A stretch of 64,000 nt of DNA from Geomonas agri. GTDB lineage: Bacteria > Desulfobacterota > Desulfuromonadia > Geobacterales > Geobacteraceae. The stretch covers positions 620,001-684,000 of the forward strand of contig NZ_JAINZO010000001.1 of the NCBI RefSeq assembly GCF_020179605.1, read 5' to 3'. The notes below the pieces were generated by a model, which was not told where the DNA came from, searched no databases, and saw nothing but the letters and a program-made list of their open reading frames with translations. Within the stretch, counting starts at the first letter, position 1, and every line of letters starts with the position of its first letter. Of the stretch, positions 1-64,000 are shown piece after piece. The translations under genes were made by a program, and so were the position numbers.

Positions 1-49
1 GGAAAAATTTTTTCCCGCCATCATGAAAGTGACATTCATTGACATTTCA
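1..49 (+). promoter_or_regulatory. Region upstream of feoB with inverted repeats; candidate metalloregulator site
   Basis: Bases 1-15 form a perfect inverted repeat (GGAAAAA and TTTTTCC around one T). It could be the tail of a terminator of the preceding gene or an operator. Bases 23-50 read ATGAAA, then the partial direct repeats TGACATTCATTG and TGACATTTCATTG, then end in TTTCAT, so the outer six bases are palindromic. A Fur or DtxR-type box is expected before feoB, but this does not match a consensus well. The assignment is inference from position. Confidence 0.3.
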
Positions 50-85
50 TTGGCAAACGAACGTTAAAAAGGGGTAGGTAGAGTC

Positions 86-2077
86 ATGTCATTTTTTGGT
101 AAGAAGGGTTCCTGTCACGAAACACCAACCGTCAGCAGTACCGGCGCCAAGAAAGTGGCCCTGGTCGGGAATCCCAACGTCGGGAAAAGCGTGCTCTTCA
201 ACGCGCTGACCGGCGCTTACGTCACCGTCTCTAACTATCCCGGCACCTCCGTGGAGGTCTCCCGCGGCAACACCGCCATCAACGGCGAAGAATTCGAGAT
301 TATCGACACCCCGGGCATGTACTCCATCCTCCCCATCACCGAGGAGGAGCGGGTCGCCCGCGAGATCCTGCTTACCGAGCGGCCGCACCTCGTGCTGCAC
401 GTGCTCGACGCGCGCAACCTGGAGCGCATGCTCCCCATGACCCTGCAACTGATCGAGGCGGAGCTGCCGGTGGTGCTGGTGGTGAATATCATGGACGAGG
501 CCGCGCGCATGGGGCTGGAGATCGACATCCCCCTGTTGTCCCAGCGCCTGGGCATTCCCGTCATCGGGGCGGCCACCGCTAAAAAGGTGGGCCTGCCCGA
601 GATCCGCGCCGCCATCGCCGGTTCCAGCGCGAGCACTAGCGCCCCCTTCGTCTATTCCCGGCTCATGGAAGCGGACATCGCCGAGATTGCCGGCTGCCTC
701 AAGGGTGACTACATTCTCTCCAAGAAGTCGCTGGCGCTGCTCCTGTTGCAGGGTGACACCGAGGTGGCCGAACTGGTGCGCGACAGCGAGGGGGACGGAT
801 TTCCCCTGGTCGAGACCACGGTCCGGGAGAAGCGCTTCGAGCGCAGGGAGTCGTTCCACCTTGACCTCTCCATGGAGCGCAAGACCATCGTCAAGAAGGT
901 GCTGGACGGTGCCTTCCGGACGCCGCAGAAGCGGGTGGTCACCCTTGCCGAGCGCATTTCCCGCCTGACCGTGCGACCGAGCACCGGGGTACCGCTGCTC
1001 CTCGTCGTGCTCTACTTCGGCCTGTACCAGTTCGTGGGCGTCTTCGGCGCCGGGACGTTGGTCGATCTGCTGGAAGGGAAGGGGTTCGAGCAGTTCTTCA
1101 ACCCCTGGGTCACTGGCGTGGTCAAGGGTAACGTCCCCTGGCCCATCATCCAGGAGCTCTTCGTCGGCGAGTACGGCATCATCACCCTTGGTTTCCGCTA
1201 CGCCGTCGGCATCATCCTTCCTATCGTTGCCACCTTCTTCCTGTTCTTCTCCGTCCTGGAGGACAGCGGTTACTTCCCGCGCCTGGCGCTCCTGGTGGAC
1301 CGGGTCTTCAAGACCATGGGGCTCACTGGCCGCGCCGTCATTCCCATGGTTCTCGGGTTTGGCTGCGATACCATGGCTACCATGGTGACACGGACCCTGG
1401 AGACGGTGCGCGAGCGCGTCATCGCGACGGTGCTGCTGGCGCTGGCGATCCCCTGCTCGGCGCAGTTGGGGGTGATCATGTCGCTTCTGTCCAAGACCCC
1501 GGGCGCGCTCCTGGTCTGGGGTCTGTGCCTGTTCGGCATCTTCCTGCTGGTCGGCCTGCTGGCCTCCAAGGTGCTTCCGGGCGACACCCCGATGTTCTAC
1601 ATGGAGATCCCGCCCATGCGGCTGCCGCAGTTCTCCAACGTTCTGACCAAGACCTACACCCGTATGCAGTGGTACTTCATGGAGATCCTGCCGCTGTTCA
1701 TCCTGGCCTCGGTGCTTTTGTGGCTGGGCAAGGTCACCCATTTCTTCGAGAAAATGATCGAGGCTATGACCCCGGTGATGGCCTCCCTGGGGCTTCCCAA
1801 GGAAAGCGCCGTCGCCTTCATCTTCGGGTTCTTCCGTCGCGATTACGGCGCCGCCGGCCTTTACGACCTGCAGAGCAAGGGGCTGATGGATGCGCGCCAG
1901 TTGACCGTTGCCGCAGTGACCCTGACCCTGTTCATACCGTGCGTGGCGCAGTTCCTGATCATGAAGAAGGAGCGGGGTTGGAAAGTGGCCATCAGCATCG
2001 GCCTGTTCGTCTCCACCTTCGCCTTCGGCACCGGGTGGATATTGAACCGCGTCCTGCTCATGACCAACATCCTGTAA
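86..2077 (+). CDS. feoB: Ferrous iron transporter FeoB
   Basis: This is the inner-membrane Fe(II) permease FeoB with an N-terminal G-protein domain. The P-loop GNPNVGKS lies at residues 28-35, followed by the G3 motif DTPG and a G4-like NIMD. The C-terminal half holds the paired Gate/nucleoside-recognition membrane segments, including a conserved GFGCDTMATMVTRT stretch, and about eight hydrophobic segments. At 663 residues it is slightly shorter than the roughly 770 of E. coli FeoB. The ATG at 86 follows a purine-rich GGGGTAGGTAGAG. A cysteine-rich small protein and a DtxR/FeoA-type regulator lie just downstream in the same orientation, forming an iron-uptake module. A separate feoA gene would lie upstream of the window, if present. 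Family assignment is secure. Confidence 0.97.
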   Translation: MSFFGKKGSCHETPTVSSTGAKKVALVGNPNVGKSVLFNALTGAYVTVSNYPGTSVEVSRGNTAINGEEFEIIDTPGMYSILPITEEERVAREILLTERPHLVLHVLDARNLERMLPMTLQLIEAELPVVLVVNIMDEAARMGLEIDIPLLSQRLGIPVIGAATAKKVGLPEIRAAIAGSSASTSAPFVYSRLMEADIAEIAGCLKGDYILSKKSLALLLLQGDTEVAELVRDSEGDGFPLVETTVREKRFERRESFHLDLSMERKTIVKKVLDGAFRTPQKRVVTLAERISRLTVRPSTGVPLLLVVLYFGLYQFVGVFGAGTLVDLLEGKGFEQFFNPWVTGVVKGNVPWPIIQELFVGEYGIITLGFRYAVGIILPIVATFFLFFSVLEDSGYFPRLALLVDRVFKTMGLTGRAVIPMVLGFGCDTMATMVTRTLETVRERVIATVLLALAIPCSAQLGVIMSLLSKTPGALLVWGLCLFGIFLLVGLLASKVLPGDTPMFYMEIPPMRLPQFSNVLTKTYTRMQWYFMEILPLFILASVLLWLGKVTHFFEKMIEAMTPVMASLGLPKESAVAFIFGFFRRDYGAAGLYDLQSKGLMDARQLTVAAVTLTLFIPCVAQFLIMKKERGWKVAISIGLFVSTFAFGTGWILNRVLLMTNIL

Positions 2078-2101
2078 CGGGGCGACAACCAAAAAACACT
2101 C

Positions 2102-2262
2102 GAACAGGGATAAAAGGGGATAAAGGGGATAAAGGAATAAAGACACAAGGATAACAACTTTGAGATTTTGGTTACGTCCCAGACGTTGTCCTTTCTTTGC
2201 GACTTTGCGTCTTGGCGTGACACAGGTTTTTGCTTCAGGTGTTATCCCCTTTATCCCTGTTA
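2102..2262. repeat. Dispersed AACAGGGATAAA inverted-repeat element, copy A
   Basis: The left arm starts AACAGGGATAAAAGGGG and continues with further GGGATAAA units. The right arm is GTTATCCCCTTTATCCCTG followed by TTAA. Between them, on the minus strand, is a degenerate core related to CACGCAAAGNCGCAAAG (2194-2222 region). It fills the gap between feoB and the cysteine-rich gene, whose ribosome-binding site follows directly. Six other copies occur in this window. Confidence 0.85.
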
Positions 2263-2275
2263 AACAGAGGTTCAC

Positions 2276-2452
2276 ATGAGGTGCGGATTTTGCGGACATG
2301 AGTTCGCGGAGAGCGAAGGAAACGTGGGGTGCAAGAATTGCCCGATGTCATCCGGCTGCAAGATGGTAAAATGTCCCCGCTGCAATTATGAGAATCCGCC
2401 CGAACCGGCTCTCGTTAAAGGACTTAAGAAGATGTTCGGCAAAAAAGGATAG
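2276..2452 (+). CDS. Small cysteine-rich zinc-ribbon-like protein of the Feo module
   Basis: This 58-residue protein is too short for ordinary gene calling. It starts MRCGFCGHEF and has seven cysteines in CxxC-type pairs: C3/C6, C19/C22, C28 and C33/C36. The C-terminus is lysine-rich. The layout suggests a rubredoxin-like or zinc-ribbon fold binding one or two metal ions. The ATG is preceded by GAGG at a spacing of five bases. Lying between feoB and an iron-responsive regulator, it probably acts in ferrous iron uptake as a FeoB-associated cysteine-rich accessory protein. That role is inferred from context and size, not from recognised homology. Confidence 0.75.
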   Translation: MRCGFCGHEFAESEGNVGCKNCPMSSGCKMVKCPRCNYENPPEPALVKGLKKMFGKKG

Positions 2453-2509
2453 AGTATAGCGCCCGTGGGCCGCAACGATGACCCCGAGTGAGGGTGAAAA
2501 GGAGAAGGT

Positions 2510-3154
2510 ATGAAGCTTAGCGATAAAGCGGAAGAGATACTGGAGGCGCTCTGGATCGAGTCGGAGGAGAAGGGGATCGGCTACGCCGAACTGGACCGGA
2601 TGGAGATCGCCGCGTCCGACCCCGCCTACCACGAACTCTCCGCGCAGGCCCTGGTGGAGATCAGGGACGGGCGCATCTACTTCCGCCCGGAGGGACGCGA
2701 GGAAGGGCGCATGACCATCAGGCGGCACCGCCTGGCCGAGAGGCTGATGATGGACGTGCTGAACATCAGGGGCGAAAGCGGTGACGTCAAGGCCTGCCAG
2801 TTCGAGCATCTCCTGAACGAAGGTGTGGACAGCAAGGTCTGCACCATGCTGAACCACCCGGCCACCTGCCCGCACGGCAAGCCGATCCCTCCCGGGGAGT
2901 GCTGCGAGGAGGCCCGCAAAAGCGGTGACCTCGGCGTGGTACCGCTCACCGAGTTGAAGCCTGGCGACGACGGCGACATCGCCTACATCCAGACCGAGGA
3001 CAGCAAGAAAATGCAGAAGCTGATGGCGATGGGAGTGCTCCCGGGCAACCGGATCTCCCTGCTGCAGGCGTTCCCCTCCTATATCTTCCGGGTCGGGTTC
3101 TCCGAATTCGCCATCGACTCGGCCATGGCGCGCGAGATTTTCGTAAGGCGGTAG
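2510..3154 (+). CDS. DtxR-type iron-dependent regulator with C-terminal FeoA domain
   Basis: A 214-residue cytoplasmic protein. Residues 1-65 form a winged helix of the DtxR/MntR kind, though divergent in the recognition region. Residues 65-120 resemble the DtxR dimerisation/metal domain (RRHRLAERLMMDVL, then a cysteine- and histidine-containing stretch CPHGKPIPPGECC). Residues about 140-214 form a FeoA/SH3-like domain (LMAMGVLPGNRISLLQAFPS). It probably senses Fe(II) or Mn(II) and controls the adjacent feo genes. The ATG follows GGAGAAGGT. An intrinsic terminator lies 44 bases after the stop. Family placement is good; the metal and target genes are inferred. Confidence 0.85.
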   Translation: MKLSDKAEEILEALWIESEEKGIGYAELDRMEIAASDPAYHELSAQALVEIRDGRIYFRPEGREEGRMTIRRHRLAERLMMDVLNIRGESGDVKACQFEHLLNEGVDSKVCTMLNHPATCPHGKPIPPGECCEEARKSGDLGVVPLTELKPGDDGDIAYIQTEDSKKMQKLMAMGVLPGNRISLLQAFPSYIFRVGFSEFAIDSAMAREIFVRR

Positions 3155-3197
3155 CTGGCGGGCCTGCGGCCCTGTCCAGACCACCCATGCAGCAACG

Positions 3198-3228
3198 AGG
3201 GCGTCCCTTCACGGGGGCGCCCTTTTTT
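3198..3228 (+). terminator. Intrinsic terminator after the feo regulator
   Basis: Stem AGGGCGTCCC pairs with GGGGCGCCCT (one G-U pair) around a short loop, followed by a T run. It closes the feo transcription unit. Confidence 0.88.
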
Positions 3229-3367
3229 GTGGTCAAAAGTTACCGACTTTATTGGCAATGCAGCGTTGGATCGGGGGCGGTGACCTGCCGGGTGCGGCAA
3301 TAATGCCAATCAGGGCGCGCATTTCCCATTAAATTGCGGAAGTTTCGAATTACATGAGAAAAAGGCT

Positions 3368-3394
3368 TCAAGATCTGCCCAAGCCTGTCGATAA
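3368..3394 (+). promoter_or_regulatory. Sigma28 (FliA)-like promoter of the chemotaxis operon
   Basis: TCAAG at 3368-3372 is followed after 14 bases by GTCGATAA at 3387-3394. The known FliA pattern in Pseudomonas-type bacteria is TCAAG, 12-14 bases, then GCCGATAA, so only one base of the -10 element differs. The start codon of the first che gene is about 75 bases downstream. The functional assignment is inference from the match and context. Confidence 0.6.
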
Positions 3395-3469
3395 AATAAC
3401 TCAACCGGGCCGCTCGGCAAAAAACTGGCTGGCCACGGTGGACAACCCTCACAGAGTAAAAGGAACGTT

Positions 3470-5266
3470 ATGATAGCTGGCGGCAACGATAACGGCACCC
3501 AGGATTCGGAAGTCAGGGCGCTGGCGCCGGGATGGTCCGGTGTCCTGGCCAAGGCTGCGGTGGAACTGGCCGTGATTGCGGGGACCACCGAGGACGAGTT
3601 CCTGGCCATCGGCGGCAGGCTCCAGGACTTCTACCAGCGCGGGTTGGGGATCTCCGGTCTCGCCTCGGACATGGTGGGCGAGGTCGCGGGAGATCACGTG
3701 ACCGGCGCCATGGACCGCCTGGGGGAGATGCTCGACCACATGGGACACTACGTGGACCGGGCCCAGAACGAGATCGAAGGGAGCGCCCAGACGCTGCGCG
3801 AGATCCTCGGGCTGCTGGAAAAGGTCAGTGATCCTCTCTCGGGATTCAAGAAGGTGAACAAGGTGCTGCGCATGCTGGGGATCTCGACCAAGATCGAAAG
3901 CGCGCGTTTGGGGCAGAGCGCCGCCGGGTTTGACACCCTGGCCAGCGACGTCGGCGAGCTCTCGGTACAGGTCAACGACAAGGCTGCCTTTATCATGAAG
4001 AGAAAGGACGACCTGGCACGGGAGATCGAGCAGACCCTGTCCGGAGTGCTGGAGGCAGGCGCCAAGCAGCATGACAAGGTCATCGAGGTGCTGGCGCGAA
4101 CCAAGAAGAGCCTGCAGTCCCTCACCGATATCAACTCGCGCTGTTCCAGTTCTGTGGCGCTGGTCTCCGCCGTCTCCGACGAGGTGTACCGCTCCATCGG
4201 CGACGTGGTCATGTCCATGCAGGCCCACGATATCGTGCGCCAGCAGATCGAGCATGTCCATGAGGCGCTGGACGAGGTCAAGGACGGTCTCGACTCCGGC
4301 AGCTGCGGCGCGGACACGACCGCCACCATCTGCGAACTGCAGATAGCCCAGCTGCGCCACGCCTCTGACGAGCTGGACGGCGCGGTGCGGATCATCATTG
4401 AGAGCCTGAGGGAGGTGGCCAGGAAGCAGTCCGGCCTTTCCTCCCAAACCAGCGGCATGTCGGGCATCGCTGACCAGGCGGGGGGAAGCTTCTTCACCGG
4501 GATGGAACGGGATATCTCGGTGGTCTCGGACGCGCTTCTCGAAAGTTCCAAGGTGAACCAGGCGCTGTGCGTGGCCATGGCCACGGTGGCGGAGACGGTG
4601 GGGGAGATCGCCACCTTCGTCGGGGACATTGAGAAGATCGGCGAAGAGATCAAGCTGATCGCCTTGAACGCCCAGATCAAGTCGGCCTACACCGGCGACG
4701 AGGGGGCGGCGCTCGGGGTGCTTGCAGAGGCCATTCAACGTCTTTCCATCGACGCCATCGATCATACCGGGGCTGTCTCCGGGACGCTGCAGGGGATCAT
4801 CGCGGTCACCGACCGGCTCAGCCAGGGGGTAAGCGTCGAGACCACGGGGCTGGAGAGCGAGGTGCACGGCATGGTGCAGACCCTTTCCGGTCTGGTGCAG
4901 ACCCTGAGGCAGGTGAACGATACGCTGCAGCGCTCGCTGCACGAAATGGACGACTCCGTCACCCGGCTCTCCAACGATATCGAGCAGGTGGTGTCGGGGA
5001 TCACGGTGCACCGCAAGGTGGCCCAGGTGCTGGAAGAGTCGATCCGGGCCATCTCCGGGGTTGCCACCGAAGCTCGCAGGCTGGCTCCGGCGGGCATGGG
5101 GGGCAATCTGGACCAACTTGCCCAGCGCTACACCATGCAGAGTGAACGCAGGATCCATGAATCGCTGAGCGGGCCCGCTACCGGCGGGAGGATGCCCACC
5201 CACTCTGCGCCGCCCCCGCCGGCGGCCGATGATGACGAGTTGGGCGGCAACGTGGAACTTTTCTAG
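3470..5266 (+). CDS. Soluble MCP-like chemotaxis signalling protein
   Basis: A 598-residue helical protein with no membrane segment or signal peptide. Two stretches resemble the hairpin tip of methyl-accepting chemotaxis proteins. One is at about residues 135-165 (LGISTKIESARLG, then GFDTLASDVGELS). The other is at about 395-425 (IALNAQIKSAYTG, then LAEAIQRLS) and matches the usual LALNAAIEAARAG pattern in degenerate form. Long heptad-rich helices surround both. It opens an operon continuing with STAS, CheY and CheA genes, so it probably organises or inputs to that CheA. It could instead be a cytoplasmic receptor with an unknown sensory part. The final 40 residues are proline-rich. Exact function is unknown. 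Confidence 0.7.
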   Translation: MIAGGNDNGTQDSEVRALAPGWSGVLAKAAVELAVIAGTTEDEFLAIGGRLQDFYQRGLGISGLASDMVGEVAGDHVTGAMDRLGEMLDHMGHYVDRAQNEIEGSAQTLREILGLLEKVSDPLSGFKKVNKVLRMLGISTKIESARLGQSAAGFDTLASDVGELSVQVNDKAAFIMKRKDDLAREIEQTLSGVLEAGAKQHDKVIEVLARTKKSLQSLTDINSRCSSSVALVSAVSDEVYRSIGDVVMSMQAHDIVRQQIEHVHEALDEVKDGLDSGSCGADTTATICELQIAQLRHASDELDGAVRIIIESLREVARKQSGLSSQTSGMSGIADQAGGSFFTGMERDISVVSDALLESSKVNQALCVAMATVAETVGEIATFVGDIEKIGEEIKLIALNAQIKSAYTGDEGAALGVLAEAIQRLSIDAIDHTGAVSGTLQGIIAVTDRLSQGVSVETTGLESEVHGMVQTLSGLVQTLRQVNDTLQRSLHEMDDSVTRLSNDIEQVVSGITVHRKVAQVLEESIRAISGVATEARRLAPAGMGGNLDQLAQRYTMQSERRIHESLSGPATGGRMPTHSAPPPPAADDDELGGNVELF

Positions 5267-5284
5267 ATTAACGAGAGGACCTAT

Positions 5285-5644
5285 ATGGACGAAGTGAAGT
5301 TGGAACGGGTCAAAGACCCGCAGGGGGCAACACAGACGCTGATGGTTTCCGGCGGCGTCACCATCTGCGAGGCCCGGGATTTCCGGGACGCGCTCCTGGC
5401 GACACTTGAGGATGCACCGGAGGTGCGGGTGGATGTCTCCGCCCTGACCGGGATCGATCTTACCGGGCTGCAGCTATTGTGCTCGGCGCACCAGAGCGCG
5501 CTGCGCCGCGGCAAGACCCTGCACATATTCGACGGTGGCAACACCACCTTCCGTGAAGCGGCGACCGGCGCCGGATTTCAAAGGCAAACCGGGTGTCCGC
5601 AAGATCGAGCTTGCAGTTGCATCTGGGTAGGAGGAGAGAGCTAA
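5285..5644 (+). CDS. STAS-domain protein (anti-sigma antagonist type) of the che operon
   Basis: A 119-residue single-domain STAS protein. In the helix-preceding loop the usual phosphorylatable DSSG is replaced by DLTGLQLL, so the position corresponding to the regulatory serine is threonine. This variant is common in STAS proteins linked to chemotaxis clusters. The gene starts 18 bases after the MCP-like gene and its TAA stop overlaps the cheY start (TAATG). It may be a phosphorylation-gated or simple scaffold partner of the kinase. That role is inferred. The last 20 residues (cysteine-containing, after residue 98) look less conserved. Confidence 0.82.
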   Translation: MDEVKLERVKDPQGATQTLMVSGGVTICEARDFRDALLATLEDAPEVRVDVSALTGIDLTGLQLLCSAHQSALRRGKTLHIFDGGNTTFREAATGAGFQRQTGCPQDRACSCIWVGGES

Positions 5645-6009
5645 TGGCCAAAGTGATAATGACAGCGGATGATTCTGCCAGCGTACGGCAGATGGTGACC
5701 TTCACCCTGAAGCAGGGTGGCTACGATGTCGTGGAGGCCGTGGATGGTAAGGACGCGCTGCAAAAGCTTGCCAACACCAAGGTCGACATGCTGATCACCG
5801 ACCTGAACATGCCCAACCTCGACGGCATCGGGCTGATCAAGGGGGCCAGGGCGTTGGCTAGCTGTAAGTTCATCCCCATCGTCATGCTGACGACTGAATC
5901 GCAGGATTCCAAGAAGCAGGAAGGGAAGGCCGCCGGGGCCACCGGCTGGATCGTGAAGCCCTTCAAACCGGAACAACTCATGGCGGTTGTGAAGAAGGTG
6001 CTGGGATGA
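5644..6009 (+). CDS. cheY: CheY-type single-domain response regulator
   Basis: A 121-residue receiver domain. It has acidic residues D9 and D10, phosphoacceptor D53 in LITDLNMPNLDG, T83 and invariant K105 in VKPF, so all catalytic positions are intact. An upstream in-frame codon would add 17 residues, but the ATG at 5644 is preceded by GGAGGAGAG and gives the standard CheY length. The stop overlaps the cheA start (ATGA), indicating translational coupling. It is expected to receive phosphate from the CheA encoded next. Confidence 0.95.
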   Translation: MAKVIMTADDSASVRQMVTFTLKQGGYDVVEAVDGKDALQKLANTKVDMLITDLNMPNLDGIGLIKGARALASCKFIPIVMLTTESQDSKKQEGKAAGATGWIVKPFKPEQLMAVVKKVLG

Positions 6010-8099
6010 TCGACCTTCATCGGCAGGCATTCAAGGAAGAGGCATACGAGCTCCTGGCGGAACTGGAGAGTTCGCTGCTGGAGCTTGAGGAGCGGCCCGA
6101 TGACCAGGATCTGATCGGCCGGGTGTTCCGGGCCATGCACACAATCAAGGGGTCCGGCTCCATGTTCGGTTTCGACGACATCGCGAGCTTTACCCACGAG
6201 GTGGAAACCGTCTTCGACATGGTGCGCAACGGCAAGTTAAGCGTCACCAGCCGGCTGGTGAACCTGACCCTGGCAGCCCGGGACCAGATCCGGGCCATGC
6301 TCGACGCCGCTGACAGCGGTGCGGAAACCGACCTGCAGGCGAGCGCCGGGATCATCGTCGGCCTGCGCGAATTGGCCGGTTTCGGCGGCAGCGGCGCGGC
6401 GGCAACGACCGAGCGACACGAGGAGGCGGAGCAACCGCAAAAAGACCCCGTCACCTACCGGATCCGCTTCGTCCCCCCGCGGGACATCTTCGTCTCCGGC
6501 ACCAACCCCCTGAACCTGCTGGCCGAGATGAAGGAGCTGGGGACCTGTACCGTGGTGGCGCAGACCGATGGGTTCCCCCCGCTGGAGGAGATGGACCCCG
6601 AGGGGTGCTACGTATACTGGGACGTGATCCTCACCACCGACCAGGGTGAGAACGCGGTGCGCGACATCTTCATCTTCGTTGAGGACGACTGCGACCTGAA
6701 GATCGAAGTGGTGGCCGAGCACAACCGCTACGACGAGCAGCAGGACTACAAGAAACTGGGCGAGATCCTCCTGGAGCGGGGGGATATCACCCTGGATGAG
6801 ATGAAGGCCGTCCTGGCACGCCAAAAGAGGTTCGGTGAGCTTGCGATCTCCGAGGGGATCATTCCCGAAGGGAAGGTGAAATCTGCCCTGGCGGAGCAAA
6901 AGCACGTCAAGGAGGTGCGCCAGGAGAAGCAGGTAGCGGAGGCATCCTCCAGTATCCGGGTCCCGGCCGAGCGGCTCGACCTCCTGGTCAACCTGGTGGG
7001 AGAGATGGTTACGGTGCAGGCGCGCCTGTCGCAGACCGCGGCCCATCGCGACGACGCGGAGCTCATGGCCATCGCCGAAGAGGTGGAGCGCCTCACCGCC
7101 GAGTTGCGCGACAGCGCCCTCAACATCCGCATGCTCCCCATCGGCAGCACCTTCAGCAAGTTCAAGCGCCTGGTGCGCGACCTTTCCGCCGAGTTGGGCA
7201 AGCAGATCGAGATGACAACGGAAGGTGAGGAGACCGAGCTGGACAAGACGGTGATCGAGAAGCTGAACGATCCGCTGGTGCACCTGATCCGGAACAGCAT
7301 CGACCACGGCATCGAGCTTCCCGATGCGCGCGAGGCGGCTGGCAAGCCGGCGCGGGGCACCGTGCATCTTGCCGCCATCCACTCCGGCGACAGCGTGCTG
7401 ATCACCATCGCCGACGACGGGGCCGGGCTGGACAAGGAGGCGATCCGCACCAAGGGGATCGAGCGCGGCATCATCTCCGCCAGCGCCGAACTTTCCGAGA
7501 AGGAGCTTTTCAACCTCATCTTCGCGCCGGGCTTCTCCACGGCCAAGACCGTCTCCTCGATCTCGGGGCGCGGCGTCGGCATGGACGTGGTGAAACGGGC
7601 CATCGAGGCGCTGCGCGGCAGCATCGACATCACCAGCGTACGCGGCCAGGGGACCCGCATCACCGTGAAGATCCCGCTCACCCTGGCCATCATCGAGAGC
7701 CTGCTGGTGAAGATCGGCAACGACGCTTTCATGCTGCCTCTGGCCATGGTCGACGAATGCGTCGAGCTGACCCGCGATGACGTGGCGCGCTCGCACGGCA
7801 GGAACCTCGCACACGTACGCGAGCACCTGGTCCCCTACATACCGCTCAGGCAGCATTTCCGCATCAGCGGCGAGCCGCCGGAGATCGAGCAGATCGTGAT
7901 CACCCAGGTGAACGGGATGCGGGTCGGTTTCGTGGTGGACCACGTGATCGGTGAGCACCAGACGGTGATCAAGTCGCTGGGGCGTGCCTACAAGGACACC
8001 GAGGGGATCTCCGGAGCCACCATCCTCGGCGACGGTTCGGTGGCGCTGATACTGGACGTCCCGCAGCTGGTGCAGGCGGCCGAGATGGATCAGAACTGA
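6006..8099 (+). CDS. cheA: Chemotaxis histidine kinase CheA
   Basis: A 697-residue CheA. The N-terminal HPt domain carries H45 in HTIKGSGSMFGF. Around residues 248-300 there is a tandem pair of LGEILLERGDITLDEM-like and FGELAISEGIIPEG-like units, resembling the small helical repeats at the N-terminus of type II secretion/MshE ATPases. Then come the P3 dimerisation helices, an ATPase domain with N-box NDPLVHLIRNSIDHG, G1 DDGAGL and G2 GRGVGMDVV, and a C-terminal CheW-like domain. A classical P2 (CheY-binding) region is not evident. The ATGA overlap with cheY and the downstream cheR/cheD/cheB genes show a complete phosphorelay and adaptation operon. Confidence 0.96.
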   Translation: MIDLHRQAFKEEAYELLAELESSLLELEERPDDQDLIGRVFRAMHTIKGSGSMFGFDDIASFTHEVETVFDMVRNGKLSVTSRLVNLTLAARDQIRAMLDAADSGAETDLQASAGIIVGLRELAGFGGSGAAATTERHEEAEQPQKDPVTYRIRFVPPRDIFVSGTNPLNLLAEMKELGTCTVVAQTDGFPPLEEMDPEGCYVYWDVILTTDQGENAVRDIFIFVEDDCDLKIEVVAEHNRYDEQQDYKKLGEILLERGDITLDEMKAVLARQKRFGELAISEGIIPEGKVKSALAEQKHVKEVRQEKQVAEASSSIRVPAERLDLLVNLVGEMVTVQARLSQTAAHRDDAELMAIAEEVERLTAELRDSALNIRMLPIGSTFSKFKRLVRDLSAELGKQIEMTTEGEETELDKTVIEKLNDPLVHLIRNSIDHGIELPDAREAAGKPARGTVHLAAIHSGDSVLITIADDGAGLDKEAIRTKGIERGIISASAELSEKELFNLIFAPGFSTAKTVSSISGRGVGMDVVKRAIEALRGSIDITSVRGQGTRITVKIPLTLAIIESLLVKIGNDAFMLPLAMVDECVELTRDDVARSHGRNLAHVREHLVPYIPLRQHFRISGEPPEIEQIVITQVNGMRVGFVVDHVIGEHQTVIKSLGRAYKDTEGISGATILGDGSVALILDVPQLVQAAEMDQN

Positions 8100-8123
8100 T
8101 GATGAGGGGAGGACGTAGCGCCT

Positions 8124-9002
8124 ATGCAAGCAGCGAGGGCCGTTAACATGGCGGAATCTGGAGTCACCGAGCACAGCGCCACCCTGTCGGCGCGCGACTT
8201 CGGCAGGTTGAGCCGGTTTATCTACGACACCTGCGGCATCAAGATGCCGGATGTGAAAAAAACCATGCTGGAGGCGCGTCTGCAGAAGCGGCTCAGGAAC
8301 CTCGGCATGCACAGCTTCACTGATTACTGCGACTTTCTCTTCTCCGCCGAGGGGATGGAGAAAGAGCTTGTGCAGATGCTGGACATGGTCACCACCAACA
8401 AGACCGACTTCTTCCGGGAGCCGGACCATTTCCACTACCTGACCCAGACGGTGCTCCCGGAATGGGTCAAGCGGCACCCCGGCGCCACCCTTTCCATCTG
8501 GAGCGCCGGATGCTCCTCCGGCGAGGAGCCCTATACGCTGTGCATGGTGCTCTCCGAATACGCCCTGCGCAACCCGGGGTTCGACTTCAGGATCCTGGCC
8601 ACCGACATCTCCACCCGCGTGCTGGACAAGGCCAAGATGGCGATCTACACCGAGAGCCAGGTGGAGCCGGTGGCCATGGAACTCAAGAAAAAGTACCTGC
8701 TGCGCAGCAAGGACCGCTCCAGCGGCATGGTGCGCATCGTCCCGGAGTTGCGCGAGAAGGTGCGCTTTCGCCGCCTCAACTTCATGGACGAAGATTTCGG
8801 TATGCGCGAGCAGTTGGACATCATCTTCTGCCGCAACGTCATCATCTATTTCGACCGCCCCACCCAGGAGAAGCTGCTGCAGCGTTTCCACCGCCACATG
8901 AAGCCCGGCGCGTTCATCTTCATGGGGCACTCGGAGACTCTGAGCGGCCTCGACGTCCCGCTGGTGAGCGTCTACCCGACGGTGTATCGAAGGCCGCGAT
9001 GA
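8124..9002 (+). CDS. cheR: Chemotaxis protein methyltransferase CheR
   Basis: A 292-residue SAM-dependent glutamate methyltransferase of receptors. The N-terminal helical domain (about residues 20-85) is followed by a Rossmann methyltransferase with SAGCSSGEEPYTL, ATDIS and IIFCRNVIIYFD, all diagnostic of CheR. The chosen ATG at 8124 has GGGGAGGA ten bases upstream. An alternative ATG at 8148 lacks a good ribosome-binding site. The stop overlaps the cheD start (ATGA). Confidence 0.95.
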   Translation: MQAARAVNMAESGVTEHSATLSARDFGRLSRFIYDTCGIKMPDVKKTMLEARLQKRLRNLGMHSFTDYCDFLFSAEGMEKELVQMLDMVTTNKTDFFREPDHFHYLTQTVLPEWVKRHPGATLSIWSAGCSSGEEPYTLCMVLSEYALRNPGFDFRILATDISTRVLDKAKMAIYTESQVEPVAMELKKKYLLRSKDRSSGMVRIVPELREKVRFRRLNFMDEDFGMREQLDIIFCRNVIIYFDRPTQEKLLQRFHRHMKPGAFIFMGHSETLSGLDVPLVSVYPTVYRRPR

Positions 9003-9493
9003 TGCCGCCGACGCAGGGAAAGGTCGTCTTCCTGAAACCGGGCCAGATAATGGTAAGCTCTGAGCCTGTGCTGGTGACGACCCTGCTCGGATCCTGCGTC
9101 GCGGTCACCATTTTCAACTACCGGCTCCGGCTGGGGGCGATCTGCCACGCCCAGCTGCCCGGCACTGGCGACCTCTTTGACGCCCAGGACGGGCATCACG
9201 GCAAGTACGTCGACACCGCCATCAGGGCCATGCTGGAGCGGATGCTGCACCGGGGGGCGCTGCGCGGGGAACTGGAGGCGAAGGTCTTCGGCGGCGCCGA
9301 CATGTTCGACGCCCTGGGCAGGTTGCGCAGCGTGGGACGGCAGAACGCGGAGATGGCGCTCAAGATCCTGGCGAACGAGTCGGTGCGTGTCGCCAAGCAG
9401 GACCTGGGAGGGGAGCGGGGCAGGAAGATCATCTTCCACTCCCACACCGGGGAAGTTCTTCTGAAACGGATGAGAAAATCAGGGGGTTGTTAG
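8999..9493 (+). CDS. cheD: Chemoreceptor glutamine deamidase CheD
   Basis: A 164-residue CheD. Catalytic C33 lies in LLGSCVAV and H50 in ICHAQLP. The start ATG at 8999 overlaps the cheR stop as ATGA; a second in-frame ATG at 9002 would remove one residue. The open frame extends far upstream inside cheR, but that part has no CheD similarity. It deamidates receptor glutamines and can interact with CheC-type phosphatases, none of which is seen here. cheB begins directly after its stop. Confidence 0.93.
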   Translation: MMPPTQGKVVFLKPGQIMVSSEPVLVTTLLGSCVAVTIFNYRLRLGAICHAQLPGTGDLFDAQDGHHGKYVDTAIRAMLERMLHRGALRGELEAKVFGGADMFDALGRLRSVGRQNAEMALKILANESVRVAKQDLGGERGRKIIFHSHTGEVLLKRMRKSGGC

Positions 9494-10561
9494 ATGCCCA
9501 AGAAGATAAAGGTACTGATAGTGGACGACTCGGCCGTGGTGCGCCAGACCATGGTGGAGATCCTCTCCTCTGACCCGCAGATCGAGGTGATGTCGACCGC
9601 GGGCGACCCTTTCATCGCCGCGGACCGGATCAGGCAGGAAGTCCCGGACGTGATCACCCTCGACGTCGAGATGCCCAGGATGGACGGCATCACCTTCCTG
9701 CACAAGATCATGAGCCAGCATCCCATCCCGGTGGTGATGTGCTCGAGCCTCACCGAGAAGGGGTCCGAGACGGCCCTGAAGGCCCTGGAGTACGGGGCGG
9801 TGGAGATCATCCAGAAGCCGCGCCTGGGGACCAAGGCGTTCCTGGAAGAGTCCCGGGTGAGGATCTGCGACGCGGTGAAGGCGGCGAGCCAGGCACGGGT
9901 GCGGCGCGTTGCCGCGGTGACCCACCAGGTGGCGCCCAAGCTGACCGCCGACGTGATCATGGAAAAACCCAAGAGCCAGGCGATGATGCAGACCACCGAG
10001 AAGGTGGTGGTGGTCGGCGCCTCGACGGGGGGGACCGAGGCGTTGCGGACCTTTTTGGAGTCGCTGCCGGCGGACTGCCCCGGCATCGTCATCGTGCAGC
10101 ACATGCCCGAGGGGTTCACCCGCGCCTTTTCGCAGCGACTGGATGGTCTGTGCCGGATCACCGTCAAGGAGGCGGAAAACAATGACACCGTGGTGCGCGG
10201 TCGGGCCCTGATCGCGCCGGGCAACCACCACCTGCTCTTGAAGCGCAGCGGCGCGCGTTACTACGTGGAAATCAAGGACGGGCCGCTGGTGTCGCGCCAC
10301 CGCCCGTCGGTGGACGTGCTGTTTCGTTCCGCCGCCCGCTATGCCGGCAAGAACGCGGTAGGGGTGATCATGACCGGCATGGGGGACGACGGCGCCCACG
10401 GCATGCTGGAGATGAAGCAGGCCGGTGCCCTGAACATCGCCCAGGACGAAGCGAGCTGCATCGTTTTCGGGATGCCCAACGAGGCGATCAAGCTGGGAGG
10501 CGTCGACTACATCCGCCCCCTGGACGCCATCAGTCGGGAAGTATTGAAGCTCTGCAACTGA
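9494..10561 (+). CDS. cheB: Chemotaxis methylesterase CheB
   Basis: A 355-residue receiver-methylesterase fusion. The receiver has D11, D12 and phosphoacceptor D57. The C-terminal domain holds the triad S177 (GASTGG), H203 (QHMPEGFT) and D299 ([10 protein letters not shown]). It removes receptor methyl groups added by CheR and can deamidate glutamines. It starts at the base after the cheD stop, so the two are translationally coupled. Confidence 0.96.
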
Positions 10562-10578
10562 TGCCCTGAGAGGTTTTC

Positions 10579-11814
10579 ATGGTTGAGGAAAAGTTCTTCC
10601 TGGGGCGGCAGCCCATCCTGGACCGGACCCAGCAGATCATGGGGTTCGAACTCCTGTTCCGCTCGCCGGAGAGCCTGAACGCGGCCAACATCCTCGATGT
10701 GCAGGTGGCCAGCGCCAGCGTCATCGTCAACGCGCTGACCCAGTTCGGCATCCAGGACGTGCTCGGGCGCCACAAGGGTTTCTTCAACGTGACCCGCGAA
10801 GTGCTGATGAGTGACGCCGTGGAACTTCTGCCCAAGGACCGCGTGGTGATCGAACTCTTGGAGAGCATCGTCGCCGACGACGAGGTCTTCGAACGTTGCC
10901 GCACCCTCAAGAAACTCGGTTTCAGCCTCGCCCTCGACGACCACGTCTACTCTCCCGCCTTCCACGACATCTATCCCCTGGTCGACATAGTGAAAGTCGA
11001 CGTGCTGGAAACGCCGGCAGAGTCGTTGCCGGAGATCGTCGAAAAGCTCAGGAAGTGGCGCCTCACCCTCTTGGCCGAAAAGGTCGAGAACGCTGAGCAC
11101 TACAAGTTCTGCTCGCAGCTCGGCTTTGACCTGTTCCAGGGGTACTATTTCGCCCGACCGGTGGTGCTCAGGCAGAACAAGATCGACATCGGCAAGATCA
11201 CCATGATGCAGCTTATGAAGCAGGTGATGGCTGATGCCGAGTGGAGCGAGATCGAAGAGACCTTCAAACAGAACCCCGGGCTCACCTACAACCTGCTGCG
11301 CCTGGTCAACTCCGTGGCCATCGGGCTTCGCGTGCGCATCAAGACCCTGCGCCATGCGCTCACCGTGCTCGGGCTGGAGCAGCTCAAGCGCTGGATCACC
11401 CTGGCCCTGTACGCCAGCAACGATCAAAACGGGGTGCAAAGCCCGCTGCTGGAGATGGCGGCCACACGCGGCAAGCTGATGGAACTCCTCATCATCGCCT
11501 CGAGGGGGCGGGGTGCTGCTGAGCTCGCGGACCAGGGCTTCATGGTGGGCATCCTCTCGCTCATCGACGTGCTGTTCGAGGATCGCATGGAGGAACTGGT
11601 CGGCAAGCTGAACCTGGTGGAAAACGTGAAGAGCGCGCTTTTGCACCACGAGGGGGACCTGGGGGAACTCCTCGTGCTGGCCGAACTGCTGGAACAGGCC
11701 GATTTCCCCGCCGTGAGCGAACAGTTGGGCGTCTGCGAACTGGAGCTGGACCAGCTGCTCTCCGCCCAACTGGAGACCTTCTCCTGGGCCGACAAGCTGA
11801 GCGCATCCCTCTAA
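10579..11814 (+). CDS. EAL-HDOD domain protein (YuxH type)
   Basis: A 411-residue protein. The N-terminal EAL-like domain (about 1-200) has GFELLFR where active c-di-GMP phosphodiesterases have EAL plus metal ligands. Several catalytic acidic residues appear lost, so it is probably inactive or a c-di-GMP binder. The C-terminal HDOD domain (about 205-390, starting ITMMQLMKQV) is a helical HD-related fold without the metal-binding HD pair. It lies 17 bases after cheB, so it is probably the last gene of the chemotaxis operon and may link it to c-di-GMP or to a regulatory readout. Domain call is firm; function is inferred. Confidence 0.88.
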   Translation: MVEEKFFLGRQPILDRTQQIMGFELLFRSPESLNAANILDVQVASASVIVNALTQFGIQDVLGRHKGFFNVTREVLMSDAVELLPKDRVVIELLESIVADDEVFERCRTLKKLGFSLALDDHVYSPAFHDIYPLVDIVKVDVLETPAESLPEIVEKLRKWRLTLLAEKVENAEHYKFCSQLGFDLFQGYYFARPVVLRQNKIDIGKITMMQLMKQVMADAEWSEIEETFKQNPGLTYNLLRLVNSVAIGLRVRIKTLRHALTVLGLEQLKRWITLALYASNDQNGVQSPLLEMAATRGKLMELLIIASRGRGAAELADQGFMVGILSLIDVLFEDRMEELVGKLNLVENVKSALLHHEGDLGELLVLAELLEQADFPAVSEQLGVCELELDQLLSAQLETFSWADKLSASL

Positions 11815-11823
11815 TTTCACTCC

Positions 11824-11851
11824 TTGACACAAACCTTTCTTTTGATGTAAC
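11824..11851 (+). promoter_or_regulatory. Candidate sigma70 promoter upstream of kdsB
   Basis: TTGACA at 11824-11829, a 16-base spacer and TGTAAC at 11846-11851 (four of six -10 matches). It lies about 160 bases before kdsB. The leader in between has no other recognisable feature. Confidence 0.45.
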
Positions 11852-12011
11852 TTGTTTCGTCCCGCCAGACAAGGGACGGAGCCAGCAGTTTAGGCTGCGC
11901 TCCACCGGCTAAAATCGCAGCAAAAGCCAGCCATCAAAAATCACCAAACCACAACCGCAACCAGGACTCGCTTCCGGCAGTGACCGGTGTGGGGTCGTAC
12001 TGAGACGCCAA

Positions 12012-12779
12012 ATGAAAATAACCGCGGTAATTCCCGCCAGGTATGCTTCTACGCGTTTTGAGGCCAAGGCATTGGCGGACATCATGGGAAAACCCATGGT
12101 GCAGCACGTGTACGAGCGCGCTTCCAAGGCTAACCTCGTTTCCGAAGTGATCGTGGCGACCGACGACGAGCGGATCGCCGCTGCGGTGCGCGCCTTCGGC
12201 GGTCGCGTGGAGATGACCTCGGTGGAGCATGAGACCGGGACCGACCGGCTGGCCGAAGTGGCGGCAAGGCTCGACGCCGACATCATTGTCAACGTGCAGG
12301 GCGACGAACCGCTCATCGATCCGGCCATGATCGACCAGGCCATCGCACCGATGCTGGAAGACCCGTCCATCCCGATGGCGACGCTTAAGTGCCGCATCAA
12401 GACGCTGCACGACTTTCTGTCCCCCAACGTGGTGAAGGTGGTTGCTGACCCGAAGGGGAACGTACTCTACTTCTCCCGTTCTCCGCTGCCGTTTTTCCGC
12501 GACAAGTGGAACGACCTGAAGGACGATGCCTTTTGCTGCGGTAAGCTGTTGTGCTACAAGCACGTCGGGCTGTACGTGTACCGCCGCGAGTTCCTGCCGG
12601 TCTTCGCCGCGCTGCCGCCGAGCTACCTGGAGATGGCCGAGAAACTCGAGCAGTTGCGGGTTCTGGAGAACGGCTACCGCATCAAGATCGTCGAGACCGA
12701 GTGCGAGTCGATAGGGGTGGACACCCCGGCCGACCTGGAGAAGGTGCTGGCAAAGCTAAAAGGCTTAAAAGCAGATTGA
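12012..12779 (+). CDS. kdsB: 3-deoxy-manno-octulosonate cytidylyltransferase KdsB
   Basis: A 255-residue CMP-Kdo synthetase that joins Kdo to CTP in the cytoplasm for lipid A-core synthesis. Diagnostic features are [10 protein letters not shown] near the N-terminus, [27 protein letters not shown] and [11 protein letters not shown]. The following gene pyrG makes its CTP substrate and kdsA/kdsD/kdsC make Kdo, so the block is functionally coherent. The ATG at 12012 gives the standard length. Confidence 0.96.
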
Positions 12780-12907
12780 GATAAAGATTAAGATTAAGGT
12801 TCAGATTGAGATAGAGATTTAGCTTCAGGCAAAGACGAACACTTAAGAGAGGCGTAAACAAGCGGCTCCTTCAGATTTTCTACTTAGTCTTAATCTTGAT
12901 CTCTATC
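12779..12907. repeat. Simple inverted repeat between kdsB and pyrG (GATTAAGA family)
   Basis: The left arm is a purine-rich run of GATTAAGATTAAG and GATTGAGATAGAGAT units. The right arm is the approximate complement, CTTAATCTTGATCTCTATC. The arms are separated by about 60 bases. The architecture resembles the AACAGGGATAAA elements but the arm sequence is unrelated. Confidence 0.65.
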
Positions 12908-12910
12908 TAG

Positions 12911-14533
<1,623 letters not shown>

Positions 14534-14564
14534 TAGCAATTGACAATTGACAATGGACAATTGA

Positions 14565-14617
14565 CAACGCGTCCTTCACAATAGCGAAGGGCGCGTTGGA
14601 CTTTGACAGTCCTACTT
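14565..14617 (+). terminator. Tandem hairpins after pyrG
   Basis: CAACGCGTCCTTC (14565-14577) pairs with GAAGGGCGCGTTG (14586-14598) with one mismatch. GGACT/AGTCC (14598-14612) then forms a second small hairpin followed by TACTTTTTTT. This is probably a terminator or attenuator between pyrG and kdsA. Just upstream is a tandem CAATTGA-type simple repeat (14538-14567). Confidence 0.65.
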
Positions 14618-14632
14618 TTTTTAAGACAGTCT

Positions 14633-14657
14633 ACGACGTTCGATCATTGAACGTCGT
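14633..14657 (+). promoter_or_regulatory. Perfect 9-bp inverted repeat before kdsA
   Basis: ACGACGTTC (14633-14641) and GAACGTCGT (14649-14657) are perfectly complementary across a 7-base loop, just before the kdsA ribosome-binding site AAGGAGAAG. It could be an operator or a leader hairpin. Confidence 0.45.
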
Positions 14658-14681
14658 GCGGGATCTCTTCAAGGAGAAGTC

Positions 14682-15506
14682 ATGATGAAGGAAGTCACTG
14701 TAGGTCAGATCAAGATTGGCGGCAACAGGCCGCTCGCGCTGGTGGCGGGCCCCTGCGTGATAGAGAACGAAACGGCGACGCTGCGTCACGCGGAGCGCCT
14801 GATGAGCATCTGCAACGGCGTCGGCATCCCGCTGATCTTCAAAGCCTCCTACGACAAGGCCAACCGCACCTCGGTCACCGCCTTCCGCGGTCCCGGCATG
14901 GACGAGGGGCTCAGGATCCTGGCCAAGGTAAAGGAAGCGCTGGGCGTTCCCGTCCTTTCCGACATCCATTCCATCGAGCAGGTCGAACCGGCCGCTGACG
15001 TGCTCGACGTGCTGCAGATCCCGGCGTTTCTCTGCCGCCAGACCGACCTGCTGGTCGCTGCCGCCAATACCGGTAAGGTCATCAACGTGAAGAAGGGGCA
15101 GTTCCTGGCACCGTGGGACATGAAGAACGTGGTCGGCAAGATCCGCTCCTGCGAGAACGAGAACATCATTCTCACCGAGCGCGGTGCCTCCTTCGGCTAC
15201 AACAACCTCGTCGTCGACATGCGCAGCTTCCCCATCATGCGCTCCACCGGTTACCCGGTCATCTTCGACGCCACCCATAGCGTCCAGCTGCCTGGAGGTG
15301 AGGGTACCTCGTCGGGCGGCCAGCGCGAGTACGTGGAATTTCTCTCCCGCGCGGCGGTGGCAGCCGGTATCGACGGCATCTTCATGGAGGTGCATGAGGA
15401 CCCTGAGCGCGCCCTGTGCGACGGCCCGAACTCCGTGCGCCTGGACGACCTGCCGGCACTTTTGAACAAACTGAAGGCTATCGACGCCATCGTGAAGCAG
15501 GCGTAA
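14682..15506 (+). CDS. kdsA: Kdo-8-phosphate synthase KdsA
   Basis: A 274-residue cytoplasmic enzyme condensing phosphoenolpyruvate and arabinose 5-phosphate to Kdo 8-phosphate. Family signatures are LVAGPCVIE near residue 22, FKASYDKANRTS, VLSDIH, LQIPAFLCRQTDLL and FDATHSVQLPG. A cysteine in the AGPCVIE position suggests the metal-dependent type, but that is inference. An ATG doublet opens the gene (14682 or 14685), after AAGGAGAAG. It belongs to the Kdo block with kdsB, kdsD and kdsC. Confidence 0.96.
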   Translation: MMKEVTVGQIKIGGNRPLALVAGPCVIENETATLRHAERLMSICNGVGIPLIFKASYDKANRTSVTAFRGPGMDEGLRILAKVKEALGVPVLSDIHSIEQVEPAADVLDVLQIPAFLCRQTDLLVAAANTGKVINVKKGQFLAPWDMKNVVGKIRSCENENIILTERGASFGYNNLVVDMRSFPIMRSTGYPVIFDATHSVQLPGGEGTSSGGQREYVEFLSRAAVAAGIDGIFMEVHEDPERALCDGPNSVRLDDLPALLNKLKAIDAIVKQA

Positions 15507-15518
15507 AGAAAAGTGTTC

Positions 15519-15658
15519 AAACAGGGATAAAGGGGATCAAAGGGATAACTGCAGAAAAGCGATCTTAACGCAAAGCCGCAAAGGCGCTAAGCAAAGATCG
15601 GTTTTGGTTTAACCCCCAGCTTGGTTTTTATCCTTTTTATCCCTTTTATCCCTGTTAA
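15519..15658. repeat. Dispersed AACAGGGATAAA inverted-repeat element, copy B
   Basis: Left arm AACAGGGATAAAGGGGATC starts at 15520. The right arm is TTTATCCC repeats ending CCCTGTTAA at 15658. The core AACGCAAAGCCGCAAAGG sits between CGATCTT and AAGATCG, which can pair. It occupies the whole kdsA-kdsD gap. Confidence 0.85.
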
Positions 15659-15687
15659 TACGGTTTTGTCTTTGTAAGGAGTTGACC

Positions 15688-16656
15688 TTGATTTTAGAAG
15701 AAGCGAAGCGGGTAATCAGAGTAGAGGCTGAGGCGCTTTTGAACCTGGAGGCATCCATCGACCGGACCTTCGAGAAGGCCGTGGAGATGATACTGAACAG
15801 CACCACCGGTCGCGTCGTCGTCACCGGCATGGGCAAATCCGGCCTCATCGGCCAAAAGATAGCCTCCACCATGGCCTCCACTGGCACCCCCGCCTTTTTC
15901 CTGCACCCGGCGGAAGGGATCCACGGCGACCTGGGCATGATCATGAAGGGTGACGTCGTCATCGCCATCTCCAATTCCGGCGAGACCGACGAGGTGGTGC
16001 GCATCCTCCCCATCATCAAGCGCCTCGGTGCATCCCTGATCGCCATGGCCGGAAACCCCAACTCCACCCTGGCCAAGAGCGGCGATATCTTCCTCGACAT
16101 CTCGGTGAAGGAGGAGGCGTGCCCGCTGGGGCTCGCCCCGACCGCATCTACCACCGTGACCCTGGCCATGGGCGACGCCATCGCCGTTGCGCTCCTGGTC
16201 AGCCGCGGCTTCAAGGCCGAGGACTTCGCCATGTTCCACCCCGGCGGCGCCTTGGGGCGGAGGCTGTTGCTGAAGGTCGAGGACATCATGCACTCCGGCG
16301 ACGGGCTGCCGCTGGTTAGTGCCGCGACCCTGATGCGCGAGGCCCTTTTCACCATCACCTCCAAGGGGCTGGGTATTACCGGCGTCACCGCCGATGACGG
16401 TGCCTTGGTCGGCGTCATCACCGATGGCGACCTGCGCCGGGCCCTGGGGCAGGGGCTCGACATCATTAACCTGCCGGCCTCGGCGCTGATGAAGAAGGGC
16501 CCCAAGCGGATTCGCCGCGACGAGCTGGCGGCGCGAGCCCTGCAGCAGATGGAGCAGTACTCCATCACTTCGCTCTTCGTTTTCTCCGACGACGACGCCA
16601 CTGCGCCGGTCGGCATCGTGCACCTGCACGACCTGTTGAAAGCGGGCATAGCATAA
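15688..16656 (+). CDS. kdsD: Arabinose-5-phosphate isomerase KdsD (KpsF/GutQ family)
   Basis: A 322-residue enzyme converting ribulose 5-phosphate to arabinose 5-phosphate, the first step to Kdo. The N-terminal SIS domain includes VVVTGMGKSGLIGQKIAST and ISNSGETDEV. Two CBS domains follow (about residues 200-320). The start is a TTG at 15688, with AAGGA seven bases upstream; a TTG two codons earlier is too close to that site. It lies between two copies of the AACAGGGATAAA repeat. Confidence 0.94.
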   Translation: MILEEAKRVIRVEAEALLNLEASIDRTFEKAVEMILNSTTGRVVVTGMGKSGLIGQKIASTMASTGTPAFFLHPAEGIHGDLGMIMKGDVVIAISNSGETDEVVRILPIIKRLGASLIAMAGNPNSTLAKSGDIFLDISVKEEACPLGLAPTASTTVTLAMGDAIAVALLVSRGFKAEDFAMFHPGGALGRRLLLKVEDIMHSGDGLPLVSAATLMREALFTITSKGLGITGVTADDGALVGVITDGDLRRALGQGLDIINLPASALMKKGPKRIRRDELAARALQQMEQYSITSLFVFSDDDATAPVGIVHLHDLLKAGIA

Positions 16657-16672
16657 AGAAGCACATCGAATC

Positions 16673-16793
16673 GAACAGGGATACAAGGGATACAGGGGAT
16701 AAAGGCACACAACCACTCATGGTGTTGTAGTTATCCCCGATCCGTTTTTGTACGGTTTTGATTTATCCCTTTTATCCCCTTTATCCCTGTTAA
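16673..16793. repeat. Dispersed AACAGGGATAAA inverted-repeat element, copy C
   Basis: Left arm AACAGGGATACAAGGGATAC starts at 16674. The right arm ATTTATCCC...CCCTGTTAA ends at 16793. Unlike the other copies, it lacks a recognisable CGCAAAG core; the centre has a short CACAACCACTCATGGTGTTG hairpin instead. Confidence 0.82.
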
Positions 16794-16822
16794 ATGTTTT
16801 TGGGGTATCCAGTGAGGTTTTC

Positions 16823-17338
16823 ATGGAAGAAAGACTGAAAAAGATCAAGCTCTTGATACTCGATGTGGACGGTGTGCTCACCGACGGACGCATCATCTTC
16901 GACTCCAACGGCGTGGAGAGCAAGTTCTTCAACGTAAAGGACGGGCATGGCATCAAGATGCTGCAGCGTTCCGGGATCGAAGTCGGCATCATCTCCGGTC
17001 GGGAGTCGCAGGTGGTCTATAACCGCGCTGTCGAACTTGGCATCGGGCAGGTCTACCAGAAATCCCTGGACAAGCTGGTCCCTTACCGCCAGATGCTGGA
17101 AGCGACCGGCCTTTGTGACGAGCAGGTCGCCTTCATGGGTGACGACGTCATCGATATACCGCTCCTGAAACGAGTCGGCTTCGCTGCCGCACCTGCCGAC
17201 GCCGTCCAGGAGGTGCTTCCCTTCGCCCACTTCGTCGCCCGGAACCGTGGCGGCTGGGGGGCGGTGCGCGAACTCTGCGACCTGATCCTCAAGGCTCAAG
17301 GCACATGGGAGAGCGTGACCTCCAGGTATTACGTCTAG
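16823..17338 (+). CDS. kdsC: Kdo-8-phosphate phosphatase KdsC
   Basis: A 171-residue HAD-superfamily phosphatase lacking a cap domain, as is usual for KdsC. Nucleophile D14 and D16 lie in ILDVDGVLTDG, followed by GIISGRES and FMGDDVIDIPLL with LKRVGFAAAPADA. It hydrolyses Kdo 8-phosphate to Kdo. The ATG at 16823 follows GTGAGGTTTTC; upstream in-frame codons lie inside the repeat and give no family similarity. It is the last gene of the kds block and is followed by a bidirectional terminator-like hairpin. Confidence 0.95.
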   Translation: MEERLKKIKLLILDVDGVLTDGRIIFDSNGVESKFFNVKDGHGIKMLQRSGIEVGIISGRESQVVYNRAVELGIGQVYQKSLDKLVPYRQMLEATGLCDEQVAFMGDDVIDIPLLKRVGFAAAPADAVQEVLPFAHFVARNRGGWGAVRELCDLILKAQGTWESVTSRYYV

Positions 17339-17431
17339 GACGGTCGCACGCTGTACAGATAAAAACAAGCAACTTCTCGCCCCACAGAGAGAGTGTTGCC
17401 GCAGCATTGAGCAACATTACATGGAGGCACG

Positions 17432-17470
17432 AAAAGGGATGTCTGTGACTCAGATATCCCTTTTCTTTTA
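17432..17470 (+). terminator. Terminator-like hairpin after kdsC
   Basis: AAAAGGGAT plus TCTG pairs with CAGA plus ATCCCTTTT across a short loop, followed by a T-rich stretch. The A-rich 5' side means it could work in both directions. Confidence 0.75.
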
Positions 17471-17517
17471 CCTGGAAAAAACTCCTCCTTTGGCTGTCTC
17501 GTATTTTTTTCGTCATC

Positions 17518-17549
17518 CAGTTCCTTTAGTGAGAAAGTTCTGATACACT
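17518..17549 (+). promoter_or_regulatory. Shared bipartite motif upstream of the UDP-sugar dehydrogenase gene
   Basis: CAGTTCC (17518-17524), 13 bases, then TTCTGATACACT (17538-17549). The same pair with 12 bases recurs at 19079-19109 before the export gene. TGATACACT could be an extended -10 element (TG, one base, TACACT). The function is not established. Confidence 0.4.
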
Positions 17550-17623
17550 GACTCCTCATTTACCAGAGCTTTGCAATTCTCTTTCTGGCACGACTGCATT
17601 CCATTGCTTAGGGAGTTCCTGTG

Positions 17624-18913
<1,290 letters not shown>

Positions 18914-19078
18914 GACGACCATGCGGCACTGGTAATGCAATGTTATCGTGCCGCTCAGTCAAATTTCAGACACTGGCTTTGTCTTTGACACTTCTTTACC
19001 CTCAGCGCCCTGAAAAAATCTGTACTCTTTCCTTCCGTGATCGTCCGCTATGCCAGTGCTGAATAAAAAATTAGCAGT

Positions 19079-19109
19079 CAGTTCCCATTCAAATATTTTC
19101 TGATACACT
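19079..19109 (+). promoter_or_regulatory. Second copy of the bipartite CAGTTCC / TTCTGATACACT motif
   Basis: CAGTTCC (19079-19085), 12 bases, TTCTGATACACT (19098-19109). It matches the copy at 17518-17549 base for base in both halves. It may be a promoter or a common regulator site for the polysaccharide locus. Confidence 0.4.
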
Positions 19110-19221
19110 CTCAAACGACCTATAACTTAGTGAGGATGAGAAGAAAATTCATATCGATCTAGGTGATGAACTGTCCCCTCATTAACTGGCCAGCACAATT
19201 TAGGTTCTGTCCATGAGGATT

Positions 19222-19238
19222 CCGGCACGAAATCTGCT
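19222..19238 (+). promoter_or_regulatory. Sigma54 (RpoN)-type promoter upstream of the polysaccharide export gene
   Basis: CCGGCACGAAATCTGCT has the -24 GG at 19224-19225 and the -12 GC at 19236-19237, exactly ten bases apart. It matches TGGCACG-N4-TTGCW at all but two positions. The predicted start is near 19249, leaving an untranslated leader of about 280 bases. Transcription would require an enhancer-binding activator. Inference from sequence only. Confidence 0.6.
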
Positions 19239-19530
19239 CTTGTTGATGTTGTCTGCACTCTCATGCAGTGTTGGCTGAGATGCAACTACAGATCTGCAGA
19301 TGCCGTTGTTTTTGCATTTACAACACCCTGCGTAAGTGGTATAGAGTAAAGCCTGATCATTAGTAACGACTTTTTTTGATTGGGTGCAGTTGTGTCGGCT
19401 CTGCCCGTATCATATACAGGCAGTAATCGGTATTGCCACAGAAGAAGAACCCTCCGTGTTCTTGTGAGCTGCTGTCTGGTCCGCTACTGCTGTTCCCGCC
19501 TTCCTGGTAATCTTTGAGGTACAACCACGT

Positions 19531-22356
19531 ATGAAAAGAATCCTGTTTCTTGCTGCAACGTTTGCGCTGCTGGTCGCTGTAACCGCTTTTCCTGCCTTGT
19601 CCGCCACGGAAACCAACTCATACTCAAGGTCAAACGCTTCTCCCGCGTTCGCCAACGACGAAAGCGATACGCAGGAAATCAACTCCGACTATTTCAACAC
19701 CAAATCCTCCGAAGATGACGAATCGGATTCCATGGATGACGAGGAATCCCAGGATTACTCCCAACGCAAGGATGTCCGGCAGCTAGACCAGCAAAAGTCC
19801 GACGGTACCGCTTCGCGCCGATCCTATGACCAGTCCAGGGATGAGCAGGTAGACTCCACTGCGGATAATGGCAAAGATGATTTTTCTGCCAAGGATGGCA
19901 AAGAGACAAAGGACCTCTCTGACAGCAAGGACGGCACTGACTCCAGGGACCTGGGTGAGCGCAAAAGCGTCAAGGATCGTAAAGACCGCAAGGACGACAA
20001 GGAAGACAAGGACAGCAGCAAACAGCGAGGCGCCAAAAAGCGAAAGGTAGCAAAGGACAGCAAAAAGAAGAAGAGCCAGAAGAAGGTCGTCAAGAAGCGG
20101 GTTGAACCCGAAGAACTTTCAGTTTTGGAAAAGGCCATGGGCGAGATGCCCACAACCTTGGATAAATCCCGCCCTCAGCCGTACGGCTGGGACCAACTCA
20201 CACAGTTCGGCTACAACTTCTTCAAGCACGACGAGGATCCCTTCGCCTCCCAGACGGATGTGCCGGTAGGCCCCGACTACATAGTCGGTGCCGGGGACCG
20301 CATGACCCTGACCGTCTGGGGGAGCCTCAATGGCAAGTACAACCTCGAGGTGAACCGAAGCGGCGACGTTGTGGTCCCCAAGGTCGGTGCCGTCAGGGTG
20401 GCGGGGCAGCCGTTCGGCCAGTTGCCGACAATCCTGAAGGGCGCCATTGGCCGCATCTACAAGGACTTCCAGCTCAACGTCAACGTCGCCAACGTGCGGA
20501 TGGTGAAGGTGTATGTGGTCGGAGAGGTAGCGGCTCCTGGCGACTACAACGTGAGTTCCCTTTCAACCGTCATCAACGCCCTGTCCGCGGCAGGAGGCCC
20601 TACTAAAAGCGGCAGCCTCAGGAACATCCAGATCAACAGGGGCGGCAAGGTTGTCGAGACCGTCGACCTCTATGACTTCTTCCTCAAAGGGGATAAGAGT
20701 AAGGACATCAGGCTGCAGCCTGGCGATACCATCCTGGTACCCGTCTTAGGCCATGTCGCCGGTGTTGCGGGCAACGTCCGTCGCCCCGGAATCTATGAAC
20801 TCAAAGACGAGAACTCCATCAAGGACATCCTTACCCTCTGCGGGGGGATCAACGCGACGGGCTACCTGCAGCGGGTGCAGCTCTACCGAGTCCAGGCGCA
20901 TGACAAGAAGATGGTCACCGACTTCAGCCTCGATTTGAGCGGGACTGAGGGTGACAAGCAGACCGCCGCAATCAGGCTGCAGGACATGGACTTGGTCAAC
21001 GTACTTCCCATCGACGGCGTCCTCCGCGGCTATGTGCGTCTTGAGGGACACGTGCTTAGACCGGGGGACTACGCACTTAAGCCTGGCATGAGAGTCAGTG
21101 CCCTGATCAAGGGCGACAACCTGCTGCCGCAGTACCATGCGGGTGCCGGGCAGATTACCCGCCTGTTTCCCCCCGACATGCATCCCGAGCTTGTGTACTT
21201 CGACGTCACCCGCGCCCTCAAGGGAGATGCGGATCAGGACCTTGAGCTCAAGGAGTTTGACCGGGTGAAGATCTTCGCTCGCGACCAGATGCAGGAGATC
21301 CCCGCAGTGAAGGTAAGCGGCGAGGTGCAGAAGCCCGGTCAGTTCCGGTACCTGGACAACATGACGGTACGCGACCTGCTGATGCAGGCAGGCAACGTCA
21401 AGCTGTCGGCCTACCTGAAAAGCGCGGAGATAACCAGGATCAAGCGTAACGGCGATGCAGTCACCTCCTACTCGATTACCATAGACCTGGAAAAAGCACT
21501 GCAGGGCGGGGCTGAAGATTTTAAGCTGGAGCCGTTTGATGAACTGACCGTGCGTCGCATTCCCAACTGGGCAGAGGCTACCGAACGTTACGTAACCCTT
21601 AAGGGGGAAGTCAGGTTCCCCGGCACCTATCCGATTTACAAGGGTGAACGGCTCAGTTCCGTCATTAATCGCGCCGGGGGCTTTACCGACTTGGCCTACT
21701 TAAAGGGTGCTCGCTTCACCAGGGAAGCAGTGCGGAAGCTGCAGCAGCAGCGTATGGATGAGGCGCTAGAAAAATCGCAGGAGAAGATCATCAACCTTCA
21801 GGCCCAGGTCTCTCAGACGGCGGCATCTGCTGAGGAAGTGGCAAGCTCAAAAACCACTTTGGACAACCTGATGCAGAGTATCGAGCTTCTGAAAAAGAGA
21901 AAAGCTGAAGGACGCGTGGTAATGGAGATTGCTTCCTTAGAAGAGTTGAAGGGGGGCGCATACGATCTGGAACTGCAGGGAGGTGACCAACTCGTCGTTC
22001 CCAGCGATCCTGGCGGCGTTAACGTGATCGGCGACGTCTACAACCAGAGCACGGTTGTCACCCAGCGTGGCCATGACATAGAGTGGTATTTGAAGCAGGT
22101 AGGAGGGCCGACCGGCGACGCCGATATGGACAGCATCTACGTTGTTAAGGTCGACGGCTCTGTCATCAGCCAGGCCAACTCCTCTAAATTCATGTTCTAC
22201 AACTCCTTCTGGGGCAAGAAGCTCGACTCTGGCGACACCATTATCGTGCCGAGGCAGTACGAAAAGACCGCCTGGCTCAGAGGCGCCAAGGACATCGCTT
22301 CGGTCATAGGCAACATTGCGGTGACTGCCGGCGTTCTCGTTGCGGCGGGGCTTTAA
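19531..22356 (+). CDS. SLBB-type polysaccharide export protein (Wza-like, with charged linker)
   Basis: A 941-residue exported protein. The signal peptide ends ALSA at residue 25, with no lipobox cysteine, unlike classical Wza. Residues 26-190 are low-complexity and highly charged, first D/E/S-rich, then K/D-rich, then lysine blocks such as KKRKVAKDSKKKKSQKK. The Poly_export domain begins near D249 (DYIVGAGDRMTLTVWG). Several SLBB beta-grasp repeats follow (VYVVGEVAAPGDY, VAGNVRRPGIY, LEGHVLRPGDY, VSGEVQKPGQF, LKGEVRFPGTY). A coiled-coil stretch lies near residues 730-800, and a hydrophobic C-terminus ends VTAGVLVAAGL. It should form the outer-membrane or periplasm-spanning export channel of the locus. 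A decayed partial paralogue follows it. Confidence 0.9.
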   Translation: MKRILFLAATFALLVAVTAFPALSATETNSYSRSNASPAFANDESDTQEINSDYFNTKSSEDDESDSMDDEESQDYSQRKDVRQLDQQKSDGTASRRSYDQSRDEQVDSTADNGKDDFSAKDGKETKDLSDSKDGTDSRDLGERKSVKDRKDRKDDKEDKDSSKQRGAKKRKVAKDSKKKKSQKKVVKKRVEPEELSVLEKAMGEMPTTLDKSRPQPYGWDQLTQFGYNFFKHDEDPFASQTDVPVGPDYIVGAGDRMTLTVWGSLNGKYNLEVNRSGDVVVPKVGAVRVAGQPFGQLPTILKGAIGRIYKDFQLNVNVANVRMVKVYVVGEVAAPGDYNVSSLSTVINALSAAGGPTKSGSLRNIQINRGGKVVETVDLYDFFLKGDKSKDIRLQPGDTILVPVLGHVAGVAGNVRRPGIYELKDENSIKDILTLCGGINATGYLQRVQLYRVQAHDKKMVTDFSLDLSGTEGDKQTAAIRLQDMDLVNVLPIDGVLRGYVRLEGHVLRPGDYALKPGMRVSALIKGDNLLPQYHAGAGQITRLFPPDMHPELVYFDVTRALKGDADQDLELKEFDRVKIFARDQMQEIPAVKVSGEVQKPGQFRYLDNMTVRDLLMQAGNVKLSAYLKSAEITRIKRNGDAVTSYSITIDLEKALQGGAEDFKLEPFDELTVRRIPNWAEATERYVTLKGEVRFPGTYPIYKGERLSSVINRAGGFTDLAYLKGARFTREAVRKLQQQRMDEALEKSQEKIINLQAQVSQTAASAEEVASSKTTLDNLMQSIELLKKRKAEGRVVMEIASLEELKGGAYDLELQGGDQLVVPSDPGGVNVIGDVYNQSTVVTQRGHDIEWYLKQVGGPTGDADMDSIYVVKVDGSVISQANSSKFMFYNSFWGKKLDSGDTIIVPRQYEKTAWLRGAKDIASVIGNIAVTAGVLVAAGL

Positions 22357-22936
22357 GCTTGCCTGACGTTTCATAAATGCAACTCAGATCTGTGCAGGTA
22401 TTAATGTAACCAATAGAAAACGACAGTAGCGGGAAGTTTCCTGCTGGAACTTTTGCGGATTATGGTCAAGCGCAAGGCTCTCATTATCAAGGTCTGCGGT
22501 CTTGCCGCCGCGATATCCGTTGCCTCTCCCCACTGATCCCGGTGGCATCAACGTGATCGGCGACGTCTACAACCTGAGTTCCGTGGTGACACGGCGCGGT
22601 CGTGAGCTCGAGTGGCATCTGCGACCGGTCGGCGGTCCCACGGGGATGCGGACTGGTATGACATCTACGTCGTCAAGCTGGACGGCTCCATCATCAGCCA
22701 GGCCAGCTCCTCGATAATCATGTTTTACAACTCCTTCTGGGGCAAGAACGGGATTCAGGAAACACCATCATGGTGCCGAGGCTGTACGAAAGGACCGCAT
22801 GGCTAAAGGAACATCAAGGAAATTGCTAAGATTATTGGCTACATAGCCGTGACTGCGGGTGTTATTCTTTCCGCAGGTAACTAGAAGTGACTTAATCGCG
22901 TGAGGGACCGCGGTAGAGAGGTATTCAAGGGACTGT
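22357..22936. other. 580-base gap between export gene and Wzz-like gene
   Basis: It contains only the decayed export-gene remnant at 22462-22884. No intact gene or clear terminator is seen. Confidence 0.7.
22462..22884 (+). pseudogene. Remnant of a second SLBB export gene
   Basis: The 3' part reads, across at least two frameshifts, as a relic of the last roughly 110 residues of the preceding protein: DPGGINVIGDVYN, then VVTRRGRELEWHL, then DIYVVKLDGSIISQASSS, MFYNSFWGK, and finally IKEIAKIIGYIAVTAGV before a TAG at 22882. At 22462 an ATG opens a 24-codon stretch MVKRKALIIKVCGLAAAIS that looks like a signal peptide but stops at 22536 in another frame. This is best explained as an internally deleted paralogue (start plus C-terminus) decayed by frameshifts. 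It could also be a partial duplication of the upstream gene. Confidence 0.8.
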
Positions 22937-24112
22937 ATGAAATCACAAGATGTTTTTGACGACCGGGAAGTAAATCTAGTAGGCCTATTGTTTATCTTAC
23001 TTAAACGAAAAAAACTAATAATGTCCATTTGTGGTTTCACAGTCTTGGTGTCAGTTGTTTACAGCCTGAGACTTCCCAACATTTATTCAGCTACGGCCAA
23101 GATTCTCCCCCCTCAAAAGGAGAGTGGTGGGGCTTTGTCGGCTCTAGTCGGACAGGCGGGGGGGTTAGCAGGGCTAGCAGCGTCTGGGCTTGGGGGGGGC
23201 GATCTCTACCTGGGGATTTTAAAAAGTCGTTCAGTTGCTGACGGTGTAATAAATAAACTGGACCTGATGAAGGTTTACGAGGTAGACACCCTTGAACAGG
23301 CCCGGCTCACGCTTCAGGGCCGCACCATTGTTCAAGGTGGAAAAGATGGGATCATCTCTATCACTACCGAGGATAAAGACCCGAAACTCTCAGCCTTATT
23401 AGCCAATACAATTGTTGAAGAACTTGGTACGACTACAGTTCGGTTGAATCTATCTAAAGCAGGAACTGAGAGAGCTTTTCTGGAAAAGCGACTTGATGTA
23501 GTCAAGAAAGATCTAAAGATTGCAGAAGAGAATTTAAAAACCTTTTGCTCAGAGCATAAAATTGTTCAGGTCGACTCGCAAACAAAAGCCTCTGTTGAAT
23601 CAGTGGCGCGAATGAAAGCTGAACTTGCAAATCGGGAGATTCAGCTTTCGATAGTAAGGGCCAAGCAGACGGATGAAAGCCCTGATATTAAAGCCCTGCA
23701 GAGTGGGATTAGACAACTTAAGAATGAAATACAACGGATCTCAGGGAGTAGTGTTTCTGCTGAGGGAATCCCATCGGTAGGCAGTGTGCCGAGCCTTGGC
23801 CTTGAATATACCCGGAGACTTCGCGAACTGAAAACACAAGAGGCGATCTTGGAGCAGTTGACTAAACAGTACGAAGTAGCAAAGCTGGGCGAAGCTAAGG
23901 ATTCTTCTGCATTTCAAGTGCTTGATGAAGCCGTTGTCCCCATTAAAAAAAGTAAACCGTCTCGCGCTCGAATAGTGATTTTAGCAACGATTTCAGGAGG
24001 TATCCTTTCAGTGCTACTGGCCTTTCTGTTAGAATGGATTGGCAACCTTGAGGATGCTGAAAAAGAGCTGTTAAATAGAATCAAACGAGAAATATTTTCG
24101 GTGCGGTCTTGA
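22937..24112 (+). CDS. Wzz/GumC-like chain-length determinant protein
   Basis: A 391-residue inner-membrane protein. A transmembrane segment lies at about residues 28-48 (LIMSICGFTVLVSVVYSL), followed by the Wzz motif region IYSATAKILPPQ, a long periplasmic coiled-coil (about 170-330) and a second transmembrane segment near residues 352-372 just after the proline-rich KKSKPSRAR. No C-terminal tyrosine-kinase domain is present, so it resembles Wzz rather than Wzc. It probably sets polymer length with Wzy or links to the export channel. From here the base composition becomes AT-rich. Confidence 0.88.
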   Translation: MKSQDVFDDREVNLVGLLFILLKRKKLIMSICGFTVLVSVVYSLRLPNIYSATAKILPPQKESGGALSALVGQAGGLAGLAASGLGGGDLYLGILKSRSVADGVINKLDLMKVYEVDTLEQARLTLQGRTIVQGGKDGIISITTEDKDPKLSALLANTIVEELGTTTVRLNLSKAGTERAFLEKRLDVVKKDLKIAEENLKTFCSEHKIVQVDSQTKASVESVARMKAELANREIQLSIVRAKQTDESPDIKALQSGIRQLKNEIQRISGSSVSAEGIPSVGSVPSLGLEYTRRLRELKTQEAILEQLTKQYEVAKLGEAKDSSAFQVLDEAVVPIKKSKPSRARIVILATISGGILSVLLAFLLEWIGNLEDAEKELLNRIKREIFSVRS

Positions 24113-24210
24113 CTGTATTTTATTTTTTACACTAATTTGGTTTGTTGACTGAAAGTAACTGATAAATTGCATATTTCAGACTCATTCTGTAGTTAGTTTG
24201 GAGGTTACTC

Positions 24211-24984
24211 TTGAAAGTTGTTATTCTTGCGGGTGGTTTTGGAACTCGAATTAGTGAAGAATCTCACCTTAAACCTAAACCAATGATAGAAATAGGTGAA
24301 CGCCCCATACTCTGGCACATAATGAAAATCTATTCCAGTTATGGTTTCAACGATTTCATAATTTGTCTCGGATATAAGGGGTACTGCATCAAGGAGTACT
24401 TTGCTCACTATTTTCTTCATGAATCAGACGTCACCTTTGACTTTAAGAACCATAACGAGAGAATGATCCATCATCATTCGGCCGAGCCGTGGACTGTTAC
24501 CCTTGCCAACACCGGTTTAGAGACCATGACTGGAGGGCGTGTGAAACGGATTCGTGAGTACGTTGGAAACGATACCTTTATGCTCACTTACGGCGACGGT
24601 GTTTCAGATGTGGACGTTCGAAAGCTGGTCGCATTTCACAAGGAGCATGGCCGACTTGCTACCGTCACCTCTATTCAACCTCAGGGGCGCTTCGGCGCTC
24701 TTGACGTCACAGGCGAAAGCCGGGTCCTAGGTTTCCAAGAGAAACCGAAAGGCGATGGAGCTTGGATTAACGCAGGTTTCTTTGTTCTGGAACCGGAGGT
24801 GCTGGATTATATAGCTGGGGACGATACTTCATTGGAAAGGGAACCGATGGAAAAGCTCAGCCAGGACGGGGAACTATTCGCTTATAGGCATACGGGGTTT
24901 TGGCAACCAATGGACACACTGCGGGATAAGAAAGCTTTGGAAGAACTGTGGAAGAGTGGCAATGCACCGTGGAAAACATGGTAG
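24211..24984 (+). CDS. rfbF: Glucose-1-phosphate cytidylyltransferase RfbF
   Basis: A 257-residue enzyme making CDP-glucose from CTP and glucose 1-phosphate, the first step to CDP-3,6-dideoxyhexoses. The signature [19 protein letters not shown] opens the protein, and [24 protein letters not shown] and [11 protein letters not shown] follow, as in RfbF/AscA. It starts with TTG at 24211, after GGAGGTTACTC. Its stop overlaps possible starts of the next gene, rfbG. Confidence 0.95.
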
Positions 24985-24989
24985 GTACC

Positions 24990-26057
24990 ATGATCGACCC
25001 CATATTTTGGAAAAACAAAAAGGTCTTTGTTACAGGGCACACCGGCTTTAAAGGCAGTTGGTTATGTATGTGGTTGCATAGCCTTGGTGCTGAGGTAACG
25101 GGATATGCTCTTGCTCCTCCTACGAGCCCTGCTCTGTTTGAACTTTGTAGGGTTGGTGACCTTGTACACTCTGTTATCGCAGACGTTAGGGACTACAACC
25201 TATTGTCGTCCGCCTTGTTGGCCGCCTCTCCCGAGGTGGTTGTACACATGGCGGCGCAACCCTTGGTACGGGACTCATACCTGATTCCAGTAGAGACCTT
25301 TTCAACCAATGTCATGGGGACAGTGCTATTGCTAGAAGCGGTGCGCCACTGCAGTTCCGTGCGTGCAGTGGTTAACGTGACTACCGACAAATGCTACGAA
25401 AATAAAGAGTGGATCTGGGGCTATCGGGAGACCGATCAGATGGGGGGCTACGACCCCTACTCCAGCAGTAAGGGGTGCGCCGAATTGGTTACGGCCGCTT
25501 ACCGGCGTTCCTTCTTCGGAACTGATCATGGCAGCCACAGCGCCTCCATCGCTTCGGCCCGCGCAGGAAATGTTATCGGTGGGGGGGACTGGGCCTCCGA
25601 CCGGTTGATCCCTGATTGCGTAAGAGCCCTGCTGGAGGGCCGAAACATTGCAGTCCGCAACCCCCATGCTATTCGTCCTTGGCAACATGTGTTGGAGCCG
25701 CTATCGGGGTATTTACTGCTGGCTCAGCGCCTTTGCCAGGAGGGATCGACCTATGCCTCTGCATGGAACTTTGGCCCAGGTGATGATGATACTAGGCCCG
25801 TGGAGTGGATAGTACAGAATATCTGCTCCCGGTGGGGACGCGGAGCATCATTCACTGTTGACATCGGAGATCATCCACACGAAGCAAACTACCTCAAATT
25901 GGACTGTTCAAAGGCTAGAACTGAACTGGGGTGGCGCCCTAAATGGGACTTGAATGAATCTTTAGAGCGCATAGTTCAGTGGACCAATGCTTACTGCGAA
26001 AATAAGTGTATGCGTGATTTCACCATGGCCCAGATTGAAGATTACTGTGCCTGTTGA
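24990..26057 (+). CDS. rfbG: CDP-glucose 4,6-dehydratase RfbG
   Basis: A 355-residue short-chain dehydratase. The NAD-binding motif VTGHTGFKGSWL lies near the N-terminus, AAQPLVRDSY follows, and the catalytic YxxxK lies in YDPYSSSKGCAEL with TTDKCYEN. It makes CDP-4-keto-6-deoxyglucose. The ATG at 24990 gives the usual start MIDPIFW; ATG 24978 is an alternative that overlaps rfbF. It works between RfbF and RfbH. Confidence 0.94.
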   Translation: MIDPIFWKNKKVFVTGHTGFKGSWLCMWLHSLGAEVTGYALAPPTSPALFELCRVGDLVHSVIADVRDYNLLSSALLAASPEVVVHMAAQPLVRDSYLIPVETFSTNVMGTVLLLEAVRHCSSVRAVVNVTTDKCYENKEWIWGYRETDQMGGYDPYSSSKGCAELVTAAYRRSFFGTDHGSHSASIASARAGNVIGGGDWASDRLIPDCVRALLEGRNIAVRNPHAIRPWQHVLEPLSGYLLLAQRLCQEGSTYASAWNFGPGDDDTRPVEWIVQNICSRWGRGASFTVDIGDHPHEANYLKLDCSKARTELGWRPKWDLNESLERIVQWTNAYCENKCMRDFTMAQIEDYCAC

Positions 26058-26109
26058 TGCGCTGCTTGCATCACCGTCGTGACAACTAGTTTATCCAAAG
26101 GAGCGGCAT

Positions 26110-27453
26110 GTGGAACAATGTGCAGAACAAGACCAGGCTTTGCGCGAGGAAGTCATCAGGGCCGCCATTGCCTACTATGAATACAGGCATGCAGTACGCA
26201 AGGAGTTTAAGCCGGGAGATAGGATTCCTTATGCGGCGCGTGTTTTTGATGAAGCGGAGATAACAGCACTCATTGATTCTTCCCTAGATTTCTGGCTGAC
26301 TACCGGGCGATATGCCGAACGCTTTGAAAGGATGTTTGAGCAGTTCCTTGAGGTACAACATTGTTCATTGACTAATTCCGGTTCGTCAGCAAACCTCCTT
26401 GCCTTTATGGCCCTAACCTCCCCGAAATTAGGAGAAAGGCGAATAATGAAAGGAGACGAGGTTATAACTGTTGCTGCTGGTTTTCCTACTACAGTTGCTC
26501 CTATCGTGCAGTTCGGTGCCGTCCCGGTATTTGTAGATGTTAGTTTGCCTACCTACAATATCGATGTTTCACAGCTTGAGGCTGCACTCTCTGAAACGAC
26601 TAAGGCTGTGATGGTGGCGCACACGCTAGGCAACCCATTCGATCTGTCCTCAGTTAAGGCATTTTGCGACAAGTATAACCTTTGGCTTATTGAGGACAAT
26701 TGTGATGCTCTTGGAGCCAGATATCTCTATAAAAATGAGTGGCGTTACACCGGGACAATTGGGCACCTTGGCACATCAAGCTTTTACCCGCCGCACCACA
26801 TGACTATGGGCGAAGGTGGCGCAGTGTATACTAATGAGGCTACGCTCAATCGTTTGGTAGAGTCTTTTCGGGACTGGGGACGCGACTGCTGGTGCCCTTC
26901 TGGTAAAGACAATACATGTAGCAACCGTTTTGGCCAAGTATTTGGTGAGTTGCCTTTGGGATATGACCATAAATACGTCTATTCTCACTTTGGTTATAAC
27001 TTGAAATTAACTGACATGCAGGCTGCAATTGGTTGTGCCCAGATACAGAAGTTGCCTTATTTTATAGAGTCTAGGAAAAAAAACTGGAAGATGCTCCGGG
27101 ACGGGCTCGCTGGATGTGAGGATCGTTACATACTGCCTGAGCCAACGGAGTCCTCAGACCCATCTTGGTTTGGGTTCTTGCTTACTGTGCGTTCAGATAA
27201 TGGACTATCGCGAGATCGTGTCGTCAATCATCTTGAAAAAAACGGCATTCAAACTAGGATGCTTTTTGCGGGGAATCTTATAAAACATCCTTGCTTTGAT
27301 GAGATGCGGCGAGAAGCAAAAGGTTTCAGGGTGGTGGGGGATCTACCGAACACCAACAAAATTGTTCAAGATACCTTCTGGATTGGCGTCTACCCTGGTC
27401 TCAATATAGAGATGATTACTTACATCATTGACAAGATAAAAGCCATAAGTTGA
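26110..27453 (+). CDS. rfbH: CDP-4-keto-6-deoxyglucose 3-dehydrase RfbH
   Basis: A 447-residue DegT/DnrJ-fold enzyme of the RfbH/AscC (E1) type, which uses pyridoxamine phosphate and a [2Fe-2S] cluster. The usual PLP-binding lysine is replaced by histidine in SSFYPPHHMTMGEGG, and the cluster cysteines are visible in DNCDALGAR and in DCWCPSGKDNTC. With an NADH-dependent E3 reductase it would give CDP-4-keto-3,6-dideoxyglucose. No E3 gene is seen in the window. It starts with GTG at 26110 after AAAGGAGCGGC. Confidence 0.95.
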   Translation: MEQCAEQDQALREEVIRAAIAYYEYRHAVRKEFKPGDRIPYAARVFDEAEITALIDSSLDFWLTTGRYAERFERMFEQFLEVQHCSLTNSGSSANLLAFMALTSPKLGERRIMKGDEVITVAAGFPTTVAPIVQFGAVPVFVDVSLPTYNIDVSQLEAALSETTKAVMVAHTLGNPFDLSSVKAFCDKYNLWLIEDNCDALGARYLYKNEWRYTGTIGHLGTSSFYPPHHMTMGEGGAVYTNEATLNRLVESFRDWGRDCWCPSGKDNTCSNRFGQVFGELPLGYDHKYVYSHFGYNLKLTDMQAAIGCAQIQKLPYFIESRKKNWKMLRDGLAGCEDRYILPEPTESSDPSWFGFLLTVRSDNGLSRDRVVNHLEKNGIQTRMLFAGNLIKHPCFDEMRREAKGFRVVGDLPNTNKIVQDTFWIGVYPGLNIEMITYIIDKIKAIS

Positions 27454-27515
27454 GCTTAATTTGCTCGTTAGTAAATGTTTCAGCCTGAACAACGTGGTTG
27501 AAAATAGGTAAAACG

Positions 27516-28424
27516 ATGAACATTTTGATAGATGGAGCAACTGGTTTCTTGGGTGGTAAAGTTACAACTATGCTAGTTGAACTAGGACATGATGTTTCTA
27601 TTATCAAAAGAACATCTTCTAACACCACGAGCATAGACCATATCAGAAACTGTAAATTTTATGATATTGACACATGTGACAAAGAGACTATTTTTAGTGA
27701 AAGCAGCAAGTTTGATGTAGTGATACACTTAGCTACTGATTATGGCCGTGCAGGTAATGGTTTTTCAGGGGTTATTCAAGCAAATTTGATGCTTCCTCTG
27801 GAACTTATGAGCCTCAGTGTAAAATATGGGGTGGAGTTTTTCATTAATACTGACACTTATTACAACAGGCCTGGCAGTCAATCCTACCATCTCGCCCCCT
27901 ACTCTTTAACGAAGCGCCAGATTGTTGAATGGGGCAAATTGCTTGCTGTTCAAAAAAAATTACATTTTATCAATGTAAAGCTTCAACATATGTTTGGGGC
28001 TGGCGAAGGGGCTTCGAAATTTACTACAAGCTTGATCCGCGATTGCGTTAGGGACGTTGATGAAGTGAAACTTACTGATGGTATTCAAAGACGCGACTTT
28101 ATTTATATTGACGATGTAGTGGCAGCGTATAAAACAATTCTATTGCAACTACCATATGATGATTTTTTTGTTGACTATGATGTAGGTACTGGGATATCCA
28201 CTTCAATAAGAGATTTTGCGTTATTGGTAAAAAAAGCTACAAAAACAAGGACCCACCTCAATTTCGGAGCTATACCAAATCGTGAAAATGAAATAACTGA
28301 TTCTTGTGCAGACACAACTCTACTTAGAAGTTTGGGATGGACCGCACAAGTAGAGTTAGAAGAGGGAGTTGACAGGATCATACAGTATGAAACCATTTCT
28401 AAGTATAACGATTCCGACTTATAA
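27516..28424 (+). CDS. NAD(P)-dependent sugar epimerase/reductase, candidate CDP-dideoxyhexose synthase
   Basis: A 302-residue extended short-chain dehydrogenase. GATGFLGGKV is the nucleotide-binding motif and the catalytic YxxxK is YSLTK, with a threonine-rich TDTYYNRP before it. Lying directly after rfbF, rfbG and rfbH, it is a candidate CDP-abequose or paratose synthase-like 4-ketoreductase acting on CDP-4-keto-3,6-dideoxyglucose. It could be a UDP-sugar epimerase instead; sequence alone does not settle this. The ATG at 27516 is preferred over a TTG at 27498. Its 3' end overlaps the next gene by 38 bases. Confidence 0.78.
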   Translation: MNILIDGATGFLGGKVTTMLVELGHDVSIIKRTSSNTTSIDHIRNCKFYDIDTCDKETIFSESSKFDVVIHLATDYGRAGNGFSGVIQANLMLPLELMSLSVKYGVEFFINTDTYYNRPGSQSYHLAPYSLTKRQIVEWGKLLAVQKKLHFINVKLQHMFGAGEGASKFTTSLIRDCVRDVDEVKLTDGIQRRDFIYIDDVVAAYKTILLQLPYDDFFVDYDVGTGISTSIRDFALLVKKATKTRTHLNFGAIPNRENEITDSCADTTLLRSLGWTAQVELEEGVDRIIQYETISKYNDSDL

Positions 28425-29388
28425 TAGATGTGAGACACTCAAAGCGAATCTTTCAAAGATCGTTGAAGAACTAGATAGTGAGATAGAGATTCTTGTTTCA
28501 GATAACGCGTCGACGGATGGGACGGAGGCGCTATGCAGGCAATACCAGGAGAGGTTCTCTTTTTTTAACTACCACCGAAATGAATTTAATCTGGGTTATG
28601 ACCTAAATGTTTTGAATTGCGTAGAATTGTGTTCCGGACACTATATTTGGTTTTTAAGCGATGATGATTTCGTAAATGGCAAACTTATAAAGGAAGTCGT
28701 TGCAGAGCTAAAAAAAGAAAAACCCGATGGTGCTCTTATTAATGCGACAGTGGTAAATCCACAATCAGGCATAGTCTTAATTGATAATTTAGGTGGCTGC
28801 AATACTGACTATCTGACGTTGGTAGGCACGGCAGAATTCATCGATTACTCGAAATGGGCGACCCTCATCTCTTCCCTAATAGTCCGAAGAGACTTGATAG
28901 AATTTAATCCTCTATCAGAACACGTTGGGTCGTGTTTTATCCAAGTTCCATTGTTCTGGCGTGCTTTGTACCAGCGTCGTCTCTATGTGCTTGGATCGAA
29001 ACGAATAATTAAAAACGACGGTATAGGTGATAATTTCAACCAGCACTCAAGCAAGCTTTGGTTGCTGAACTGGATTGCCACCATATCTTCGTTGTGTGAT
29101 CTGTATACACTCGAAAGTTGTAGACGAGCAGCGACTAGTCTTTATCCTAAAGCTTTTTACGCACCCGGGAGTTTGGTTATGCATGTGATTCAGGCGAGGG
29201 GGGGCGGAGTGTTGAGCTCTTCGAATAAGAAAGTTGTAGTTGATGGACTTGATATCAACTTTGCCCAGCGTCTACTTATTGATGCCATTGTTTACGTGCC
29301 GGTAAGTCTCGTGGATTGTCTCTTCTGGATCGCGAGAAGGTTTGCCAGAGTTGTCCGGACAGCCAGACGGAGACTTGACTGTGCCTGA
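28387..29388 (+). CDS. Family 2 glycosyltransferase
   Basis: A 333-residue GT-A fold transferase. It opens FLSITIPTYNRCETLK and shows the SDNASTDGT nucleotide-sugar motif and a metal-binding-type SDDD in WFLSDDDFV. It resembles abequosyl-type and other O-antigen GT2 enzymes, and its position after the dideoxyhexose genes makes a dideoxyhexosyl role attractive, but that is inference. ATG 28387 has AGGA nine bases upstream and overlaps the preceding gene. The C-terminal hydrophobic and arginine-rich tail may bind the membrane surface. Confidence 0.88.
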   Translation: MKPFLSITIPTYNRCETLKANLSKIVEELDSEIEILVSDNASTDGTEALCRQYQERFSFFNYHRNEFNLGYDLNVLNCVELCSGHYIWFLSDDDFVNGKLIKEVVAELKKEKPDGALINATVVNPQSGIVLIDNLGGCNTDYLTLVGTAEFIDYSKWATLISSLIVRRDLIEFNPLSEHVGSCFIQVPLFWRALYQRRLYVLGSKRIIKNDGIGDNFNQHSSKLWLLNWIATISSLCDLYTLESCRRAATSLYPKAFYAPGSLVMHVIQARGGGVLSSSNKKVVVDGLDINFAQRLLIDAIVYVPVSLVDCLFWIARRFARVVRTARRRLDCA

Positions 29389-30397
29389 TAAGATTAAAAT
29401 CTCTCTAGTTGTTCTTGCAGGGCGGGACCGGGAAAATTTGAAGCGTTTTCTTGCTTCGCTTGTCCAGGTAACCGAGCTGCCTCATGAAGTAGTTGTAGTT
29501 TTTGATGTCCAGCATCATGGAACGCCCGATCCATTGCCTACTATTAGCGGATGCGAAGTAGTAGGGTTGAAGTTCGAGGGTGACAAAAGGCAGCCACAGA
29601 TGAGGAATGTCGGGCTAAAGGCGTCGACAGGCGATTTCATCTGGTTTGTTGACGATGATGTAAGTCTTGATCCGAACTCCATTGAACAACTTATGCTGCT
29701 GTTGAAAGACATAAGGGATACAGGAAAAATCGGTGCTATATCCGGGCGAATAGTCGAACCCCCTTCATTCGATGTCAGACGCCTGTCTCGCCCAATCTAC
29801 TTGTCCTTATTTAGAGGTGCTGTTGGCTGGTTTAATTATGACACCTTCTCATTTCCCAAAGACAAGTTCCAACTTGTCAAGGGCACTTCTGGTACTTTAT
29901 ACCCCATAGTCCCATTTGTGCAGGGTACCAGTATGGTTTTCAGAAAATGCTACCTAGATGAAATCGGTGGGTTTGATGAAGACCTTGGTGTAGGCTACGC
30001 CAGTTTTGAGGATTCCGAGCCATGTTTTGCCATGCACCGCAAAGGTTGGCTCACTATCTTTTGCGGGGATTTTGTCTTGACTCACCACAAGCTGCCAAGG
30101 ATTGGTGGTAACGGGCGAGGGTATGACGATTACCAATATTCCTCCTATCTAGTTCGAAACTACTGTATTTCTCTCCTCAAAAACAAATATCCCTCCTTCA
30201 CGCTGGCCTTGACCTATTTTTCAGTTTTTTGTGTTGTGCACGTGGTTAGGGTTGCATACTACAACTTGAAAAATCGACATATAATTAATTCAGTTGCCAT
30301 CTTATGGAGTTCTTTGATTTGTGTGCTAAATGGTGTGAAGATGGGGGTGTCCGCCGGCAGGGAAGCAAAATGGAAACGGCTAAACTCGGCGGTATAG
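29381..30397 (+). CDS. Family 2 glycosyltransferase
   Basis: A 338-residue GT2 enzyme, starting ISLVVLAGRDRENL and carrying the acidic metal motif VDDDVS, then FDEDLGVGYASFEDSE, a typical acceptor-side signature. One or two hydrophobic segments at about residues 265-310 suggest membrane attachment. The GTG at 29381 has GGAG eight bases upstream and overlaps the previous stop by eight bases, so the pair is translationally coupled. Donor and acceptor are unknown. Confidence 0.86.
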   Translation: MPDKIKISLVVLAGRDRENLKRFLASLVQVTELPHEVVVVFDVQHHGTPDPLPTISGCEVVGLKFEGDKRQPQMRNVGLKASTGDFIWFVDDDVSLDPNSIEQLMLLLKDIRDTGKIGAISGRIVEPPSFDVRRLSRPIYLSLFRGAVGWFNYDTFSFPKDKFQLVKGTSGTLYPIVPFVQGTSMVFRKCYLDEIGGFDEDLGVGYASFEDSEPCFAMHRKGWLTIFCGDFVLTHHKLPRIGGNGRGYDDYQYSSYLVRNYCISLLKNKYPSFTLALTYFSVFCVVHVVRVAYYNLKNRHIINSVAILWSSLICVLNGVKMGVSAGREAKWKRLNSAV

Positions 30398-30398
30398 C

Positions 30399-31739
30399 AT
30401 GATACCTTTGGGGGGACTAATCTCAATTTCCTTGCTGCTTATGTTTTGGATGAGAATCTTTGATAAAACTGCAGTTGCAGGAAAAGTAAGAATAGACATG
30501 CCATTATTCTTCGGCACAGGATGGTTTCTCTATTCCTTCTTCTTCATGCTGGAGAAATCGCTAAAGGCGGATATCACAGTTTCTGACTCACAATTTATTC
30601 TTGATTGTAATCTAGCTGTATTATCGATGGTTATTGGAGCCATTTTTGCTGGGGAGCATTTAGTATCTAGATGTGATAGTGGTCATAATACCGCGCCGCA
30701 AAAGTTCCTGACTAGGCCTGGAAACAACGTTGGGACTTACGTTGTAATGGTAGCGGTCACCATGCTTTTGCAACTCTATGTAGAAAAAGTATTCGGCAGC
30801 TGGAATATTTATTTCACTCAAAAGTATGGTGACTATAAAGTAGACGGAATAAATTCATTTACCTCGATAGTTCCAATTGTTTGCACATCTTTCGTCCTAG
30901 TCGCAAACTCTGAGTACGTAATCAAAAGTAAATTTTGCAACTTTGTTGTTGTGTGTTTTTCCGCAGCAATTGCTTGTTTATTCTTTCTCGGCGGGAACAG
31001 AAATTTCGCTATGATGATGCTGCTTGCGATAGTGTGGAGTAAATATCACAGGACCAAGGTGAATTTATATTTTTTATTGCCGGTTTTAACCTTGGTTATA
31101 ATTGTTGGCGCAATAAATGCGGTCCTCAGGGAGTACGGAATAATAAACTTGTTTGCTGGCGAAATTAATGTTTCGGTTGCCGACATCAACCGTTTTGTAC
31201 TTGCCATCTCTGAAGGCGAATTTGGAACAATGGCTCGAGTATCCCAATATTCTACTGAATTCGCCTTTAACTATAACAAGTTTGTAGGTGCTTCTTACCT
31301 AGTCGATCCCTTTGTCAACCTTCTGCCTACGTTTATTTATCCAGGAAGGCCAGATACTATGGCTGTTCAGTTCACGGAGCAATACTGGGGAATGCAAAAG
31401 GGTGCCACCGGTTTGATAGGTTTAGGATTCTCACCCATAGTTGAGGCAAAAATAAATTTTTCGTATTTGTGGTTTATCGTGTTTGTTTTTTTTGGGTTTT
31501 TAATCAGGTATTTGTCCCTATTATTTCGTAACAAACAGTCTTATTTGCAGTTGTTTGCATTTGGATCATTTAGTGTTGTTTCACTGAATTTTTTCAGAAT
31601 TGACTTCGCCTTGTACGTGAAGTTTTCAATTTTGGTTTTTATCTCTGCGTTGTTCATTTATTTTATGATTGTTAGTGTCGGTAGGGCAAAGTTCTATCTT
31701 TTAAATGTTGCCTCTACTCCTAGAAATATTAAATATTAA
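30399..31739 (+). CDS. O-antigen/capsule polymerase Wzy
   Basis: A 446-residue polytopic membrane protein with about eleven to twelve hydrophobic segments and a large periplasmic loop (about residues 255-345, including FVNLLPTFIYPGRPDT and QYWGMQKGATGLIGLGFSP), the arrangement expected of Wzy polymerases. Wzy proteins share little sequence, so the call rests on topology, this GxGFSP-containing loop and the adjacent Wzx. It would join undecaprenyl-linked repeat units at the outer face of the inner membrane. Very AT-rich. Confidence 0.78.
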   Translation: MIPLGGLISISLLLMFWMRIFDKTAVAGKVRIDMPLFFGTGWFLYSFFFMLEKSLKADITVSDSQFILDCNLAVLSMVIGAIFAGEHLVSRCDSGHNTAPQKFLTRPGNNVGTYVVMVAVTMLLQLYVEKVFGSWNIYFTQKYGDYKVDGINSFTSIVPIVCTSFVLVANSEYVIKSKFCNFVVVCFSAAIACLFFLGGNRNFAMMMLLAIVWSKYHRTKVNLYFLLPVLTLVIIVGAINAVLREYGIINLFAGEINVSVADINRFVLAISEGEFGTMARVSQYSTEFAFNYNKFVGASYLVDPFVNLLPTFIYPGRPDTMAVQFTEQYWGMQKGATGLIGLGFSPIVEAKINFSYLWFIVFVFFGFLIRYLSLLFRNKQSYLQLFAFGSFSVVSLNFFRIDFALYVKFSILVFISALFIYFMIVSVGRAKFYLLNVASTPRNIKY

Positions 31740-31747
31740 GGCGTATT

Positions 31748-32968
31748 GTGGAAATGATAATTTTACAGGCGGCTTCTGCGTTTTTTATATTATTACGAAT
31801 GCTTGTAATAATTAAGCTCGGAGGTGTTGGCTCATTTGGGATTTTTAGTGTAATTGCTACCATCATTACTTTTTTGACCATTCCCTGCCAATTTTTAAAT
31901 AATCAACGAATTCAAGTAGTTTTAGTTAAGTTGGGTCAAGTGGAGCGTCGATCGATGCTCAATGCCGGTTTTGTTGTAAGTATCCTTTTGTCATCCATTG
32001 CATCCTTGTTAGTTTTTACTTTAGGGCCATTGTACAAAGAATTGAATAATTTTTGTGATTTCAGGTTATGGTCATGTGCAGTTGCATCAGCGGTTATTTT
32101 TTCTTTTTTCAGCAATTGCTGCGAACTCAAGGCTCTGTCCGAAAGCCGTCTGGTATTATACTATGTTATAATTGCCATCAGTTCCTTCTTTGGTTTTGCT
32201 TCGTCATTGATTTTATTAAATATGGATGTCAAATACGTAGTTTTTATTCCGTCGTTTTATTTTGCAGCATCATCCCTGAGTTATATTATATATAATTTAG
32301 TATTTTTAAAAGATACCTTTTGGGACTTTGAATCGAAAGCAAACTACAGAACTTTATTGTTATATGTAAAGGAATCGTGGTCGTTAAGTATTATCCCTTT
32401 TTACAACACATTGTTGGACTTTTCAGTCAGGACGCTTGCACTTTCTTGGATCGGGGCATTAGGCTTGGGATATTTTCAGACCATTGTATCTGTAGAAGCT
32501 ATGATTGGTAATATTTTTCTGAGTGGTTTTTACAAGAAGACTCTTATTAATACTACCAACGGTGTTGCTTTTAACTTTAAGAACGTTTTCAAGGCTGTGT
32601 TAGTATTCACAACAATCCCTGTTCTAGGTATTTTGCTTTTAAATGCTGGCAACCTTCTTTTTCATTTTAAACACGCGATCTTTGATGTTGTTGTCCCCTT
32701 AATTTTAGTTTGTTTACTTAGATTCCCTTGGAATATTTGGGGCGCAATAGGGCAAGCATTAATTGTTTATGGTCGGTATCGTTTAGTATCAAGAGTTGAG
32801 GTCCTGACCAAAACCCTAGTTTCAGGGATTTTTCTTGGTTTAGCCTTTTTCTACCACTTTGATGTGTACGGTTACGTTTTAGCTGTTGCGTGTTCCTCAA
32901 TTCTGATGTGGTGGATAGTTGTTAGAACTAGCGCATTGATCTTTCAAAGTGCCGATATTGATTTGTAA
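31748..32968 (+). CDS. Repeat-unit flippase Wzx (polysaccharide transporter family)
   Basis: A 406-residue membrane protein with about twelve hydrophobic segments, beginning AASAFFILLRMLVIIKLGGVGSFG in a pattern typical of MATE-like Wzx proteins. It should flip undecaprenyl-PP repeat units across the inner membrane for Wzy. GTG 31748 has AAGG six bases upstream; ATG 31754 is an alternative. This gene is among the most AT-rich in the window, in contrast to the GC-rich flanks, as is common for acquired O-antigen genes. Confidence 0.78.
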   Translation: MEMIILQAASAFFILLRMLVIIKLGGVGSFGIFSVIATIITFLTIPCQFLNNQRIQVVLVKLGQVERRSMLNAGFVVSILLSSIASLLVFTLGPLYKELNNFCDFRLWSCAVASAVIFSFFSNCCELKALSESRLVLYYVIIAISSFFGFASSLILLNMDVKYVVFIPSFYFAASSLSYIIYNLVFLKDTFWDFESKANYRTLLLYVKESWSLSIIPFYNTLLDFSVRTLALSWIGALGLGYFQTIVSVEAMIGNIFLSGFYKKTLINTTNGVAFNFKNVFKAVLVFTTIPVLGILLLNAGNLLFHFKHAIFDVVVPLILVCLLRFPWNIWGAIGQALIVYGRYRLVSRVEVLTKTLVSGIFLGLAFFYHFDVYGYVLAVACSSILMWWIVVRTSALIFQSADIDL

Positions 32969-33014
32969 CGATGATATAGCATCTTTTATCAACTTATTAT
33001 ATGGTGTCTTTTGA

Positions 33015-34208
33015 ATGAATATTTTGATTATAACTCCAGAATTACCTTTCCCTAGTTACCGCAATGGTCGGACCTCCACTCTTGCAGCTTTAATCGACGT
33101 CTGGCGGATGCACAATAATGTTACTATTATTGCAGGTGAGCCTTGTTCATCCTCCGGTTTAGAATATTATAAAAACCTTGCCGTCAACATTGTTGAAAAT
33201 CCAACCAGTAAAATTAATTTTTTCTTCAATGTTGGCTTTAAAGTTTTTATCAGACCTCGTAACATTTGGAGACACAACTATGATTTACCAGAAGGACTTG
33301 ATCTGCATTGTTATGATTTTATCTTGTTGGTAGGATTTGAGTCGGCTTTGTATCTTAAACCAATATTGGAACATAGAGTATCCTCAAAATTGGTGCTATT
33401 TGAACTTGATTGTCTTTCACTATTATATAAGAAAAGTGCCTGTTCAACATCAAATATCATACTTAAGCTGTATTATTGCATTCAATATATGCTGGTGGAA
33501 CGTATAGAACGCTTTTCATACTCTTCAGTAAGTAGTGTTTTTTTTGTATCAAATGTCGATGCTGATTACTGTATTTCAAAATTCACAGAAGTCAAAAAAC
33601 GTATTTTTAAATTTGTTAACAATGGCGTCAATCCAGTTTCAAGCAAATGGTCTTTGCGGTCGGGTGACTCCTATTTAAGGCTTTGTTTCTCAGGTAATTT
33701 TGATTACCTCCCCAATCGATTAGCAGCGAAATTCATCCTGACCAAAATCGTCCCAGAATTATCTAGGCGGGGTATCACCTTCACCTTTCATATAGTAGGG
33801 GCAAACCCAGGAGACGACCTTCTTAAAATGGCTGATCAGTGCGGCGACTCTGTAATCGTCACTGGATTCGTTGAAGATATCGACCTTTATCTTTCTGATA
33901 TGGATATCTATGTGTCGCCTTTGTTTTTAGGGACTGGCATGAAAAATAAAATTTTGCAGGCAATGAACATTGGGCTGCCCTTGGTTTGTTCAAATGTGAG
34001 TCTTGACGGCATAAAGGAGATGCAGGATGGCTACAATTGTTTAGTTTGCAATTCTTCAGATGAAGCACTTTGGGTAAACAAGATTGTGGAACTTGCAAAT
34101 GGTAATAACCTTTGTATAGCCTTTTCCGGTCGATCCCAGGAAGTTATCGAAGACAATTACAGGTGGGAACGCATAGCTCAATCTTTTATTGAGAAGTTGC
34201 TAAATTGA
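33015..34208 (+). CDS. Family 4 glycosyltransferase
   Basis: A 397-residue GT-B transferase. The N-terminal domain opens MNILIITPELPFPSYRNG. The C-terminal GT4 half has LRLCFSGNFDYLPN, IVGANPGDDL, VTGFVEDIDLYLSDMDIYVSPLFLGTGMKNKI and QAMNIGLPLV, typical of the sugar-nucleotide site. The specific sugar is unknown. It follows Wzx in the same direction. Confidence 0.88.
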   Translation: MNILIITPELPFPSYRNGRTSTLAALIDVWRMHNNVTIIAGEPCSSSGLEYYKNLAVNIVENPTSKINFFFNVGFKVFIRPRNIWRHNYDLPEGLDLHCYDFILLVGFESALYLKPILEHRVSSKLVLFELDCLSLLYKKSACSTSNIILKLYYCIQYMLVERIERFSYSSVSSVFFVSNVDADYCISKFTEVKKRIFKFVNNGVNPVSSKWSLRSGDSYLRLCFSGNFDYLPNRLAAKFILTKIVPELSRRGITFTFHIVGANPGDDLLKMADQCGDSVIVTGFVEDIDLYLSDMDIYVSPLFLGTGMKNKILQAMNIGLPLVCSNVSLDGIKEMQDGYNCLVCNSSDEALWVNKIVELANGNNLCIAFSGRSQEVIEDNYRWERIAQSFIEKLLN

Positions 34209-34242
34209 TACCTTTTGACGTTTTTCGTTATCGAGGTCCGTT

Positions 34243-35370
34243 ATGCGCGTAGTGCATATCATCACCGGTTTAGGGATCGGTGGCGCTGAAATGATGCTGT
34301 ACAAATTTATTGCCAACAGCGACTTATCGCAAAACGCTTTTAGCGTCATTTCATTGACAGATAAAGGAGCCATCGGTTCAAGGCTTGAAGCCCTTGGGGT
34401 TCCTGTGTTTTCCCTGGGATTGCGGCGTTTCCCTTCGCCCTACCGGTTTCTAAAACTATGTCAGCTCATTCGGAAATTAAATCCCGATATTGTACAGACC
34501 TGGCTTTATCATGCTGATCTTATTGGAGGGGGGGCCGCTAAAATATCTTGTAGCGCGCCAGTGATCTGGAATATCCATAATGGTGTAATCAACAATAACG
34601 ATAAGCTGACGACTAGAGCTATTGCTAAAATTTCAGCATGGATATCAGGATTGATTCCTACCTATATTGTATATGTTGCTAGTTCCAGTTGTATTTTTCA
34701 CACAAAATATGGCTATTGTGGTGACATATCCAGAGTTATACCTAATGGATTTGACACCAGCATTTTTTTTCACAACCCAGATTCAGGTAATAGATTTCGC
34801 GATACATTGGGAATTAAGGAAGATGCGATAGTCATAGGTTTGATAGCTAGATATGACCCTCAAAAGGATCATCACAATTTGTTGCTCGCAGTTAAAGCTT
34901 TAATTTCGAAATACAGCAATTTGAAGGTTGTATTATGTGGAGATAGAATAGACTCTGAAAATACAGAGCTTATTTCTGCAATAGAACGAAATGGTTTGGT
35001 AAATGTATGCTATTTGCTTGGGAGGCAGGGTGACATTCCAATGGTAATAAATTCGTGTGATATTGTTGCATCCTCTTCATGCAGCGAGGCCTTTCCCTTG
35101 GTTGTAGGCGAGGCGATGTCATGTTGCGTCCCTTGTGCTGTCACCGATGTCGGTGATTCAGCGTTTCTTGTTGGGGACACTGGGAGAGTGGTGCCTCCAC
35201 ATGATCCGAATGCGCTTGCGCTTGCTCTTGATGAATTGATCCTCTTAGGAAGGGATGGGCGCCGCGAGTTGGGGGGGAAGGCCCGACAAAGGATATTGGA
35301 CAAATTTTCTCTGCATTCTGTCATCAGAGAATACAATCGGTTGTACACTGCTGCAGTCGATGACTTGTGA
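34243..35370 (+). CDS. Family 4 glycosyltransferase
   Basis: A 375-residue GT4 enzyme. It has the N-terminal GLGIGGAEMMLYKF motif and VQTWLYHADLIGG, then IPNGFD, IGLIARYDPQKDHHNLL and the EX7E-like region SSCSEAFPLVVGEAMSC. It adds a sugar at the cytoplasmic face during repeat-unit assembly. The donor is not determinable. Confidence 0.9.
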   Translation: MRVVHIITGLGIGGAEMMLYKFIANSDLSQNAFSVISLTDKGAIGSRLEALGVPVFSLGLRRFPSPYRFLKLCQLIRKLNPDIVQTWLYHADLIGGGAAKISCSAPVIWNIHNGVINNNDKLTTRAIAKISAWISGLIPTYIVYVASSSCIFHTKYGYCGDISRVIPNGFDTSIFFHNPDSGNRFRDTLGIKEDAIVIGLIARYDPQKDHHNLLLAVKALISKYSNLKVVLCGDRIDSENTELISAIERNGLVNVCYLLGRQGDIPMVINSCDIVASSSCSEAFPLVVGEAMSCCVPCAVTDVGDSAFLVGDTGRVVPPHDPNALALALDELILLGRDGRRELGGKARQRILDKFSLHSVIREYNRLYTAAVDDL

Positions 35371-35458
35371 TATCATGTCTCATTGCTTCCAATAAAGCAG
35401 CTTTACATAATATATTAGTGAAAATCACACCAATCTAACCTGTTTACAAGGATATGCT

Positions 35459-36367
35459 ATGAATATAGGAGCGATCAAGGCTGCACTGCCGTGGTGGACA
35501 AAAATCCTTCTTAAATTATGTATTGCACGTTTTCCAACCGACTATAGGTTGTGGCAAAAACTGGATATTTTTAAGCACGGAGCAATGGAAGCACCTGAAT
35601 ATGCGTATCGTATTTTCAAAATGCATTATGACCGCAGCAATTTCCCCAAAAAATCGGAAGACTTTGTTTGCCTTGAAGTGGGACCTGGCGATAGTCTTTT
35701 TTCCTGCATAATTGCAAAGCTTCACGGTGCATCACTTACGTACATGGTAGATTCAGGATTTTTCGCAACACATGAGATTGCTCCCTATAGCAATTTATTT
35801 GCTTTCCTGAGAAATAACAATTTTAATATAACTCGTCCTGAACCATTTAGTGTTCCAGAGTTAGTAGAAGAGTTTGGCGGGCATTACTTGACAGAGGGAT
35901 TAGCTGCTATAGCCTCTATTCCTTCTGCCAGCATAGATTTCATCTGGTCGAATGCTGTTCTTGAACACATTAGGAAACCAGAGTTTTTACCTTTCATGAA
36001 GGAACTCCGCCGCATACTTAAAGATGATGGTATCTGCTCGCATCGTATTGATTTGCGAGATCATCTCGGCGGGGGGCTTAATAACCTTCGGTTTTCTGAA
36101 GAGGTTTGGGAGTCTGATATGTTTGCAAAATCTGGTTTTTACACAAATCGAATACGGTTTCATGAGATGTGCAGCATATTCAATACGGCAGGATTTGAAG
36201 TTAGTGTTTTGGATATCAATAAATGGGAAAAATTACCTTCTCCTTATTCTAAATTTGATAAGACTTTTAAATCAATACCAGAGCATGATCTTTTAATAAG
36301 CGGGTTTGATGTCCTTTTATATCCTAAGGCCTATAAAGTTGACGACAAGGTGAGTTACTCGCTATGA
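35459..36367 (+). CDS. SAM-dependent methyltransferase, class I
   Basis: A 302-residue protein with a Rossmann methyltransferase core: LEVGPGDSLFSC as motif I and IDFIWSNAVLEHI followed by RRILKDDGICSHRI, as in Methyltransf_11 proteins. It may methylate a sugar of the repeat unit. The ATG follows AAGGATATGCT and the stop overlaps the next gene (ATGA), so it belongs to the transferase operon. Substrate is unknown. Confidence 0.83.
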   Translation: MNIGAIKAALPWWTKILLKLCIARFPTDYRLWQKLDIFKHGAMEAPEYAYRIFKMHYDRSNFPKKSEDFVCLEVGPGDSLFSCIIAKLHGASLTYMVDSGFFATHEIAPYSNLFAFLRNNNFNITRPEPFSVPELVEEFGGHYLTEGLAAIASIPSASIDFIWSNAVLEHIRKPEFLPFMKELRRILKDDGICSHRIDLRDHLGGGLNNLRFSEEVWESDMFAKSGFYTNRIRFHEMCSIFNTAGFEVSVLDINKWEKLPSPYSKFDKTFKSIPEHDLLISGFDVLLYPKAYKVDDKVSYSL

Positions 36368-37503
36368 GCAATTCCTATCGAATAGCTTTTGTTACTAGTC
36401 AAGCATTCTCCATCAATAATTTTAGAGGGTCCCTAATCCGTGAAATGGTGCACCGCGGTTTTGTTGTATATGCCCTAGCCCCAGATTACGATGAGGCAAC
36501 ACGCACTGCTGTAGTTAAACTAGGGGCAATTCCTGTGGATTGCCCAATGTCACGTACTGGTATGAATCCTGGTTCGGATTTCATCAACCTTTTGAAGTTG
36601 TCAAGCCAGTTGCGTCACTTAAAAGTGGACGTTGTGTTTTCCTATTTCATCAAACCAGTGATATATGGGACGCTGGCTGCACGAATTGCAGGTGTACCCA
36701 AGCGCCTTGCTATGATTGAAGGTGCCGGATATGTATACACTGATGGTGATGAAACATCAATTTCGCGTAGAGTATTGCGTGTTTTTGTAACAAAGTTGTA
36801 TCAAATAAGCTTAAGGTATGCGAGTCTTGTCTATCTACTTAACAAGGATGACAGGGCACTTTTCGTTAACAAACGAATGGTGATAGATAGAAAAATTGAA
36901 CTGCTTAATGGTATCGGAATAGACTTAACTCACTATGAACCCACGCACTTAACTACAAAACCTGTCACATTTATTTTAATTGCTAGGTTGTTGCGCGAGA
37001 AGGGGATCTACGATTATGTTGAGGCCGCTCGACTGGTGAAGAGTAAGCATCCCAAAGTGCGCTTTCTTCTGCTGGGGGACACTGACTTAAACCCAGGTTC
37101 AGTCAAGCAAGCCGAGGTCTATTCATGGGTTTCCGAAGGACTAATAGAATGGCCAGGACACGTCACTGATGTTCGCGTCTGGATTGCTCAGGCCAGTGTT
37201 TTCGTGCTGCCATCCTACTATCGCGAGGGATTACCGCGTAGTACTCAGGAGGCCATGGCGATGGGACTCCCCATTATTACCACTGACTCACCGGGTTGTC
37301 GGGAAACGGTAATAGAGGGAGTTAACGGTTTTTTGGTGCCGCCCCGCAATCCACAGGCACTTGCTCAAGCTATGTCCCAATTTGTAGAGCAATCTGAAAT
37401 GATAATCCAAATGGGGATTGCGAGTCGACAACTTGCGGAGGAAAACTTCGATGTCCTTAAAATTAACGCTCAAATTTTACAGTCTATGGAAGCCATCTCA
37501 TAA
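36364..37503 (+). CDS. Family 4 glycosyltransferase (PglA/WbpX-like)
   Basis: A 379-residue GT4 transferase. The N-terminus IAFVTSQAFSINNFRGSLI, the stretch VFSYFIKPVIYGTLAARIAGVPKR and the C-terminal FVLPSYYREGLPRSTQEAMAMGLPII match the branch that transfers N-acetylated sugars to undecaprenyl-PP-bacillosamine or QuiNAc-type acceptors. It probably adds the second sugar after the PglC-like initiator of this locus; that is inference. It is translationally coupled to the methyltransferase gene. Confidence 0.89.
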   Translation: MSNSYRIAFVTSQAFSINNFRGSLIREMVHRGFVVYALAPDYDEATRTAVVKLGAIPVDCPMSRTGMNPGSDFINLLKLSSQLRHLKVDVVFSYFIKPVIYGTLAARIAGVPKRLAMIEGAGYVYTDGDETSISRRVLRVFVTKLYQISLRYASLVYLLNKDDRALFVNKRMVIDRKIELLNGIGIDLTHYEPTHLTTKPVTFILIARLLREKGIYDYVEAARLVKSKHPKVRFLLLGDTDLNPGSVKQAEVYSWVSEGLIEWPGHVTDVRVWIAQASVFVLPSYYREGLPRSTQEAMAMGLPIITTDSPGCRETVIEGVNGFLVPPRNPQALAQAMSQFVEQSEMIIQMGIASRQLAEENFDVLKINAQILQSMEAIS

Positions 37504-37634
37504 CAACCATTCTGTATTTTCTATTCCATGAATGGCATTCATCTTATCTTCAGCCGTCGCGGCTCGGGGTAAACCTGTTTTAAGTTTCTGAACAGCTGTA
37601 CTGTACAATTCTTGCATGAGGAGCTCGACGGCTA

Positions 37635-38600
37635 ATGAATCGAATTCTAGTCACAGGTGCAACTGGTTTTGTTGGCCGATATCTATGTGAGAGGTTGGTT
37701 GCCCAATCGGGATATGTTCGGGGGACTGTTATGGCGTCCGAAAATCCAGCAATTCTAGCCAAAGGGGTCGAACCGGTGTTAGTTGAACCTTTGGGTGCGG
37801 AGACCTGTTGGTCAATAGCAACGAAAGATATAGACACCATTGTTCACTTGGCAGCTCGAGTGCATATCATGAATGATCCTTTACTTGAACCTCTGGCCGA
37901 ATTTAGAAACGTCAACACTGTTGGCACAATGCGACTGGCTACGGAAGCCGTTAAGGCTGGAGTAAAGCGCTTCGTTTTCGTAAGTTCCATAAAGGTCAAC
38001 GGCGAGGAATCAATTGAGCCATACACGGAGGACTCCACACCGCAGCCCTCCGATCCGTATGGAGTCAGTAAATATGAAGCTGAACAGCAGCTTCGGCAGC
38101 TTGAAGCGCGCACTGATCTTGATGTGGTTGTCGTCAGGCCAACTCTTGTGTATGGCCCAGGTGTAAGGGCTAATTTCCTCAGTATCATGAAAGCCGTGTC
38201 CAAGCAGCTTCCTCTGCCCTTGGCTTCGATTCAGAACAAACGAAGCTTTATCTACGTAGAGAATTTGGTTGACTCGCTTGTTAGTTGTATCAACCACCCA
38301 ACGGCAGCCGGCAGGACCTATCTAGTCAGTGATGGGGAAGACGTTTCGACACCGGAGCTAATACGGCGCATTGCCGCTGCACTGGGGGTAAATTCACATT
38401 TGGTTCCTTTTCCCCTGTCTTGCCTACATTTACTAGGCAGGATGACTGGACAAAATGCTCAAGTTGCCCGTCTCACTGGATCCTTGACGGTGGACTGTTT
38501 GAAAATCAGGGAGGACTTGGGATGGGATCCTCCTTATACCATGGATCAGGGGTTGGGGGAAACAGCCACGTGGTTCAAAAGTCATATGCAACGAGCCTAA
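37635..38600 (+). CDS. NAD-dependent epimerase/4-ketoreductase (WbpV-like, UDP-QuiNAc synthesis)
   Basis: A 321-residue extended SDR with ILVTGATGFVGRYL and catalytic YGVSKYEAE, VVRPTLVYGPGV and a C-terminal LGWDPPYTMDQGL. It matches the WbpV type, which reduces UDP-4-keto-6-deoxy-GlcNAc to UDP-QuiNAc. The CapD/WbpM-like dehydratase at 42.1 kb would supply its substrate, and the PglC-like initiator at 41.3 kb could use the product. UDP-galactose-type epimerase activity cannot be excluded. Confidence 0.85.
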   Translation: MNRILVTGATGFVGRYLCERLVAQSGYVRGTVMASENPAILAKGVEPVLVEPLGAETCWSIATKDIDTIVHLAARVHIMNDPLLEPLAEFRNVNTVGTMRLATEAVKAGVKRFVFVSSIKVNGEESIEPYTEDSTPQPSDPYGVSKYEAEQQLRQLEARTDLDVVVVRPTLVYGPGVRANFLSIMKAVSKQLPLPLASIQNKRSFIYVENLVDSLVSCINHPTAAGRTYLVSDGEDVSTPELIRRIAAALGVNSHLVPFPLSCLHLLGRMTGQNAQVARLTGSLTVDCLKIREDLGWDPPYTMDQGLGETATWFKSHMQRA

Positions 38601-38694
38601 TATGCAAATGCTGCTAGGTTAGGTTTTGAGATAGAAGCACCCTTGCATAGTTCTGCTATGTCGCATTCGCCCTTGTTTACTTAAAAGGACTCTT

Positions 38695-41181
38695 ATGGAT
38701 ACCTCTAAGGAGGACGGCAAAATAAATCACCGCGGTTTATCTGTTTTTGTTAATTGGCTTATTTTTACGACCTCTGTGTGCTACCTAGTAGTATGGTTAT
38801 ATGGAGTTAGGTTGTATGAGTTTACTCATCCGACGATGATTTTGATGGTTGGCTTTGCTCTCTGTGCTTTTACAAGTGTTGTAACCTTCTATTCAACCAC
38901 TCATATGAATTCCAAATTGGTTGATGTAGCAACCCTTCTGGTTGCAGCTTTTATCTGTAACCTGACTTTATTTTTACCTGAGATGTACGGGCTAGCAATA
39001 TCATTTTTATTTTTTTCATTATTAATTTTGAGAAGGAGCAACAACTGGCTTGGCTATTTTATTATAGCTATTACTGCTTTTTCAATTGCGGAATATAGTA
39101 GCTATGAACGGCTGTATGGTGAAATATCTATTGACGCTGTAGAGGCTGTCATTGCGACAAATTTGAACGAGTCTTTTTATTTTTTATGGGCAAACCTGTC
39201 AAAGAAAGCTGTCCTTTCTTGTTTATTTATCACAGGCATTATCTGGCGCACTGACAAGCATCTGGATAGTGAAAGGACTTGCCACCTCCTGTTACATTGG
39301 GGAGTGATTGCAACTGGCATTTCTTTAGGCTTGATTCTTGCGCTGCCACCACTGCACAAAAGAGCAACAACAGTCAAAAAGGCTTTTGCTAAGGTTCAAC
39401 TCAGAAACGAGATGGCTTCCATGCCCCTCCAGTATTTTGGAGAAATCCATCAAAGCAGTACCAATGACACTGATGTCGTCTTCATCCTTGGTGAGTCAAG
39501 CAGCCGTTGGCATTGGAGCCTATATGGGTATCCAGGTAATACCAACCCACGTCTCAAGGCGGTACGCAAGGATTTACTTTTATTCACTGACGCTATTTCA
39601 GTGCACTCACACACTATCCCAGTGTTGATGAACATGATGTATCGGGAGATACCTAGTGACGCCAGCACAGACATCGCTGCTCCGTCGATTTCTCTTTTTT
39701 CTCTACTGAAAAAGGCCGGAGTGAAGGGGAAATGGTTTTCAGCTCAGCCTCGTTTTGCTCCGGAATCACTATTCGATATGACGAGGGTAGGTGAAGACGG
39801 TGGCTCTTCTTCGCTAACTCGAGATGAACGCAATGCCGCAAACATTTTTCAGTACTGGAACCTAGCGGATAAGGGGCCGCGCTTACTTGTCTGGCAATTG
39901 CACGCCTCACATTGGCCTTATTTAAAACTAATCCCTACTAGCTTTGCGACTTCAGTATCCGGAATGACGCTAGGCACCCCATTCTTCGGTAACTCTCATG
40001 ATTTTAGTCCTGATGTAAGATCATATGATTCTGCGATCCGTTTCACTGACACCGTCATTGCAAATGCCATAGAGGTTGCTAAAGCCAAAACTAAGCCAAC
40101 AGTGGTTTTCTTTTTGCCTGACCATGGGGAGGCCCCTGAGGAGGGCAGTGGGCATAACATGGCTATGCATTCTGCTCGTCATATTGAGATTCCGTTTTTG
40201 ATTTACTTTAATAGTGCGGCGAGAAAGAAACATAAGAACCAATATTCTGCGTTACAGAAGAATCAAAATAAACCATTTTTAAATAGTTATGTGTTTGAAT
40301 TGATTGCAGATTTATTAAGTATTGATGCTCCATCTATCTTAAACGAAAAGCTCTCAATTGCAAATAATCAGTATTTTTGCCCCAGCAGAATTGTAAACCC
40401 AAAAACAGATAAAGAGAGCCCTATATTCTACGATGAATTAGGACGTAATGATGCTAAGGATGTCTTGGAACGTGTCAGGCTCAACATGAAAGATATTCAG
40501 TCAAAACCTCTTTTATACCAAAAAATCTATGCGCACCGTGTTGACTCTATCGGAAAAGCATTGGAGGCCAAGCAGTATTTTGCTGGGATCGAGTTAGACA
40601 TAGTTTATGATAAAGATGAAGGTCGGTTCTACGTGTATCACCCCCCAGCCAAACGTCACGGGTTACTTCTGGAAGATCTTGTCAGAGCCACTGTAGATAA
40701 ACCGCAGCTTAAGTTTTGGCTAGATTGGAAAAATTCTACTCCAGACACTACTACTGCCGCGTTCAGGGAGTTGAACCGTCTGGATTCGCTTTATACGCTA
40801 TTGCCAAGAGTCATTCTCGAGATCGGCCCCACTGCATCACACCCTAGCATTAGCAAAATTTCTAAAGCTGGCTGGAGAACCTCTTATTATGTACCAACCG
40901 ATTTTAAAGACTGTTTGAAAACTGGGGGGGAGGGGGCGTGCTATGATGAGGCCGAACAAATACTGGGGGCTGCTAGGCAGATGAAGGCAAAATGCCTGAG
41001 TTTTGATATCAGAGTTTGGCCTACTTTGAAGAAATACGTTCTGTCAAGAGATGCAAGTTTTAAATTACTTACATGGGATGAAAGTCTGTCTACGGATTCA
41101 CAAATTTTTTTAAACAAGATACATGATCCTTCTGCTTTTGACGTTTTAATCGTGCCATACTCCTCAAGATTCAACTATTAG
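38695..41181 (+). CDS. Membrane sulfatase-type transferase (EptA-like) fused to a GDPD-like domain
   Basis: An 828-residue fusion. Residues about 15-225 hold several transmembrane segments. Residues about 255-560 form an alkaline-phosphatase-superfamily domain like phosphoethanolamine transferases: ILGESSSRWHW with E267 and candidate nucleophile S268 (threonine in EptA), YGYPGNTNPRL, and metal-site residues D476 and H477 in PDHGEAPEEG. Residues about 605-828 resemble a glycerophosphodiester phosphodiesterase: H614 and R615 in YAHRVD, E633 and D635 in GIELDI, and H649 in YVYHPP, plus LKFWLDWK. It could add or edit phosphoethanolamine or phosphoglycerol on the polysaccharide or lipid A at the periplasmic side. 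The domain pairing is unusual. Domain calls are by eye. Confidence 0.75.
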   Translation: MDTSKEDGKINHRGLSVFVNWLIFTTSVCYLVVWLYGVRLYEFTHPTMILMVGFALCAFTSVVTFYSTTHMNSKLVDVATLLVAAFICNLTLFLPEMYGLAISFLFFSLLILRRSNNWLGYFIIAITAFSIAEYSSYERLYGEISIDAVEAVIATNLNESFYFLWANLSKKAVLSCLFITGIIWRTDKHLDSERTCHLLLHWGVIATGISLGLILALPPLHKRATTVKKAFAKVQLRNEMASMPLQYFGEIHQSSTNDTDVVFILGESSSRWHWSLYGYPGNTNPRLKAVRKDLLLFTDAISVHSHTIPVLMNMMYREIPSDASTDIAAPSISLFSLLKKAGVKGKWFSAQPRFAPESLFDMTRVGEDGGSSSLTRDERNAANIFQYWNLADKGPRLLVWQLHASHWPYLKLIPTSFATSVSGMTLGTPFFGNSHDFSPDVRSYDSAIRFTDTVIANAIEVAKAKTKPTVVFFLPDHGEAPEEGSGHNMAMHSARHIEIPFLIYFNSAARKKHKNQYSALQKNQNKPFLNSYVFELIADLLSIDAPSILNEKLSIANNQYFCPSRIVNPKTDKESPIFYDELGRNDAKDVLERVRLNMKDIQSKPLLYQKIYAHRVDSIGKALEAKQYFAGIELDIVYDKDEGRFYVYHPPAKRHGLLLEDLVRATVDKPQLKFWLDWKNSTPDTTTAAFRELNRLDSLYTLLPRVILEIGPTASHPSISKISKAGWRTSYYVPTDFKDCLKTGGEGACYDEAEQILGAARQMKAKCLSFDIRVWPTLKKYVLSRDASFKLLTWDESLSTDSQIFLNKIHDPSAFDVLIVPYSSRFNY

Positions 41182-41311
41182 TTCCGTACCCTTACTCCCG
41201 CTCAACGCTAGGTGGGGCGCGCTCTGCACTAAACTGTCCTTTGACTGACTTCCATCAGAGACTTTCGATAATATAGTTGTGGGAATTAATGTAAACTTGC
41301 TAGGAGTTGTG

Positions 41312-41872
41312 ATGAAGAGAACATTAGACTTTATTTTTGCGTTGCTGCTGGCATTTCTGTTTAGCATTCCTATGCTTGTTATATGCGTACTTGTGAAGGT
41401 TACTTCGCCCGGGCCAGTGTTGTACTGGTCCAAGCGAGTTGGCAAGAATAATATTTTGTTCGAGATGCCAAAGTTTAGAACAATGAGGGTTGATACTCCT
41501 GCTGTGGCCACTCACCTGCTCACATCTCCGGAAAGGTTCATGACACCGATCGGGCGGGGACTGCGCAAATCTAGCCTTGACGAACTTCCTCAATTGTTCA
41601 CCATCCTTACTGGTTATATGAGTTTTGTTGGGCCGCGTCCCGCGCTTTTTAACCAAGAGGATCTGATCGCTCTGAGAACTGTGAACGGGGTGCACCTGCT
41701 TATGCCCGGGCTCACTGGTTGGGCCCAGATAAATGGCAGAGACGAGCTCCCCATCCCTCTGAAGGTCGAACTTGACGCATACTACCTGAAAAACCAGTCC
41801 CTATTTTTGGATTTGTACATAATCTGGCAGACTTTTTTCAAAGTGCTGAAGAGCGAAGGGGTTACTCATTGA
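41312..41872 (+). CDS. Initiating sugar-phosphate transferase (PglC-like monotopic PGT)
   Basis: A 186-residue enzyme of the bacterial sugar transferase family. It has one re-entrant hydrophobic segment (residues 4-30), YWSKRVGKN, FEMPKFRTM, the catalytic DE pair in SSLDELPQL, and SFVGPRPAL and LMPGLTGWAQINGRDELP. It moves a sugar 1-phosphate from a UDP-sugar to undecaprenyl phosphate, the first committed step of the repeat unit. The short form without extra membrane domain resembles PglC and WbpL-independent QuiNAc/bacillosamine initiators. ATG 41312 has AGGAG five bases upstream; a GTG at 41279 lacks one. Confidence 0.93.
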   Translation: MKRTLDFIFALLLAFLFSIPMLVICVLVKVTSPGPVLYWSKRVGKNNILFEMPKFRTMRVDTPAVATHLLTSPERFMTPIGRGLRKSSLDELPQLFTILTGYMSFVGPRPALFNQEDLIALRTVNGVHLLMPGLTGWAQINGRDELPIPLKVELDAYYLKNQSLFLDLYIIWQTFFKVLKSEGVTH

Positions 41873-42003
41873 CCCACAAACAGATGGGGGCATCCCGCCG
41901 CCGATAGTCTAGATTTTGTAGCCTTGGTTGATGCCGGGGCAATTGGAGGGTGCTATGGTTGGTAGGATAGGTCATATCTCTCAGAGAATATTAAGATTAG
42001 AGT

Positions 42004-42031
42004 TTGCTTTTTGTGGGCACGGTGTTATAGT
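42004..42031 (+). promoter_or_regulatory. Candidate sigma70 promoter upstream of the CapD-like gene
   Basis: TTGCTT (42004-42009), 16 bases, TATAGT (42026-42031, five of six -10 matches). The decamer TGGGCACGGT inside the spacer (42014-42023) is repeated exactly at 42051-42060 and could be a regulator site. Confidence 0.4.
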
Positions 42032-42106
42032 CACTTTCTGTTTGTCTTAATGGGCACGGTATCCAGTTTTTGCTTAATCTCATTGTTTTGACGCTGTGGG
42101 GGGGAC

Positions 42107-44053
42107 ATGTTTCGCACTAGAAGAATCTTGGTTTTCTGCCTCGACGTGGTGCTTATTGCCGGTGCTTTCGCACTCTCCTTTCTGCTTCGTTTCGACTTTC
42201 AAATTCCCTCTGATCAACTTAACAACTTGTTGCAAGGACTGATGCTTATCCTTGCAGTCAAACCGATCATGTTCACGGCGTCCGGGATGTATCGTAGCAT
42301 ATGGCGCTATGCCTCGCTCCAAGATGGTTATGAGATCTTTAGGGTTGTTACCCTTTCTTCTGTGCTTTCCGCACTCGCATTGGTTTTCATGAAAGGTCCT
42401 TTTGGGCTGCCCCGATCCATATACTTTCTGGACTGGTTTTTGCTCTTTTCCATGGTTGCCACCAGCCGGTTGCTCTGGCGCATCTACCGTGAGACCAAAC
42501 TGGTACCTTGTTTGCACAAGGGGAAGAGGACTCTTATCATCGGTGCGGGCGAAGCGGGCAATCTCCTGCTCAAGGAGATCCGCAAACAGGCCGACTCAAC
42601 TTACAATGTCATCGGTTTCGTGGATGACGACCCGGAGAAAAACGGGTTGCGACTCTCCGGCGTGCGTGTTATCGGCGGGACGAACCGGCTGTGTGCGCTT
42701 GTGCGCAAATATAGCATCGAGGAGGTCATCTTCGCCATCCCCTCCGGCGGGCCGGAACTGATGCGCCGCGTGATCAGCAACTGCGAAAGGGCCAAGGCCC
42801 GTTTCAAGACCTTGCCTGGGATCACCGACATTATCGACGGGAAGTTCTCCATGAGCCAGATCAAGGACGTGGAGATCGAGGACCTCCTGGGACGTGACCC
42901 GGTGGTGCTGGACCAGACGGCGATCCGCAACTACCTGACGGACAAGAGGGTGCTGGTGACCGGCGCCGCAGGCAGCATCGGTAGCGAGATCTGTCGCCAG
43001 ATTGCCCTGTTCAAACCAGCCAAGCTGGTACTCTTCGACCACGCCGAGACCCCGCTCTTCTACATCGAAAAGGAACTCGCCGCCTCATTCCCGGATTTGC
43101 GCATCATCCCGATGGTGGGGGATGTGAAGAACCAGGACCGGGTCGAGACGGTTTTTGATGAATTCGGCCCCGAAGTCGTGTTCCATGCTGCGGCGTACAA
43201 GCACGTCGCCATGATGGAGTACAACCCGGCCGAGGCGGTCCTTAACAACGTCATGGGTACCAAGGTGGTTGCAGATGCGGCCCACAAGTTCAAGGTGCGC
43301 AATTTCGTCATGGTCTCAACCGACAAGGCGGTTAACCCTACCAATGTCATGGGAGCCACCAAGAGGAGCGCCGAGATCTACGTGCAGGCGCTGGCGGCGA
43401 AAAGCCACACCAAGTTCACCACGGTCCGTTTCGGCAACGTCCTCGGCAGCAACGGCAGCGTCATCCCGCTCTTCAAGGAACAGATCCGCAACGGCGGTCC
43501 GGTGACGGTGACCGACAAGGATGTGGTGCGCTACTTCATGACCATACCGGAAGCATCGCAGTTGGTGATGCAGGCCGGGTGTATCGGGCACGGTGGGGAG
43601 ATCTTCGTGCTGGACATGGGTGAACCGGTCCGCATACTTTCGCTGGCCGAGGAACTGATCAGGCTCTCCGGTTTCATCCCGCACAAGGAGATCGAGATCC
43701 GGTTCACCGGTTTGAAGCCCGGCGAAAAGCTGTTCGAGGAACTGTTGATCGACGGAGAGGGGATCAAGGCGACCACCCACAAGAAAATCAGGGTCATGGC
43801 ACCGGTGGAGACCGATCTCAAGAAGGTCACGGCCGAGTTGGAGCAGCTCTTCAATTATGCCAAGGCTTACGACCTGGGAGCGGTGCTGGCCTCGCTCAGG
43901 AGTATCGTCCCTGAGTTTGTGCCGCGCTACCAGTTCGACGTGGCTCCACCCTTTGCGTTCCAGCGGGTCAGGCCCGACCTGTTCCCGCCCCAGAAGCTCT
44001 CATTCGTCCGAAACCTTCGCGTCGCCGGCACCAGTGAGGGAACGGCGGCTTAA
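42107..44053 (+). CDS. Membrane UDP-GlcNAc 4,6-dehydratase/epimerase (CapD/WbpM family)
   Basis: A 648-residue protein with four N-terminal transmembrane segments (residues about 8-115). A first Rossmann-like domain carries LIIGAGEAGNLLLKEI. The catalytic extended SDR from about residue 280 carries VLVTGAAGSIGSEICRQI, HAAAYKHVAMME, STDKAVNPTNVMGATKR, RFGNVLGSNGSV and GLKPGEKLFEELL. WbpM makes UDP-4-keto-6-deoxy-GlcNAc for QuiNAc/FucNAc sugars, matching the WbpV-like reductase at 37.6 kb. In the catalytic site the usual tyrosine is replaced by methionine (NVMGATK), as known for large WbpM-type proteins. The 3' two-thirds are GC-rich, unlike the AT-rich genes before. Confidence 0.93.
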   Translation: MFRTRRILVFCLDVVLIAGAFALSFLLRFDFQIPSDQLNNLLQGLMLILAVKPIMFTASGMYRSIWRYASLQDGYEIFRVVTLSSVLSALALVFMKGPFGLPRSIYFLDWFLLFSMVATSRLLWRIYRETKLVPCLHKGKRTLIIGAGEAGNLLLKEIRKQADSTYNVIGFVDDDPEKNGLRLSGVRVIGGTNRLCALVRKYSIEEVIFAIPSGGPELMRRVISNCERAKARFKTLPGITDIIDGKFSMSQIKDVEIEDLLGRDPVVLDQTAIRNYLTDKRVLVTGAAGSIGSEICRQIALFKPAKLVLFDHAETPLFYIEKELAASFPDLRIIPMVGDVKNQDRVETVFDEFGPEVVFHAAAYKHVAMMEYNPAEAVLNNVMGTKVVADAAHKFKVRNFVMVSTDKAVNPTNVMGATKRSAEIYVQALAAKSHTKFTTVRFGNVLGSNGSVIPLFKEQIRNGGPVTVTDKDVVRYFMTIPEASQLVMQAGCIGHGGEIFVLDMGEPVRILSLAEELIRLSGFIPHKEIEIRFTGLKPGEKLFEELLIDGEGIKATTHKKIRVMAPVETDLKKVTAELEQLFNYAKAYDLGAVLASLRSIVPEFVPRYQFDVAPPFAFQRVRPDLFPPQKLSFVRNLRVAGTSEGTAA

Positions 44054-44071
44054 CCGCATAAGTAAAGCGTC

Positions 44072-44625
44072 TCACGCAAAGCCGCAAAGGCGCAAAAAGA
44101 GACGGTAATCGAAAGGAGTAATTGGGGACACAAAACAGGTGGCACTGAAATAATAAGACGGATTGATTATTGTATTAACGTCTTTACGAGAGGAGGTATC
44201 CAATGAATGAGAACGAGATTGCCTCCGTGATCGTTGACGCCTCTTATAAAGTCCATAAGACGCTGGGACCTGGGTTGCTGGAGTCAGCCTATGAAACCGT
44301 GCTTGCATATGAACTGCAACAAAGAAAGCTAATGGTTTCTCGTCAACAAGCTCTTCCCGTAGTGTACGAGTCCCTTGTGTTAGACGAAGGCTACCGCGCT
44401 GATCTGATTGTTGACAAAAAAGTCATTGTGGAGCTGAAGTCTGTAGAAAAAGTGATACCTGTTCACAAAAAACAGCTTCTAACCTACCTTAGATTGTCGA
44501 ATATGAAGCTCGGGTTGTTGATAAACTTCGGAGATAACTTAATCAAGGACGGAATCACCAGAGTTGTGAATCACCTGTAACAGCAAGTTTCACGCTGTAC
44601 TTTGCGTCTTTGCGGCTTTGCGTGA
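44072..44625. mobile_element. Candidate inverted-repeat unit carrying a GxxExxY gene
   Basis: The left repeat 44072-44096 starts TCACGCAAAGCCGCAAAG and continues GCGCAAA. The right repeat 44601-44625 is its reverse complement with a single difference (24 of 25 identical). They enclose only the GxxExxY gene, and the unit is inserted between the CapD-like and Wzi-like genes. The same CGCAAAG core is found in other intergenic repeats of this window. A small hairpin (CGTCTC at 44068-44073, GAGACG at 44099-44104) brackets the left repeat. That it moves as a unit is inference. Confidence 0.5.
44203..44580 (+). CDS. GxxExxY family protein (PD-(D/E)XK-like)
   Basis: A 125-residue protein with the family motif at G24, E27 and Y30 (GLLESAY) and a nuclease-like core: D67 in YRADLIVD, and E77 and K79 in VIVELKSVE, followed by LLTYLRLSNMKLGLLINF. 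The fold is predicted to be PD-(D/E)XK but no activity is established for the family. It starts at an ATG after the strong site GAGGAGGT. It is bracketed by a 25-bp inverted pair of CGCAAAG-type repeats and is out of place functionally in a polysaccharide locus. Confidence 0.9.
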   Translation: MNENEIASVIVDASYKVHKTLGPGLLESAYETVLAYELQQRKLMVSRQQALPVVYESLVLDEGYRADLIVDKKVIVELKSVEKVIPVHKKQLLTYLRLSNMKLGLLINFGDNLIKDGITRVVNHL

Positions 44626-44636
44626 CATAGGATTGT

Positions 44637-46265
44637 ATGCGACTTTTTATTGCCGTTTTCTTTGTTGTAGTTGTGTTCTCTTCTTCTGCCTTTGCGCTTT
44701 CCTCACCGAATATTCCGCTTGAAAGCCCCATTTACTCATACCTTGAAAAGCTGTCGGGCTTCGGTCTGATTTCGTCGGACGTAAAAGGGATCCGTCCCTT
44801 CTCCAGGGCGGAGGCTGCCCGACTGGTCAAGGAGGCCGAGGCCCGCAGCGCCACTACAGCGACGCCCCCCTTGGCCGAAGAACTCCTCGACCGCCTGAGG
44901 GACCTGCTGCCGCGCGAACTCTCCTACTACGGCCGAGAAGATGTCGCACCTACTTTCGATTTCGAGCCTCTCCAGACTGCCCGCATTCGCTACGTCTACC
45001 TTGATGGTGCCCCCAGAAGCTACTTCCGCGCCGTCCATGATCCCGGCAATGATGGTGTCTTCGGTATCGGTAGCGGCCTCAGACCCGCCACTCCGTACCC
45101 GAATCCGGTCCAGCAACGCGGTTCTGAAGGCACCCCGCTTTTTGAAAACAACGATGGCATGGTCTACCACAGTGGCTCCAACCTTGACCTGCGCGGCAGC
45201 GGCGGATTGTACTTCGGTTCGATCGCATCAGCAGCAATCGAACCGATGCTCATGTGGTCGGAAGAGGGCGAGGAGGCGACCCTGCGCTTGAATAAAGGGT
45301 ATGCAAAGTTGGGAGGCAAGGGGCTCGAGTTGGAGGTGGGGCGCGACGAAAACTGGCTGGGACCGGGCTACCGTGGTGCAATCACCCTCACCAACAACGC
45401 CAAAAACTTCGATATCATCAAGCTTTCCAGCCCGGAACTGGTGAAAACAAAATACCTGTGGGACCTCAAGTATTCCCTCATTTTCTCCCGACTCGAGAAG
45501 ACGGTGACCAACGGTCAGGAGCGCCAGCCTTTCTTCTTCGCAGGCAAACTGGCCATGAAGCCGCTCGATAACCTAGAGTTCGGCATCAACTTGGGGCGCC
45601 AAGTGGGCGGCCCCGGCGTCGACAACAGCGTTGGCGCTACCGTACGCGGCATGGTTGGCGGCACCGGCGACGACAACTCCAACACCATCGCTGGCTTCGA
45701 TCTGCGCTATCGTTTGCCCTGGCTGCGTAACACTGAACTGTACGGTGAACTCTCGGGCGAGGACTCAGCCGCGTTCTGGCCCATCGTCGAGAGCTATGTT
45801 GCCGGCTTCTACATCCCACGGCTCACCCAAAGCGGACAGGACGACCTCCGCTTCGAGTATTTCCGCGGCCACCGTATCCTCTACACCAACAGCACCTTCC
45901 CGGAAGGGTATCTGAGGTATAACATGCCCATCGGCCATTCGCAGGGGGGGGCGACCCAGGACTTCTTCCTGCGCTACAGCCACTGGTTTTCGGTTCGCAA
46001 CAACCTGGCGCTGGAGGCCTTCCACACCAGGCGCGGCGACTACGGCCGGATGACAGTCGATGCCACCGGCAGCTTCGACCCGGCGGGCGTGATGCAATCC
46101 ATCGAGCGCAAGAATGCCCTCCGTGCTTCCTGGACCTTCCCGTTCTCCAAAGAGTGGAACGCCCTGCTGCTCTACGGGCAGGAGTGGATCCACAACTACG
46201 ACCTGCGCGCCGGCGAAACGCAGATGAACCAGTTGGTCCGCGCCGAACTTTCCTACAGGTATTAA
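44637..46265 (+). CDS. Wzi-like capsule assembly outer-membrane protein
   Basis: A 542-residue exported protein with signal peptide MRLFIAVFFVVVVFSSSAFA. An N-terminal helical region (LSGFGLISSDVKGIRPFSRAEAARLV) is followed by many alternating-hydrophobic strands with aromatic ends, finishing VRAELSYRY, as in an outer-membrane barrel. The layout matches the capsule assembly Wzi family (PF14052), which anchors or organises surface polysaccharide. Its start lies 11 bases after the right repeat of the GxxExxY unit, so that unit now forms its immediate leader. It closes the polysaccharide locus. Confidence 0.87.
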   Translation: MRLFIAVFFVVVVFSSSAFALSSPNIPLESPIYSYLEKLSGFGLISSDVKGIRPFSRAEAARLVKEAEARSATTATPPLAEELLDRLRDLLPRELSYYGREDVAPTFDFEPLQTARIRYVYLDGAPRSYFRAVHDPGNDGVFGIGSGLRPATPYPNPVQQRGSEGTPLFENNDGMVYHSGSNLDLRGSGGLYFGSIASAAIEPMLMWSEEGEEATLRLNKGYAKLGGKGLELEVGRDENWLGPGYRGAITLTNNAKNFDIIKLSSPELVKTKYLWDLKYSLIFSRLEKTVTNGQERQPFFFAGKLAMKPLDNLEFGINLGRQVGGPGVDNSVGATVRGMVGGTGDDNSNTIAGFDLRYRLPWLRNTELYGELSGEDSAAFWPIVESYVAGFYIPRLTQSGQDDLRFEYFRGHRILYTNSTFPEGYLRYNMPIGHSQGGATQDFFLRYSHWFSVRNNLALEAFHTRRGDYGRMTVDATGSFDPAGVMQSIERKNALRASWTFPFSKEWNALLLYGQEWIHNYDLRAGETQMNQLVRAELSYRY

Positions 46266-46477
46266 TGCTCCGCTGACTGCTTTTCTAGCTCTGCATGCTT
46301 GCAAAGGACCTTTGCGCGTTGCTTTTGGCAGAAAAGCAGCTTCCTTTGCGCCATGTTCACGTCTTCTCAACGATATATTGGCTGTTTTGGTCAAAAAACG
46401 TGCCGGATACGCACTGCTCTTCCCAAACCAAGGGAAGGTAGAGCGCTGCCGGCCTTTTTTCACGTCCCAAAGGACTA

Positions 46478-46561
46478 AAGTCGGCTTACAAAGGACCGTT
46501 GTCTGCTTGCATCGGTACGAAGTCAGCTTGCAGAGGTGGGAAGTTGACCGGCAAGGCCCCA
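46478..46561. repeat. Four imperfect 21-bp tandem repeats
   Basis: Units of exactly 21 bases start at 46478, 46499, 46520 and 46541. They share the pattern AAGTCNGCTTGCANAGGNNNG; the fourth is the most divergent. In one frame they read as heptads of the type V-x-L-Q-R, but the surrounding frame does not look like a real gene. Confidence 0.65.
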
Positions 46562-46643
46562 AAAGCAGTGCGTGGAACTGTTTTGCAGATTGGATAGGGC
46601 TGGGATCAGGTGACGCTAAGGGGAACTGCCGGTGTGATAGTGG

Positions 46644-46667
46644 AAACGCCCGCTGACGCGGGCGTTT
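46644..46667 (-). terminator. Hairpin at the 3' end of the minus-strand gene
   Basis: AAACGCCCGC (46644-46653) and GCGGGCGTTT (46658-46667) pair perfectly around a 4-base loop. It has no long T tail outside the stem, so it is a probable terminator or convergent-end hairpin. Confidence 0.6.
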
Positions 46668-46677
46668 CGGCGGGGTG

Positions 46678-47325
46678 TTAGGTGGGCATGAAGAAGAGGG
46701 GCGGGGTCCAGGGACCTGGACCTTCGGGCATGATCCACCTCATCCTGAATGCATACTGCTGACCCGGGGTCAAGCCCTCCACCTCCATGTTTTTGAACTG
46801 GCCGAATACTGCGGCATGCTTCCAATTTCCTTCCACCGTAGGATCGCCCGTCGTGGTGTGGACCTCGCAACTCGCGGCGCGAGCAACCTTCTTGGCCTTG
46901 GCGATAACCGCGCCTCGCTTTATCCCTTGAGACATAATCACGCTTGGATAAGTCGGCAGATGTTTTACCTGGGCCGACGTGGACTCCTTGGTGTAATCAA
47001 AGCCGGAAGATGTGAGGATTTCGACGTTGCCTTTGGCGATGAGGTCGACGAAGTCACCCAGTTCATTGAGCTCAACTATGAACTGGGCGCGCAGACTCTT
47101 ACGCAGTGCGACGCTCTGCCTCGCACCGCTACGTGCTTCGAGGCAGGAATTGTCGAACCTTCCCAGTGTGTCCTTTACTTGCACAAGGGGGGTCACACCT
47201 TCCGGGTAGGGTTCCTTAAAAAAGGGGTTGTTCGTCATCGAGGTTACGATTACCTTCCCTTGTGCGCTCAGGCTGGCGTCGTTTAGACGGCCCAAGCTGC
47301 GTTTGACCTTCGGTTTTTTGCCCAT
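46678..47325 (-). CDS. Hypothetical protein with C-terminal FnIII-like domain
   Basis: A 215-residue protein on the minus strand with a strongly basic N-terminus (MGKKPKVKRSLG) and no signal peptide. Residues about 50-120 are mostly helical (VALRKSLRAQFIVELNELGDFVD). The last 85 residues look like a fibronectin type III strand pattern (ASCEVHTTTGD, GLTPGQQYAFRMRWIMPEGPGPWTPP). The ATG 47325 has AAGGAG eight bases upstream. Similar proteins of unknown function occur as orphans in environmental bacteria. Function unknown; isolated between plus-strand operons. Confidence 0.78.
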   Translation of the reverse strand: MGKKPKVKRSLGRLNDASLSAQGKVIVTSMTNNPFFKEPYPEGVTPLVQVKDTLGRFDNSCLEARSGARQSVALRKSLRAQFIVELNELGDFVDLIAKGNVEILTSSGFDYTKESTSAQVKHLPTYPSVIMSQGIKRGAVIAKAKKVARAASCEVHTTTGDPTVEGNWKHAAVFGQFKNMEVEGLTPGQQYAFRMRWIMPEGPGPWTPPLFFMPT

Positions 47326-47532
47326 GTGCACGTCTCCTTTGTATTGGTTTTAACTAATCCAACGCCGGAAGTCTCCCACCATTAAGAAGGAATGCAAGTC
47401 GTAAAAAAATTGCCGACGACTCTTGCCGTTAGCTTACCTCGGCAAGGAGGGTAACCCTTGTGCTGGCTTCAGAGGTGTGGGATAATCGCACCCGCTGCAA
47501 TTTTCTCAGAAAGTTCTACTACTGAGGCCGCC

Positions 47533-47871
47533 ATGAAAAAAGACAACCTTGAGGTGCTGCTGGAAGACATGAACAGAAAGTTCGATCTCGTGTTGGAAGG
47601 ACATGAGGTGCTTCGCAGCGAGATCCGTGAACTCAGCCATAAGACCGATGAGCGCTTCGACCTCGTAGAATTCAAAATCGAAACGTTGGGTAAAAGGGTG
47701 GATGGACTTGAGAAAAAGGTGGATAACCTTGAGACAAAGGTGGATAACCTTGAGACAAAGGTGGACAACCTTGATGTAAAAGTGGACAAAATAGCTGTCG
47801 ATCTTTCCGCCCACAGAGCCGATACCGAGGTGCATACCGGCGCCTATCGTGTGATGGAGAGGGAGGAGTAG
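47533..47871 (+). CDS. Small coiled-coil protein with VDNLETK heptad repeats
   Basis: A 112-residue, highly charged, predicted all-helical protein. A heptad VDNLETK is repeated nearly exactly three times from residue 63 (21-base DNA units at 47719-47781), inside a longer coiled coil (GLEKKVDNLETKV). No signal peptide or membrane segment is seen. The ATG 47533 gives MKKDNLEVLLEDMNRK; an upstream in-frame start at 47458 adds an unlikely leader. Function is unknown. It may oligomerise. Confidence 0.7.
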   Translation: MKKDNLEVLLEDMNRKFDLVLEGHEVLRSEIRELSHKTDERFDLVEFKIETLGKRVDGLEKKVDNLETKVDNLETKVDNLDVKVDKIAVDLSAHRADTEVHTGAYRVMEREE

Positions 47872-47995
47872 CAGAGCCTGGAAAGCCGGCGAGACGCTGG
47901 ATGTCGCAGCCTCATATTACCCTTTCCCCTTTATTTCCCGCCAGATTCGCGCTATATTCTCTCCCTCGATAACGGCTACCGTCAAAAGGACCCAC

Positions 47996-48880
47996 ATGCC
48001 TGCGATGTACTGTGAGTTTTATGGCTTCAGGGAAAGCCCCTTCACCATCACTCCCAATCCCCGCTTTCTGTTCATGAGCGAGCGACACCGGGAGGCGTAC
48101 GCGCACCTGCTCTATGCGGTGAACAACCGGGCCGGCTTCGTGGAGTTGACCGGCGAGGTGGGCACCGGCAAGACTACGCTGCTGCGCACCTTCCTGAACC
48201 GTCTGGACCAGGAGGGGCACCGCACCGCCCTCATCTTCAACCCATGCCTCTCGGACCTGGAGCTTTTGAAGAGCGTGAACCGCGAGTTCGGGTTGCTCTG
48301 GGAGTCGGAGAGCAGGGTGGAACTGTTGCAGGTGCTGAACACCTTCCTGTTAGAGCAGAAGCAGGCAGGGCGCAGCGTGGTGCTGGTGATGGACGAGGCG
48401 CAGAACCTCCCCGTCGAGGTGCTGGAACAGATCCGCCTGATCTCGAACCTGGAAACGGAAACCGACAAGCTGCTCCAGATCGTCCTCTCAGGTCAACCGG
48501 AACTGCTGTCGGTCCTCGGCCGCAAGGAGCTGCGCCAGTTGGACCAGCGCATTACGGTGCGTTACCATCTGCTGCCTATGGATTTCGACAGCACCCAGTC
48601 CTACATCGATCACCGCATGGAGCTGGCGGGGTGTTACCGGGCCGCCGAGTTCTCTAAATCTGCGATGAAACAGATCTATCGGTTCTCAGGTGGGGTACCG
48701 CGGCTGGTAAACGTCGTTTGCGACCGGGCGCTCCTGATCGGGTTCACCGAGGAGGCAAGGACCATCACCGGCCCGATGGCGGCACAGGCTGTCGCCGAGG
48801 TTGGTGGACGGTCGCCCTATGGCCTGGCAGCGCAGGTGTTGCGGCGCCTGACCGGGGGGCTGCCGCGCTGGCGCAGCTGA
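47996..48880 (+). CDS. ExeA/GspA-type AAA ATPase
   Basis: A 294-residue AAA ATPase. It opens with the typical YCEFYGFRESPFTITPNP, then Walker A GEVGTGKTT, Walker B VVLVMDEAQNLP, and sensor region IVLSGQPELL with LDQRITVRYHL. In type II secretion the ExeA-GspA partner acts with ExeB/GspB to place the secretin in the outer membrane through the peptidoglycan. The gspB-like gene follows after 25 bases. No C-terminal transmembrane/peptidoglycan-binding part is seen, so it is shorter than Aeromonas ExeA. The ATG 47996 follows AAAGGA. Confidence 0.87.
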   Translation: MPAMYCEFYGFRESPFTITPNPRFLFMSERHREAYAHLLYAVNNRAGFVELTGEVGTGKTTLLRTFLNRLDQEGHRTALIFNPCLSDLELLKSVNREFGLLWESESRVELLQVLNTFLLEQKQAGRSVVLVMDEAQNLPVEVLEQIRLISNLETETDKLLQIVLSGQPELLSVLGRKELRQLDQRITVRYHLLPMDFDSTQSYIDHRMELAGCYRAAEFSKSAMKQIYRFSGGVPRLVNVVCDRALLIGFTEEARTITGPMAAQAVAEVGGRSPYGLAAQVLRRLTGGLPRWRS

Positions 48881-48905
48881 TCGCAATTTACTATTCGAGG
48901 CCCCT

Positions 48906-49736
48906 ATGAGTTCGATACTGAAAGCATTGGAGAAAGTGGACGAGTCCCAGCGTTCCCGCCGCCCCGCTGGCACCGCTGGGCTCCCTAAAGCCAGGGGGCG
49001 TCGCGCCACGTGGATGATCCCGGCCTGCACCCTTGGTGGAGCGGCCATCGCCACCTTGGCGACCTACGCCATCATGGGCGGCTTCACCCACCCGGCCGCA
49101 CAGGTCGCGCCGAAGGGCACCGAAACAGTGTCGACTTCCACCCCGGTGGCTGCCGCTCCCACCAATGCGGCACCGGCGGTCCACCTGGAGGCCAAGGAGG
49201 TCATTGCCGAACAAAGGACTGCCGCTCCGGCAGCCGCATCCGTCGCCCCCGTTAATTCGGCGCGGCCTGACGCCGCGGCTGCCCAGGTTGTGGCTAAACC
49301 GGCGGCTCCGGCCGTCGCGACCAAACAGGCGGTGCACCCGGTTGTCAAGCCTATCACCCAGGCGGCTGCCAAGGCAGCTACTCAAGCCCAGGTCCCGGCG
49401 AAGGTCGCGGCGAAGCAACTGGCTCAGCCCTCTGTTGCCGCCAAGGTGCCTGTCGCTGCTCAATCGGCTTCCGTGCACCCGGCACCGGTAGTTGCTGCAT
49501 CGACTCCTGTCGTGGCCCCGGTGGCTCAGCAGAAGTCCAGGCCTGATATCCGCGTTACCGGTATCGCCTGGCAAAACAGCAGCGAGTCGAGCTTCGCCAT
49601 GGTGAACGGTAGTCCGTTGCGCCAGGGCAACGTCGTGAACGGCTACAAGATCGAGCAGATCTATGAAGACAGCGTCCGGTTTTCCAACAGCAAGGGGAAC
49701 AGCTTGGTGGTGCCGCTGGGGGCTGGCGAGGAGTAG
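48906..49736 (+). CDS. GspB/ExeB-like general secretion protein
   Basis: A 276-residue protein beginning MSSILKALEKVDES, typical of GspB. One transmembrane segment lies at about residues 36-58. A long alanine/proline/valine-rich linker (about 60-215) spans the periplasm. The C-terminal T2SSB domain includes IRVTGIAWQ, FAMVNGSPLRQGNVVNGYKIEQI and NSLVVPL. It pairs with the ExeA-like ATPase upstream for secretin assembly. The GC-rich low-complexity linker is normal for the family. Confidence 0.87.
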   Translation: MSSILKALEKVDESQRSRRPAGTAGLPKARGRRATWMIPACTLGGAAIATLATYAIMGGFTHPAAQVAPKGTETVSTSTPVAAAPTNAAPAVHLEAKEVIAEQRTAAPAAASVAPVNSARPDAAAAQVVAKPAAPAVATKQAVHPVVKPITQAAAKAATQAQVPAKVAAKQLAQPSVAAKVPVAAQSASVHPAPVVAASTPVVAPVAQQKSRPDIRVTGIAWQNSSESSFAMVNGSPLRQGNVVNGYKIEQIYEDSVRFSNSKGNSLVVPLGAGEE

Positions 49737-49741
49737 GGGAA

Positions 49742-50023
49742 ATGTCACCGGAACCCGAAATGGACCAGCAGCAGTGGGAGGCCCTTTGCGAGCAATGTGG
49801 CCTTTGCTGTTTTGAGAAGCTGGAGGATGAAGACGGCAGGATCATGTTCACCTCGACCCCCTGTCGCTACCTCGACATCACTACCAGGCGCTGCAAGATC
49901 TACAAGAAGCGTTTCAAGATCTTCCCCGAATGCGTCCAACTCACGCCGGAATTGGTCAAGGAACTCAAGTGGCTGCACCGAAGCTGCGGCTACAAGAAGG
50001 CCATGCGGAAAGGCATCCTGTAA
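49742..50023 (+). CDS. YcgN/YkgJ-type cysteine cluster protein
   Basis: A 93-residue cytoplasmic protein. CEQCGLCC lies at the N-terminus, and further cysteines (CRYLDITTRRCKIY, PECVQL, SCGY) complete the pattern of the UPF0260/YcgN zinc- or iron-binding cluster family. The molecular function of the family is not known. It starts six bases after the gspB-like stop and is followed by repeat copy E. Confidence 0.88.
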   Translation: MSPEPEMDQQQWEALCEQCGLCCFEKLEDEDGRIMFTSTPCRYLDITTRRCKIYKKRFKIFPECVQLTPELVKELKWLHRSCGYKKAMRKGIL

Positions 50024-50028
50024 AGCAT

Positions 50029-50196
50029 TTAACAGGGATAAAGGGGATAAAAGGGATAAAAGGGATAAAAGGGATAAAAATAAAAGACGGTTGTTAACGC
50101 AAAGGCGCATTGACCGAGAAAACATATTACAGGTACAGGGTGCGGGGTGAACCAGGGACATTGATGTATCCCCTTTATCCCTTGTGTCCCTGTTAA
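50029..50196. repeat. Dispersed AACAGGGATAAA inverted-repeat element, copy E
   Basis: The left arm TTAACAGGGATAAAGGGG expands into five GGGATAAA units (to about 50082), the longest arm in the window. The core GTTAACGCAAAGGCGCATTG lies between CGGT and ACCG. The right arm ATCCCCTTTATCCC...TGTTAA ends at 50196. Confidence 0.85.
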
Positions 50197-50218
50197 GAAC
50201 GGTTTCAAAGGGAGTGTA

Positions 50219-51475
50219 ATGGCAGAAAACAAGCAGGCAGCTGTAGTAAAACTTTCGGAGCGCGACTTTCGGGCGCTTTCTCTTCAACAGAAAAAGGATT
50301 ACCTGAGGGCGGTGTCCGGCAAGGAAAAGATGGACCTGATCGTTGCCGACCCCGAGGCCAGGAGGCTTGCCGCCGGTCTGCAGCCACAGGAATTCTTCTG
50401 GCTCATGAAAGAGGTGGGTGAGGCGGATTCCGTGGATCTGCTGCAGCTGGCTTCCGCGGATCAGTGCGTATTTATCATGGATATGGAGCTTTGGGATGGC
50501 TGGACCTTCTCCGAAGACCAGGCTTGCCATTGGCTCACCTACTTCATAGAGGGGGGCGAGGCGCGGATTCATGAGCTGCTCAAGCACCTCGACTTCGAGC
50601 TGCTGCAACTGCTGTTGAGCCGCGAGATCATCGTCGGCGGGGGCATCGGCGACCAGGGGAACGACGATGAGCGCCTGGCCGACTACGACCACACCTTCGA
50701 CGACGTGTTCATGATCAAGTTCAAGAACCCCAAACACAGCCAGCTGGTCGGGGCGTTCCTTTCCATGCTGGTCAAACTGGATAACGGGCTGTACACCGCA
50801 CTCATGGAAGGTGTGAAAGGGGACGTGGACCTGGAGCTCGAGGAGCAATGCCAGCGCTTCCGCACCGGCAGGCTGCAGGACCTTGGCTTCCCGCCGCTGG
50901 ATGAGGCGCTGTCGATCTATGCCCGCATCCACCCCGACCGTTTCGAACTCCAAGGGGGCAAAGAACTGGCCTCGGCGGGGGAGGGGGGACAGCTGATGCC
51001 GGTCTTTGCCGACGAGGGCACCCTGCTGTCCCGCGCCTTGGCGCGGTCCAATTCCGAGACCGCGTCACAGGAGCTGAACTACCTGGTCAACTGCGCCCTG
51101 GTGGCCGAGGGGCAGGCTTTCCACGAGCCCGAGTCCATGTTCGGGGTAATGCACAGGGTCTGCGGCTATCTCAACATCGCGCTAGAGACGTTGGCGCCGG
51201 GTGATGATAGCAAAGCGGCGCAGCTTCTGGCAGAAGAGGAGCTGAAGCGGCTGTTCCAGCTTGGCTACAGCATCGTCCTTCAGCTCAAGTTCGTTGCGCG
51301 CGACACCGAAACGGTCGATTACGCCACTGGAAAACTTCTTGCCGGTCTGAAATCCAAGCGTCCGCGTTTCTACCGCGGCCTCGACGCCGACGGTGTCGAC
51401 GGTTACCGCGAGTTCCGCGACCTCGAAGACGTGCGGCGGGTATCGGACCTGCTGGCCCAGTTGCAGGGGGAATAA
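50219..51475 (+). CDS. DUF6178 family protein
   Basis: A 418-residue cytoplasmic protein of the DUF6178 type, common in Desulfobacterota. It is acidic and helical throughout, with conserved stretches such as QPQEFFWLMKEVGEADSVDLL, MDMELWDGW and DYDHTFDDVFMIKF near the middle. No catalytic motif or membrane segment is recognised. The ATG follows AAAGGGAG directly after repeat copy E. It lies between a cysteine-cluster gene and a sensor kinase gene. Its function is not known. Confidence 0.8.
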   Translation: MAENKQAAVVKLSERDFRALSLQQKKDYLRAVSGKEKMDLIVADPEARRLAAGLQPQEFFWLMKEVGEADSVDLLQLASADQCVFIMDMELWDGWTFSEDQACHWLTYFIEGGEARIHELLKHLDFELLQLLLSREIIVGGGIGDQGNDDERLADYDHTFDDVFMIKFKNPKHSQLVGAFLSMLVKLDNGLYTALMEGVKGDVDLELEEQCQRFRTGRLQDLGFPPLDEALSIYARIHPDRFELQGGKELASAGEGGQLMPVFADEGTLLSRALARSNSETASQELNYLVNCALVAEGQAFHEPESMFGVMHRVCGYLNIALETLAPGDDSKAAQLLAEEELKRLFQLGYSIVLQLKFVARDTETVDYATGKLLAGLKSKRPRFYRGLDADGVDGYREFRDLEDVRRVSDLLAQLQGE

Positions 51476-51482
51476 AACCTAT

Positions 51483-51613
51483 TTAACAGGGATAAAAGGG
51501 ATAAAGTCATAAAATCCAGGTTTTAACGCGAAGGCGCAAAGGCACAGAGTAATCTGGAAACGGGTCCACGTCTGGTTAAGCCAGATGCCTTTTATCCCGT
51601 TTATCCCTGTTAA
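51483..51613. repeat. Dispersed AACAGGGATAAA inverted-repeat element, copy F
   Basis: Left arm TTAACAGGGATAAAAGGG. The core TTTTAACGCGAAGGCGCAAA lies between TCCAG and CTGGA. The right arm CCTTTTATCCCGTTTATCCC ends CTGTTAA at 51613. Confidence 0.85.
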
Positions 51614-51723
51614 TCGTTTTTCGGTTTCCTGCTTTTGCGGACCCTGCTTTCCTGTTCGTTGCAAACCTCCTCCCTCATTGGTATCCTCTTAGGCATTTGC
51701 TGCAGCCGTCAACGGGGGGGAGG

Positions 51724-52944
51724 ATGAAGGTCCTGGTCGTCGACGATTCCAGAAACGATCGCAAGGTCATCCGCTACAACTTCGAGTGGCATGGCTGCCA
51801 TGTCGTTGAGGCCGCTAACGGCAAGCAGGGGCTCGAGGTAGCCGCGGCCGAAGCCCCCGACCTCATCATCTCCGACTGCCTCATGCCGGTCATGGATGGC
51901 TTTCGATTCCTCCACGAACTCCAGAAATTCGAAGATTTACGCAAGATTCCCTTTATATTCTACTCGGCGATCTACACCGGCAGCAGAGAGGCTGAACTCG
52001 CGGCCGCCCTGGGGGCCACGGCCTTCCTTGAGAAACCGATGCGTCCCGATGAGTTGTGGGACGCGGTGGGGCGGCTTTTGGCGGCTGAACTGGCGAGCGA
52101 ACGCGACGCGCAGTCGCACGCCATGCACGAGGAGGAGTTTCTCAGGGATTACAGCCAGGTGGTGGCTACCCGGCTGGAAGAGAAGGTCAGGGAACTGACC
52201 GAGGAAAACGAGAGCCTGCTGAGATTGAACGGCGAGTTGGAGCGCAGGGTGGTGGAGCGGACCTCTCAACTGGAATCGGCCAACCGGGACCTGGAAATGT
52301 TCAGCTACTCCGTTTCCCATGATCTGCGGGCCCCATTACGACACCTCGAGGGTTTCAGCCAGGCCCTTACCGAGGAGTACGCCGCCAAACTCAACACCAT
52401 AGGGAACGACTACCTGGAAAGGATCAGGCGCTCCAGCCGCCGCATGGCCGACATGCTGGATGCAATCCTGGAGCTGTCCCGTAGCGTCAGGGGAAAACTG
52501 GCCAGGGAAGACGTGGACCTGAGCGCGCTGACCCGCGAGGTCGTAGGGCAACTGGCCCGTTCGCAGCCCGAGCGCAAGGTCGATGTTCGCGTTGCTGAGG
52601 GAATGGTGACGCGGGGAGATGCGCGCCTGTTGAAGGTGGTGCTGGAGCACCTGCTCGGGAATTCCTGGAAATTTACCCAGCACCAGGCGCAGGCCGTGGT
52701 GGAGATGTTTCCAACCGAGTGGGATGGGCATTGTGCCTTCGCCGTCCGGGACAACGGGGCGGGGTTCGATATGGCCTACTCGGACAAACTGTTCTCGCCG
52801 TTCCAGCGGATGCACGGCCAGGACGAGTTCCCCGGGCGCGGCATCGGACTTGCCATTGTGAAGCGGATCGTCAGCCGCCACGGCGGCAAGGTAAAGATAG
52901 AAGCTGAAGTGGGGCGGGGCGCTACGGTGACGTTTGCCGTCTAA
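51724..52944 (+). CDS. Receiver-histidine kinase hybrid
   Basis: A 406-residue cytoplasmic two-component protein. An N-terminal receiver has D7, D8 and phosphoacceptor D51 (LIISDCLMPVMDG), with K in EKPMRP. A coiled-coil linker (about 150-190, VRELTEENESLLRLNGELE) leads to a HisKA domain with H199 in SYSVSHDLRAPLRHL. The ATPase domain has the N-box LLGNSWKFT, DNGAGFD and GRGIGLAIVKRI. It has no transmembrane sensor and probably receives phosphate from another kinase or integrates a phosphorelay. ATG 51724 directly follows GGGGGGGAGG, which is close; a TTG at 51697 is an alternative. Its end overlaps the convergent mtaB by four bases. Confidence 0.9.
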   Translation: MKVLVVDDSRNDRKVIRYNFEWHGCHVVEAANGKQGLEVAAAEAPDLIISDCLMPVMDGFRFLHELQKFEDLRKIPFIFYSAIYTGSREAELAAALGATAFLEKPMRPDELWDAVGRLLAAELASERDAQSHAMHEEEFLRDYSQVVATRLEEKVRELTEENESLLRLNGELERRVVERTSQLESANRDLEMFSYSVSHDLRAPLRHLEGFSQALTEEYAAKLNTIGNDYLERIRRSSRRMADMLDAILELSRSVRGKLAREDVDLSALTREVVGQLARSQPERKVDVRVAEGMVTRGDARLLKVVLEHLLGNSWKFTQHQAQAVVEMFPTEWDGHCAFAVRDNGAGFDMAYSDKLFSPFQRMHGQDEFPGRGIGLAIVKRIVSRHGGKVKIEAEVGRGATVTFAV

Positions 52945-54233
52945 CGCGCTGCCAGTCTACCGGTCAATTCCCCGCCGCGCGTGCCGGTGATCAACACGGT
53001 GACCTCATGGTTGACCAAATCCTCACACTCCTCGATCAGCACCGGAAGGTAGTTCCTCGATAACCCTTTGCGTCCACCCTCGTCCTTTTGCACCAGTACC
53101 TGCAGTTCCCGGCCGACGAATCGTGCCGCGTACTCCGCCTTTTTCTTTTCCGACAGGAGGCGCAGCGCCTCGGCCCGTTCCTTGATCACACGTGGCTGGA
53201 CCTGGGCTGCCATGGTCGCGGCCGGAGTTCCGGGACGCTGGGAGAAGGGGAACACGTGCAAGTAGGCCAAGGGGAGCGACTCGATGAAGGAGAGCGTCTC
53301 CTGGAACTCCTCCTCAGTCTCGCCGGGGAACCCCGCGATGACGTCGGAACCGATGCTGACGTCGGGCATGGCAGCAACCAGTGCCTCTACGACGGAGCGG
53401 AACAGTGTGGTGTCGTAGCCGCGGTTCATGCGGGCCAGGACGCCGTCGGAGCCGCTTTGCAGCGGCAGGTGCAGGTGGGGGCAGACCATCTTCGATCCAG
53501 CCATGAACTCGATCATCTCGGCGGGGACCTCGGTCGGTTCCACCGAGCCTATCCGCAGCCGACGTACCACCCCCTGGTCCTCCGCCAGGCGCATCAGGCC
53601 GAGCAGGTCGGTGGCGGGCTCGAGGTCGAGGCCGTAGGCGCCCAAGTGGATGCCGGTCAGGACGATCTCCTGGAATCCCTTGGCGGCGAAGGCTGCCATG
53701 CCGTCCAGCGCCTCCTGGGGCGCGACGCTCCTGCTGGCCCCGCGAGCGTAGGGCACGATGCAGTAGGCGCAACGCGCGTCGCAGCCATTTTGTACCTGCA
53801 GGAAAGCGCGGGTATGTTCCGCGAAACTCTCCAGCGGCGTTCTCTCTCCCGAACGCTGCTGCGAGATGTCGCTCACCACTGCCTGTGGTGCATCCCCCAG
53901 ACCTTTGATGAACCCGACAATGTCCTTCTTCTCACTGTTGCCCAGGATGAGGTTTACCCCCGGGAGCTTCAGCAGTTCGTCGCCCGCCATCTGGGCGTAG
54001 CAGCCGGTGATCACCACGCGTGCCTCCGGGTTCATCCGGGTGGCGCGTCTGATGAGGCGGCGGGACTCTGCATCGGTTTTGGCCGTGACGGTGCAGCTGT
54101 TGATGACGTAGATGTCGGCGCTTTCCGAGAAGGGGACGAAGCTGTAGCCGTCCTGCTGCAAGGCTTCGGTCATGGCGGCGGATTCGAACTGGTTGATCTT
54201 GCAGCCAAGGGTGGTAATGGCGATTCTTTTCAT
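52941..54233 (-). CDS. mtaB: tRNA t6A37 methylthiotransferase MtaB
   Basis: A 430-residue radical-SAM enzyme that converts t6A to ms2t6A at tRNA position 37. The N-terminal UPF0004 cluster cysteines are C11, C47 and C78. The radical SAM cluster is CDARCAYC, followed by GFPGETEEEF and HVFPFSQRPGTPA, and a C-terminal TRAM-like region. It resembles MtaB/YqeV rather than MiaB. It is convergent with the upstream kinase gene and heads away from cysE with repeat copy G between. Confidence 0.94.
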   Translation of the reverse strand: MKRIAITTLGCKINQFESAAMTEALQQDGYSFVPFSESADIYVINSCTVTAKTDAESRRLIRRATRMNPEARVVITGCYAQMAGDELLKLPGVNLILGNSEKKDIVGFIKGLGDAPQAVVSDISQQRSGERTPLESFAEHTRAFLQVQNGCDARCAYCIVPYARGASRSVAPQEALDGMAAFAAKGFQEIVLTGIHLGAYGLDLEPATDLLGLMRLAEDQGVVRRLRIGSVEPTEVPAEMIEFMAGSKMVCPHLHLPLQSGSDGVLARMNRGYDTTLFRSVVEALVAAMPDVSIGSDVIAGFPGETEEEFQETLSFIESLPLAYLHVFPFSQRPGTPAATMAAQVQPRVIKERAEALRLLSEKKKAEYAARFVGRELQVLVQKDEGGRKGLSRNYLPVLIEECEDLVNHEVTVLITGTRGGELTGRLAAR

Positions 54234-54260
54234 GCGGTAAAACGACCCCTAAAAGCGTTA

Positions 54261-54431
54261 TTAACAGGGATAAAAGGGATAAAAGGGATGAAAGGGATGA
54301 AAGGAAATAAAGACAAAATCTTTCTTAACGCAAAGGCGTGGAGGCGCAAAGAAAAGATCTGAAACACCCAAGGCTTGGGGGCAAAATCTTTTGTTTGGTT
54401 TTATCCTTTGTATCCCTTTTATCCCTGTTAA
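54261..54431. repeat. Dispersed AACAGGGATAAA inverted-repeat element, copy G
   Basis: Left arm TTAACAGGGATAAAAGGG with GGGATAAA/GGGATGAA units. The core CTTAACGCAAAGGCG then GGCGCAAAG lies between ATCTTT and AAAGAT. The right arm TTATCCTTTGTATCCC ends CCCTGTTAA at 54431. It fills the gap between cysE (stop at 54438) and mtaB. Confidence 0.85.
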
Positions 54432-54437
54432 CGGTTT

Positions 54438-55106
<669 letters not shown>

Positions 55107-55131
55107 CGGTACCCTCCCTGGCTCTTTGTAC

Positions 55132-55173
55132 GTTACGAAACAAGCACTATCTGCTTCGCCTTTTTTTCGTAAC
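55132..55173 (-). promoter_or_regulatory. Inverted repeat in the cysE leader
   Basis: GTTACGAAA (55132-55140) and TTTCGTAAC (55165-55173) are perfectly complementary, 24 bases apart, just upstream of the cysE ribosome-binding site. It could be a dimeric regulator site or an RNA hairpin controlling cysteine synthesis. A TTGACG sequence lies further upstream on the minus strand (about 55188-55193). Confidence 0.45.
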
Positions 55174-55234
55174 ATACCACACTGATTACGTCAATAATTA
55201 ACTGCCGGGGCCGCCTCACGCCCGTTCGCTGTGC

Positions 55235-55430
55235 TCACTCAAGACGCAAAGACGCAAAGTAAACCTGAAATCAACGTCATTTAACAGGGATAAAAGGGAT
55301 GAAGGGGATAACACCTGAAACCAAAAGATTTTAGGTTAAACCAAAAGTCTCGTAGTTTTGGCCTGGCTTTGCGCCTTTGCGTCTTTGCGTGAGCAAAGGT
55401 TTTTATGCCCTTACCCCCTTTATCCCTGTT
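55235..55430. repeat. Compound repeat, copy H (AACAGGGATAAA arms and inverted CGCAAAG cores)
   Basis: In order: core AAGACGCAAAGACGCAAAG (55241-55259), left arm TTAACAGGGATAAAAGGG (from 55281), an inverted core CTTTGCGCCTTTGCGTC then TTTGCGTGAG (55368-55392), and right arm CCCCTTTATCCCTGTT (to 55430). The right arm lies inside the 3' end of miaA and provides its last codons and stop. Confidence 0.82.
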
Positions 55431-56346
55431 TGAATGATGTTAGCAGGTCCAGCGACTCCGACAGCGGGTCTCCCGCACCCTCCACCCAGTGGATCACCGT
55501 GCCATGGGTTTGCATCCTCTTGAACCAGTTCTCCTGCTTCTTCGCGAAGTCGTGGATAGCGGCATTGAGCTTCTGGAACATGTCGTTCCTGGAAAGCTCG
55601 CCCTTAAGGTAGCGCGCGACGTACCGGTACTCCAGGCCGTAGAACTCGAACCTGTCCCAGCCGGTGCCGGCATCGTGCAGCCGCTGCACCTCTTCAATCA
55701 TCCCCGCCTCGAGCCGCTCCCTAAGCCTCTTGGTGATCCGCTCCCTGAGCTGTGCGCGCTCCCAGCGGATGCCGATGGTGAACGGTGTCATCTCCGGCCA
55801 GGGCTCTGCGTCCCCACCCTGGTACTCGGCGATTTCGATGGCGCGCACGAGGCGGCTCGGGTCGGTGAGGTCGGTGCTGTTGTGCAGTCCGGGATTGGCG
55901 CGGACCAGTCGCTCGGTGAGCTCCGCCATCGAGAGAGCGGCAAGCTCCTCCCTCAACCCCGGATCTTCCGGTACCTCCACTAGTCGATAGCCACGCAGGA
56001 CGCAATCCAGGTACATACCACTGCCGCCAACCAGGACCGGCAGGCGGCCACGCTGCGAGATATCGGAGAAGGAATCGAGGAAAAGACGTTGGAACTGGAA
56101 CAGGTTGAACTCGTGGCCGGGCGGGGCGACGTCGATCAGGTGGTAGGGGACCCCCTGGTACTCGTGCAGGTCCTTCCCGGTGCCGATGTCCATGCCGCGG
56201 AATACCTGGCGCGAATCGGCCGAGATGATCTCCCCCTGCAGCCGCTGGGCAAGCTGAACCCCCAGCCGGGTCTTGCCGGAGGCGGTGGCCCCCAGTATCA
56301 CCAACAGGTTGGGGGGGGCGGGCGCCTTGCTGCCGCCCGTGACCAT
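55420..56346 (-). CDS. miaA: tRNA dimethylallyltransferase MiaA
   Basis: A 308-residue enzyme adding dimethylallyl to A37 of tRNAs reading UNN codons. It has the P-loop GATASGKTRL, ISADSRQVFRGMDIGTGK and VGGSGMYLDCVLRGY, with DPSRLVRAIEI and a C-terminal WFKRMQTH. This is the variant branch with DSRQVFRGMDIG instead of DSMQVYR. The ATG (56346) overlaps the ctpA stop by one base (TGATG), so the genes are coupled. The last residues KQG and the stop are encoded by an arm of the dispersed repeat. Confidence 0.92.
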   Translation of the reverse strand: MVTGGSKAPAPPNLLVILGATASGKTRLGVQLAQRLQGEIISADSRQVFRGMDIGTGKDLHEYQGVPYHLIDVAPPGHEFNLFQFQRLFLDSFSDISQRGRLPVLVGGSGMYLDCVLRGYRLVEVPEDPGLREELAALSMAELTERLVRANPGLHNSTDLTDPSRLVRAIEIAEYQGGDAEPWPEMTPFTIGIRWERAQLRERITKRLRERLEAGMIEEVQRLHDAGTGWDRFEFYGLEYRYVARYLKGELSRNDMFQKLNAAIHDFAKKQENWFKRMQTHGTVIHWVEGAGDPLSESLDLLTSFKQG

Positions 56347-57743
56347 CAACGGACCAAGCCTTTTTTCAGAACATTGACTCCCTTGATGAGTTCAAGTGCG
56401 CGGGAAAGCTGGTTGTCCCTTTGCAGCAGTTCCTGCTCGCTCGGTTCCTTGCCGACGCCGTTGACCTTGGGCAGCAGGGGCGGGTGCCCGGGGGTGGGCG
56501 GTGCGGCCGGCTTCGTTGCCGGTACAGGCTTTGTTTCGGGCGCTCCCGGCGTGGTTTCCTGCGCTCCCTGCATGTGTCCATCGAGGTCCTGCTCCCGGAT
56601 TTCCGGATCGGTTTCCTTTTTCGCCGCTACCGGTTTGGCGAAGTCCACGACGATGTCCGGGGTGATGCCCTTGGCCTGGATGGAGCGGCCACTGGGGGTG
56701 TAGTAAAGGGCGGTGGTGAGTTTCAGACCGTCGCCGTTATTGAGAGTCATGACGGATTGCACGCTCCCCTTACCGAAGCTCTGGGTGCCCATGATCACCG
56801 CACGCTTGTGATCCTGCAGCGCGCCCGCCACGATCTCGGAGGCGGAGGCAGAGCCACCGTTAATCAGTACCACCATGGGATACTTAGGTTCTTTCTCGCC
56901 AATGGTCGCCGTCAGGGTCTGCACCGATGCCGCGTCGCGTCCCTTGGTGGTGACGATGTCGCCGTTGCTGAGCCCTTCGCCTATGAACCGGTCCGCCACG
57001 CGGTAGGCCTGGTCCACCAGCCCGCCCGGGTTGTAACGCAGGTCCAGGATCAGCCCGGAGAGGGGAGCGCCGTTGTCGGCTGCCAGCGTTTTCAGTGCCT
57101 TGTCGAAGTCCTCTCCGGTCCGCTCCTGGAATTCAGCGATGCGGACGTAGCCGTAGCCGGGCTCCAAAAGACGGGCCTTGAGGCTCTTGGTCTTGATGAT
57201 GGCGCGGGTCAGGCGGAAGGTAAGCGGTTTCGCCGCACCCTCCCGGACGATGGTGAGGGTGACCTGGGTCCCGGGGGTGCCGCGCATCCTGCTCACGCAT
57301 TCGTTGATGGGGAGATCCTTGGTCGGCTTGCCGTCGATCTGGAAGATGTGGTCGCCGGCGAGTATCCCGGCCCGAAAGGCGGGAGTGTCCTCGATGGGAG
57401 CGTTCACCATCAGCTTGCCGTTACGCATGTCCAGCTCGATGCCGACACCACCGAAGGCGCCGGCCATGTGGACCTTCATCTCAGAGTATTCCGTGACCGG
57501 GAGGTAGGTGCTGTGCGGGTCGAGCGCGGCCAGCATCCCGTTGATGGCGCCGGTCATCAGTTTCTTGTCGTCGACCTTGTCGACATAGCTTTCCTTGACG
57601 ATGTCGACTACCTCTTTGAACATGGAAATGTACTCCGCTTCACTTCTGCGGGCACGTTCTTCCTTGTCCAATAGCGGCGCGAGAAAGAAGATGGCGGAGA
57701 GGACGGCGGCGACAGCGGTTATGGCGAACGCTTTTTTCAACAT
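56346..57743 (-). CDS. ctpA: C-terminal processing protease CtpA (S41)
   Basis: A 465-residue periplasmic serine protease. An N-terminal signal anchor (residues 3-24) is followed by a helical region, a PDZ domain (about 95-175, GGVGIELDMRNGK...INECVSRMRGTPGTQV) and the S41 protease core with S300 in GGSASASEIVAG and K325 in QSFGKGSVQ, the catalytic dyad of the family. A proline-rich tail (about 395-430) precedes a helical C-terminus. It is upstream of and coupled to miaA. Confidence 0.95.
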   Translation of the reverse strand: MLKKAFAITAVAAVLSAIFFLAPLLDKEERARRSEAEYISMFKEVVDIVKESYVDKVDDKKLMTGAINGMLAALDPHSTYLPVTEYSEMKVHMAGAFGGVGIELDMRNGKLMVNAPIEDTPAFRAGILAGDHIFQIDGKPTKDLPINECVSRMRGTPGTQVTLTIVREGAAKPLTFRLTRAIIKTKSLKARLLEPGYGYVRIAEFQERTGEDFDKALKTLAADNGAPLSGLILDLRYNPGGLVDQAYRVADRFIGEGLSNGDIVTTKGRDAASVQTLTATIGEKEPKYPMVVLINGGSASASEIVAGALQDHKRAVIMGTQSFGKGSVQSVMTLNNGDGLKLTTALYYTPSGRSIQAKGITPDIVVDFAKPVAAKKETDPEIREQDLDGHMQGAQETTPGAPETKPVPATKPAAPPTPGHPPLLPKVNGVGKEPSEQELLQRDNQLSRALELIKGVNVLKKGLVR

Positions 57744-57790
57744 CGGGGGAGCCTTTGACGCGAATCTGAAGGATTAATGTTTAACGTGCT

Positions 57791-57819
57791 AATGTAGTTT
57801 TTGCGCGTGTAGTTGTCAA
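57791..57819 (-). promoter_or_regulatory. Candidate sigma70 promoter of ctpA-miaA
   Basis: On the minus strand TTGACA (57819-57814), 17 bases, TACATT (57796-57791). About 48 bases upstream of the ctpA start. Confidence 0.6.
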
Positions 57820-57864
57820 CCCATTTGCCCCAGCCGAGGCGTGCTCTGCGCACTGCCAAAACCG

Positions 57865-57893
57865 TTGACACTGCTGCCACTTTGTTGCATAAC
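57865..57893 (+). promoter_or_regulatory. Candidate sigma70 promoter of the DUF502 gene
   Basis: TTGACA (57865-57870), 17 bases, CATAAC (57888-57893). Divergent from the ctpA promoter. Confidence 0.6.
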
Positions 57894-57921
57894 GCAGACG
57901 AAGTCTATTACGGAGGCATAC

Positions 57922-58512
57922 GTGGACAACATCATCAAGCATTTCAAGGGGAAATTCATCACCGGCCTGTTCGTGGTGGTACCCCTGGGCATCACCATAT
58001 TCATCCTGAAGTTCCTGTTCAACTTCGCCGACGGCATCCTGGGGAGCTACCTGGATTCGCTGCTGGCCGCGCTGATCAACGACCACTCTTATATTCCCGG
58101 CCTGGGGATGCTGACCGGCATGGTCGTGATCTACCTGTCCGGGGTCCTGGCGACCAACGTGATGGGGACCAGGATTCTCAGGTGGTGGGACGACCTGTTC
58201 TCCCGCATCCCCCTGGTGAAGTCGATCTACAACTCCAGCAAGCAGTTGACCCAGGTCTTCAAGGAGGGGAAGACCTCCTACCGCAGGGCCGTCTTCGTCG
58301 AGTGGCCGCGCACCGGCGTCCGCGCCGTCGGCTTCGTCACGGCCGAGGTGGAGCGCGACGGCGAGAAGCTGGTGGTTGTTTACGTTCCCACCATGCCCAA
58401 TCCCACCTCAGGCTTTGCCCTTTTCTTCAGGGAGTCCGAAGTGTACGACTGCGGCATGACAGTGGAAGATGCGGTGAAGTTCGTGGTTTCAGGCGGCGTG
58501 GTGGTCCACTAG
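57922..58512 (+). CDS. DUF502 family membrane protein
   Basis: A 196-residue inner-membrane protein with two hydrophobic segments (about residues 10-33 and 60-82) followed by a soluble domain: SRIPLVKSIYNSSKQLTQVF, RRAVFVEWPRTGVRAVGFVT, VVYVPTMPNPTSGFALFF and VSGGVVV, all conserved in the DUF502 family. The GTG at 57922 has GGAGG five bases upstream. An upstream ATG at 57841 overlaps the promoter and adds no conserved sequence. Function unknown. Confidence 0.9.
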   Translation: MDNIIKHFKGKFITGLFVVVPLGITIFILKFLFNFADGILGSYLDSLLAALINDHSYIPGLGMLTGMVVIYLSGVLATNVMGTRILRWWDDLFSRIPLVKSIYNSSKQLTQVFKEGKTSYRRAVFVEWPRTGVRAVGFVTAEVERDGEKLVVVYVPTMPNPTSGFALFFRESEVYDCGMTVEDAVKFVVSGGVVVH

Positions 58513-58522
58513 GGAGGTTCTC

Positions 58523-59494
58523 GTGAAGATAGTGGTGCTCGACGGTTACACGCTGAACCCCGGTGACAACTCCTGGGACGCGGTGGCCGCTTTCGGGGAA
58601 CTGGTCGTTCACGACCGTACCCCCGAGGAACTGGTGCTGGAGCGCTGCCGCGGTGCGCAGATCGTGCTCACCAACAAGACCCGCCTTGGTGCCGCCACGC
58701 TGGCCCAGCTTCCGGAACTGCGGCTCATCTGCGTGCTGGCCACCGGCTACAACGTGGTCGATCTCGCAACGTCGGCGCAACTGGGAATCCCGGTAGTCAA
58801 CGTCCCGGAGTACGGCAGCGACTCCGTGGCTCAGCACACCATCGCGCTGCTGCTGGAACTGACCAACCGCGTGGCCCAGTACCACGATGCGGTGCAGCGG
58901 GGTGAGTGGAGCCGTTCTGCGGATTTCACTCTGGTGGCGCAGCCGCTCACGGAACTCAAGGGCCGCTCGCTCGGGATCGTCGGGTTGGGCCGGATCGGTG
59001 CCCGCGTCGCTGCCATTGCCGCTGCATTGGGGATGGAGATCCTCGCCTGCAACCCGCGCAGCAGGGTGGCCCCGGAAGGAATCTTAGTCCAGTGGTTGGA
59101 ACTAGATGATCTCTTCGCCCAGGCGGACGTGGTAAGCCTGCACTGCCCGTTGACGGAAGCAAACGAAAGAATGGTCAACGCAGGGAGGCTCCGCCTGATG
59201 CGCCCCCATGCGTTGCTCATCAACACCTCGCGCGGCGGGCTGGTCAACGAGTGCGATCTGGCCGAGGCACTTAACGCCGGGCTGATCGCCGGCGCAGCCG
59301 TCGACGTCGCTGCGATCGAACCGATTCCGGCCGAAAGTCCGCTGCTGCACGCCAAAAACTGCATCATTACCCCGCACGTTGCCTGGGCCACGCTGGCCGC
59401 CCGCCGCCGCCTGATGGCGACGACGTCTGGCAACATTGCAGCTTTCCTCGCAGGTACCCCGCAGAACGTGGTGAACGGGGTGCAGGTGGTCTAA
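58523..59494 (+). CDS. D-2-hydroxyacid dehydrogenase (glycerate dehydrogenase-like)
   Basis: A 323-residue NAD-dependent oxidoreductase. The cofactor motif is LGIVGLGRIGARVAAIA. The catalytic arginine is in INTSRGGLVNE, an acidic residue is in AAVDVAAIEP, and the histidine is in ITPHVAWAT. It is closest in pattern to glycerate/hydroxypyruvate reductases. It starts at GTG 58523 with GGGAGG upstream, ten bases after the DUF502 gene. The exact substrate is not known. Confidence 0.88.
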   Translation: MKIVVLDGYTLNPGDNSWDAVAAFGELVVHDRTPEELVLERCRGAQIVLTNKTRLGAATLAQLPELRLICVLATGYNVVDLATSAQLGIPVVNVPEYGSDSVAQHTIALLLELTNRVAQYHDAVQRGEWSRSADFTLVAQPLTELKGRSLGIVGLGRIGARVAAIAAALGMEILACNPRSRVAPEGILVQWLELDDLFAQADVVSLHCPLTEANERMVNAGRLRLMRPHALLINTSRGGLVNECDLAEALNAGLIAGAAVDVAAIEPIPAESPLLHAKNCIITPHVAWATLAARRRLMATTSGNIAAFLAGTPQNVVNGVQVV

Positions 59495-59509
59495 CCACCG
59501 TCAAATCCA

Positions 59510-59547
59510 CCCTGGAATCCCCCCTCCGTAAAGGGGGGACTCCAGGG
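59510..59547. terminator. Strong hairpin after the dehydrogenase gene
   Basis: CCCTGGA then TCCCCCCTT pairs with AAGGGGGGA then TCCAGGG around a tiny loop, with one mismatch. There is no T tail, so it may be a terminator, an mRNA-stabilising hairpin or a repeat. Confidence 0.6.
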
Positions 59548-60074
59548 CACGTGGCCGCTGGTCGTCAACATCTTCAGACTCCCCGAAACTATAAGTGACC
59601 TTCACAGATGGTTGATGCGGCTTTCCCGGCGGCACTTCATGGCTGGCCATTTTCCGATAGCTCCCGTTCGTGGCAACACTCCTTCGAGTGCCTCGTACTT
59701 TCCGGATTGGCATTACGCTTTTTAAGCACGAAGCACCTTTCGCTACGGGGGATATCGGGCCGCTCTTCGTTAACCCCCTGTAGTTGCACTGAAAATGCTG
59801 TTTTGCCCGCCTGCTCCACACCGTTTGTGGAAAGTGCTGTGGAAAAGGCGTTGAAGACAGAGAAAAGCCTTTGTAAATTGCCCGCATCTGCAGATTGCCT
59901 AGAGAATAGGCACTGTCACGGTAACGTAGTTTCTGCTGTACCTTCAATTATATCGGCTAGTTACGCTAAGGGCGCGGTCTTTCGGGGAAAAGACCTGTCA
60001 AGCTTTTTCTTCACGCTGCACTGTCGAGGTTCGTGTTGTCGCTCACCGAACAAATGATCGGCATTCCTTAATTC

Positions 60075-60103
60075 TTGACATGCCGCGGGAGGCTGTGTTA
60101 ATT
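60075..60103 (+). promoter_or_regulatory. Sigma70-like promoter of the acyl-CoA ligase gene
   Basis: TTGACA (60075-60080), a 17-base spacer and TTAATT (60098-60103), about 75 bases upstream of the start codon. Confidence 0.6.
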
Positions 60104-60179
60104 GGTAAAACCTTTTATTTCCAATAAGTTGTTTTTACGCGAACGACTGTTTGATGTGAAGAAACAAGCAGGGGGGATC

Positions 60180-61829
60180 ATGTCGAAAGAGATCAATTTG
60201 ACGGTCGGGGCGCTTTTGGATGACATCGCCGGAAAATATCCCGATAACGAGGCGCTGGTCTACGTGGAGCGCGGGCTGCGCTATACCTATCGCGAGTTCA
60301 ACGAGCGGTGCCGCCAGGTGGCCAAGGGCCTGTTGCGCATGGGGGTGAAGAAGGGCGATCACCTCGCTATCTGGGCCTATAACGTGCCGGAGTGGGTGAC
60401 GCTGCAGTTCGCAACGGCCAAAATCGGTGCGGTGCTGGTAACGGTCAACACCAGTTACAAGTCTGCGGAGCTTGAGTACCTTCTCAAGCAGTCCGACTCC
60501 AGCGTGCTGTTCCTGGTGCAGGGGTTCAAGGATACTAATTATATTGAGACGCTGGGCAGCGTGGTCCCGGAGCTTGCCGGCAGCAAGCCGGGAGAACTGG
60601 CGAGCGTTGCACTCCCCTGCCTCAAGCACGTGGTTTTCCTCGGCGAAGGTGCACCGGACGGGATGATCAACTTCGAGCACATCATCGAACTCGGCGCGCA
60701 GGTTTCCGATGCCGAACTGGAGGCGGTCGAGCAGACCCTCTCCATCCACGACGTGATCAACATGCAGTACACTTCGGGAACCACCGGGTTCCCCAAAGGG
60801 GTCATGCTGACCCACCACAACGTGGTCAACAACGGCTTCAACATCGGCGAGTGCATGCGCTTCACCGAGAAGGACCGCCTCTGCATCCCGGTTCCCTTCT
60901 TCCACTGCTTCGGTTGCGTGCTGGGCGTCATGGCCTGCGTCACCCACGGCACCACCATGGTCCCGGTGGAAATCTTCGACCCGCTCAAGGTGCTGCAGGC
61001 CATCGAGCAGGAGCGCTGCACCGCCGTGCACGGCGTCCCGACCATGTTCATCGCCGAACTGGAGCACCCGCGCTTCGCCGAGTTCGACCTTACCTCGCTG
61101 CGGACCGGCATCATGGCCGGCTCCAACTGCCCCATCGAGGTGATGCGGCGCGTGATCCGCGACATGCACGCCAGCGAGATCACTATAGCCTACGGCCAGA
61201 CCGAGTCCTCACCGGTTATCACCCAGACCCGTACCGACGACCCCATCGAGTTGAAGGTCGCCACCGTCGGCCGCGTGCTCCCCAACGTCGAGTTGAAAAT
61301 CGTCGACATCGAGACCGGCGCGGAACTGCCTCCGGGCAAGCAGGGCGAGCTGTGCACACGCGGCTACCTGGTCATGAAGGGGTACTACAAGATGCCGGAG
61401 GAGACCGCCAAGGCGATTGATGCCGACGGCTGGCTCCACACCGGCGACCTCGCCGTCATGGACGAAAACGGCTACTGCAAGATCACCGGCAGGATCAAGA
61501 ACATGATTATCCGCGGCGGCGAGAACATTTACCCGCGCGAGATCGAGGAGTTCCTCTACACCCACCCGAAGATCTCCGACATCCAGGTTTATGGCGTCCC
61601 CGACCGTAAGTACGGTGAGCAGGTAATGGCCGCCGTGGTCCTGAAGCAGGGGTGCGAGATGACCGAGGAGGAGGTCAAGGAGTTCTGCCGCGGCAGGATC
61701 GCCAACTACAAGATCCCCAAGTACGTCCGCTTCGTCGACTCCTACCCGATGACCGCCAGCGGGAAAATCCAGAAGTTCAAACTGCGCGAAATGGCGATAC
61801 GCGAACTGCAGCTGGAAGAAAATGTCTGA
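60180..61829 (+). CDS. Acyl-CoA synthetase (AMP-dependent ligase)
   Basis: A 549-residue adenylate-forming enzyme that activates fatty or other carboxylic acids to acyl-CoA. The ATP motif is [11 protein letters not shown], with YGQTESSP, the hinge motif [16 protein letters not shown] and a C-terminal lysine in [11 protein letters not shown]. It resembles medium/long-chain fatty acyl-CoA ligases (FadD3/MenE-like branch). The ATG 60180 follows GGGGGGATC; an earlier in-frame start would lie in the promoter. The downstream peptidase gene may be separate. Confidence 0.91.
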
Positions 61830-61908
61830 TCGTCGGCACAGCGTTGCTAATAACCCCTTGATCTGACTGGCCTGCGGGGTTGACGCGGTACCAATTGTGA
61901 GTTATCTT

Positions 61909-61952
61909 TCCCTCTCCTCCTCATGAGCTTCGCTCGTGGGGAGAGGGGAGGG
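61909..61952 (+). promoter_or_regulatory. Hairpin overlapping the translation start region of the M24 peptidase gene
   Basis: CCCTCTCC pairs with GGGGAGAGGG with an inner TGAGC/GCTC stem. The ribosome-binding sequence GGGGAGGG (to 61952) overlaps its 3' side. It may reduce translation of the following gene or simply be a common intergenic palindrome. Confidence 0.45.
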
Positions 61953-61955
61953 AAT

Positions 61956-63146
61956 ATGCGGCTTACGCCGAAGAACGAACTGGAATACCGCTACAGGAAA
62001 CTGCAAGTCGAGATGGTGGCCGCGAGCATGGACGCGGTCCTCATGGTGCAAAACGCCGACCTGTTTTATTTCACCGGAACCGTGCAGACCGGTGTGCTCT
62101 ACGTTCCCGCCTCGGGGCGTCCGCTGTACCTCGTGCGCCGCGACTTCATGCGCGCGCGCATGGAGAGCGGGCTCGCCGACGTGGTACCGCTCCCTTCCCT
62201 GAACCAGTTGGCCGGACTGATCACCGAGCACGGCCACCCGCTGCCGCAACGCCTCGGCCTCGAGCTGGACGTCCTGCCGGTCAACCTCTACCATAGGTAC
62301 TTCTCCCTCTTTCCCAACACCCAGGCGCTGGACGCCTCGCCCGCCATCAGGCGGGTGCGCATGACCAAAAGCCACTACGAGATCCACATCCTCCAGGATG
62401 CCGGCACCCAGGCCGACAAGATGTACCGGCGCGCCGTCGAGGTGGTACGTGAGGGGATGAGCGAAGTCGAGCTCGCTTCCGAACTGGAACGCGTTGGGCG
62501 CCAGGAGGGGCACCAGGGGTACGTCCGGATGCGCGCCTTCAACGGCGAGCTCTCCGGTGTCCAGGTCCTCTCCGGTGCCGACGGTGCCGCTCCCGCCTGC
62601 ACCAACACGGCCCTGGGCGGCATGGGGCTCACCCCCGCCTTCGGGCACGGTGCCAGCTACAACAGGATCCGGCGCGACGAACCGATCATCGTCGACTTTG
62701 CCAGCTGCTATGACGGCTACCTGGCGGACCAGACCCGGGTCTTCGCCATCGGCTCGGTGTCCGAGCGCATGCGGCGCGGCTATGACGACATGCTGCGCAT
62801 CGAGGACCTGATGATGGAGCGTGCCGTCGAGGGGGCGAGCTGGGGGGGGATCTATGACGCCTGTCTGGACCTGGCGCGGCGCATGGGCTACGCGGAGCAC
62901 TTCATGGGGACTCCGGGCAGCCAGATCTCTTTCATAGGCCATGGTCTGGGCATTGAAATAGACGAATATCCTTTCATAGCGAAAGGGTTCTCCGATGAGA
63001 CCCTGCAGGTCGGTATGGCCTTTGCCTTCGAGCCGAAACTCGTGTTTCCCGGTGAAGGCGCCGTCGGCATCGAAAATTCATTTTATCTCTCGGAACAAGG
63101 ACTTAAGCGGCTCACCTTCTCAAGCCAGGAACTGGTACTGCTATAA
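61956..63146 (+). CDS. M24 family (Xaa-Pro) peptidase
   Basis: A 396-residue pita-bread metallopeptidase. The N-terminal creatinase-like domain (about 1-150) includes LFYFTGTVQTGVLYV. The C-terminal domain has all five metal ligands: the first aspartate in IVDFASC, the second in GYLADQTR, histidine in GHGLGIEIDE, glutamate in FAFEPKLV and glutamate in VGIENSF. It resembles prolidase/Xaa-Pro aminopeptidase. The ATG at 61956 follows GGGAGGGAAT. Confidence 0.92.
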   Translation: MRLTPKNELEYRYRKLQVEMVAASMDAVLMVQNADLFYFTGTVQTGVLYVPASGRPLYLVRRDFMRARMESGLADVVPLPSLNQLAGLITEHGHPLPQRLGLELDVLPVNLYHRYFSLFPNTQALDASPAIRRVRMTKSHYEIHILQDAGTQADKMYRRAVEVVREGMSEVELASELERVGRQEGHQGYVRMRAFNGELSGVQVLSGADGAAPACTNTALGGMGLTPAFGHGASYNRIRRDEPIIVDFASCYDGYLADQTRVFAIGSVSERMRRGYDDMLRIEDLMMERAVEGASWGGIYDACLDLARRMGYAEHFMGTPGSQISFIGHGLGIEIDEYPFIAKGFSDETLQVGMAFAFEPKLVFPGEGAVGIENSFYLSEQGLKRLTFSSQELVLL

Positions 63147-63192
63147 CGTGAATTAAAATGTATGCAAAATACTAGAACACAATTTTTTTGTG

Positions 63193-63248
63193 TTGAAATT
63201 GGATCTGTGCAATGGTATACATTTGAAAAATCTTTGTATACAGTATAC
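63193..63248 (+). promoter_or_regulatory. Promoter and GTATAC operator-like repeats of citrate synthase
   Basis: TTGAAA (63193-63198), 17 bases, TATACA (63216-63221) forms a candidate sigma70 promoter. GTATAC occurs three times, at 63215-63220, 63236-63241 and 63243-63248; the first overlaps the -10 element. The pattern suggests control by a dimeric regulator of the GntR or TetR kind. Regulator identity is not known from sequence. Confidence 0.5.
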
Positions 63249-63362
63249 CTACCTCACGCAACCGGCCGAGTGCTATCGGCGACCGGCGCGGTGTCAGCGG
63301 AAGATTCGATTGTTTAATTCGACGTATGTACCTCAACCCCAACAGAAAAGGAGATCTGGCAC

Positions 63363-64000
63363 ATGACGCAATTGAAAGAGAAGTTGTTTGAGAAGATCCA
63401 GGCCCACCGTCCCCGCATCACCAGACTGACCAAGGAGTTCGGCTCCGTGATCATCGACAAGGTGGACATCGGTCAGTGCATCGGCGGCGCCCGCGACATC
63501 AGGTCGCTCGTCACCGACATCTCCTATCTTGATCCGCAGGAAGGTATCCGCTTCCGTGGCAAGACCATCCCGGAGACCTTCGAGGCCCTGCCGAAAGCAG
63601 CCGGCTCCGAGTATCCGACCGTCGAGTCCTTCTGGTACTTCCTGCTGACCGGTGAGGTTCCGTCCCTCGAGCAGGTTGCTGCCGTCGAGGCAGAGTTCAA
63701 GACCCGTCAGGTCGTGCCCGAGTACGTGTACACCGCCGTGCGCGCTCTCCCGAAAGAGAGCCACCCGATGGTCATGCTTTCCGTCGGCATCATGGCTATG
63801 CAGAAAGACTCCAAGTTCGCTGCTTTCTACAGCGGCGGCAAGTTCAACAAGATGGACGCCTGGGAGTACGTGTACGAGGATGCCAGCGACATCGTCGCCC
63901 GTATCCCGGTTCTCGCCGCATTCATCTACAACCTGAAGTATCGCGGTGACAAGCAGATCGCCATCGATCCGAAACTCGACATGGGCGCGAACTTCGCCCA
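63363..64000 (+). CDS. gltA: Citrate synthase, eukaryote-like (3' end outside window)
   Basis: The first 212 codons of citrate synthase, which condenses oxaloacetate and acetyl-CoA in the TCA cycle. The stretch WEYVYEDASDIVARIPVLAA closely follows the eukaryotic mitochondrial pattern (WELIYED...DLIAKLP), as described for Geobacteraceae citrate synthases. The ATG 63363 has AAGGAG nine bases upstream. The gene is cut by the end of the window, so the catalytic histidines and aspartate are not visible. Three GTATAC repeats upstream suggest dedicated regulation. Confidence 0.93.
   Translation, partial: MTQLKEKLFEKIQAHRPRITRLTKEFGSVIIDKVDIGQCIGGARDIRSLVTDISYLDPQEGIRFRGKTIPETFEALPKAAGSEYPTVESFWYFLLTGEVPSLEQVAAVEAEFKTRQVVPEYVYTAVRALPKESHPMVMLSVGIMAMQKDSKFAAFYSGGKFNKMDAWEYVYEDASDIVARIPVLAAFIYNLKYRGDKQIAIDPKLDMGANFA

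Follow-up and report, generated by a model that had tools for sequence, protein, structure and literature searches.

A GxxExxY gene lies between two closely matching inverted repeats in the 64,000-nt stretch of DNA analyzed here (the window), and the locus raises the question of whether gene and repeats form one unit or whether the gene landed between repeats that were already there. The left arm, TCAC followed by CGCAAAG-type heptamers, is on the forward strand (44072..44096), and the right arm is on the reverse strand (44601..44625). The arms are 25 nt each, complementary at 24 of 25 positions (96%), and separated by 504 nt containing the gene (125 amino acids; 44203..44580, forward strand) and a GAGGAGG ribosome-binding site (44190..44196, forward strand). 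The encoded protein matched TIGR04256 with 148 bits (cut-off 35) and PF13366 with 142.9 bits (cut-off 22), its sole profile matches at an E value of 0.001. These data confirm the near-perfect 25-bp inverted repeat enclosing one GxxExxY gene with a ribosome-binding site that the first-pass annotation had described. The neighbors are a capD-like gene (Polysacc_synt_2) on one side and a wzi-like gene (PF14052) on the other. A known RNA was ruled out as the identity of the feature, as an Rfam search of positions 43900-44800 gave no match up to E 1.

Modeling and a fold search predicted that the protein is a minimal PD-(D/E)XK nuclease resembling Cas4 and lambda exonuclease. E27, D67, E77, and K79 are invariant among 54 sequences, and Q91 and Y95 are present in at least 90% of them, the pattern of a PD-(D/E)XK enzyme with a QxxxY motif. 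A sequence search of solved structures returned one insignificant match. Cas4 has the cysteines of an Fe-S cluster, whereas the 125-aa window protein contains no cysteine. The gene also differs from those of Cas4 and lambda exonuclease in its setting, since in the window it stands between the capD-like and wzi-like genes, outside a CRISPR or recombination operon. An anti-phage system was considered and rejected: PADLOC gave only weak Cas4-like matches (best E value of 0.0021), and the best E value in PHROGs was 0.03.

Inverted arms around GxxExxY genes

To score arms, we aligned the 250 bases upstream of each gene with the reverse complement of the 250 bases downstream and applied a threshold of at least 14; this score does not demand heptamers, and part of the scoring pairs are other inverted matches. 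Inverted arms were found at 61 of 80 GxxExxY loci from many phyla (as named in record titles, mostly of metagenome bins), compared with 9 of 1,997 off-gene windows and 8 of 386 control open reading frames (80-500 aa) taken from these loci. This wider set, the 80 best matches from among 584 confirmed relatives, is biased towards the subfamily of the query; it keeps six loci with fewer than 100 bases on one side. Among the 112 best-scoring matches within the order, 87 were armed, compared with 3 of 223 windows, although these control windows may include one arm of an adjoining gene. Two loci are common to both sets (L040 = L112 and L070 = L273). For the first 32 loci, 26 scored at least 15, versus 1 of 64 off-gene windows, and within the genus 35 of 41 GxxExxY genes were armed (the 43 matches included two short fragments, which were excluded). 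An arm pair at the threshold was absent from 19 of the 80 wider-set genes and 25 of the 112 order-set genes. At one locus (L050, in genome G073), the inverted repeat is approximately 57-60 bases long, far longer than in relatives. In genome G114, two GxxExxY copies (L234 and L235) lie 1.8 kb apart and are 99.8% identical over 660 bases.

The arms follow a recognizable grammar. They typically consist of two to four degenerate, inward-pointing heptamers, and many are tandem arrays of C[AG]CNN[AC]N (CGCAAAG, CACAGAG, CACGGAG, CACAAAG, CGCAACG, CACGGAT, and others). This heptamer was exactly repeated in 82 of 160 armed elements and formed a tandem pair in 104 of 160. Of the upstream arms, 91 pointed inward and 7 outward, with 62 unscorable, and autocorrelation of the arms peaked at lags of 8-10. 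The median distance from aligned domain to arm was 34 bases upstream and 32 bases downstream. A lone arm folds weakly (z of -2.2 and -0.6). Other GxxExxY lineages use other arm units, such as AGGGATAAA.

The first-pass annotation had suggested testing whether 25-bp CGCAAAG inverted repeats flank GxxExxY genes more often than random genes. The association with inverted arms held in both sets, while CGCAAAG itself proved to be one of many arm classes. It occurs in both flanks of 32 of the 80 wider-set loci (7 of 1,997 windows), comprising 23 of the 40 closest proteins and 9 of the other 40. The second GxxExxY gene in the window's genome, located between nuo-like genes identified from sequence as nuoM and nuoN, has no CGCAAAG in its 3.35-kb locus and carries inverted CACAGAG arrays as arms, which pointed to a general rule. 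This gene, together with the wide variation of arms among loci, ruled out CGCAAAG as the specific signal.

As a control family, we used genes for S23 four-helix-bundle proteins (TIGR02436; 30 loci, L274-L303). Inverted repeats bracketed 20 of the 30 genes, versus 3 of 60 windows. These arms have a period of 7 (GGGGACT, GTGAATG, and GTAAAAA), and the GxxExxY tandem grammar occurred in 0 of 20. Because S23 genes share it, the layout is harder to regard as a property of GxxExxY genes alone. The repeats are nevertheless not equally dense around unrelated genes, as shown by the control open reading frames; one unrelated family, S23, has a repeat type of its own. Intergenic heptamer arrays comparable to the GxxExxY arms have been described as G-rich repeats in Xanthomonas and Nostoc, in Xanthomonas often as convergent pairs (PMC4692102), and as TAACTGA repeats in Beggiatoaceae (PMC4679880); the available portions of these papers name no partner gene. 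From the same portions, their motifs resemble the S23 arms more closely than the GxxExxY arm class, suggesting a possible link.

Arms, protein lineage, and genomic context

Arm similarity rose with protein identity (Mantel r = 0.55 for 158 elements, 0.65 for order and junction loci, and 0.45 for the wider set). The largest permuted value was 0.15, and dropping one duplicate locus left the result unchanged. This test covers armed units only, namely 158 of 209 loci with a score of at least 14 and a protein of at least 90 aa, after removal of four duplicate loci. Genomes may hold multiple unrelated GxxExxY lineages, and in 44 same-genome pairs with proteins less than 60% identical, arm similarity was 0.26-0.34, the level of unrelated pairs across genomes. 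Proteins 66-74% identical to that of the window lie beside similar CGCAAAG arms in records named Cyanobacteria, Planctomycetota, and Desulfobacterota.

The capD-wzi junction was located in 17 of 19 same-genus genomes, with one genome per species compared. In five of the 17, the junction is occupied by the window's lineage and its CGCAAAG arms, and in seven by a different GxxExxY lineage, whose arms are of the AGGGATAAA type. Because two lineages occupy one junction, each with its own arms, the arms follow the protein and not the site. The remaining five lack the gene: G056, G064, and G052 have gene-less repeats, G060 has a solo arm-like stretch, and in G075 no recognizable gene or repeat was found at this junction.

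We then compared flanks in 244 pairs (gene identity of at least 68%, both armed, flanks of at least 600), 112 of which, representing 69 elements and 155 arm comparisons, had non-homologous flanks. In these 112 related pairs, identity fell from 0.84 in the arms to 0.33 and then 0.28 just outside. Local alignment inflates arm identity, and the arm score provides a fairer contrast: 16.5 for related pairs versus 6.6 for unrelated pairs. Conservation of the arms amid non-homologous flanks shows that the arms accompany the gene through changes of context. Between distant genomes, where ordinary rearrangement can change flanks, such comparisons are not by themselves proof of transposition. Collectively, the sequence comparisons provide good support for the view that gene and arms constitute one unit.

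Gene-less repeats in the window and at orthologous sites

The window contains 28 copies of CGCAAAG, compared with a mean of 12 and a maximum of 22 in 100 dinucleotide shuffles. Its tandem form, CGCAAAGNCGCAAAG, has 52 copies genome-wide, and the reversed control has none. The motif was present at each of the other places where it had been reported (near 2200, 15570, 50097, 51523, 54325, 55245, and 55370). Two of these form a gene-less pair, with a left arm at 55245..55259 (forward strand) and a right arm at 55367..55389 (reverse strand). A second inverted repeat family, AACAGGGATAAAAGGGAT.../TTATCCCTGTTAA, encloses five of the window's CGCAAAG places. Within AGGGATAAA pairs lie a solo CGCAAAG-class array at 2195..2217 on the reverse strand (pair at 2106-2133 and 2242-2258) and, on the forward strand, a solo CGCAAAG array at 15569..15583 (15523-15548 and 15636-15653), a single heptamer at 50098..50104 (50034-50078 and 50165-50182), and two heptamers at 54329..54351 (54266-54301 and 54409-54426). 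A solo array, CGCGAAG-CGCAAAG-CACAGAG, at 51527..51549 on the forward strand adjoins a AGGGATAAA arm at 51488-51505; the right arm was placed by eye near 51600 (span 51488-51640). Thus, AGGGATAAA inverted repeats surround CGCAAAG at five sites, and the nesting is reversed at 55245-55389. The nested repeats seem to be units that insert into or replace one another.

Sequence comparison showed that repeat number follows the cognate gene, on average. Within the genus, tandem copies numbered 44-115 in the ten genomes that have a CGCAAAG-armed gene, versus 0-83 in the nine that do not (P = 8e-4, or 1e-3 with the uncertain genome G030 moved). AGGGATAAA copies numbered 0-61 in eight genomes with a AGGGATAAA-armed gene versus 0-35 in eleven without (P = 0.024). 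CGCAACG copies numbered 1-10 in five genomes where such arms were seen, and the 112 others mostly had none (81 zeros; P = 5e-5, or 5e-6 with the one-sided G080 included). These Mann-Whitney tests ignore kinship of the genomes. Exceptions are G054, with 83 CGCAAAG copies, and the window's genome, with 32 AGGGATAAA copies, each without the cognate gene, and G094, with 9 CGCAACG copies and no GxxExxY match of any kind.

Orthologous sites showed how gene-less forms arise, with sequence alignments pointing to internal deletion of gene-bearing units. At nuoM-nuoN (19 genomes), the gene is present between CACAGAG-class arms in five; the G052 match is in two pieces, and the G044 match ends early. Internally deleted remnants are present in G054 and G030, short hairpin-like arms in G024, G069, and G064, and eroded arms in G042 and G048. 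Nothing recognizable was found at this junction in three of the 19. Four genomes (L144, L146, L148, and L158) have direct TGGGAG-type arrays there without the gene. At a third junction, the GxxExxY gene is present in five relatives, and the window's genome (G000, L307) has lost the middle of the gene but retains both of its ends and the downstream arm. Several same-genus genomes lack the gene at this junction and have long TTCGACGAATC-like arrays there (L305, L310, L312, and L317).

A gene-less CGCAAAG hairpin of the window's genome has a predicted folding energy of -39.3 kcal/mol (z of -10.2). Among nine loci at its site, the etfA hairpin site, seven have a CGCAAAG hairpin, with three hairpin types represented, which looks like turnover at a single site from these sequences. 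The other two, both from G085, lack a hairpin and have neighbors only 59-60% identical; they may be paralogous and therefore do not represent clean empty sites. In the comparison of capD-wzi junctions that had been suggested for empty sites and target duplications, five of the 17 junctions lack the gene, and no clean single-event empty site was found among the compared junctions. Nor was there an excess of direct repeats outside the arms of 118 elements, where arm ends are approximate (3.37 versus 3.36 expected). Taken with the flank association and its controls, the junctions without the gene support the proposal of a gene-carrying unit with gene-less relatives.

Possible mechanism and competing explanations

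We favor, with a probability of about 0.6, a widespread compact element made of a nuclease gene and heptamer arms of its own lineage, in which the protein recognizes and cuts the arms and host repair or replication copies the unit. The GxxExxY nuclease would recognize its own arms, most likely as a hairpin or cruciform formed by the paired arms, and cleave there; host repair or replication would then copy the unit into another intergenic site, and a gene-less hairpin could be copied in trans in the same way. That the protein mobilizes the repeats is likely but unproven. Enzymes of the PD-(D/E)XK fold hydrolyze DNA, and strand joining is not a known activity of theirs; insertion would therefore depend on the host. 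The lack of a target duplication signal speaks against a classical transposase.

Chance landing of the gene between pre-existing repeats, the alternative raised in the first-pass annotation, could draw on the abundance of such repeats in the window's genome. It is contradicted by the arm frequencies in the wider and order sets relative to the off-gene windows and open reading frames, controls that rule it out, and by arms that track the protein and not the genome; we regard it as extremely improbable. A pair useful to the host and not mobile is a better candidate, though an unlikely one. Here the arms would serve as transcript ends, in supercoiling, or as repair hot spots, the nuclease would process them, and copies would arise by duplication or recombination. 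The gene is under purifying selection (dN/dS of 0.03-0.09 in 15 of 43 pairs, those for which an estimate was possible), the same junctions are occupied throughout the genus, and the window protein had no match among 50,697 phage records and eight among 72,556 plasmid records. Such low dN/dS values suggest a semi-domesticated state for many of the copies, and together with long persistence at fixed junctions they fit a host role as well. A purely host-serving pair accounts poorly for the patchy presence, the replacement of one lineage by another at capD-wzi, the multiple unrelated lineages per genome, and the similar units in distant phyla.

Somewhat less probable still is a model in which arms and gene are a passive cassette whose movement depends on a different enzyme or on recombination between repeats, and the nuclease has some other task. 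Many repeats do occur in genomes without the cognate gene, target duplication is lacking, and the unrelated S23 genes have the same layout with other repeats; against this, arms track protein lineage, and cognate repeats are more numerous where the gene is present.

The element that we favor can be set beside known systems. RAYT is an HUH tyrosine transposase whose chromosomal gene has inverted repeats next to it, and hairpin copies lacking the gene are numerous in the genome. The GxxExxY units likewise combine a nuclease gene beside inverted repeats with gene-less copies in the genome, but the protein matches PD-(D/E)XK families alone, with no match to an HUH transposase, and its arms are short tandem heptamer arrays, whereas REP is a palindrome. 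The proposed logic is similar to that of REP/RAYT or homing, and the chemistry is not. As in MITEs, gene-less inverted repeats derive from internal deletion (G054 and G030 at nuoM-nuoN, and G000 at the third junction). The absence of detectable target-site duplication in the 118 elements differs from MITEs and DDE transposons, and we know of no DDE transposase parent for the gene-less repeats. More tentatively, and with somewhat less than even odds, the units may represent a new class of autonomous mobile element across many phyla, in which a Cas4-like nuclease and hairpin arms replace a transposase. Many short-period intergenic repeats that lack an explanation would then stem from gene-less hairpins, and the S23 genes with their own period-7 arms would be a second, convergent family with this layout.

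Short-period repeats are a common feature of intergenic DNA in many bacteria, and for most of them no maker has been named. The matched arm code ties a named but uncharacterized protein family to one large class of them. If each GxxExxY nuclease recognizes only its own heptamers, it would follow that a minimal element can be driven by a Cas4-like nuclease and that the gene predicts its repeats; a function could then be assigned to many proteins now annotated only as "GxxExxY protein." An association between GxxExxY genes and repeats was not found in the open literature, the search covering neither subscription papers nor preprints, and no mention of PDDEXK_3 was found in the open literature searched. 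The term GxxExxY occurs in the accessible text of PMC8934634 and PMC12085832. Arm strings matched, in the accessible portions of the open literature, work on human satellite DNA.
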